IMG/VR virus record: IMGVR_UViG_3300031629_000048 | Span: 1 to 29,761 of that record | Length of the DNA stretch: 29,761 bases | Strand: one strand, 5' to 3' | Source: a virus | In this document: piece after piece, positions 1 through 29,761 of the stretch | Position numbering within the stretch: the stretch's first letter is position 1 | Layout: each line of letters begins with the position of its first letter | Program-made: the position numbers and the translations under genes | The notes under the pieces: model-generated | What the model was told of the DNA's origin: nothing | Databases searched by the model: none | Seen by the model: only the letters and a program-made list of their open reading frames with translations

Positions 1-623
1 TGCCCAATAGCAATAGAAACAGCATTAGCAGATGCAGTTGTATTTACACCAGTGCCACCAGAGACTGTTAAAGTTTCTCCACCATCAATTGCATTTGCGG
101 CTCCTGAATCTGCAGCAATAGTCCAGGATGTTGAAATAGCAGTGGTAGTAACAGAAGTTACAAGACCTTTTCCGTTTACAGTAATAGTAGGAACTAACGA
201 AGCCGAGCCAAAAGCACCTACGGTACTGTTAACAGTATCAAGAACAGTAGTCAGAGTGATGTCGCTAGAACCATCGAAAGATGCTGCAGAAGCATCCACG
301 TCGCCATCTATAGTAATAGTACGAGCAGTAGCAAGCTCGGTTGCAGTAGTTGCATTACCGGCTAAAGCCGCAGTAATTGTTCCAGCACTAAAGTTACCTG
401 AAACATCTCTAAGAACTAACTTGCTGGCGGTATTAGCACTAGTTGCTGCTGTGATAATATCAGTATAAAACTTACCTCCGATTGCATCAACATCACCTGC
501 TGCGCCTCCTGGTCGTCCAATAAATAGTTTACTACTATTAGCTGAATATGCTAATTCACCGTTGGATAGGGTTGTTGGTGCTGCCGTACTAGTACTTCTT
601 TTGATTAAAATTGTTTGAGCCAT
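1..623 (-). CDS. Tail fibre protein, N-terminal part (runs off the window)
   Basis: The frame is open from an ATG at 623 to the left edge, giving about 207 residues with no stop, so the C-terminus lies outside. The N-terminus MAQTILIKRSTSTAAPTTLS, followed by NGELAYSANSSKLFIGRPGG, resembles the short adaptor domain at the start of many phage fibres and the N-terminal domain of the Bordetella phage Mtd receptor-binding protein. The rest is low-complexity, rich in Thr, Ala, Gly and Ser, with fibre-type phrases such as LRDVSGNFSAGTITAALAG and ATARTITIDGD, typical of trimeric beta-structured shafts. GGAGA lies about 8 nt before the ATG. It is the last visible gene of the block served by the promoter at 1405-1433. 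The receptor-binding tip is not in the window, so host specificity cannot be judged. Confidence 0.8.
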   Translation of the reverse strand, partial: MAQTILIKRSTSTAAPTTLSNGELAYSANSSKLFIGRPGGAAGDVDAIGGKFYTDIITAATSANTASKLVLRDVSGNFSAGTITAALAGNATTATELATARTITIDGDVDASAASFDGSSDITLTTVLDTVNSTVGAFGSASLVPTITVNGKGLVTSVTTTAISTSWTIAADSGAANAIDGGETLTVSGGTGVNTTASANAVSIAIG

Positions 624-647
624 TTTAGGTTCTCCGTATCTCTAGCC

Positions 648-1046
648 TTAAAAGGCTCCTGCATCAAGTAAGTCGGATCCGTCTCCAGCTGTTCCTACAA
701 TTATAGGAACCCACTGAAACACGCCTGGACTTGTCTCTCGGTATATTTTTACCTCATTATCATCTGTATCGTACCAACTATCGCCTTCTTGAACATTTGC
801 CCCAGTTGGTGTAGAATCTGTGCGAAAATCTTGGTCAGCTAACTGCTCTAGAGCGGTTTGCACGTTAGTAGCTGTAAGGTTGCCATAAGGTGTGAAAGGT
901 AAAACTCCTGCACTACCTGAAGATACAGCTATGCCTCTAGCCTCTATGGTTGTTACTGCGGGGGTTATATTGACTGTGGTATTATCTTCGGAAATGGTAA
1001 CAGTAGTTACAGACTCGGATACATCTAAAGTAGTGCCATCTGACAT
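648..1046 (-). CDS. Small fibre/baseplate accessory protein, unknown function
   Basis: This 132-residue protein has no signal peptide or membrane segment. The first half is rich in Thr, Val and Ser (TTLDVSESVTTVTISEDNTT) and looks beta-structured. The second half has LTATNVQTALEQLADQDF followed by GDSWYDTDDNEVKIYRE and FQWVPI, phrases that recur in phage tail-fibre and tail-tip proteins as a short Trp/Tyr-rich attachment or chaperone-like module. Its ATG overlaps the stop of the upstream gene by one base (TAATG), so the two are probably translationally coupled, and the tail fibre follows 24 nt later. A structural linker between the hub and the fibre is plausible from position. I do not recognise a named family. 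Confidence 0.65.
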   Translation of the reverse strand: MSDGTTLDVSESVTTVTISEDNTTVNITPAVTTIEARGIAVSSGSAGVLPFTPYGNLTATNVQTALEQLADQDFRTDSTPTGANVQEGDSWYDTDDNEVKIYRETSPGVFQWVPIIVGTAGDGSDLLDAGAF

Positions 1047-1384
1047 TATCTTGTTACCTCCTGAGTGACTGTTGCCTCCCCGTAGAGCAATCTAGATACA
1101 ACTGTATCACCACTTGTGTAGATTTCTAGGTCATAGTAGAATATTCCGGCGGTTACAGCAGAGGATACACTATTTCCTAAAATCATTTGTATCTTGCCAT
1201 TAGTAGGGCTAGCAATGCTGCAAGTGAAGCTAGCCGAAAGAGTAGAAGAACTCTTAGTAGGGCGTAGCTGCGCCCTGGCAGAGTAACCAGTTAAGTCTTT
1301 AACTACTCCTGCCTCTTTAATTGTAAACTCTACGCTAAAGTCGGAACCTTGATCAATAACCAAGTCGTATCGGGCTGCACTCAT
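1046..1384 (-). CDS. Small Ig-like baseplate/fibre protein
   Basis: This 112-residue protein begins with YDLVIDQGSDFSVEFTIKEA, then DLTGYSARAQLRPTKSS, and ends with YYDLEIYTSGDTVVSRLLYG. The pattern 'DLVI-QG-DF ... DLTGY-A--Q-R' is common in small phage tail proteins with a predicted immunoglobulin-like beta-sandwich, loosely resembling the N-terminal domain of lactococcal phage BppU. It is the first gene after the promoter at 1405-1433, with GGAG about 9 nt upstream of its ATG. It sits between the giant hub gene and the fibre, so a baseplate adaptor role is a reasonable inference. The fold assignment rests on pattern recognition only. Confidence 0.65.
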   Translation of the reverse strand: MSAARYDLVIDQGSDFSVEFTIKEAGVVKDLTGYSARAQLRPTKSSSTLSASFTCSIASPTNGKIQMILGNSVSSAVTAGIFYYDLEIYTSGDTVVSRLLYGEATVTQEVTR

Positions 1385-1404
1385 TTGATTTTCTCCATTA
1401 CAGA

Positions 1405-1433
1405 ATTATAGCTAAATTGAGATATTATGTCAA
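1405..1433 (-). promoter_or_regulatory. Sigma70-type promoter for the fibre module
   Basis: Read on the minus strand, TTGACA (1433-1428) is followed by exactly 17 bp and then TATAAT (1410-1405), a perfect consensus. An A-rich run (AAAAAAATAATCC) lies directly upstream of the -35 box. Transcription should start near 1398, giving a short leader before the ATG at 1384. It fills most of the 61-bp gap after the hub gene and separates the fibre genes from the long tail operon. Confidence 0.88.
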
Positions 1434-1445
1434 GGATTATTTTTT

Positions 1446-4400
1446 TCATGGTTGCAGTGAGCTTAGGTTGCCAATCTTGACTCGCGCTGCTCCGGTAGCA
1501 TCTACAACTATTAAACCATTATTATTCATATACGTTCTACTATTTCCGCTTGAGGAACTTCCTGCAGTTTCCCCTAGCTCTGTGATTAACTGAGTAGCTC
1601 CTATTGTACTTGTTAGAGCTATAGTTCCTGCTACCTCAAGTGAGATGCCATTCCATCTGACATAGTTTGTTGCTCCACCTATATCGAGTTCATACTTCGA
1701 AGAGGAAGTATTATACCCTAAAAAGAATCCTTCGTCTCCTGCTACTGATGAGCCATATGTGCTTTTACCTATAGTATGAAATACACCGAATTTATTAGCA
1801 GAATCACTACCTAAAGTCATTGTACTACCAATACTGAGATTATTACTAAAGATAGCATTAGCTGTTATCTTATCAGCACTTAATGTGCCATCTACGATTA
1901 CACTGCCAGGAAAGGTCTCTACAACTAAACTACTAAAGTCTGCTGTAGCAATACTAACATTACTACTTGTTGCTGACAACTGATCATATATACGAGTGCC
2001 TGCTATAGAATTATTATTATCTGTAACTGTAATTCTATCATTCGGTCTTATATAGCCATCCTCTGCTGCATTTATAACCAGTTGCGCGATGGCTTTAGCT
2101 GCTGCAAGGTTAGGAGTATTATTAGAAAAAGAGGCTTGTGCCCATAATGCCGCCGTACCTGTGGTGGCATTCCCTGGAATATCAAAAGTAAATATGCTTC
2201 CTCCACGAGGGCCTGCTGCCAAAGACTTAGTAAGGCTAAAAGTAAATATAGCAATTGGTGTGGAGCCTCCTGTAGAGTTATCAATAATTGGCACATCAAA
2301 AGTTGCATATGTAGGAGTAGGGCTATTGACAAAAGGATCTGTAAGATTACTCTCTATTTTTATAATACCCGCTGTACTGTTAGATACAGTACTGTTACTG
2401 GTTGATACTAGCACAGGAGTGACAGACCCGCTGGGAAGAATATTGGTAGAAGTACCATATCTAAATGTATTAGCAGGATAATTACCAGACACATCTGCCT
2501 GATCATTAAACGTTAGTTCTTGAGTTCCTTTGAAAGCCTTAATTTTACTGGCAAAGCTACTAATATTGCTAATAACACCGTTTATATCTGCAATAAAATT
2601 GTGTGTACCATTTGTAGCTGTGTAAGTAGAGCCGTCTGAGCCTACAACACCATTTTGGTATAACTTTGCAGCCGTAAAGGTTATGCTATCTGTAGCCGTA
2701 TAAATTACTTGAGCAGAGCCAACACCTACAGTATCTGTCATAACTACTTTGAGTGTTTGTGGCATATCTGCAAAGGCACCTGTCGGCTCATAGAGATAAG
2801 TAGAGCTATTTAATCCTGGCAAAGCGGCTGTGGGAGTTCCTGTGATTGTCCAGGTATAAGCTAAAGCCTGCGAACTAGAAGTGTTAGCGGTAGTAGTAGT
2901 AACAGCAGTGCTACTAGCATAATTGGTTTCTATTGCATCCCCTGCAATATTATAAATAAAGTTTTGCGTCGCACCGGGGTCTATCTTAATTAGCCTAGGA
3001 GAGTTTAATGCTGTACTATCTCCCGCTACAGCAGGATCACCAGATAAAGGATAATACAGGGAGGGAGTTATCTTTACAGAGTGCCCTGCATGCTGTGATA
3101 CAGTATAGACTTTATATCGTATTCGATAGTATCTTGTTGCCGGAGTCTCGCTAACAGGGTCATGAAAGATCCTATTACTAGATGTACCAATAAGAGAATA
3201 AGTAGTACCTACATTAGCTAGATTATCATCAGGCTGGAAGTTTGCTGTACTCCCTCTATGAATCTCTGTTATGTGCGTATATACATTATGCTTGGCTGAG
3301 TTATCCCAAGTTAGTACTATCTCACCTAGATTAGTACTAGTAGCTGATAAATTGCTAGGAGGTATAGGTATGGTGCCTACTACAGTTGGATTATTTGGCC
3401 TCTGTGTAATACCCGAGCCCTCACCTTCTGCTTCTACTATGTAAGCATCATCATTGTGCTCATCTGCTGTAACATCTACTAAACCGTCTTTCTTAAAATT
3501 AAGGTTAGTTATACGAAATGCTTTGTCAACATATCCGAAGCGAGGGTATGTGAACTCTATAACACTACCTGCCAGCAGCAGTAAACCTCTAGGAGACATA
3601 GTAAATTGTACTTGTAAGCCATAGCGAGATTCATCTAAGTATTGCTTTATATTAAATCTAGCATTATAGTAGTTAGTAATTCCAGGCATGCTAAATTGCC
3701 CTTTCTTCTGTATGCCTTTATCCTCTTTTAAATAGGTAGAGTTGAAGAAAGAGACACTTCTACCTTCAAACTTATTGTGAGGGTCTATGATAGAGGTAGA
3801 GACATAGTTCTTGCTATTCTTTAAACCTTTATCTGTGAGCTTGATAGTACCTACAATATCATCTTCACTGATTTTCTCAGGATAGTATGTAATACCATTA
3901 TCAATATATGTAAGAGTTGCACTCTTCTTGCTCTTAACATCAAGCTCATACTTACCTACAGAATAACGAAGGATTCCGTTGAATTGTTGCAGCATTTTAT
4001 TAATATTATCAAACAAGGGGGACTTAGTGCTAATCACTTGGTTCATCTGATGCCGAGTAACGTTTCTCTGAGAACTATCGTCCCACCCTATATATCTCCA
4101 ATACTTAACATCATCAGCATCATATAAGCTATACCCAGAAGCAGCGAAGTTTAAGGAAGATGGATTATATTTTTTAACTATAGGATTACCGTTGGCTGAG
4201 GACACACCTGCCTGAAGAATATCAGCAGTAGTAGAGCCATTACCAATAAGTACTGTAGTTAAGTGCCCCGAAGTGGGCGCAGTTGTTATTGTGCTACCTC
4301 CTCCAGTGTAGGCTTTTCCATCATTCCAATATAGGTCACCTGATGCGAACACTTTCCAGCTATTCCACTTAGTACCTAACTTACCTATACAGTCTGTAAA

Positions 4401-7400
4401 AGTTACCTGCTTATACCCTCCAATAGTTTCAAAGCTATGCACTTTTCCACGCCATTGATAAGGTGCACTATCTGGATAGCTCCACTGATCATCCACAACT
4501 ACAGTGGTTCCAGAAGGAACTACTACAGTAACATCTGAACGAGTGTCACACTCTCTAGCTGCAGAAATCCACGTTGGAAGATTTATGTCTTCAATAATAT
4601 CTAAGCCTTTACCGTACCTAATATTTGTCATATAATCCAGCAGTTGCATGGCAGGGTTAATTGTTATGCGTCGATCTCCAACAGAACCAATTGAGTACTT
4701 ACTAGTAGAACTAGGAAGATTTGTGTAGTCCCATGGTTCATCAACCATGGCCACTTTAGTGGTACCTCCTATATAATCTACAATGGTTCTTACCTGAGTA
4801 TAGACTGCTCCTCCTACGGTATCTGTAAGAGTTATCTTATTACCGGTATAATAGCCATTAGCAGTACTTGTACCACTACCAGTGTCTAAAGCTATTGCAT
4901 TTTTAACATATACACGAGTGATACCTGTCGTATCTGTTAAAGCTGCAATATTATCAATAACATAAGAAGCATAGCTGAAATCCCCATAGCTAGAGGCTAA
5001 GATACCTGAGTTACTAGGGTTATATACACCTATTATTGCTGTGGCGTGGCTAATTGCAAAGATCATCTGAGCAGAAGGAGTTCCTAAAGTAATTTTACTG
5101 CCTATTGTCCCTACAGTAGCATCTGTGATATTACTACCTGCCCCTATATTAGACAAACTAGCGTTATACATATCCATAGGCTCTATGGCGGATACTGCTG
5201 CATGGTCCCATGCTTGCATATGCCAGTACTTAGTACCTTTCTTCATATAAAACTCAGTACTACCACTCAAAAAATCTGTACCAATAGAAAACCTAAATCT
5301 ATGGTCTGCATCCCCGTTAACATCGTAACTAGACCACTTATCTATAATAACCGCTGAAGAGATAGGAGTGCCACCCGACTTGAATAGTTCGACAGTATCA
5401 TTTAAATTAAAATCAGATACATGGTTATGGTCCACAGCATCATGGGTAGAATCTACCTTATAACTGCCATCATAATTATAACACTCAGGGTCTCTGCCTC
5501 TTACTACAAATTGCATCTCAGGCAGCGTTGTTTCACCATCTGCAATTGTATACTTTCCTACAACATAAGCAGTGTCTAGCACTTGATGAGAAGGACCCCA
5601 ATAGAGCTCATTACCTGTATAGTAGTCACTCTGAACTTTAAAGTTTCCGGCACTTGCAAGAGAGACTAGGGTACTATCTGCAGCTTGATTCGGTTGTCCT
5701 GAGTGGAACGTAAAGGAGGCAGATATAGGGCTAGTAATTGTATGACTGCCCTCATGCAATATCCCCGTAGCTGCAGCAGATGTAGCGTTGTTCGTACCCG
5801 TATCTGTAATCCGAAAGGATGTACCAAAAATATGCATAGTTACAATAGGTTGCCCATTTTTCCCTAGGGAAGTACTAGTATACCCATATCGACTGGCATT
5901 GGCATCTTTGTCACTATAATGGTGTAGAGTATCTCCTCGATCTTGTCTGCCGTAACAGACTACTTCTACCGCATCTGCATCATAGGTAGCTCCTGTAGTA
6001 CTACGAACATCCTCATCCTGAGCATCTAGACAGATAGTAGTATTATCTTCGATATGTATATCAAGCACACCCGCTATAGGGCCTTCACATAATGCATCTA
6101 CTCTGTAAACCTCAGCAGAGTTAGTTTTATGCGTATCTACAAAAATAGGAAAAGAGTCAATCTTATGTACCCCGTAAACAACAGGCAGCATTTTAGCCTG
6201 AGTATTGAACTGAAGATCCGTAGTACGAGGAACATCAACCGAGTACTCTCTTGACTCCTTGCCTCCTAAGAGCCCACTAAGTCCTCCAGAACTTACATTT
6301 TTATAACGTATCTCTTTAGTGTTATAAGTAGCTATGGCATTAATTGCTGCATTTGAATGTAAGAAGCCTAAATCAGAGGCATAAGAAGGCTTAATTACAG
6401 ATTCAAGATCGGGAGTACTATCTGCCCTAAGAGCTCTGTGTGTAGCATCATCAGTTAGACGCCCCTGCACTCTTAAAAAGTCCCCCCAATGGCTAGAGAG
6501 TGTCCATTGTATTTGGGAAGAGTCTAATTTTTCTGTAATAGAAGCTCCGCTAGTTATACCTTTAAAATATAGGAAAGGTTCTCCGATAATAGTTCTATCA
6601 GAGGGATTAATATGAGCCTTATATATAAGTACCTCTCGGTTGATATAGTTAGTGTAGCTAGTGCCACTCTTATCGGATAGAAGTATATTAAGCTCTTCTG
6701 AGGAGAGTGTTAAAGTGTAATTTTGCGCGACTGTCTCAGTACCAATAGAACTTATCTGGGTATATACAGCAGTCTTACCTCCATTTCTGAAACCATCTAT
6801 GCGTATATAAGTACCAACATGAACAGGGTTTGTGCTTACTGTACCGGTTCCTGTGCCTACCCCTGTTGCTGTAAATGTAGTACCTACAAGGCTATTAGCT
6901 GCACCAATAGTAGTAAAATCTGTCGAGCCTTTTGTTGCTATAGTATAAGAAATACCTATTACAAAACTTCCTGCTGTTATAATCTCTCCACTAAGAAGAA
7001 TCTTATCCCCTTCTTGGAAGCCAGCTGCAGGTAAGTCAATGTCTGTGAACATTTCTGTAGTTGCGGCATCAAAGGTTGCACTAATACCAGCAGTTGCCCC
7101 TAAGCTGGAAGAGTCTAAAGTCATTGTAAGGTTAGAGGCTTTTGCTAGGATACTTTCATTGATAGTACCTAACTTAGTAAGCTTATTCGCTCTATAAGTT
7201 TGAGGGCCTAGGTCTGTCCCGTCTATATCTGTAGCATCATCATTATATATAATATCATACTGTGAGTCTGTGATATAAGTATAGTCGGTAGCTATGCCCC
7301 TAATCTTTCCACCATTCTGAATAACACTCTGCGGTTTCTCGAATTTAACCAAGTGTACTACGATAAAGGGGTCATAGTTTAGTAGGGAGGTTTGTAGTAC

Positions 7401-7424
7401 GGAGTCTAGTGTGCGGATAGCCAT
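1446..7424 (-). CDS. Giant tail hub / tail-tip protein (lambda J-like)
   Basis: This 1992-residue protein is the largest in the window and sits where siphophages encode the baseplate hub and tip-attachment protein, after the tape measure and a distal-tail-like gene. The N-terminal part (about 1-420) looks like the hub, with TINESILAKASNLTMTLDSS and later KMLPVVYGVHKID. Around 920-965, MTNIRYGKGLDIIEDINLP followed by WISAARECDT resembles the J-like region. A fibronectin type III-like domain begins near 1350 (IPPSNLSATST ... EIVLTWDNS ... YYRIRYK). The C-terminal part has VDGTLSADKITANAI near 1840, as in other J-like proteins, leading into a Gly/Ser/Thr-rich end. An insert at about 145-200 (ITAGSFVIGISYTIATKGS) interrupts the hub domain. 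It probably contacts the host surface and triggers DNA release. The start overlaps the previous stop (TAATG). Family confidence is high; exact domain edges are estimates. Confidence 0.85.
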   Translation of the reverse strand: MAIRTLDSVLQTSLLNYDPFIVVHLVKFEKPQSVIQNGGKIRGIATDYTYITDSQYDIIYNDDATDIDGTDLGPQTYRANKLTKLGTINESILAKASNLTMTLDSSSLGATAGISATFDAATTEMFTDIDLPAAGFQEGDKILLSGEIITAGSFVIGISYTIATKGSTDFTTIGAANSLVGTTFTATGVGTGTGTVSTNPVHVGTYIRIDGFRNGGKTAVYTQISSIGTETVAQNYTLTLSSEELNILLSDKSGTSYTNYINREVLIYKAHINPSDRTIIGEPFLYFKGITSGASITEKLDSSQIQWTLSSHWGDFLRVQGRLTDDATHRALRADSTPDLESVIKPSYASDLGFLHSNAAINAIATYNTKEIRYKNVSSGGLSGLLGGKESREYSVDVPRTTDLQFNTQAKMLPVVYGVHKIDSFPIFVDTHKTNSAEVYRVDALCEGPIAGVLDIHIEDNTTICLDAQDEDVRSTTGATYDADAVEVVCYGRQDRGDTLHHYSDKDANASRYGYTSTSLGKNGQPIVTMHIFGTSFRITDTGTNNATSAAATGILHEGSHTITSPISASFTFHSGQPNQAADSTLVSLASAGNFKVQSDYYTGNELYWGPSHQVLDTAYVVGKYTIADGETTLPEMQFVVRGRDPECYNYDGSYKVDSTHDAVDHNHVSDFNLNDTVELFKSGGTPISSAVIIDKWSSYDVNGDADHRFRFSIGTDFLSGSTEFYMKKGTKYWHMQAWDHAAVSAIEPMDMYNASLSNIGAGSNITDATVGTIGSKITLGTPSAQMIFAISHATAIIGVYNPSNSGILASSYGDFSYASYVIDNIAALTDTTGITRVYVKNAIALDTGSGTSTANGYYTGNKITLTDTVGGAVYTQVRTIVDYIGGTTKVAMVDEPWDYTNLPSSTSKYSIGSVGDRRITINPAMQLLDYMTNIRYGKGLDIIEDINLPTWISAARECDTRSDVTVVVPSGTTVVVDDQWSYPDSAPYQWRGKVHSFETIGGYKQVTFTDCIGKLGTKWNSWKVFASGDLYWNDGKAYTGGGSTITTAPTSGHLTTVLIGNGSTTADILQAGVSSANGNPIVKKYNPSSLNFAASGYSLYDADDVKYWRYIGWDDSSQRNVTRHQMNQVISTKSPLFDNINKMLQQFNGILRYSVGKYELDVKSKKSATLTYIDNGITYYPEKISEDDIVGTIKLTDKGLKNSKNYVSTSIIDPHNKFEGRSVSFFNSTYLKEDKGIQKKGQFSMPGITNYYNARFNIKQYLDESRYGLQVQFTMSPRGLLLLAGSVIEFTYPRFGYVDKAFRITNLNFKKDGLVDVTADEHNDDAYIVEAEGEGSGITQRPNNPTVVGTIPIPPSNLSATSTNLGEIVLTWDNSAKHNVYTHITEIHRGSTANFQPDDNLANVGTTYSLIGTSSNRIFHDPVSETPATRYYRIRYKVYTVSQHAGHSVKITPSLYYPLSGDPAVAGDSTALNSPRLIKIDPGATQNFIYNIAGDAIETNYASSTAVTTTTANTSSSQALAYTWTITGTPTAALPGLNSSTYLYEPTGAFADMPQTLKVVMTDTVGVGSAQVIYTATDSITFTAAKLYQNGVVGSDGSTYTATNGTHNFIADINGVISNISSFASKIKAFKGTQELTFNDQADVSGNYPANTFRYGTSTNILPSGSVTPVLVSTSNSTVSNSTAGIIKIESNLTDPFVNSPTPTYATFDVPIIDNSTGGSTPIAIFTFSLTKSLAAGPRGGSIFTFDIPGNATTGTAALWAQASFSNNTPNLAAAKAIAQLVINAAEDGYIRPNDRITVTDNNNSIAGTRIYDQLSATSSNVSIATADFSSLVVETFPGSVIVDGTLSADKITANAIFSNNLSIGSTMTLGSDSANKFGVFHTIGKSTYGSSVAGDEGFFLGYNTSSSKYELDIGGATNYVRWNGISLEVAGTIALTSTIGATQLITELGETAGSSSSGNSRTYMNNNGLIVVDATGAARVKIGNLSSLQP

Positions 7425-8143
7425 TAAATTTGAGCCTCTTCTAGCTTCAAGGAGAAGCTGTATAAATTATTGGTGTTTAAACTATACTCTGATACATCAC
7501 TAGAGAGTACAACTCTGAATTTAGGGTCGTTGAATATTATCGAAGCACTAGAGCTTACAGCTCTTTGTAGTGCTGGAATGAATTGTATTAATTGATGATT
7601 GTCTCCAGGAGATCCATTCTCATTAATAATAGAGGTATCTACACGAGTCACTTGGTATGCCTTTAGATGGCTAGAGTCTGAGGAGTCTGATATAGTAAAA
7701 ATATCTCCAGGTTTTGCTGAGCCTTTAGCAGCAGGAGTATAACTAGCATTTGTTATTGCTATACTTGTATCGCCAGGCGCTGCTACTAGAGTGTTAGTGA
7801 AAGTATTAGAAGCTACAAATGTAGCAAAATCAGTGTCACGCGGGGCTTTATACTGTGGCAAGGAAATGTAGAAAGGAGTCATAGAACCTCTTTTCTGAAG
7901 CAAGAAAGTATATATAGGCTCAAACTCCTCTCTAGTCATAGGATTATATGAAACACTTATATTCCACTTATGCCCAGACAGCTCTCTACTTATTAGTCTT
8001 CCTGAGTTAGTACGAGTGTTCATAATCTTATGCTCAGAGCCTAGTTTTACAGACTTATAGCCGGGGCCGTATGTTGACCCCGTAGCTTGTCCTGTTACTG
8101 CAATTGCATTATTGGGGTCTGGCAGGATATTAGAATATGCCAT
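7424..8143 (-). CDS. Distal tail protein / minor tail protein
   Basis: This 239-residue protein lies between tape measure and hub, the usual place for the distal tail (Dit-like) or minor tail protein that joins the tube to the hub. The segment SGHKWNISVSYNPMTREEFE followed by PIYTFLLQKRGSMTPFYISL matches the style of phage minor tail proteins in which a beta-barrel core is followed by 'F--F---R-G---PF-'. A Gly/Ser/Thr-rich insertion occupies roughly residues 110-160. Both ends overlap neighbours by one base (TAATG), giving tight translational coupling. The Dit assignment is from position and general character and is not proven. Confidence 0.7.
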   Translation of the reverse strand: MAYSNILPDPNNAIAVTGQATGSTYGPGYKSVKLGSEHKIMNTRTNSGRLISRELSGHKWNISVSYNPMTREEFEPIYTFLLQKRGSMTPFYISLPQYKAPRDTDFATFVASNTFTNTLVAAPGDTSIAITNASYTPAAKGSAKPGDIFTISDSSDSSHLKAYQVTRVDTSIINENGSPGDNHQLIQFIPALQRAVSSSASIIFNDPKFRVVLSSDVSEYSLNTNNLYSFSLKLEEAQI

Positions 8144-11100
8144 TAGTATGATTTCTCCTGTACAGTTTCTAAGAACAATTCTCCATGTTCATTTGCTGCT
8201 TCTCTTAACATTCCGATTATGTTTCCTCTTTGATTCATTAGTAATTCTTCCACACCCGCAGCGTCTACTGCGCTAATAGAGAAATTCACGTTAGTCATTC
8301 CACCAGTGTTCTGTCCAGAAGGTATGATTTCGCCAGGCACATCTGGCATGAACAGTTCTGGACCTTGTTCGCCTACGACAAAGCCTCCAGCTGCACGTCC
8401 TTTATATCCAGAGAAGGCTGAAGTAGGCTTAAAGTTAGTCATGCCTGTACCAATTCCTGAATCTCCTCGTGCAAAGGCTTGCTCCCCACCAGCATTATTA
8501 CCTTTAGCTAAGTCTACAGAGGCGCTTCGTGAGCCTACGCTTACTGCTGAAGGCATGGAGGAACCTGCACCGGAAGCTCCTGATTGAAAAGATGTTCCAG
8601 AAATAATAGATAACTGAGCCACACCCATGGCACCCATCATAGCAGCTAATGCTATGTTCCAAGGACCCCAGGGCTTGCTACCTAAGGCTCCCATTACTGC
8701 AGATGCAGTGCTTATAACGGCTCCTGCCATCTGCATTTTCTTATTAACCTCGAAAGCTTTCTTAGCTGCTTGCTCTTTCTTTTTCTCTAATGATTTAATT
8801 TTAGCCATTGAAGCTGCGGATTTTCCGTCTCGCTTCTTCTCTGCCGCTATTTCACTATCAATATTTGCTATTTTTGCCTTACTCGAAGCGGCCATCATTG
8901 AACCAATGGCTTGAACACCTGCTGCTGCTGCTGCTAGTCCTGTTTCCATAGTGAGACCTTTGCCTCCTATCTCTTCAAAAGCAGCACCAAAAGCTGATGA
9001 AATCGCAAAAGCACCGTCTACAACGGAGGTTATAAGCTCTCCCTCTGGGCCTAGCTTACTTAGCTCTGCCATCATTGGACTCATCACCTGCTGATTTGTA
9101 ATGGCTGCCCCACCCTCTTTGAGCCTAGCTAGCTCTCCAGACAGATGAGCAGCGCCCATGCCAGAACCTTGAGTTTCTGAAATTACTGCTGAATCTGCTT
9201 TAGCTACTCCTATCTCAGCAGTTGTGACTGCTGTTTGCTGCTTTTCAAATGCAATAGGATCCTTCTTGTCTGTAATCTCCAGAGTATTTTTCTCATTAGT
9301 TAGAAGGATGGCGGCTGCGGTAGCGGCGTTATTCAGTCTCATAATATCACCTGCCCGACCTTGCACAAGATTAGCTGCAGCTGTAGACACAGCTAACGCA
9401 TTCTGCTCTTCTCTAAGGGCTGTCAAAGAGGCTAAATATGCACTTGCACCTCCTTTTACATCTTTGAACAGCTCTTCAAACTTTCTAAGGGCTTCAGCTG
9501 CTGCAACGGACTCGTCTCCGAATACGTCTTTAAAACCATCTCCGGTAGCTTTTACAGTCTTTGATAGAGACCTAAGTGCGGACTCTGCAGCCCCTACATC
9601 TCCCTCTGTTAGAACAGCTCCTATGTTACTTAGTCCATCTTCTAAAACAGCTAAGTTTCCTGTAGCTCTTCGAGCCGCATCTTCTATATTTTCTAAAGAT
9701 GCCACATCACCAGCTTCTATAGCTGCTAAGGCTTTAGGACTTAAAGCTCCTATAGCTGCTAATTTTTCTTTTATCTGCTCTAAAGCATGTGCTCTCTTAT
9801 CTGCGTCTTTGACACTGTCTCCTATATTGAGAGCTTCTTTTAGCAAACGTGAAGCAGGCAAGCTACCTAAGGCAGTAGATCTCTGTTTTTGTAAACTAGC
9901 ATTTAAGGTATTTATTCCTTGAGAATACTCAAGGGCTGAGATGGTACCCGCATCATAATCAGCTTTTAGAGATTTCATTCCTCGCTCTTTATTCTTGGCA
10001 ATACCTTTGACAATTATATCTAACTCTTTGCCTGTGTCTTTTATAGAGTTTTTTAGATCGTTATAGGATTCTTCCAGTTCAGCAGCAGCCACTCGTGTAT
10101 CTTGAAAGTTTTTAATACCTTTTCCAAAATCTGACCCTACAAAAAGCTCAGCACTAACAGCTACCTTATCCCCTAACTTTTCCATAGCATCAGTAGCTGC
10201 AGTAGTAGAAGTACTAAGGAGGTCTATAGGATCTTCCCAGCCTACATACTTAGCTATTGCGTTAATCCCCGTTACTATGGTATTATATATTCCTGACCAT
10301 AGATTCCCAACAGTATCAATAAACATACCGATACCTTTAAGAACTATTTTAATAATAAAGTCAACTCCTTTTAATATACTCACCAGTATAGTATAAGGAG
10401 CTTGCATGATCTGCTCACCAATTTCCAGAATCATTATAAACATACCTATAAATCCGGCCATTTTCATAGCTTTATTTATAGCACTGCCCATACGACCTGC
10501 GGCTCTGCCGATAGCTACTAAAGCTTTAGTGCCTGCAAGCTGTATTTTCTTAAACTGAAGTTTAGCTGTCATCCCTAGCTGTTTAAGACCTAGTTGAGCT
10601 CTTTTAATATAACCTTTACGACTATGCCCCATCTGCTTTAAAGACACTTTTAAACTATTTAGCTCCGCTTGAGACGCACCCTCAAATATGCCTTTGCGCA
10701 CCTTCCCGTGGGTCTTATATTCCTGTTCTGCCTTTCGTAAATGGGCTTTTAACTGACCAATTTGTTTAGGATCTGTAAGAGTACCTTTTTGTGCAGAAGT
10801 AATTAACTTAGACTTTCTAGGGCCTAGTGCCTTAGCAGACCCCTGAACACTTTTAGAGTTAGCTGCTTCCAGTGCATCAGCAGTTTCTTTAATCTTTAAT
10901 CTATATTCTTCCATGTCCTGTTTAGCAGCATCTACAGATTTTTGCGAACCCGTCTCAAAGTCCTCAAATTTCTCTTTAAGCTCGTCCATGGGTAACATAC
11001 TTTTAAGTATGGATAAGCCTAAAGCGCCAAATACAGCCACAGCTGCAAGGGCACTACCTGTAAGTACTTTAGCTAAGCCTCCAAATATGGGCATAAGAAA

Positions 11101-11895
11101 GTCTGTAACTGCCCGAATAATGTCCTCAAAGGTTTTAGATAGCTCTACGAAGGGATTAGCTGTTCCTTCCATAGAGCCAAACATATTATTTAACTGTCTC
11201 TGAGTTTCGATAAGCACTGCTTGAGACCTTTCAAAAGCTGTTAACTCATCTGCGGACTTACCAATACTTCGTCCATATTTTTCTGTTGCAGTAGCAAGTC
11301 TGAGAGTTATACCTAATTCATCTAGTAATTCGGGTTCTGCTTTGGAGGCACCTCGTATAAGTCGATCGAAGGAGTCCTCGAAGCCCCTGCCTAAAGCAGC
11401 CGAGGCTTTGCGAGCACCCACAGCTAAATCCTCTAGTTGCTTTGGTGAGAAACCTTTTGCTACGCCGATCGCCGCTGCTTCAGCAGCTTCCCTGAATCCC
11501 AACATACCATTAGAGGCCTCCCGTAAGGAAGCTGTGATACTCTGTAGAGCTAGACCAGTGTTAGCCGCGTAACTTTTTTGACCCTCTTGAAGGATACTAA
11601 CGTCAGCGGCTCGTTTAAAAAAGTTAAATGCGGCGGATACAGCAAATACGTTCGCTGCTAGTGTTGCGTATGCAGGTACAAGACCACCAGTAATACCAGT
11701 AGTCATTTTAGCGAAGCCTTTGGTGCTATTAGAAGTAAGTCCTGCCACCCCTTTCTGCTGTTTATTATATCTAGTGGAAGATTTGGTGGCTTTATCTACT
11801 GCCGCTGCTGCCTTTTCTGCGTGTTTGCCAACAGCTTGAAGACTGCCATCTTCCAGAATCTTAAATTTGACTGTAACTGTATCATTCGCTGCCAC
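8143..11895 (-). CDS. Tape measure protein
   Basis: This 1250-residue protein follows the tail assembly chaperone pair. It is rich in Ala, Lys and Glu, with long helical and coiled-coil stretches. Hydrophobic segments occur near residues 70-95 (PAYATLAANVFAVSAAFNFF) and about 475-535 (FIGMFIMILEIGEQI ... ILVSILKGVDFIIKIVLKGI), as expected for tape measures that insert into the host membrane. The C-terminus has GYKGRAAGGFVVGEQGPELF and MPDVPGEIIPSGQ, a segment very common at the end of siphophage tape measures. At the usual ~0.15 nm per residue, the tail would be roughly 190 nm. The start is GTG at 11895, overlapping the upstream TAG by one base, with only a weak ribosome site, so coupling is likely. 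No lytic transglycosylase or peptidase domain was recognised. Confidence 0.92.
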   Translation of the reverse strand: MAANDTVTVKFKILEDGSLQAVGKHAEKAAAAVDKATKSSTRYNKQQKGVAGLTSNSTKGFAKMTTGITGGLVPAYATLAANVFAVSAAFNFFKRAADVSILQEGQKSYAANTGLALQSITASLREASNGMLGFREAAEAAAIGVAKGFSPKQLEDLAVGARKASAALGRGFEDSFDRLIRGASKAEPELLDELGITLRLATATEKYGRSIGKSADELTAFERSQAVLIETQRQLNNMFGSMEGTANPFVELSKTFEDIIRAVTDFLMPIFGGLAKVLTGSALAAVAVFGALGLSILKSMLPMDELKEKFEDFETGSQKSVDAAKQDMEEYRLKIKETADALEAANSKSVQGSAKALGPRKSKLITSAQKGTLTDPKQIGQLKAHLRKAEQEYKTHGKVRKGIFEGASQAELNSLKVSLKQMGHSRKGYIKRAQLGLKQLGMTAKLQFKKIQLAGTKALVAIGRAAGRMGSAINKAMKMAGFIGMFIMILEIGEQIMQAPYTILVSILKGVDFIIKIVLKGIGMFIDTVGNLWSGIYNTIVTGINAIAKYVGWEDPIDLLSTSTTAATDAMEKLGDKVAVSAELFVGSDFGKGIKNFQDTRVAAAELEESYNDLKNSIKDTGKELDIIVKGIAKNKERGMKSLKADYDAGTISALEYSQGINTLNASLQKQRSTALGSLPASRLLKEALNIGDSVKDADKRAHALEQIKEKLAAIGALSPKALAAIEAGDVASLENIEDAARRATGNLAVLEDGLSNIGAVLTEGDVGAAESALRSLSKTVKATGDGFKDVFGDESVAAAEALRKFEELFKDVKGGASAYLASLTALREEQNALAVSTAAANLVQGRAGDIMRLNNAATAAAILLTNEKNTLEITDKKDPIAFEKQQTAVTTAEIGVAKADSAVISETQGSGMGAAHLSGELARLKEGGAAITNQQVMSPMMAELSKLGPEGELITSVVDGAFAISSAFGAAFEEIGGKGLTMETGLAAAAAGVQAIGSMMAASSKAKIANIDSEIAAEKKRDGKSAASMAKIKSLEKKKEQAAKKAFEVNKKMQMAGAVISTASAVMGALGSKPWGPWNIALAAMMGAMGVAQLSIISGTSFQSGASGAGSSMPSAVSVGSRSASVDLAKGNNAGGEQAFARGDSGIGTGMTNFKPTSAFSGYKGRAAGGFVVGEQGPELFMPDVPGEIIPSGQNTGGMTNVNFSISAVDAAGVEELLMNQRGNIIGMLREAANEHGELFLETVQEKSY

Positions 11896-12215
11896 TAGTG
11901 CTTTCTCTTTAGCTTATCCCTCTCTCTTTTAAGCTGTTCTTGAGAGTCTTTGATAGCCCTTGATTCTAGGTAAGTTAGAATCTCTAAAAATAATTCTGTA
12001 TCCTCTACTCCGTGCATATCTATATAGAAGGGTAAATTTGTGAAGTCTTTTCCAGTATACCCAATATCAGGGTAAACTCTATCGCCCAATGCTGCGAAAG
12101 TATTTAGGGCTAAAATTGCTATAAGAGGAAAGTCATCCCCGTCTGGAGGAATCTCATCCTCATCAGGTTCTTTGCCCATTTGTTCGCACATCTTAAAATA
12201 ACGCTCTCGCGTCAT
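11895..12215 (-). CDS. Tail assembly chaperone, second part (lambda T-like, probable frameshift product)
   Basis: This 106-residue frame lies between the G-like gene and the tape measure, exactly where lambda's T frame lies. It is acidic at first (EPDEDEIPPDGDDFPL), then mixed, and ends in a charged helix (KRERDKLKRKH). The listed start is an ATG at 12215, but no Shine-Dalgarno sequence lies close to it. The frame is open upstream through NSDSK to the end of the preceding gene, and it is in the +1 (= -2) frame relative to that gene. In lambda-like phages the second part is made only as a fusion after ribosomal frameshifting. Here the fusion would be about 260 residues. Independent initiation at the ATG cannot be excluded. 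Confidence 0.75.
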   Translation of the reverse strand: MTRERYFKMCEQMGKEPDEDEIPPDGDDFPLIAILALNTFAALGDRVYPDIGYTGKDFTNLPFYIDMHGVEDTELFLEILTYLESRAIKDSQEQLKRERDKLKRKH

Positions 12216-12225
12216 TTTAGAATCA

Positions 12226-12675
12226 CTATTTTTGAAGTACCTTTCCAGGCGTTCCAGTAACTGGTCTTTCTGGCTTTGAACGAAAGTTATCTAAATCAAA
12301 GACTACCTCGTTGAGCCAACCATCGAATTCAGTAGAGGAACTTACTAAAGTCTCGGCATTATCTAGTGAATATTCTAGTTCTTGCGTAACGTCCTGTCCT
12401 TCAATGTCTACTAAAATCAAAGTCTCGAGATGGGCAAGGGTTAAGCCTTTCCAGTTTTTAACTACTCCTTTAGTGAACTCTACTACGAATTTATCTTCGT
12501 CTAGTGTCTCTACAGCTTGGCGTGTTTTACGATCAAACTTTGTAGTAGTACACTTCTTACGAAGTCCAGTTAATTCTTTTCGCGATAAGTTCGCTACTTC
12601 TACTTCAAATCCCGGTAATCCCGGGAAGTCAATCCAAACTGCTTTGGTATCGACCATTAATGTTTTTAAGTCCAT
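12226..12675 (-). CDS. Tail assembly chaperone, first part (lambda G-like)
   Basis: This 149-residue protein has the usual size and position of siphophage G-like chaperones, between the tube genes and the tape measure. It starts MDLKTLMVDTKAVWIDFPGL and contains LSRKELTGLRKKCTT, a helical, charged pattern seen in tail assembly chaperones that bind the tape measure during assembly. It ends in PVTGTPGKVLQK directly at the A5 slippery run before TAG. The start is ATG at 12675, 9 bp after the second tube gene. The two-frame arrangement with the next gene strengthens the identification more than the sequence itself does. Confidence 0.78.
   Translation of the reverse strand: MDLKTLMVDTKAVWIDFPGLPGFEVEVANLSRKELTGLRKKCTTTKFDRKTRQAVETLDEDKFVVEFTKGVVKNWKGLTLAHLETLILVDIEGQDVTQELEYSLDNAETLVSSSTEFDGWLNEVVFDLDNFRSKPERPVTGTPGKVLQK
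12229..12233 (-). promoter_or_regulatory. Probable -2 ribosomal frameshift site
   Basis: The upstream gene ends ...GTA CTT CAA AAA TAG, with five A residues (12233-12229) immediately before the stop. A lysyl-tRNA on AAA can slip back two bases and re-pair perfectly with AAA. Decoding then continues AAT AGT GAT TCT AAA ATG into the 106-residue frame without a stop. A -1 shift would reach TGA within seven codons. The geometry therefore favours -2, as documented for phage Mu tail chaperone genes, or less likely +1. Confidence 0.62.
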
Positions 12676-12684
12676 CTTTATTCC

Positions 12685-13587
12685 TTATATGTTATTAAAT
12701 TTAAGTTTGCTACCTAGGTCGGTAGGATTGTCGTTCATTTTCCAGTCGTAAGTTTGGGTAAATACATCTTCAACACTGTTTCTGTTGGTAAAGGAACAAT
12801 TAGTTAAATCTAATTGAAACCCTTGTGTCGCACTTTCTCCAGCCTTGATTATAATAGGTACACCAATCTTCCAAGTCTGTACGTCTGCATTAAAAGTATC
12901 AGTGACGTACTGACCTACTGAACCTGAGAGTATTCGTTTCTCTAGTGTAAAATTCGAGGGGTACATAGAAGTCGCTGCATCAGTGACTAATAGTGCATCA
13001 TTGACGGTTTCATACGGAGTCCATTTAATATCATTTTGCAACTCTATAGCAACCTTGTAGAGACCGTCTGTGAGGTCTCTGGAGTCTACTGACACTGATA
13101 AGAACCTAGATAACTGCTCAGTACGAGCATTCCTCGTAACAGTAGCTATAGATTCGCCTCTTGTCAGCTTTGACGCCTCTCCTTGAATGCTTAACTTGAG
13201 ATTCTGTAATTTCTCAATTATGAATGTCCCATTAGTTATAACGCATTTTTCAAGTTTATAAACGTCGTTTGGTAATTTTACATATAAATCAAAAGTATCT
13301 AATGTATATGTGCCTGTCTTAAAATCTACTAATAGATCGAATATTACAGCTAAAGTAGCATCCGTAAGAGCGGGTATAGTGAACTCAAACGAAGCAGGAT
13401 TTGCCTTCTTTATATTAGAGGCTTCATGCAGCTTATGCTGCTCATGTAAAGTCTTCTGAGGGTACGTTTTGTCTGTAAAAGTCTGACTAAAACTTATTTC
13501 TTCAGTCACATCCAGTCTGGTAGTAACAGCGGGAGACCCGTGTACAATATAAACTTCCGCTTCTTTTTTAAAACTATAAGTAGTCAT
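12685..13587 (-). CDS. Second tail-tube-like protein
   Basis: I choose ATG at 13587 (300 residues, MTTYSFKKEAEVYI) over an in-frame TTG four codons earlier, because GGAG lies about 7 nt before the ATG. The protein resembles the preceding tube protein in design. Both open with a 'hydrophobic-FKKE/FSRD-VYI' strand and then a 'D-FSYSQ / E-ISFSQTF' strand. Both also carry 'VYK----CVITNGTFIIEK' or 'VYKIANCTVNEAAIDFDIDG' in the middle, where tube monomers form their inner sheet. I infer that this is a tube paralogue or a tube-capping or decorating protein. It has its own promoter (13645-13673) and a hairpin in its leader, so its amount can be set separately from the first tube gene. Identity to the first is low by eye. 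Confidence 0.65.
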   Translation of the reverse strand: MTTYSFKKEAEVYIVHGSPAVTTRLDVTEEISFSQTFTDKTYPQKTLHEQHKLHEASNIKKANPASFEFTIPALTDATLAVIFDLLVDFKTGTYTLDTFDLYVKLPNDVYKLEKCVITNGTFIIEKLQNLKLSIQGEASKLTRGESIATVTRNARTEQLSRFLSVSVDSRDLTDGLYKVAIELQNDIKWTPYETVNDALLVTDAATSMYPSNFTLEKRILSGSVGQYVTDTFNADVQTWKIGVPIIIKAGESATQGFQLDLTNCSFTNRNSVEDVFTQTYDWKMNDNPTDLGSKLKFNNI

Positions 13588-13605
13588 ACTGCTCCACAAA
13601 GTAAA

Positions 13606-13627
13606 AGGGGCTCAAAAAAGAGCCCCT
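13606..13627 (-). terminator. Hairpin: terminator of the tube gene or leader structure
   Basis: An 8-bp perfect inverted repeat (AGGGGCTC / GAGCCCCT) encloses a 6-nt loop. On the minus strand the stem is followed by TTTTAC, a short U-tract. It lies downstream of the promoter at 13645-13673, so it could end transcripts from the tube gene but would also be at about +11 to +32 of the new transcript. Confidence 0.55.
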
Positions 13628-13644
13628 ACCTTTTCTATTAACAT

Positions 13645-13673
13645 AGTATAGTCCAAAAGACCTCCCATGTCAA
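13645..13673 (-). promoter_or_regulatory. Sigma70-type promoter for the second tube/tail block
   Basis: TTGACA (13673-13668), 17 bp, TATACT (13650-13645), with AAAAATATTTC directly before the -35 box. Only the fifth base of the -10 box departs from consensus. Transcription should begin near 13638 and produce a ~50-nt leader containing the hairpin at 13606-13627. Confidence 0.82.
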
Positions 13674-13682
13674 GAAATATTT

Positions 13683-14807
13683 TTACGCACCTACATACTT
13701 AACCGTAAGCTCATCAGTAAGATCAATATCTGACCCTAACGCATGGAAATTCACTTCTACAGAAATAACATCATCTATAGAGTGCGAGGGTACTTCCAAG
13801 TGGCACTGGGCTGCATTAAGTTCCAGACGAGGCGTATTAGCTGTTCCGCCTACCTTGAATCCAAGATTAAAGCTATTAGTAGTAGTAGTAGTGCCTCCAA
13901 TAATATTTTCAAACAAATCCATACTTGAATTGGTTACATTACTCAGATAACAAGTAAAACTTCCTCCAATAGTACGCGTACCTGTAACGGCCCCTAAAGG
14001 CTGGTTAACAGTACCTATAGTCTCGGGAGTAAGGAATGTTATATTATTAGAAATATTAATACTGCCACCCGTTAAGGTTAAGGCATATGTCGTAGATGTG
14101 GGTGAGGTTGATACTGCAGTCAACTCAGTCAGACGATTACGGATAAAGTTACTAGTGGTAGCTATACCTTCGTATCGGGTCTTTGCTGGAGCACTGGACT
14201 CTTCTGTTATAATTGTACCCATACCAGACCAGTTGATTGTAGTAATACCATCAATATCAAAGTCAATAGCGGCTTCATTTACAGTACAGTTTGCAATTTT
14301 ATAAACCACTGTATCAGTTACAAAGTAGATATTGGCTTTGGCTAACTCGGTTAAGTTTGAGTTAGCAAAAGTAATATCTAAGTCTGTAACATCAGCATCA
14401 ATACCTGCACTTGTCCAAACTGCGTTTGAGGTGCCTTCAACAGGGGCTGCATAAGTGCCGTTACCTACCAACATAGCCCACAAAGGTTCTTCCACGCAAT
14501 GCTGAATTGCATTATCATCTGCTCCACCGCTTGCCACGGTACCAGAAGCTAAAAAAGGTCTAGCGTATGTGGAGAAGCTCCACTCTGCAGGTGCATATGA
14601 ATCTGTAAACATCTTACGCCCACGACGACTGACAGCGTTACCTGCTGACATCTCATTAAGAGTTACTTCGCTTGTGTTTGTAGCTTGTGAGTAAGAAAAA
14701 CCATCTAATACTGGTATTTCCCAAACAGCACCTGCTGCTTCTGCACCTGCGGCGTCCAAGTATGCGATATAAACTTTGGTATCGCGGCTAAAAAATAATG
14801 TTGCCAT
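13683..14807 (-). CDS. Major tail tube protein
   Basis: This 374-residue protein follows the tail terminator gene, as in many siphophages. It starts MATLFFSRDTKVYIAYLDAA and continues with WEIPVLDGFSYSQATNTSEV and TLNEMSAGNAVSRRGRKMFT, a strand-rich layout typical of tube proteins. The middle and C-terminus are Thr/Asn/Ser-rich (SGGTTTTT-like runs, SINISNNITFLTP) and could carry an Ig-like or surface domain beyond the tube core. AGGAGA lies about 9 nt before the ATG. A promoter and hairpin follow the stop, separating its expression from the paralogue downstream. It should be one of the most abundant virion proteins. Confidence 0.8.
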   Translation of the reverse strand: MATLFFSRDTKVYIAYLDAAGAEAAGAVWEIPVLDGFSYSQATNTSEVTLNEMSAGNAVSRRGRKMFTDSYAPAEWSFSTYARPFLASGTVASGGADDNAIQHCVEEPLWAMLVGNGTYAAPVEGTSNAVWTSAGIDADVTDLDITFANSNLTELAKANIYFVTDTVVYKIANCTVNEAAIDFDIDGITTINWSGMGTIITEESSAPAKTRYEGIATTSNFIRNRLTELTAVSTSPTSTTYALTLTGGSINISNNITFLTPETIGTVNQPLGAVTGTRTIGGSFTCYLSNVTNSSMDLFENIIGGTTTTTNSFNLGFKVGGTANTPRLELNAAQCHLEVPSHSIDDVISVEVNFHALGSDIDLTDELTVKYVGA

Positions 14808-14872
14808 TTGTATATTCTCCTATGTTATCTTGAAAAGACGTGGACTTGAACTTTTGCTCTTGCCAGTATTTT

Positions 14873-15325
14873 CTAGTATCGAACCTCTATTAGCATCTCA
14901 CCGACACCTAAGGGCTCTAGCACACCTTCATCAGTATCTATACTAACTATTGTGATTTGTTGGGTATATTGAGTCGCACCATTGCGATCCTTATACATTA
15001 ATCTTGAGTTTTCTTCTAATAAGGTTTCTACATCTTCCATAAGCTCATCTAGTGCTAATACGGAGTCTTCATCTTGTACATAGCATCTTAATGTTACAGA
15101 TAGAAACCTGTCCTTATATCCTCCAGCCTGATATTCCCGTGTCTCTGAGCCAGCATTTAAGTGAACGGCAGGAAATTCCTCCACTTCATCCCAAAACTTC
15201 AAACGAGGAGAAACATTATCTCCTAAAGCAGTGAGATATAAGCCACTGCCATCAATATTCTTTAATTTTTCTACTATAGCTTGTACAATACCGAGCCGTC
15301 TTGTTGTATACTGCCTTGTGCTCAT
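14873..15325 (-). CDS. Tail terminator / tail completion protein
   Basis: This 150-residue protein precedes the tube gene, the usual place for the protein that caps the tube and joins it to the head. Characteristic phrases are FWDEVEEFPAVHLNAGSETR, then GGYKDRFLSVTLRCYVQDED, with EDVETLLEEN and a C-terminal VGEMLIEVRY. This pattern (a 'FPAV' segment, a strand ending 'L-CYV', a helix 'LEDVE-LL' and a final strand) fits the gpU-like tail terminator fold. It starts one base inside the stop of the upstream gene. A 65-bp spacer without a visible promoter or terminator follows before the tube gene. Confidence 0.75.
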   Translation of the reverse strand: MSTRQYTTRRLGIVQAIVEKLKNIDGSGLYLTALGDNVSPRLKFWDEVEEFPAVHLNAGSETREYQAGGYKDRFLSVTLRCYVQDEDSVLALDELMEDVETLLEENSRLMYKDRNGATQYTQQITIVSIDTDEGVLEPLGVGEMLIEVRY

Positions 15326-16635
15326 TATACTCTCCTAGTGTAGAATCGGCCTATAGCCATCTTTACTGCAATTTCTCTTATGGACTTATCAATTAGTTTA
15401 CGGGGGTCTCTACTGCCATTTGACCATGATCCTTTGCTATTGTCTTCAAAAACTTGGTAAGGATTCCTCTGGTAAGTATAACCTATACTTGGCAAACCTT
15501 TTGGAGTCTGTATTATATTAGTGACCTGTGCTGATTCAGCGAACCTACCTGTTCTATTAACGAGGGCAGGCTCTTGCATATTATCTCTCACTGTAGAAGG
15601 CAACTCTTTATTAAGTATAGCTATCATTTGTAACATGCTCGAGGCAGGACTAGCTTTAGCTTTTCTAGCTTTTCTAATAGATTTCCTTTTTTGTATATTC
15701 TTTGCTAGTACGAGTTTTTGTTTTATATCTTTGCTTACTGCAGTCTTACTGTCGTTTTTCTTTATATCTTTACTAGTGACGGTAGTATTTTTTATTTTTC
15801 TAAAAGGTTTTAGTGCAATCCTACGTGCTTTTTTTATTTTTGACTGTTTAAAGGAGTCTGAACCCTCTAAGCTACTGATCAAGCCTCCCGCTTCCAAAGT
15901 ACTTAGTGCAGTTGCTAAAGCCTTTTTAAGTTTTGTCATTTTCGCACCACTTATGCCGCCTTCCTTAGCGTTAGCTCTTTGAGAGCCTATAAATACTTCC
16001 ATAGTTCCTGTAGAGCTATTTCGTATAATATCCAGATTTACACCTATACTAGAGAACCATTTCTTTACGGAGGCTCTTGATATCTTCTCTTCTGCTAACA
16101 AAGCATTATCTATTGCATCCTTTACTTGGGACTCTGCTATACCTTTTAAGTAGTTGTGTTCTAAGTTCCACAAGCTAGAAGCTTCTATATTCTTATGCTC
16201 TCCTCCCAGAACCTCTTTGATAGCATCGGAGATTCCTGCTGCAGTGAGCTTGTAAAGTTCATCATAAGATCTTTTTATCTGATTAAACCTATTCGCACCA
16301 GTTTCCTCAAAAGCGGCTTCTATCTTAGAAGGCGTAAACTTAGTTACTGTAACACCGCTATCTCTCTTAGATAGATTTACTAAATTCCTACCTGTACCTC
16401 TTATCAGTGCCTTTACATGCTTATCGCTAGTTTTTAGCACCTTATTCACTAGTACGGGTGTTATGTCTTCAAAATCTTTTACTAACCTATCCTTAATTCC
16501 TCTACGGATAGCCCTTCTAGTAACTGTGAATGTGTGCATACGCTTATTAGCAGTAACATCTCTGTAATCTTGGCTACTACGCTTAAGCTCGTTACTGAGC
16601 TTAGTCAGAAATTTCTTCTGCTGCGCTACACTCAT
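15325..16635 (-). CDS. Neck / head-closure-region protein, function uncertain
   Basis: This 436-residue strongly basic protein lies between the head-tail connector and the tail terminator, where phages encode head-closure or HK97 gp10-like proteins. The N-terminal two thirds are helical and Lys/Arg-rich, with a very basic stretch around 270-330 (KIKKARRIALKPFRKIKNTT and similar). The C-terminal part (VNRTGRFAESAQV, IGYTYQRNPYQVFEDNS, RDPRKLIDKSIREIAVKMAI) resembles the C-terminal portion of gp10-like neck proteins. At 436 residues it is far longer than the usual ~130-150, so it may be a neck protein with an added N-terminal domain. It overlaps both neighbours by one base. The function is inferred from position. 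Confidence 0.5.
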   Translation of the reverse strand: MSVAQQKKFLTKLSNELKRSSQDYRDVTANKRMHTFTVTRRAIRRGIKDRLVKDFEDITPVLVNKVLKTSDKHVKALIRGTGRNLVNLSKRDSGVTVTKFTPSKIEAAFEETGANRFNQIKRSYDELYKLTAAGISDAIKEVLGGEHKNIEASSLWNLEHNYLKGIAESQVKDAIDNALLAEEKISRASVKKWFSSIGVNLDIIRNSSTGTMEVFIGSQRANAKEGGISGAKMTKLKKALATALSTLEAGGLISSLEGSDSFKQSKIKKARRIALKPFRKIKNTTVTSKDIKKNDSKTAVSKDIKQKLVLAKNIQKRKSIRKARKAKASPASSMLQMIAILNKELPSTVRDNMQEPALVNRTGRFAESAQVTNIIQTPKGLPSIGYTYQRNPYQVFEDNSKGSWSNGSRDPRKLIDKSIREIAVKMAIGRFYTRRV

Positions 16636-17216
16636 TAGTAGTTCTTATACAAATCCAGAACTCGTTTGATGTGGTCTGGGTAAGCAATACTGCCTCCAGA
16701 AGCACCAGGGTTCTGTATGCTTGCACTAGCGATAGTTTGTCGCAATTTGTGCTCTTCTTTAAAGTAGTACCTAACTAAGTCAATTACTGCAAGCTTTAAG
16801 TCTTCAGGACAGGTTGCCCAGCCTGATGTATATACTACTTCCACAGCGCCTGGGCCTATAGGGAAGTTCTTGTATAAGCTACCTCCGCCCGATCTAAAAA
16901 TGCTATCTGTTACAGTATCTAAGTAATAGTCAGTATTCGCAGCTAGAGTAGTATAATCACTACTAATTCCGGTTCGTTCTTTGACTGTTACAATAGCGTT
17001 AACAGGACTCCCTGTTAGCTGCACCGAACTTGATGCAAAGTTGATACTGAATGTTTCCGTTTTATTAACACTATAATCATCTACTATAGTGTTGTTACAA
17101 TAAGTCTTTACTAATGCACTCACAGACGTAATTAAGCTAGAGATACGAGTGTCTTCCCCCAAGCCAGTAATCTTGGAGGCTAACTTGTATTCTTCCAACG
17201 TTATTAAATTTGCCAT
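16635..17216 (-). CDS. Head-tail connector (gp6-like adaptor)
   Basis: This 193-residue protein follows the capsid gene. It has the classic layout of HK97 gp6-like adaptors. An N-terminal helical part (MANLITLEEYKLASKITG, ISSLITSVSALVKTYCNNTI) comes first, then a beta-rich insert, then a helix after CPEDLKLAVIDLVRYYFKEE and an extended C-terminus ending HIKRVLDLYKNY. It should form a ring under the portal. It lies beyond a strong terminator (17235-17260), so it depends on read-through or an unseen promoter. Directly before its ATG is a four-codon frame ATG GAC TTA TAA in the same frame, whose stop abuts the true start. Confidence 0.85.
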   Translation of the reverse strand: MANLITLEEYKLASKITGLGEDTRISSLITSVSALVKTYCNNTIVDDYSVNKTETFSINFASSSVQLTGSPVNAIVTVKERTGISSDYTTLAANTDYYLDTVTDSIFRSGGGSLYKNFPIGPGAVEVVYTSGWATCPEDLKLAVIDLVRYYFKEEHKLRQTIASASIQNPGASGGSIAYPDHIKRVLDLYKNY

Positions 17217-17234
17217 TTATAAGTCCATTAGTAA

Positions 17235-17260
17235 AAACTCGGGGGCGAACCCCCAAGTTT
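17235..17260 (-). terminator. Intrinsic terminator after the capsid gene
   Basis: On the minus strand the stem reads AAACT, one mismatch, GGGGG, loop TTCG, CCCCC, one mismatch, AGTTT, and runs on into a T tract (TTTTTAC). It begins 17 bases after the capsid stop. It would make capsid mRNA end here and reduce transcription of the connector and neck genes, in keeping with the much higher need for capsid subunits. Confidence 0.85.
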
Positions 17261-17276
17261 AGTTACTCTTCTAAAA

Positions 17277-18647
17277 TTAAGATGCAGCGTATTCGATACG
17301 TACTGAAGGTGCATCACCGGCAGCGCCAGCGAACAACTCAGTAAAACCGAGAGACTGTGAAGCAACAATAGCAGTACGCTGTGCGGCTGTTTCATAGTCT
17401 GTTTCGATTGCAACACCGCGCAGACGAGGCACAACATAGTTGTGTACGTTTACAGCGATAGCAGCAGTCTTGTTAGCAGCAATGCTGAACTGGTCACAGA
17501 TAACTACTGGAGAACCGTAAACAGAACCCATAGAACCTTGTACCTTAGCAGCCATATCTGATCCAACTTCACTAACGTCAGAGAAGCCAGGGTCATTGAT
17601 CAAGTTGTAATACTCACCAACACTAACGATATAAGCAACATCAGCAGGATTAACTCCATACTTGCCCATCTCACCACGTGCAGACATAAGCATTGCAGCA
17701 GTCAAAGGAACAGAGCCGTTAACAGCGATGTCAGTTACAGAAGTAGAATCAGCAGCTAGGAATGAACCTGAACCGTCAGTTCCAGCTCCGCCACATAGAC
17801 CTACGATGCTAGCGTTACCAATAGTGAATGCGCCGTCAATTGCACGAGCGTGAGCACGAGCCAAAGCAGACAAGATCATTGGAAGGATTGTAACTACTAC
17901 TTGCTCATCAGTATCATTACCGATGTAAGTACCAGAGATCAAACGCTTAGCAAGAGCAGTAACTTCACGAAGTTCAAACTCATTAGCAGCAACCTGCGTT
18001 CGGTTTTCTAAGATGCCATCACCGATTCCGCCAGTAGCGAAAGTAGCAACGTTAGTGTCATCCATCAAAGGAAGAACTGTAGCACCAGAATTGACTTGCA
18101 TTTCACGGAAGAGACCCGCAACTTTCTGCTGAAGACGTACTTCTTCTTCAAAAGTAGTTGCAACGATAGTATCTAAAGTGCCTGCGTTAGTGTCAAACTG
18201 AACACCAACTTTTTGCAGAAGGGCTTGTCCAAATGCAGTTCCGTTCATGCCTTTCTTGGTAATTTTACCAAGAACGTCAGCCATGAGGAAATCCTTACCG
18301 AACTTGGTAAGGTCTTGCTCACGCCCTGAGAAAGACTTCTTGCTGTTTTGCATAGCAGTGATCTCAGAAGACTTCTCTTCAAGGTCAGCTTTGTGCTCTG
18401 CTAGGATTTTAGCGATGTCAGCATCTTTAGCTTCCATCTTGGCTTCCATGTCAGCCATGAGTTGCTCAACGCCAGACTTAATACCAGTCTTAACGAGAAT
18501 GTTTTGGGCTTCAACAACAGAAGCTTCTTTATCAGCTTCGGCTTTCTCAGCTGCTTTTTGCTCGGCTTGCTTCATTGCGATTTTAGCAGCTGTATCTTCA
18601 GCTACCTTCTTTGCAAAAGCTTCCAAGTCGATGTTTTGATTTTCCAT
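17277..18647 (-). CDS. Major capsid protein from nested in-frame start
   Basis: Met208 of the protease-capsid frame (MENQNIDLEAFAKKVAED) has AGGAG at 18658-18654, six bases upstream of its ATG. That is as good as any ribosome site in the window and better than most. Initiation there gives 456 residues: delta-type scaffold plus capsid, about the size of an unprocessed HK97-like capsid precursor. The arrangement is analogous to lambda C/Nu3, where a nested start makes the abundant assembly protein and the long form the protease. Removal of the scaffold by the protease would leave a capsid of roughly 340-350 residues, starting somewhere near residue 310-320 of the long frame. Confidence 0.75.
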   Translation of the reverse strand: MENQNIDLEAFAKKVAEDTAAKIAMKQAEQKAAEKAEADKEASVVEAQNILVKTGIKSGVEQLMADMEAKMEAKDADIAKILAEHKADLEEKSSEITAMQNSKKSFSGREQDLTKFGKDFLMADVLGKITKKGMNGTAFGQALLQKVGVQFDTNAGTLDTIVATTFEEEVRLQQKVAGLFREMQVNSGATVLPLMDDTNVATFATGGIGDGILENRTQVAANEFELREVTALAKRLISGTYIGNDTDEQVVVTILPMILSALARAHARAIDGAFTIGNASIVGLCGGAGTDGSGSFLAADSTSVTDIAVNGSVPLTAAMLMSARGEMGKYGVNPADVAYIVSVGEYYNLINDPGFSDVSEVGSDMAAKVQGSMGSVYGSPVVICDQFSIAANKTAAIAVNVHNYVVPRLRGVAIETDYETAAQRTAIVASQSLGFTELFAGAAGDAPSVRIEYAAS

Positions 18648-19268
18648 TTTGATCTCCTGATCTGCGGAATCTAGTTCCGCGCTTTTCGGTGTGTTATCAC
18701 TAGCTACATTTGAAGTATTAACTTCGTCCTTAGCCAGAGACTGACCGGCTAGATCTACACGATTAGTGAAAGTTTTTTTGAAGGCTTCGTACTCATCAAC
18801 TGAGTCAAAAGACTTCGCGAGCGAAAAAGTAGCTTCTTGATTACAGGGTACGGAAACAACCGAAACCTCAAACAACTCAGCGTCCTTAATCATTAGTCCA
18901 TCGGTTTCTTTAATGTAATCAGCATCCTTGACTCTGAAACCAACAGAAAAGGCTCCAAGAACACCGTCTTTAACAAGCTCAGCTACATTGCCTGGGGCAC
19001 TTTTACTAATCCTGCATTCCAACTCTAAGCCACTAGGACCAGCTTTCATCCCTGTAGCGCGACCAATTGGTCTATCATAATCATGATTGAATAGAATAAT
19101 TGGGTTTTTCTCGAAATTCTTTAAGCCACCTTTCTGCCAAGCCTCTGCTGATATTGTATCACCTGCGCGATCAAAATCAGCGGTGCTCGCCATTCCACGA
19201 ATCAAAACAGAGCCGTCATCGGCCTGCTCAGACTTAAATGTGGAAGTGAGACTAAAAATCTTATCCAT
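17277..19268 (-). CDS. Prohead protease-major capsid fusion (S78 protease + HK97 capsid)
   Basis: This is one 663-residue frame. Residues 1-165 form an HK97-type S78 prohead protease: GMASTADFDRAGDTIS, the catalytic His at 62 in ILFNHDYDRPIGRA, the catalytic Ser at 108 in GVLGAFSVGFR, and LFEVSVVSVPCN near 132-143 with the likely third residue Glu134. A linker follows, then a charged coiled-coil scaffolding (delta) region at about 208-315 rich in Ala, Glu and Lys. The HK97-fold capsid follows, with motifs such as VATTFEEEVRLQQKVAGLF and VNSGATVLPLMDD. In most phages protease and capsid are separate genes. An internal ATG at 18647 with a strong ribosome site would also produce capsid alone. 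The fused product would be autoproteolytic and needed in small amounts. A terminator follows the stop. Confidence 0.9.
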   Translation of the reverse strand: MDKIFSLTSTFKSEQADDGSVLIRGMASTADFDRAGDTISAEAWQKGGLKNFEKNPIILFNHDYDRPIGRATGMKAGPSGLELECRISKSAPGNVAELVKDGVLGAFSVGFRVKDADYIKETDGLMIKDAELFEVSVVSVPCNQEATFSLAKSFDSVDEYEAFKKTFTNRVDLAGQSLAKDEVNTSNVASDNTPKSAELDSADQEIKMENQNIDLEAFAKKVAEDTAAKIAMKQAEQKAAEKAEADKEASVVEAQNILVKTGIKSGVEQLMADMEAKMEAKDADIAKILAEHKADLEEKSSEITAMQNSKKSFSGREQDLTKFGKDFLMADVLGKITKKGMNGTAFGQALLQKVGVQFDTNAGTLDTIVATTFEEEVRLQQKVAGLFREMQVNSGATVLPLMDDTNVATFATGGIGDGILENRTQVAANEFELREVTALAKRLISGTYIGNDTDEQVVVTILPMILSALARAHARAIDGAFTIGNASIVGLCGGAGTDGSGSFLAADSTSVTDIAVNGSVPLTAAMLMSARGEMGKYGVNPADVAYIVSVGEYYNLINDPGFSDVSEVGSDMAAKVQGSMGSVYGSPVVICDQFSIAANKTAAIAVNVHNYVVPRLRGVAIETDYETAAQRTAIVASQSLGFTELFAGAAGDAPSVRIEYAAS
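18654..18658 (-). promoter_or_regulatory. Shine-Dalgarno site for the nested capsid start
   Basis: AGGAG lies six bases before the ATG at 18647, inside the coding sequence of the protease-capsid frame. Its position between protease and scaffold parts makes a chance match unlikely. Confidence 0.75.
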
Positions 19269-19599
19269 CTTTCTTCTCCACTTTAACTTTAGCAGGTTTA
19301 GCAGCTACAGGCTTATTAGCAGGTATTGGCTTCACGGGTGCTTTAGTTTCTGCAGGTTTTACTGCAGGTTCTACTTCGGACTTATCTAGGCACTTAACAA
19401 GTGGCCAAAACTGTGTACTAGCCTTTAGTGTTGTTATTGCGCCTCTATAACCTCCAAAAATACTGTTAAGCGTAGAACCCATAACCGGCTGATTTGAGCC
19501 TAGCTTGGCATACGCCTCTTCCTTAAGAATTTTACCTTCTTTAAGGAAGTAAGTTGTTAAACTTTTAAGAGCTTTATTAATTTTTACTTTATTCGCCAT
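19261..19599 (-). CDS. Small head-region protein, unknown function
   Basis: I choose ATG at 19599 (112 residues, MANKVKINKALKSL) rather than an in-frame ATG at 19632, because GAGGA lies about 9 nt before the former. The N-terminal 65 residues look folded and helical (LKSLTTYFLKEGKILKEEAY, LNSIFGGYRGAITTLKASTQ). The last 40 are a Pro/Ala/Lys/Val-rich tail (KPAETKAPVKPIPANKPVAA) that is probably disordered. It overlaps the portal gene by 11 bases and the protease-capsid gene by 8, so it belongs to the head operon. Possible roles are capsid decoration, portal association or assembly cofactor. I do not recognise the family. Confidence 0.7.
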   Translation of the reverse strand: MANKVKINKALKSLTTYFLKEGKILKEEAYAKLGSNQPVMGSTLNSIFGGYRGAITTLKASTQFWPLVKCLDKSEVEPAVKPAETKAPVKPIPANKPVAAKPAKVKVEKKDG

Positions 19600-20773
19600 C
19601 TTCGTTGTCCTCAACTGGTCTGCCGCCTTCATTGGCGTCGACTGCAGATCCTGCGATGTTTGCAGGAACTCTGATCTCTGCGGTACCCTCTAGCTCTGGG
19701 AACCCTAGTCTTTCTCTGGCTTCAGCAGGAGTAATAATACCACCATTTACTAATGAAGTATAATATGCTGAAGAGTCACTTAACTCTGGCTGCAAAGCCG
19801 GAATCTCGGTAATGTCTTCAACACACTCGAAACCATAAAATCGAGTCATTGCAAAATTGATTTTTCTAACTATAGGAAGGATAGTCTCCAAATAGTAGAG
19901 TCGTAAATTTGGACGAATGTTAGCATTATTTCCAGAGTCCAAAAGAATTGGAGGGACTCCGAGTGCCTTCAAAATTATCTTTTCATTGTCAGCTATGCTT
20001 TGTTGAAAATCCAAATCTTTAAAATTTACGTTTGAGATAGTATCTACTTCGATACCACCATCTAGAATTAGGGGACGTCTTCCGCCAGCATCTGGGCTAT
20101 AACGTTGCTGCCAAGACATGATCATACGTTCTTTAATCTTATCAGATAAAGTATTAGGTGACTTCAATACAAGACCAGGAACAGCACCGTTCTTAAAGAA
20201 GTTGTCTTGAAACTTACGCATAGATGAAATAAGATTCATCGTACGGGCTGCAGGACTTAGCCTAGGAACGCCTCTGTAGATAGAATGAAAAGAGTTTTCT
20301 TTGATATGAATGATTTCATCAGTACTAAAATCAACATCATTTAAAGAGTAGTGAGAGATATAAGTCTTGTCGTCTGCATGTATAATAACTTTTTCTGCAG
20401 GTAGATGGTACATATGAGCACCATCAAAATAGATAAAGATATTGCCGTCTACAATGAAATCTGTAATTAGGTTTCTTCGGAAGCTGTTAATATCTTGATA
20501 AGGGTTTGGTTCGCGGTTAAGTAGTGTCTCTACTTTAGCTCTCTTAATGCCTTTAACAACACCTTTAGTGTTAGTATTGGGTTTAACAAGAGTAGGAATC
20601 TCAGCACAATCGTCAACGATCATATTCACGCCACGATTGACTATCTCTAACTCTTCATACGCCCTCGTATAACTAAGAGTCAGTTCCCTGGAGCCTTCCT
20701 TTTTTCCAACATCAAATTGCTGGGCGGGATTCAACTTCTCGGTCCTACCTAATATATTACTGTACCAAGCCAT
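19589..20773 (-). CDS. Portal protein (HK97 family)
   Basis: This 394-residue protein matches HK97-type portals in length and phrases. It has AYEELEIVNRGVNMIVDDCA near the N-terminus, DFIVDGNIFIYFD, FSTDEIIHIKENSF, YRGVPRLSPAARTMNLISSM, FFKNGAVPGLVLKSP, then NEKIILKALGVPPILLDSG and the stem and crown region ending ITPAEARERLGFPELEG. It forms the dodecameric ring through which DNA enters and leaves, and docks terminase. Here it is separated from large terminase by two nuclease genes and lies in the transcript from the promoter at 21829-21857. It overlaps the HNH gene by 17 bases. Confidence 0.95.
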   Translation of the reverse strand: MAWYSNILGRTEKLNPAQQFDVGKKEGSRELTLSYTRAYEELEIVNRGVNMIVDDCAEIPTLVKPNTNTKGVVKGIKRAKVETLLNREPNPYQDINSFRRNLITDFIVDGNIFIYFDGAHMYHLPAEKVIIHADDKTYISHYSLNDVDFSTDEIIHIKENSFHSIYRGVPRLSPAARTMNLISSMRKFQDNFFKNGAVPGLVLKSPNTLSDKIKERMIMSWQQRYSPDAGGRRPLILDGGIEVDTISNVNFKDLDFQQSIADNEKIILKALGVPPILLDSGNNANIRPNLRLYYLETILPIVRKINFAMTRFYGFECVEDITEIPALQPELSDSSAYYTSLVNGGIITPAEARERLGFPELEGTAEIRVPANIAGSAVDANEGGRPVEDNEDGE

Positions 20774-21125
20774 GTTTTTCTCTTTGAATCTGTACCCAGC
20801 GCATCTGCTTCTTTGCAGTACCTAACGAAGGATCCTTACCGTAAATTGAATGTAGCTTTAAGTGGTGTGTATGACAAATAGTAGTTGTATGGTCATAAAG
20901 CTCCGCATGGTGCTCTTCTATAAAGTCATCTCTAAGTGCTTGTATATACTCAGGATTATGTTTGTTAGCAATAAGCCACTGATTTAACAGGGGCGTTAAA
21001 CTATAGTAGTGATGAAAGTCTAACTGCTCTGTCTCATCACAAATCTCGCAAGCCGACCCTTTAATATACTTAGACTTAGCCCTGTCTCTAACGTATTTGA
21101 TCGGGTCTCTCAATAGTTTAGGCAT
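20757..21125 (-). CDS. HNH endonuclease
   Basis: This 122-residue protein has a complete HNH metal-binding core: Cys26-x2-Cys29 (CEICD), His38-His39 (DFHHYY), and Cys84 with His85, His87, His88 and His92 (ICHTHHLKLHS). Small HNH proteins encoded next to terminase and portal are known packaging components in many phages, where they work with terminase at the cleavage site (established for HK97-like phages). Here the gene lies between terminase and portal and overlaps both neighbours, which fits that role. Because the gene just upstream is probably a mobile endonuclease, a homing origin is the alternative. Confidence 0.85.
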   Translation of the reverse strand: MPKLLRDPIKYVRDRAKSKYIKGSACEICDETEQLDFHHYYSLTPLLNQWLIANKHNPEYIQALRDDFIEEHHAELYDHTTTICHTHHLKLHSIYGKDPSLGTAKKQMRWVQIQREKHGLVQ

Positions 21126-21744
21126 ATAGTAATTCCTTTATTTGCTTAAAGCCTTCGCAAAGAAAAGTCTCTGTATTCCCATTTCTTAGCTCTCCAGTAT
21201 TGTACAATTCTACGTCTGATAGTATGAACTCCTCCAACTCTAAGGCTGATTCATTGGAATCGCATTCTACTAGCTGTAATAATTTAGGTAGAGTTCCAGG
21301 TAAAAAATCATATTTGCGTTTATCCCAGTCTGCCGTTACACCCACTTTATGTAAACCTAATGCTTCAAAGTAGCACAAATAAACAAACTTAGTACTTTCT
21401 TTGTTTCCTGATGTAGAACAATTCGGGCAACCTACTAGCTTTACTAGGTTATTGTAAGAACTCTCCCATTCATATCCACAGGTTTTATGTTTATATAAAG
21501 CCTTTTTGTTAGCCCTCGTGTATTCACTCACTAGCTCATATTCAGTATCTTTTAAACGACTAATAATATTATCTTTATCTACAATGTTGTGCTTACCTGC
21601 TAAGGGAGACTTTAACTTTAACCTACTTGCTTTCTGTCTTATGGAAGGTTTAGTTCTACGCAGTATCTCTGCGGATTTTTCCAAACCTAATACAGGGTAG
21701 GTCTCCTTCAGCAACAACACATCTTCTTCTGTCCATCTTGCCAT
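21118..21744 (-). CDS. Putative mobile (homing-type) endonuclease, GIY-YIG-like
   Basis: The protein has 208 residues in three parts. Residues 1-46 (RWTEEDVLLLKETYPVLGLE ... SIRQKASRLKLK) form a Myb/SANT-like helix-turn-helix DNA-binding domain common in homing nucleases. Residues about 84-112 are a zinc-ribbon-like segment (HKTCGYEWESS ... VGCPNC: Cys89, Cys106, Cys109, perhaps His86). Residues about 118-186 resemble a GIY-YIG/T5orf172-like nuclease core: FVYLCYF, LHKVGVTADWDKRK with Arg143, and the acidic helix ALELEEFIL. It is the first gene after the promoter at 21829-21857 and has GGGGG before its ATG. A tandem duplication of the terminase end lies just upstream. The nuclease domain match is partial, so cutting activity is inferred. 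Confidence 0.7.
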   Translation of the reverse strand: MARWTEEDVLLLKETYPVLGLEKSAEILRRTKPSIRQKASRLKLKSPLAGKHNIVDKDNIISRLKDTEYELVSEYTRANKKALYKHKTCGYEWESSYNNLVKLVGCPNCSTSGNKESTKFVYLCYFEALGLHKVGVTADWDKRKYDFLPGTLPKLLQLVECDSNESALELEEFILSDVELYNTGELRNGNTETFLCEGFKQIKELLYA

Positions 21745-21764
21745 ATCTTTCCCCCAAGAAAGTT

Positions 21765-21810
21765 ACCGCGCCTGTTGGAGCAGGTTCAGGGTAATTAATC
21801 CCTTCGCGGT
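21765..21810 (-). promoter_or_regulatory. Structured leader: candidate three-way RNA junction
   Basis: An outer stem pairs ACCGCG (21765-21770) with CGCGGT (21805-21810). Within it lie two hairpins: CCTG/CAGG (21771-21774 with 21781-21784) and AGGG/CCCT (21788-21791 with 21800-21803). The element starts about 12 bases after the predicted transcription start of the promoter at 21829-21857 and ends 20 bases before the nuclease ATG. It could control translation of the nuclease. It is not a match to a riboswitch I know. Confidence 0.5.
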
Positions 21811-21828
21811 TTGGTTATATTAGAAATT

Positions 21829-21857
21829 ATTATATCTTGTCTAACGTCGCTTGTCAA
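21829..21857 (-). promoter_or_regulatory. Sigma70-type promoter for nuclease-portal-capsid block
   Basis: TTGACA (21857-21852), 17 bp, TATAAT (21834-21829), preceded by CAAAAATAGTG. It is a perfect consensus with the same upstream A-rich element as the other four promoters. Transcription should start near 21822, leaving a ~78-nt leader before the endonuclease ATG. Confidence 0.87.
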
Positions 21858-21875
21858 ACACTATTTTTGCTTAGG

Positions 21876-21947
21876 TATCGCTAGAAGGATATATTTGCAG
21901 TCTGAAACGAATATCGCTAGAAGGATATATTTGCAGTCTGAAACGAA
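21876..21947. repeat. Perfect 36-bp tandem duplication of the terminase 3' end
   Basis: Copies at 21876-21911 and 21912-21947 are identical in all 36 positions. The right-hand copy contains the last codons of large terminase and its TAG stop; the left-hand copy is non-coding and ends 19 bp from the -35 box at 21857. Because 36 is a multiple of three, read-through of the TAG would add a repeat of the same terminal residues (RYSFQTANISF) before an identical stop. Perfect identity suggests a recent event. Confidence 0.97.
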
Positions 21948-23221
21948 TAAAGTGCGTAGCGAAGCGCATCGGCCATGTGTGAAGCCATGTTATGCTTAGG
22001 CTTTTCCTTTATTAGATTAGGGTTCGGATCCCATTGATAGGCATCTAGGCAAGTTAGAGCCTGTTTGCACTCCTGATCTATAAAGAGGGTTCCATTATCT
22101 ACAATGGCTGCAACATGTCCGATTCCATCTAGTACGGACTTCTTAGCATTGATAGTAGAGATGTCATAGTTCTGCGCAAAGTCAAATCGTGTCTGCTGTG
22201 CGGCCGAGTCAATATAGATATAGTCTATATCCCATCTATCGATCAACTTCTGTATCTCAACAGCGTGTTGTTCTGTAGTTCTCTCGTTATTAAGATACTC
22301 ATCTACTAAGTAGTATTGCTCTGCACCCCAATCATAGGCGATTACACACATTGCTGTCGGGTCTTTGAAACCTACGTCCAACCCCGCGAACACGTCCATT
22401 TTACTAGTATCAAACTGAGACAAATCCTTTACGTTAGTCTCAAAGTCGAAACTCCATATCTGACCTTGATAAGTATTAAAGTCAGCTTCATACTCTTGTT
22501 TGAATTCTGCCTCTGACATAGACTTACGCGCCTCTGATATGTCTGATTCCGACATACGGGGGTTGTCTCTATACGTGGCTCTGATAGATACCCATTCAGG
22601 GAACTCATCAGAAAAGCCTCTGTAGAAGAACTCGGAGAACCAGTTGTTGCGACCCCGTGGCGTGGAAATAAACAATGCTTTTGAATTCGGTTTATCTAGT
22701 GTGGGTCTTAGTGCTACATTGAAAGCATCTTTGCCATCTGCTAGTGCTGCTTCGTCGAATATAATAAGATCGTAAGAGCGACCAACACAAGAGTCAACTT
22801 GGTTTACAGAACCCATTCTCACCGTAGAGCCATTGGATATTTCTATGACTTTGTCTTTTGCATTGTCCTTTGTTACTTCTAGATCAAAGTGTTTAATTAA
22901 TGTTCTTTGTAAATCGAAGGAGATTTGGGAAAGCGCGTAGTTGGGTGACATAATGAGAATATTAGAGCCTGGAACTAAGGAAACTAGTTGACCAATAATA
23001 TTAGCTATATAAGTCTTTCCCTGTCTACGAGATACAGCTGCGCATACAAACCTATACTTAGGGTTATTAATAGCGTTAATAATAGCTACCTGTGAAGGTA
23101 GGGGTGTAACCTTTAATAATGCTAAGTACGGGTCTATTGGGAGCTTTATAAACTTCTCTTCAGCCCCTAGTTCAGCTATTTCAGTAGAGATTATATCTCT
23201 GCGACTTATTTCTATTGCCAT
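21917..23221 (-). CDS. terL: Terminase large subunit
   Basis: This 434-residue ATPase/nuclease packages DNA into the prohead. The Walker A-like loop is SRRQGKT at 64-70. Walker B is DLIIFDEA at 151-158 with Asp156-Glu157. The coupling motif is FISTPRG at 184-190. The C-terminal RNase H-like nuclease has AGLDVGFKDPTA (Asp282), YIDSAA (Asp338) and HMADALRYAL (Asp418), the expected three metal ligands. Length and motifs fit the T4/P22-type family with a compact ATPase. The small subunit is encoded about 1.5 kb upstream rather than adjacent, with lysis-type genes and a tRNA-like element between. The last codons lie in a tandem duplication. Confidence 0.96.
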   Translation of the reverse strand: MAIEISRRDIISTEIAELGAEEKFIKLPIDPYLALLKVTPLPSQVAIINAINNPKYRFVCAAVSRRQGKTYIANIIGQLVSLVPGSNILIMSPNYALSQISFDLQRTLIKHFDLEVTKDNAKDKVIEISNGSTVRMGSVNQVDSCVGRSYDLIIFDEAALADGKDAFNVALRPTLDKPNSKALFISTPRGRNNWFSEFFYRGFSDEFPEWVSIRATYRDNPRMSESDISEARKSMSEAEFKQEYEADFNTYQGQIWSFDFETNVKDLSQFDTSKMDVFAGLDVGFKDPTAMCVIAYDWGAEQYYLVDEYLNNERTTEQHAVEIQKLIDRWDIDYIYIDSAAQQTRFDFAQNYDISTINAKKSVLDGIGHVAAIVDNGTLFIDQECKQALTCLDAYQWDPNPNLIKEKPKHNMASHMADALRYALYSFQTANISF

Positions 23222-23240
23222 GTTATTCTCTTAGTAGGGT

Positions 23241-23325
23241 GGTGAGGGAAGGGAGTCGAACCCTCCGCTAGAGAGCGCCCTCTCTTAAGGCCGTGCACTT
23301 TGCGTATGTGCCCTTCTTTCTCACC
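23241..23325 (-). tRNA. tRNA-like cloverleaf, degenerate or unusual
   Basis: The outer stem pairs GGTGAG (23325-23320) with CTCACC (23246-23241). A canonical T arm follows the rule: GAGGG, loop TTCGACT, CCCTT (one G-T pair). Two more arms are visible: AGAGAG/CTCTCT around a GGCG loop (23285-23270), and AAGG/CCTT enclosing GCAC-9 nt-GTGC (23315-23287). No arm gives a standard 5-bp stem with a 7-nt loop and U33, so no anticodon can be named. The D-loop GG is absent, and CCA is not encoded (ACC then C). It fills the gap between the DUF1353 gene and terminase. It may be a decayed tRNA or a tRNA mimic. Confidence 0.5.
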
Positions 23326-23335
23326 ATTGATCTTA

Positions 23336-23920
23336 TTACGAAAGTTCGTGCGTACCGCGCTTTTTATGTCCGTTCCACGCTGCGAAGCCAGCCGCACGTA
23401 GCGACCAGAAGGCAAGATAGTTTAATACTTTAAATCCATTTACTTCAATACAAATGTCACGGAACAGTGTGTCCATATACTCTTGATCAACAGGTCCGAT
23501 AGTGCTACCATCCTTGTTCATAAGGGTAGCATATTTATATCCATAGTCATGGACTAAGCCGCCCATTAGGAGTACCCCTACAGGGGAAAGGAATGTTGCT
23601 AAGAACTTAGGTACTGAGGCTCCATCGAATTCAAAGCCATTTGGAATTATATAATCAACCCCGCCCAAGCTATAGTGAAAGTCTTCACAGATTTGCCACT
23701 TGCGAGTAGTTAAGAGCCACATCAGTATGCCCTTCCAAAAACCTTTACTTGCTGTCCCAATAGGAACAGGCTGCATCTTAGGCATAGAAGAGTACTTAAA
23801 GTCTACTCTAGTCTCTTGTTCTCCTTTATCCAGTTTATTTACAACGAAGCCAGCAATAACTAATATTCCAAGCACTGTCCATTGCCAAAAAGTTACAGCT
23901 AAATCAACTAACATTTCCAT
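23336..23920 (-). CDS. DUF1353-type membrane-anchored protein
   Basis: This 194-residue protein has an N-terminal transmembrane segment (about 5-28, AVTFWQWTVLGILVIAGFVV). The core carries the DUF1353 hallmarks: GVDYIIPNGFEFDGASVPKF near 110-128, followed by GGLVHDYGYKY with the conserved His-Asp. A C-terminal helix (YLAFWSLRAAGFAAWN) is hydrophobic. DUF1353 proteins are frequent in phages, often near lysis genes, but their activity is unknown to me. The His-Asp pair suggests metal binding. It follows a holin-like gene by two bases and precedes the tRNA-like element and terminase. A lysis-related role is inference. Confidence 0.8.
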   Translation of the reverse strand: MEMLVDLAVTFWQWTVLGILVIAGFVVNKLDKGEQETRVDFKYSSMPKMQPVPIGTASKGFWKGILMWLLTTRKWQICEDFHYSLGGVDYIIPNGFEFDGASVPKFLATFLSPVGVLLMGGLVHDYGYKYATLMNKDGSTIGPVDQEYMDTLFRDICIEVNGFKVLNYLAFWSLRAAGFAAWNGHKKRGTHELS

Positions 23921-23921
23921 C

Positions 23922-24227
23922 TTATTTTTTTCCTATCGCTTCTTTAGCATAGAACGCTGCTACGATAGCGGCTACGGATACGAAGTATGTAGGTGCCATA
24001 TCACCTAAAATTTTCGCTGCATTAGACAGCCCTACAAGTTCCGCTATTACTACTGCGAAGGGGTAAAGAAGCATCCCTCCTAGTGCGAACCACGCCATGT
24101 TCCTTTGCGCGTCTCGCATTGCATCCTGGTCTTCAAGCTCTTTGCGTCTTGCTTCAAGATACATTTTGTGTTCTTCATCAGATATTTTGCCATCACCATT
24201 AGTATCAGCGGGATGTAAATCTGTCAT
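23922..24227 (-). CDS. EF-hand membrane protein, holin-like
   Basis: This 101-residue protein has a perfect EF-hand calcium loop near the N-terminus (DTNGDGKISDEE, residues 8-19), a charged helix (HKMYLEARRKELEDQDAMRD), then two hydrophobic segments (MAWFALGGMLLYPFAVVIAE and YFVSVAAIVAAFYA) and a lysine tail. Size and two membrane segments resemble class II holins, and it lies between an XhlA-like gene and the DUF1353 gene. The calcium loop could tie membrane activity to calcium. The ATG overlaps the previous stop (ATGA). Holin function is not shown by the sequence; a structural or signalling membrane protein is possible. Confidence 0.65.
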   Translation of the reverse strand: MTDLHPADTNGDGKISDEEHKMYLEARRKELEDQDAMRDAQRNMAWFALGGMLLYPFAVVIAELVGLSNAAKILGDMAPTYFVSVAAIVAAFYAKEAIGKK

Positions 24228-24427
24228 TCTTCGTCTTCAAGTTCTTTTAGTAACGCTGCATACTCTTCGTCGCACTCACAAGGGTCGCACTCACAAAAGT
24301 CACATTCTTCAGATTCTTCTGGTACACCTTGTGAAGCTAGTGCTTCTTCTTTGGTAGCGAACTTAAATAGTTTTCCATCTGCGTCTCTGTAACACCATGC
24401 ACCTCGTTTTTCAAATAACTCAATCAT
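24224..24427 (-). CDS. Small acidic cysteine-rich protein
   Basis: This 67-residue protein begins MIELFEKRGAWCYRDADGKL with FKFATKEEALAS, a compact beta-hairpin and helix. The second half is very acidic and carries a cysteine cluster, CDFCECDPCECDEE (Cys at about 42, 45, 47, 50, 52). The C-x2-C-x-C-x2-C-x-C spacing suggests zinc or iron binding. AGGAG lies 5-6 bases before the ATG, so it is well translated. It is coupled to the EF-hand gene downstream by an ATGA overlap. The role is unknown; a small metal-binding regulator or host-factor binder is possible. Confidence 0.7.
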   Translation of the reverse strand: MIELFEKRGAWCYRDADGKLFKFATKEEALASQGVPEESEECDFCECDPCECDEEYAALLKELEDEE

Positions 24428-24436
24428 ACTTATCTC

Positions 24437-24694
24437 CTATACTTGGCTAGTCATTGTAGCCAGCGTTACTACTAACCCTGCTAGGAATACGATGATTATT
24501 CCACCCATAGATAACATTCTGCTGTCTATGCGTTGAAGGCCTTGTTCAATATAATCGAGTCTGGTAAAAGTTGTCTTCCACCGTTCTTCGTTTTGAACTT
24601 CAAGTGTAATGAATTCACGCTCAAGACTATCAACCTGTCTAGAGGTTTCCATAAACTGTGCCAGATATGCTTTATTAGGCTCCATCGGTTCCAT
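24437..24694 (-). CDS. XhlA-like small membrane protein, holin candidate
   Basis: This 85-residue protein has an N-terminal coiled-coil-prone region (QVDSLEREFITLEVQNEERW, then LDYIEQGLQRIDSRM) and one C-terminal transmembrane segment (MGGIIIVFLAGLVVTLATM). This matches the plan of XhlA-type proteins, in which a coiled-coil precedes a single membrane anchor and which act with holins in cell lysis. It overlaps the end of the small terminase gene by 20 bases in another frame. Two possible ATG codons lie nine bases apart (24694, 24685). Family assignment is by architecture only. Confidence 0.6.
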   Translation of the reverse strand: MEPMEPNKAYLAQFMETSRQVDSLEREFITLEVQNEERWKTTFTRLDYIEQGLQRIDSRMLSMGGIIIVFLAGLVVTLATMTSQV

Positions 24695-25142
24695 TTAGTA
24701 GTTTTTCCATAAGCTTACCATAGTTACCTTGTCCGAAAGGCACAGACTCATTGAGCTGTATATTCGTTTGGTTCTTGATAGTGCTTCCTTCTGCTTTGAG
24801 CAGATCAGCTTGCGCTTTAATTTCGTCCATGCGCATCTTATGCGCCATCTGCAATAGGTCTGCTAAATCCTTACTAGAGTATACACCAGTCTCCTGAGCT
24901 TCTTCTAATTTGGATGCGATCATTTCATCTAACAAGGAACCGATATTATTTTTATTACGGTAGCCCATATCTAAGTATACTGTATCAATATACCTTTTCA
25001 CTTCGCGCTTATTAAGGACTTCAACTACCTGTGTTTCTGCTACTTGAAGATACTCGCACACGCCGCGAATATTGCCATACTGAAGATAACTATTCGCTAT
25101 CTCTAGTCCTTCTGGGGATATTGTGGTTAATTCTTTTGCCAT
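24675..25142 (-). CDS. terS: Terminase small subunit
   Basis: I choose ATG at 25142 (155 residues, MAKELTTISPEGLEIANSYL). An in-frame upstream TTG-type start would lie in the -35/-10 region and is implausible. The N-terminal 60 residues form a helix-turn-helix-like DNA-binding part (NSYLQYGNIRGVCEYLQVAE then TQVVEVLNKREVKRYI). A helical oligomerisation part follows (LLDEMIASKLEEAQE, DLLKAEGSTIKNQ), with a C-terminal tail that would contact large terminase. This is the usual small terminase design. The -10 box ends seven bases before the ATG and there is no Shine-Dalgarno sequence, so the mRNA may be leaderless. Assignment rests on architecture and on being in the packaging block. Confidence 0.75.
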   Translation of the reverse strand: MAKELTTISPEGLEIANSYLQYGNIRGVCEYLQVAETQVVEVLNKREVKRYIDTVYLDMGYRNKNNIGSLLDEMIASKLEEAQETGVYSSKDLADLLQMAHKMRMDEIKAQADLLKAEGSTIKNQTNIQLNESVPFGQGNYGKLMEKLLNGTDGA

Positions 25143-25149
25143 GATACAG

Positions 25150-25178
25150 ATTATACTCAAAGTGAGGTTCGTTGTCAA
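25150..25178 (-). promoter_or_regulatory. Sigma70-type promoter for the packaging/lysis block
   Basis: TTGACA (25178-25173), 17 bp, TATAAT (25155-25150), preceded by CAAAAATAAATC. It is a perfect consensus. The expected start of transcription (about seven bases past the -10 box) coincides with the A of the small terminase ATG at 25142. Confidence 0.9.
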
Positions 25179-25197
25179 GATTTATTTTTGCAAGGTA

Positions 25198-25722
25198 TTA
25201 GTCCGCAAGCGGGTTATCAAGTGCTCTTTGTAATTTGTCTGAGATACGTTTTTCAAGTTCATCCATGTCTCTAGTGACCTTAGTTTGCAAGTCTGAGATT
25301 CGTGTATCGTTAGACTCACGCAGTCTGCTAGCTTTAGTATCGTAATCAGTTTGTAGAGCATCACGTTTAGCCTCAAACCGCTCTTCTGCATTCTGAATGG
25401 TATTGCGAATACGCTCTTCAGATTCTCTAACCTTGTCTTCGACACGATCAGCTTGTTTCTCTATTCCTAGTATGTCGTCTCGTAAGCCACCTTTGATATC
25501 GCGGGTGTACTCTATTGCAGCATCTAGTTTGCTTTCGATAATTTTATTACGTTCTTCTATCTTAGCTGTATCTATGTTAGACACGACTTCAGCCATATCT
25601 GTGTAATCCTTGTAGAACTCAAAACCAGCCCATGTGGCACCACCAAGTGTGGATAGCGCGGTAAGCATTATCATCATCTTACCGCCTTTAAAGGTCATCC
25701 CTCCAAACTCAACTTCTGCCAT
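25198..25722 (-). CDS. Membrane-anchored coiled-coil protein
   Basis: This 174-residue protein has a short N-terminal region (MAEVEFGGMTFKGG), a membrane segment around 15-38 (MMIMLTALSTLGGATWAGFE), and then about 130 residues of almost unbroken charged heptads (VEDKVRESEERIRNTIQNAE and similar), ending RALDNPLAD. It should sit in the inner membrane with a long coiled-coil rod. It is the last gene of the exported/membrane cassette begun at 28395, and a promoter follows its stop. GGGG lies upstream of its ATG. A spanin-like span across the periplasm or an entry/exclusion role are both possible; I see no proof of either. Confidence 0.7.
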   Translation of the reverse strand: MAEVEFGGMTFKGGKMMIMLTALSTLGGATWAGFEFYKDYTDMAEVVSNIDTAKIEERNKIIESKLDAAIEYTRDIKGGLRDDILGIEKQADRVEDKVRESEERIRNTIQNAEERFEAKRDALQTDYDTKASRLRESNDTRISDLQTKVTRDMDELEKRISDKLQRALDNPLAD

Positions 25723-25736
25723 ATATCCCCTTTTTC

Positions 25737-26162
25737 TTAGTTCTCAAACGCTAAGCGTTTTAAATTCTCTACCTCTTGTGTTAGTTTTTGTACCTCTAGT
25801 CGTTTTTTAGTTAGTTCTAGCTGATAAAGTGTGTTACAATTTAGTCTTTCTTTTGGTGCCCCTATGGGTATTGTTATCTTAGCGTAAACACCTATATCTC
25901 GCATATTGGGGGTGTTGTACGAGTTAAAAGAAGTTGCTTCCTGATTATGAGGACTACTGCCATCTTCTTTACTAAGCAGTCCCACGACCCCGAACTCCAC
26001 ATTAGTGGACGCTCCTATAGCCATCTGGCAGTCTAGTTGTCCCGCCCTAAACTTATCTGATTGATAGCTTTGAGAAGAGTTAGGGATAGCTAGGTTCAAA
26101 GAATTAGACTGTCCCCAAGACTGGTAGCTGGTAAGTAGTAGTAGTACTATTAAATATTTCAA
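25737..26162 (-). CDS. Secreted protein with C-terminal coiled coil
   Basis: This 141-residue protein has a strong signal peptide (MKYLIVLLLLTSYQSWGQS, likely cleaved after WG or GQ). The mature part has NLAIPNSSQSYQSDKFRAGQ, then LDCQMAIGASTNVEFGVVG. It contains two cysteines that could pair (in LDCQ and LNCN), a short beta region (DIGVYAKITIPIG), and a C-terminal coiled coil (TLYQLELTKKRLEVQKLTQE). The start is TTG at 26162, as no ATG is present in a suitable place and the signal sequence begins there. The gap to the preceding gene is 6 bp. Periplasmic location is predicted; function unknown. Confidence 0.7.
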   Translation of the reverse strand: MKYLIVLLLLTSYQSWGQSNSLNLAIPNSSQSYQSDKFRAGQLDCQMAIGASTNVEFGVVGLLSKEDGSSPHNQEATSFNSYNTPNMRDIGVYAKITIPIGAPKERLNCNTLYQLELTKKRLEVQKLTQEVENLKRLAFEN

Positions 26163-26168
26163 TATAAG

Positions 26169-26552
26169 TCACTTTAGTTTTGAACAAATTCTTGAAGACA
26201 CTTGGCTGGCCTGAACCCCTCCTGCTAGTATCTTAGAACGTGAACAGATATATCTAGCAAGGCCTACGTCTTTCTCGCGTAGGTAAATGGGAATAAATTT
26301 CCGGTCTAGGTAAGGTACATACATAACATTTGCGATACCTGCTCCGGCAAATGGAAGGCTATTCCATTCCTCATCAAATACTTTTATTTCGTAATAGCTT
26401 ATCTCTTCTCTACTATTAAACAGTAACATAGTAGTTTGTACTATGCCTGGTGAGTAAGAGCTCTCCCACTCAGGATAGGTAGGAGTGAACTGATGGCTAC
26501 TTGCGTAACCACTCAGTCCTAGTAGCATAGTAAATATTAAAGTGCGATGCAC
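26169..26552 (-). CDS. Secreted beta-sandwich protein, pilus-chaperone-like
   Basis: This 127-residue protein has a signal peptide (MHRTLIFTMLLGLSGYASS). The mature part reads as a beta-rich domain: SPGIVQTTMLLFNSREEISY then YEIKVFDEEWNSLPF, and later YLDRKFIPIYLREKDVGLA. Strands with 'N-R', 'V-D--W' and 'P-YLR' recall the N-terminal domain of PapD-type periplasmic pilus chaperones. It overlaps by 16 bases the gene of the pilin-like secreted protein upstream, as chaperone-subunit pairs often do. Two cysteines near the C-terminus (YICSRSK, RICSKLK) may form a disulphide. The chaperone reading is an inference from pattern and context. Confidence 0.65.
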   Translation of the reverse strand: MHRTLIFTMLLGLSGYASSHQFTPTYPEWESSYSPGIVQTTMLLFNSREEISYYEIKVFDEEWNSLPFAGAGIANVMYVPYLDRKFIPIYLREKDVGLARYICSRSKILAGGVQASQVSSRICSKLK

Positions 26553-27037
26553 TCTGCTTCCACGACTGCATTATAGTTGCCAGAAGGAAAAGACTTGTCA
26601 TAGCCATATACAGCTGTAGACTCAGCTTTAAACCACGTTGAGCCAGCTATAGTTAAATCAAACTCTGAGTAGTTGTTGTACACAACTTTATCTGTATCAT
26701 AAGCAGACATCAACGCATCACTAACTTCGCCAACGCTAGTTGTTCCAGTCCAGGCAACAACATCGTTCAATGAAGGGCTGGCTGAGAAGTCGTTAGGTGT
26801 TGCTATTACTGCTTTGTAATAGTTAGCACTTACCACATCAAAACGAATAATGGGAACAACTCCACCGTCTGCTGGAAGCGTACTAAGCTTGCTTGGAGTA
26901 GGGTTTCCATATACTCCGTTGGTTTCAGTAGTAATCACACATTTGGATTCTACGTTACCGCTAATTGGTACGTTTTCGGCAGATGCCGGTATTACGATCA
27001 TTGCTGCACTAAGTGCAAGTAGAGTTTTATTAAACAT
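26537..27037 (-). CDS. Secreted pilin/spore-coat-U-like protein
   Basis: This 166-residue protein has a clear signal peptide with AxA cleavage site (MFNKTLLALSAAMIVIPASA, then EN). The mature protein starts ISGNVESKCVITTETNGVYG and ends FPSGNYNAVVEAECIAL. The first and last cysteines fit a disulphide, and the final 'P-G-Y---V---C' strand resembles pilin or SCPU (spore coat U) subunits of chaperone-usher systems. In between are strand-rich segments (YYKAVIATPNDFSASP, EFDLTIAGSTWFKAESTAVY). It is followed, with a 16-base overlap, by the chaperone-like gene. Virion pilus mimicry, adhesion or blocking of surface structures are possible; none is proven. Confidence 0.65.
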   Translation of the reverse strand: MFNKTLLALSAAMIVIPASAENVPISGNVESKCVITTETNGVYGNPTPSKLSTLPADGGVVPIIRFDVVSANYYKAVIATPNDFSASPSLNDVVAWTGTTSVGEVSDALMSAYDTDKVVYNNYSEFDLTIAGSTWFKAESTAVYGYDKSFPSGNYNAVVEAECIAL

Positions 27038-27053
27038 AAGTTTAGTCCTTCAT

Positions 27054-27926
27054 TTAAGGCTTTGAGACTAGGTTATTAAATTGGGAACTTACCATTTTCT
27101 CGTGTAGTAACTGTTGGGCAAAGCTAACGCGCTTTGCAGTATTATTATCAGGTAACTGCGTATCACCATAAGTAAGAGTCTCTTTATACACGCCTCCTGG
27201 CATCGTAGTGTAATAGGCTCCAATATAGTTATTCATTGCTAGCAGTAACTGGGCTTGGGCAAGTGCTTGAGCGGCTAGTAAGCTAGTATTTATGCTACCT
27301 AGCAGTACTTCAAGTCTTTCTTTTTTCTTGCCATCTTTCTTCTTCAACCGCTGTCTTTCTTCTTCATCTTCGTCGTCTAGGGCTGCTTTCTTTTCTAGCT
27401 CTAATCTAATGAACTCATCTTGCAAAGGGTCTACTATTTCTATTGCTGGTAAAGCCACAACAGGAGCTACATACTCTGCACAACTTGGATCTACTTGAGG
27501 GTCAACGCACAAGTCATATTGATAACTATAGATAACCGTAGCATCTGTTACGTCACCAGTACCTGTCCAGGAGATCGAACCATCTCCCCATGCCTCTAGT
27601 GGGATACTGCCTACAGGTATTACTCTGTTTATGCTATTCCCAGGAAGTCCTGACCAATCGTCAACACTTCTAAATATATATCCGTCACCTAGTGCATTTT
27701 CATTCTGTACACTAACTAACATATCGTCTTCTGTAGCTTTAACAGTGGTGTAGCGATATACTACACCATTAACAGTTAAACCAGCATACTCTGGAAGTAT
27801 GTTGGTCATTACCCAGTTATAACCTGCCGAAGCTGCGTTTGTGCTTTGCTCGAAGGTTATCTCAGAGTAAGAGCAGGAGGAGTAAGCTAGCAACACCGGC
27901 ACCACCAAGCATAGTCTTCTTACCAT
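27054..27926 (-). CDS. Large secreted protein of the exported cassette
   Basis: This 290-residue protein begins with a signal peptide (MVRRLCLVVPVLLAYSSCSYS). The mature N-terminal half is beta-rich (NAASAGYNWVMTNILPEYAG, VNGVVYRYTTVKATEDDMLV, then GYIFRSVDDWSGLPGNSINR), with four cysteines near 137-149 region (DLCVDPQVDPSCAEY shows two). A charged helix with a strongly basic/acidic run (DDEDEEERQRLKKKDGKKKE) follows, and then an Ala/Leu-rich helix (LLAAQALAQAQLLLAM). Its coding sequence overlaps the previous gene by 65 bases in another frame, with GGGAG before the ATG. There is no recognisable enzyme motif. It probably acts in the periplasm or at the cell surface. Confidence 0.7.
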   Translation of the reverse strand: MVRRLCLVVPVLLAYSSCSYSEITFEQSTNAASAGYNWVMTNILPEYAGLTVNGVVYRYTTVKATEDDMLVSVQNENALGDGYIFRSVDDWSGLPGNSINRVIPVGSIPLEAWGDGSISWTGTGDVTDATVIYSYQYDLCVDPQVDPSCAEYVAPVVALPAIEIVDPLQDEFIRLELEKKAALDDEDEEERQRLKKKDGKKKERLEVLLGSINTSLLAAQALAQAQLLLAMNNYIGAYYTTMPGGVYKETLTYGDTQLPDNNTAKRVSFAQQLLHEKMVSSQFNNLVSKP

Positions 27927-28395
27927 CTGTCATCTCCCTTTCTACTAGTTCAATCTCTACGGGTTGTTTATCCCCGTTGGTTATCCAAGCAGCTTTTGCT
28001 TCGGCCCCTATCATACCGTCGAAAGGACAAGGTGTTCCAGCCATCATCATTGCATCAAAGACTCTTTGGTCTTGACACATAACCGATACAGCCGCTACCT
28101 TCATGCCCATGTCGAACAAGGTCTTAGCATTCTTTAACTTTTCACAGTTCATATCTCGAACAGTACTTCCTGCTGAGATACCAAGTATTTGTGTCTGTAC
28201 TGCACCCGCTATACCAACTGTACACAAGTCTGAATTAGATATGTTCATAGTTGGTGTAATCGCTGAAGGAGGTGGAGATTTCAACGTGGTTGTGTTTCTG
28301 CTACTTGTATCAACTGTGCTTTCTGTTACAATGGGATCTGTTTGCGCAACTGCAACTGATGAAACCATTAAAAGCATAAATAATAAGTTTTTCAT
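27862..28395 (-). CDS. Secreted, C-terminally membrane-anchored protein
   Basis: This 177-residue protein is the first gene after the promoter at 28420-28448, with GAGGT before the ATG. It has a signal peptide (MKNLLFMLLMVSSVAVAQ), a Thr/Ser/Pro-rich linker (SPPPSAITPTMNISNS), and a compact domain with Cys residues (DLCTVGIAGAVQTQILGISA, RDMNCEKLKNAKTLFDMGMK, AVSVMCQDQRVF, GTPCPFDGMIG). A C-terminal hydrophobic segment (GGAGVASLLLLLLL) could anchor it in the inner membrane. Four conserved-looking cysteines suggest disulphides after export. I know of similar proteins in other aquatic phages by recollection only; function unknown. Confidence 0.72.
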   Translation of the reverse strand: MKNLLFMLLMVSSVAVAQTDPIVTESTVDTSSRNTTTLKSPPPSAITPTMNISNSDLCTVGIAGAVQTQILGISAGSTVRDMNCEKLKNAKTLFDMGMKVAAVSVMCQDQRVFDAMMMAGTPCPFDGMIGAEAKAAWITNGDKQPVEIELVEREMTDGKKTMLGGAGVASLLLLLLL

Positions 28396-28419
28396 TTGAG
28401 TACCTCTTTTATTGCTCCA

Positions 28420-28448
28420 ATTATACGGGACTTTGATAGTTTTGTCAA
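28420..28448 (-). promoter_or_regulatory. Sigma70-type promoter for the exported cassette
   Basis: TTGACA (28448-28443), 17 bp, TATAAT (28425-28420), preceded by GAAAAATAACTC. It is a perfect consensus. Transcription should start near 28413, about 18 bases before the ATG at 28395. It separates the exported cassette from the genes at 28491-29761. Confidence 0.88.
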
Positions 28449-28490
28449 GAGTTATTTTTCCATGCTGCTAGTGGTAGACTCCTAAGTTAT

Positions 28491-29195
28491 TTATCCGAAA
28501 TTAGTTAATATTTTCGTGTTCAAGGAAGCCGTTAGATCGAATGAGGCACTAGTAAGTTTCAAGGTATCTCCTGCTACGAAGGCACTACCGTTTACCGAAA
28601 CATCCTCGCTGAAAGTTATATACACCGTCTTATCTGGAGCAGGATTATTAATCGTTTCAGTAGTACCTGCTAGTACATCTCTTACTTGAGTTGTCCAAGT
28701 AGTCCAATCATCTGCTATTATTATAGAGCATAGGAAGTTAGCACCTTCATCGAATACAACTTTCATATAGTCAAGGTTTAAGTGATACTTGTAGGGGTAT
28801 CCCGTCCAAGAAGTTCTATTAGTACTAGCCTCAAGCCTAGCAGTACTTTTGCGATTAACTAGGTCAATATCTGTGTAAGTAAAGCTTCCTTCCCCTGCTA
28901 GAGTACTGTTTACTAGGTTTTCATGAGTAGTGAACCATTCTGCAGTGACATTATCTTCTTCTTTCCATACTTGATAAAGTGTAGCAGAGCCTGTAAAAAC
29001 CTGACCGAATTCTGATAGAACTATAAAGTCATGGTCAGGGTGAAACTGCCTAACCTCACCACTGTTAGGCATACCTTGCCAAGAGTATCTTTCAACATTA
29101 GAACCTCCTGCTAGGTTGAACCCAGAGGTCATAATAATATTGTCGTCGAAGTTCTGAGAAGAGTTCTCAGACCATTCTAGTTGAAATAGTAACAT
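28491..29195 (-). CDS. Hypothetical structural-type protein, beta-rich
   Basis: This 234-residue protein has no signal peptide. It is rich in aromatic and hydrophilic residues (WSENSSQNFDDNIIMTSGFN, ERYSWQGMPNSGEVRQFHPD, then TLYQVWKEEDNVTAEWF). The pattern suggests a beta-structured virion protein, perhaps a receptor-binding or fibre-tip accessory. CAGGAGA lies just before its ATG, and it abuts the previous stop codon (TAA ATG). The following gap holds the promoter at 28420-28448. I do not recognise a family. Position after a tail-chaperone-like gene supports a tail role. Confidence 0.6.
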   Translation of the reverse strand: MLLFQLEWSENSSQNFDDNIIMTSGFNLAGGSNVERYSWQGMPNSGEVRQFHPDHDFIVLSEFGQVFTGSATLYQVWKEEDNVTAEWFTTHENLVNSTLAGEGSFTYTDIDLVNRKSTARLEASTNRTSWTGYPYKYHLNLDYMKVVFDEGANFLCSIIIADDWTTWTTQVRDVLAGTTETINNPAPDKTVYITFSEDVSVNGSAFVAGDTLKLTSASFDLTASLNTKILTNFG

Positions 29196-29456
29196 TTAAA
29201 TCTCCTGTGGAGTGATTACTTGGTTGCGAAGGCTGTATTGCATAGAAACAGCGGGGTCTGGATAAAAGGCTCTACGACCTTCTACCACAGGGTCTGCTAC
29301 TAAACGTACTTCTTCTTCTGTTGGTGTATCCCCTGTGAAACTATCTGCAGGCATTGTTATAGGAAGGCTAGGTGCGATTAGGGTCAGTTCTACAAATAGG
29401 GTACGCGTCTCAGCATCCCAAGTTTCTAAAAGAACATTATAATTAAGGACTCTCAT
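29196..29456 (-). CDS. Small hypothetical protein next to tail chaperone-like gene
   Basis: I choose ATG at 29456 (86 residues, MRVLNYNVLLETWDAETRTL), because AGAGGTG lies seven bases upstream and the ATG forms an ATGA overlap with the stop of the previous gene. The protein has a strand-rich N-terminal half (VLLETWDAETRTLFVELTLI) and then TEEEVRLVADPVVEGRRAFY. No signal peptide, membrane segment or known motif. It is coupled to both neighbours, so it likely works with the tail fibre/chaperone group. Confidence 0.6.
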   Translation of the reverse strand: MRVLNYNVLLETWDAETRTLFVELTLIAPSLPITMPADSFTGDTPTEEEVRLVADPVVEGRRAFYPDPAVSMQYSLRNQVITPQEI

Positions 29457-29761
29457 GAGGGCACCTCTGGCCATACCAGTGAATTAACATCTAGAAACTC
29501 TAGGTTATTACTAGGAAAGTCTCGTAGTACTTGTCGATAAGTTGTCCATTCTGTTACTTTCTCTGCTGTGAGGGGCGCATCTGCGATTTGTGTCCAGTCA
29601 CAGGCAAGTAATAAGCCGTTTCTATGCCCTCGAAGTATTTGATACTGTAATCCCATAGCTGTATTTTTAAGGGCCAAGTTCTCTACCCAGGTTGTACCAT
29701 TCCAGACGTACCAAGGAGATGGCCTAGTGGTTTTAGTAGCCCACTCTGACCCCGTCCAGTA
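29453..29761 (-). CDS. Tail assembly chaperone-like protein, C-terminal part
   Basis: The frame is open to the right edge of the window; a start within it (TTG at 29677) is not convincing, because coding potential continues upstream (YWTGSEWATKTTRPSPWYVW then NGTTWVENLALKNTAMGLQY). The C-terminal part has RNGLLLACDWTQIADAPLTA followed by WTTYRQVLRDFPSNNLEFLD and SLVWPEVPS. This is the well-known 'DWTQ--DAPLT---K--W--YRQ-LRD-P' pattern of phage tail assembly chaperones of the PF16778 type, normally found directly downstream of tail fibres. Only the last ~102 residues are visible. If the phage map is circular, this gene would lie close to the fibre at the left edge. Confidence 0.78.
   Translation of the reverse strand, partial: YWTGSEWATKTTRPSPWYVWNGTTWVENLALKNTAMGLQYQILRGHRNGLLLACDWTQIADAPLTAEKVTEWTTYRQVLRDFPSNNLEFLDVNSLVWPEVPS

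Follow-up and report, generated by a model that had tools for sequence, protein, structure and literature searches.

A conserved six-gene cassette of exported proteins in marine phages, with a predicted pilin-like subunit and a chaperone-like partner

What might a phage build with six adjacent genes whose products all carry an export signal or a membrane anchor? The question is raised by the minus strand between positions 28395 and 25198 of the window, the whole stretch of 29,761 nucleotides of viral DNA analyzed here, in which the initial annotation had placed a cassette of six exported or membrane proteins starting at a perfect promoter and ending before the next one. Both parts of that description were confirmed: all six ORFs (g1 to g6) were found at their coordinates, g1 to g5 begin with signal-peptide-like stretches with -3/-1 sites, g6 is a membrane-anchored coiled coil, and the sites at both ends match the sigma-70 sequence in full (Table 1).

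Table 1. Positions in the window of the cassette genes, of two segments of g3 and of the flanking promoters.
Feature	Coordinates	Strand	Basis
Perfect sigma-70 promoter upstream of g1	28420..28448	-	TTGACA-N17-TATAAT, 12/12 match
g1, exported, four invariant Cys, hydrophobic C-terminal tail, 177 aa	27862..28395	-	Alignments, profile search
g2, exported, beta-rich N-terminal region, charged linker, helical C-terminus, 290 aa	27054..27926	-	Sequence
g3, exported, pilin-like, 166 aa	26537..27037	-	AlphaFold model and sequence signatures
g3 residues 21-32, N-terminal extension ENVPISGNVESK, putative donor strand	26942..26977	-	Without strand in monomer model
g3 residues 153-166, C-terminal strand G-x-Y-x-A-x-V-x-A-x-C-x-A-x, Gly at -14, putative chaperone-contact motif	26540..26581	-	Alignment
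g4, exported, single-domain, PapD-like, 127 aa including signal peptide	26169..26552	-	AlphaFold model
g5, exported, two invariant Cys, C-terminal coiled coil, 141 aa	25737..26162	-	Alignment
g6, N-terminal membrane anchor and periplasmic coiled coil, conserved C-terminus NPLA, 174 aa	25198..25722	-	Sequence
Perfect sigma-70 promoter starting the next unit (terminase small subunit)	25150..25178	-	TTGACA-N17-TATAAT, 12/12 match

Across the whole window, 5 sigma-70 sites with at most one mismatch were observed against 0.30 expected, and of 77 relatives, 38 have a promoter-like site ahead of g1, where 8.6 would be expected. All late units of the window phage use such promoters. The cysteines are even-numbered and conserved in g1 (4), g3 (2), g4 (2) and g5 (2), as expected for oxidised periplasmic proteins, while g6 has none; no conserved lipobox cysteine was found in g1 to g5 by sequence and alignment checks, and the cassette holds no outer-membrane lipoprotein partner. 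Neither Pfam nor PHROGs gave a function for any of the six genes, the apolipoprotein and phasin matches of g6 being coiled-coil noise, and profile searches with g1 to g5 against PDB sequences returned no match.

The block is a real module. Scans of IMG/VR detected all six genes at 64 of 64 loci anchored on g1, 58 of 58 anchored on g3 and 53 of 54 anchored on g4, counting loci with room for them, and the fixed order in which they are kept excludes chance. The contigs that carry it belong to dissimilar phages; a T4-type gp23 capsid is encoded in 8 of 27 cassette contigs, and another 7 are siphovirus-like contigs with the terminase of the window at 69-88% identity. Terminases are 23-28% identical between these two groups, and g1 of one T4-type contig (G002, L074) is 72% identical to that of the window.

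The expectation that the six genes would occur together thus held strictly among the relatives of the window, but further off the cassette splits into two submodules, g1 with g6 (pelagiphages and roseophages) and g3-g4-g5 (T5-like and other Vibrio phages). The most conserved gene of the module is g1, which is common to pelagiphages and roseophages (profile E 1.8e-53 to that family); there, one large exported protein lies between g1 and g6, and g3 to g5 are missing. Family homology of g2, which overlaps g1 by 65 bases in the window, to this large protein was not supported (E 0.09; single members reach 1e-3 to 1e-5). A Gly at position -14 of g1 (20 of 26 sequences) was also considered as a pilin signature and rejected as a chance effect of a Gly-rich tail. 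When genome contigs were scanned, g6 was found at every g1 locus with room for it, and homologues are supported in HTVC115P, CRP-207 and CRP-810; in HTVC023P-type phages, the short coiled-coil proteins resemble g6 only in the NPLA end.

The g3-g4-g5 triad recurs in T5-like Vibrio phages, beside lysis genes, and in other Vibrio phages, with homology by profile at 1e-9 for g3 and 2e-9 for g4, and at 1e-4 for g5 against the Vibrio family. In pVp-1, gp77-79 (PHROG 25895, 25455 and 37374) are homologous to g3, g4 and g5 and follow the same gene order, whereas g1, g2 and g6 are absent from the stretch examined, which adjoins the holin and endolysin genes. Searching the phage collection by tblastn with g3 of the window or a divergent g3 gave no match; the Vibrio link was found through g5, whose relatives occur in 204 isolated phages. 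For a jumbo-phage gene beside g5 (A11), homology to g3 was not supported (hhalign E 0.008; its Gly is at -15).

The AlphaFold model of g3 (pLDDT 90.7) has CfaB as its best Foldseek match among solved structures (E 3.5e-4), and the top 30 matches include FimF, the pilin domain of PapG, CsuA/B, Caf1 and FimG; TM-scores for these pilin matches are moderate (0.33-0.50), with other Ig-like and adhesin domains close behind. In the monomer model, residues 1-32 form no strand. The N-terminal pattern phi-x-phi-x-G-x-phi...C is present in 36 of 36 g3 sequences, compared with 13 of 17 pilins of E. coli K-12 and only 1 of 5 Vibrio relatives of g3; when g3 was aligned to the K-12 pilin profile with hhalign, the segment with this pattern paired with FimG (E 6e-5). 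At the other end, Gly at -14 is found in all 36 g3 sequences, in all 5 Vibrio relatives and in 16 of 17 K-12 pilins, hydrophobic residues occupy the even C-terminal positions at similar levels (0.95, 0.93 and 0.95, respectively), and Ala replaces the penultimate aromatic residue in g3. Judged by what characterizes chaperone-usher subunits, g3 therefore combines an incomplete Ig-like pilin fold (predicted), a donor-like N-terminal extension and a C-terminal beta-zipper signature.

For the g4 model (pLDDT 88.7), the top four Foldseek matches among 350,542 chains were PapD, FaeE, FaeE and PapD, with FimC at rank 10. It resembles the N-domain of PapD and FaeE, the TM-scores of the chaperone matches being moderate (0.53-0.60 by query length) and other Ig-like domains following closely; the g4 profile did not match K-12 chaperones (E 0.09; 0.004 for a Vibrio relative). 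That g3 is predicted to fold like a pilin, and g4 like a PapD-type N-domain, supports the guess in the initial annotation that the two genes encode a pilin-like and a chaperone-like protein. The 16-base overlap between them, which the annotation had likened to that of usher-pathway pairs, proved to be the commonest arrangement among relatives (90 loci), and it recurs in the distant Vibrio phages.

The cassette thus resembles chaperone-usher pili (CfaB; FimF, FimG, PapG; PapD, FaeE, FimC) in its predicted folds, in the motifs of g3 and in the adjacency of subunit and chaperone genes. It differs from them in that g4 lacks the second Ig-like domain of classical chaperones, in that Pfam pilin models do not match g3 nor Pfam chaperone models g4, and in being phage-encoded with four further exported genes; moreover, an usher (PF00577) was found in 0 of 40 cassette contigs, which are fragments and possibly not complete; the host could supply an usher. 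The curli (type VIII secretion) modules of pelagiphages are multigene exported-fibre modules that have moved between myo- and podoviruses (PMC9599517), and are similar to the cassette as multigene exported modules carried by marine phages; however, their proteins CsgG, CsgF and CsgA/B (amyloid) differ from those of the cassette, in which no homologue was identified.

Taking these results together, we lean slightly towards a self-contained, horizontally moving module that encodes an usher-less donor-strand pair within a trans-envelope assembly of the infected cell. The six products would be exported from the cytoplasm and come together in the envelope. There g3, as a pilin-like subunit with an incomplete immunoglobulin-type fold and an N-terminal donor segment, would be completed by the last strand of g4, acting as a one-domain PapD-type chaperone, and donor-strand exchange would then transfer it to a further g3 or a partner from the cassette. 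In sequence and heptad analysis, g6 starts with a single membrane segment and continues as a strongly charged helix with a heptad pattern; with this presumed topology, it could anchor the assembly in the inner membrane through its periplasmic coiled coil, while g1, g2 and g5 may be disulfide-stabilised periplasmic or surface partners. Since no usher is encoded, the product would probably be a short periplasm-spanning or surface-exposed complex, not a long pilus. Among possible roles we would place a change in the surface of the infected cell first (superinfection exclusion or a fibre), a spanin-like crossing of the outer membrane by virions second, and interference with host pili third.

The alternative that survives best, although we find it somewhat unlikely, is superinfection exclusion or surface modification, with products that hide or change the infected cell's receptors or its outer membrane. 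Every product is exported, the cassette moves between unrelated phages as accessory modules do, and genes for tail fibres and fibre assembly precede it in the window and its relatives (u74 upstream in 12 of 38 loci), as well as in HTVC115P and pVp-1; its promoter, as a perfect host sigma-70 site, could also be read without phage factors, but promoters of this kind serve all late units of the window phage. The sequence identity of 60-70% across phages expected to differ in receptors speaks against a receptor-specific blocker.

A multi-component, spanin-like release system, with g6 as inner-membrane anchor, exported partners as its link to the outer membrane and disruption of the envelope after endolysis as the outcome, appears unlikely. 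One or two small genes are enough for spanins, and a chaperoned pilin-like subunit would have no place in them. In its size and its N-terminal transmembrane segment with periplasmic coiled coil (topology presumed from the sequence), g6 does follow the inner-membrane plan of two-component spanins (Rz/Rz1, T4 PseT.3/PseT.2), and 91 of 677 surveyed phages have no recognisable spanin (PMC6139136). The genomic neighbourhood points both ways: the g1 module adjoins an M15 peptidase or amidase endolysin in HTVC023P and HTVC033P, a holin-like gene lies just upstream of it in Mosig and S28-C10, and a lipoprotein comes next after the triad in pVp-1, Ceto and D80, with a holin and/or endolysin beyond it; but the cassette itself is without a lipoprotein, and where long contigs encode a SleB-type cell-wall hydrolase (12 contigs) it lies within ~5 kb of that gene in only 2 and ~9-33 kb off in the others, so lysis was downgraded as the main role.

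Convergent Ig-like folding as the source of the likeness to pilin and chaperone, with g3 and g4 as small beta-sandwich proteins of the envelope module that are not related to those families, is quite improbable. The moderate TM-scores, the many Ig-like domains among lower-ranked matches and the lack of Pfam or K-12 chaperone profile matches would fit such convergence; against it, two adjacent, translationally coupled genes each rank a partner family of one pathway first, independently, and the N- and C-terminal pilin signatures are present in 36 of 36 sequences, in register with K-12 pilins. Very unlikely, finally, is a role of g3 and g4 as decoys, entering or jamming the host chaperone-usher pathway and so blocking host pili, since a decoy would have no need of five partner genes kept in a fixed order and relatives occur in phages of very different hosts (Vibrio and, by g5, enterobacteria and Stenotrophomonas), even though g3 has the motifs by which genuine pilins contact their chaperone and exchange donor strands, and a phage usher was not found in the 40 contigs.

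A literature search of open-licence papers found no published description of the cassette. Hundreds of marine phage contigs, T4-type and siphovirus-like included, give ~3 kb to it, and as it stays intact on moving between phage families, selection on it must be strong. To our knowledge, donor-strand assembly has so far been known only from cellular pili and capsular antigens. We propose tentatively, at rather less than an even chance, that tailed phages of several unrelated lineages use an usher-less donor-strand system, composed of a mini-chaperone, a pilin-like subunit, an anchor and exported partners, to build a new structure across or on the infected cell's envelope; the T5-like Vibrio phages pVp-1 and Ceto are cultured systems for the triad. 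Should g3 and g4 act in the way that their folds and motifs indicate, bacterial viruses too would use donor-strand assembly, in a smaller, usher-less form with half a chaperone.

Six adjacent genes on the minus strand, lying upstream of the terminase in a virus record of 29,761 bases whose other genes, read on the same strand, include tail genes, capsid and portal, had been proposed to form an exported cassette under one promoter. This proposal was borne out: signal-peptide-like N-termini were found in g1 to g5 and a single N-terminal membrane segment in g6, and perfect sigma-70 promoters bound the cassette on both sides. Promoters of this kind recur across the structural region, although chance would give only 0.30 sites with one mismatch or none. 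Cysteines are conserved and even in number in g1, g3, g4 and g5, while g6 has none; the helix following its membrane segment shows a heptad pattern and is strongly charged (46% D/E/K/R in residues 45-165). The 101-aa holin-like protein listed below is often found near the cassette.

Features of the window and of loci in related phages
Feature	Position	Strand	Description
g1	27862-28395	-	exported, four Cys; signal-peptide-like N-terminus
g2	27054-27926	-	exported, 290 aa; signal-peptide-like N-terminus
g3	26537-27037	-	pilin-like; signal-peptide-like N-terminus
g4	26169-26552	-	single-domain, PapD-like; signal-peptide-like N-terminus
g5	25737-26162	-	C-terminal coiled coil; signal-peptide-like N-terminus
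g6	25198-25722	-	coiled coil; single N-terminal membrane segment
Perfect sigma-70 promoter	1405-1433	-	
Perfect sigma-70 promoter	21829-21857	-	
Perfect sigma-70 promoter	25150-25178	-	
Perfect sigma-70 promoter	28420-28448	-	
11/12 sigma-70 promoter	13645-13673	-	
Holin-like protein	23922-24227	-	101 aa; EF-hand-like loop, two membrane segments, basic tail; identity 72% Methylophilales phage Melnitz, 68% HTVC008M, 63% CRP-207
DUF1353 protein	23336-23920	-	PHROG 1158 (annotated tail assembly chaperone); between terminase and cassette
663-aa ORF	17277-19268	-	single ORF; by sequence, seemingly a fused prohead protease and HK97-type major capsid protein
CRP-207 g6-type coiled coil	L089:3292-3873		labelled lysozyme in GenBank
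CRP-810 g6-type coiled coil	L090:7297-7719		labelled lysozyme in GenBank
HTVC115P gp46	L083:12396-12845		annotated toxin-activating lysine acyltransferase; downstream of g1 module
g4-like, g5-like and third gene	L258:3134-4357		consecutive genes in large enterobacterial and Stenotrophomonas phages (L258, L259, L261 and L262)
same	L259:3131-4428		
same	L261:3113-4385		
same	L262:3062-4334		

An IMG/VR scan with g1 yielded at least 594 confirmed relatives, and in gene maps drawn for the best 80 of these loci the six genes were adjacent and in constant order wherever the contig was long enough. The complete set was present at 64/64 loci with room when g1 was the anchor, and at 58/58 and 53/54 in independent scans with g3 and g4; because each count covers the loci closest to its anchor, these figures apply to the close family and need not extend to every distant homologue. 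Co-occurrence of the six genes thus stands within that family, while further out the cassette splits into a g1/g6 and a g3-g4-g5 part.

Among 27 long cassette contigs, a gp23 capsid gene of T4 type was present in eight and the terminase of the window, at 69-88% identity, in seven others; terminases of the two groups are only 23-28% similar, whereas g1 of T4-type contigs L020, L028 and L074 is 65-72% identical to that of the window. The terminase neighbourhood of the window was present at 22 of the 38 cassette loci with enough flank and absent from the remainder. These patterns are most simply explained if the cassette has been passed on whole between unrelated phages.

The g1/g6 part occurs in isolated pelagiphages (HTVC115P, 202P, 023P, 033P, Mosig and Baldr) and roseophages (CRP-207 and CRP-810), whose g1 family matches that of the window with a profile E of 1.8e-53 and four invariant cysteines. 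There, a larger exported protein comes after g1, and a membrane-anchored coiled coil after that. This coiled coil is a g6 homologue in HTVC115P, CRP-207 and CRP-810, in three contigs from bacterial genomes (L097, L099 and L103) and in others; the HTVC023P type shares with g6 only its architecture and a C-terminal NPLA. No g3, g4 or g5 was detected in these modules. The lysozyme label of the CRP-207 and CRP-810 proteins looks wrong, because their sequence consists of a membrane segment and a coiled coil.

Relatives of g5 were found in 204 isolated phages. Vibrio phages pVp-1, Ceto, 51E28.1, D80 and D71 have g3 and g4 homologues ahead of it (hhalign 1e-9 and 2e-9), which overlap by 16 bases as in the window, and in several of these triads a small lipoprotein comes next, then holin and/or endolysin. 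Window g3 matches PHROG 25895 (pVp-1 gp77) and g5 PHROG 37374 (pVp-1 gp79). Phages of Erwinia, Klebsiella, Stenotrophomonas and Raoultella have g5 (4e-13) next to a weaker g4 relative (9e-6); their third neighbouring gene could not be assigned to g3. At the four tabulated loci of this kind, the g4-like protein starts with A-H-x-F-x-P, and the third gene, exported and beta-rich, may represent another pilin-like family.

The pilin-like nature of g3 was upheld by both predicted fold and motifs. Its AlphaFold2 model (36 sequences; pLDDT 90.7, residues 1-32 without strand) best matched the CFA/I pilin CfaB among solved structures (E 3.5e-4), with further matches to FimF, CS17, the PapG pilin domain, CsuA/B, Caf1 and FimG, and also to MSCRAMM adhesins and some other beta-sandwiches. 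As yardstick we used 17 pilins and five chaperones of E. coli K-12. A Gly 14 residues from the C-terminus is present in 16/17 K-12 pilins, 36/36 g3 sequences and 5/5 Vibrio relatives, with a hydrophobic fraction of 0.95, 0.95 and 0.93, respectively, over the even positions from -2 to -12; this signature is absent from g2, g4, g5 and g6. The N-terminal phi-x-phi-x-G-x-phi...C motif occurs in 36/36 g3 sequences and 13/17 K-12 pilins, and hhalign pairs this segment (NVPISGNVESK-C) with that of FimG (TITVNGKVVAKPC; E 6e-5). In classical pili the N-terminal motif acts in donor-strand exchange and the C-terminal one in contact with the chaperone.

The chaperone assignment of g4 held for the predicted fold (40 sequences, pLDDT 88.7), whose top matches were PapD, FaeE twice and the PapD of PapD-PapK, with FimC at rank 10 and a long tail of antibody domains behind, but not for sequence, as the g4 profile reached only E 0.09 against K-12 chaperones. 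The Vibrio relative reached E 0.004 in an alignment that is colinear across 128 columns, with CAK[LV]RLYWP opposite SRIKLYYRP at its end.

Judging by fold and motifs, the last strand of g4 probably holds g3; the N-terminal segment of g3 could then take the place of that strand, whether in a second g3 or in a partner. From co-occurrence and topology, g6 would anchor this assembly in the inner membrane, with g1, g2 and g5, all disulfide-stabilised, as its remaining components. The cassette would work like the chaperone-usher family; however, that family has an usher and a two-domain chaperone, whereas no usher was found in 40 cassette contigs and g4 corresponds to the first chaperone domain only. 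No published description of the cassette was found in open-licence papers. It comes closest in concept to the curli module carried by pelagiphages, which has likewise passed from one phage family to another (PMC9599517).

Regarding its role, lysis genes are found close to the short g1 modules as well as to the Vibrio triads, and a GTA-type holin follows g4 by ~1.4 kb in one of the two contigs having such a holin. Nevertheless, a SleB-type hydrolase lies within about 5 kb of the cassette in only 2 of 12 long contigs, being about 9-33 kb away in the others, and because of this usual distance we regard lysis as a rival rather than the leading explanation. We favour a change of the envelope or surface of the infected cell, since the cassette sits after tail-fibre genes and encodes a surface-type fold.
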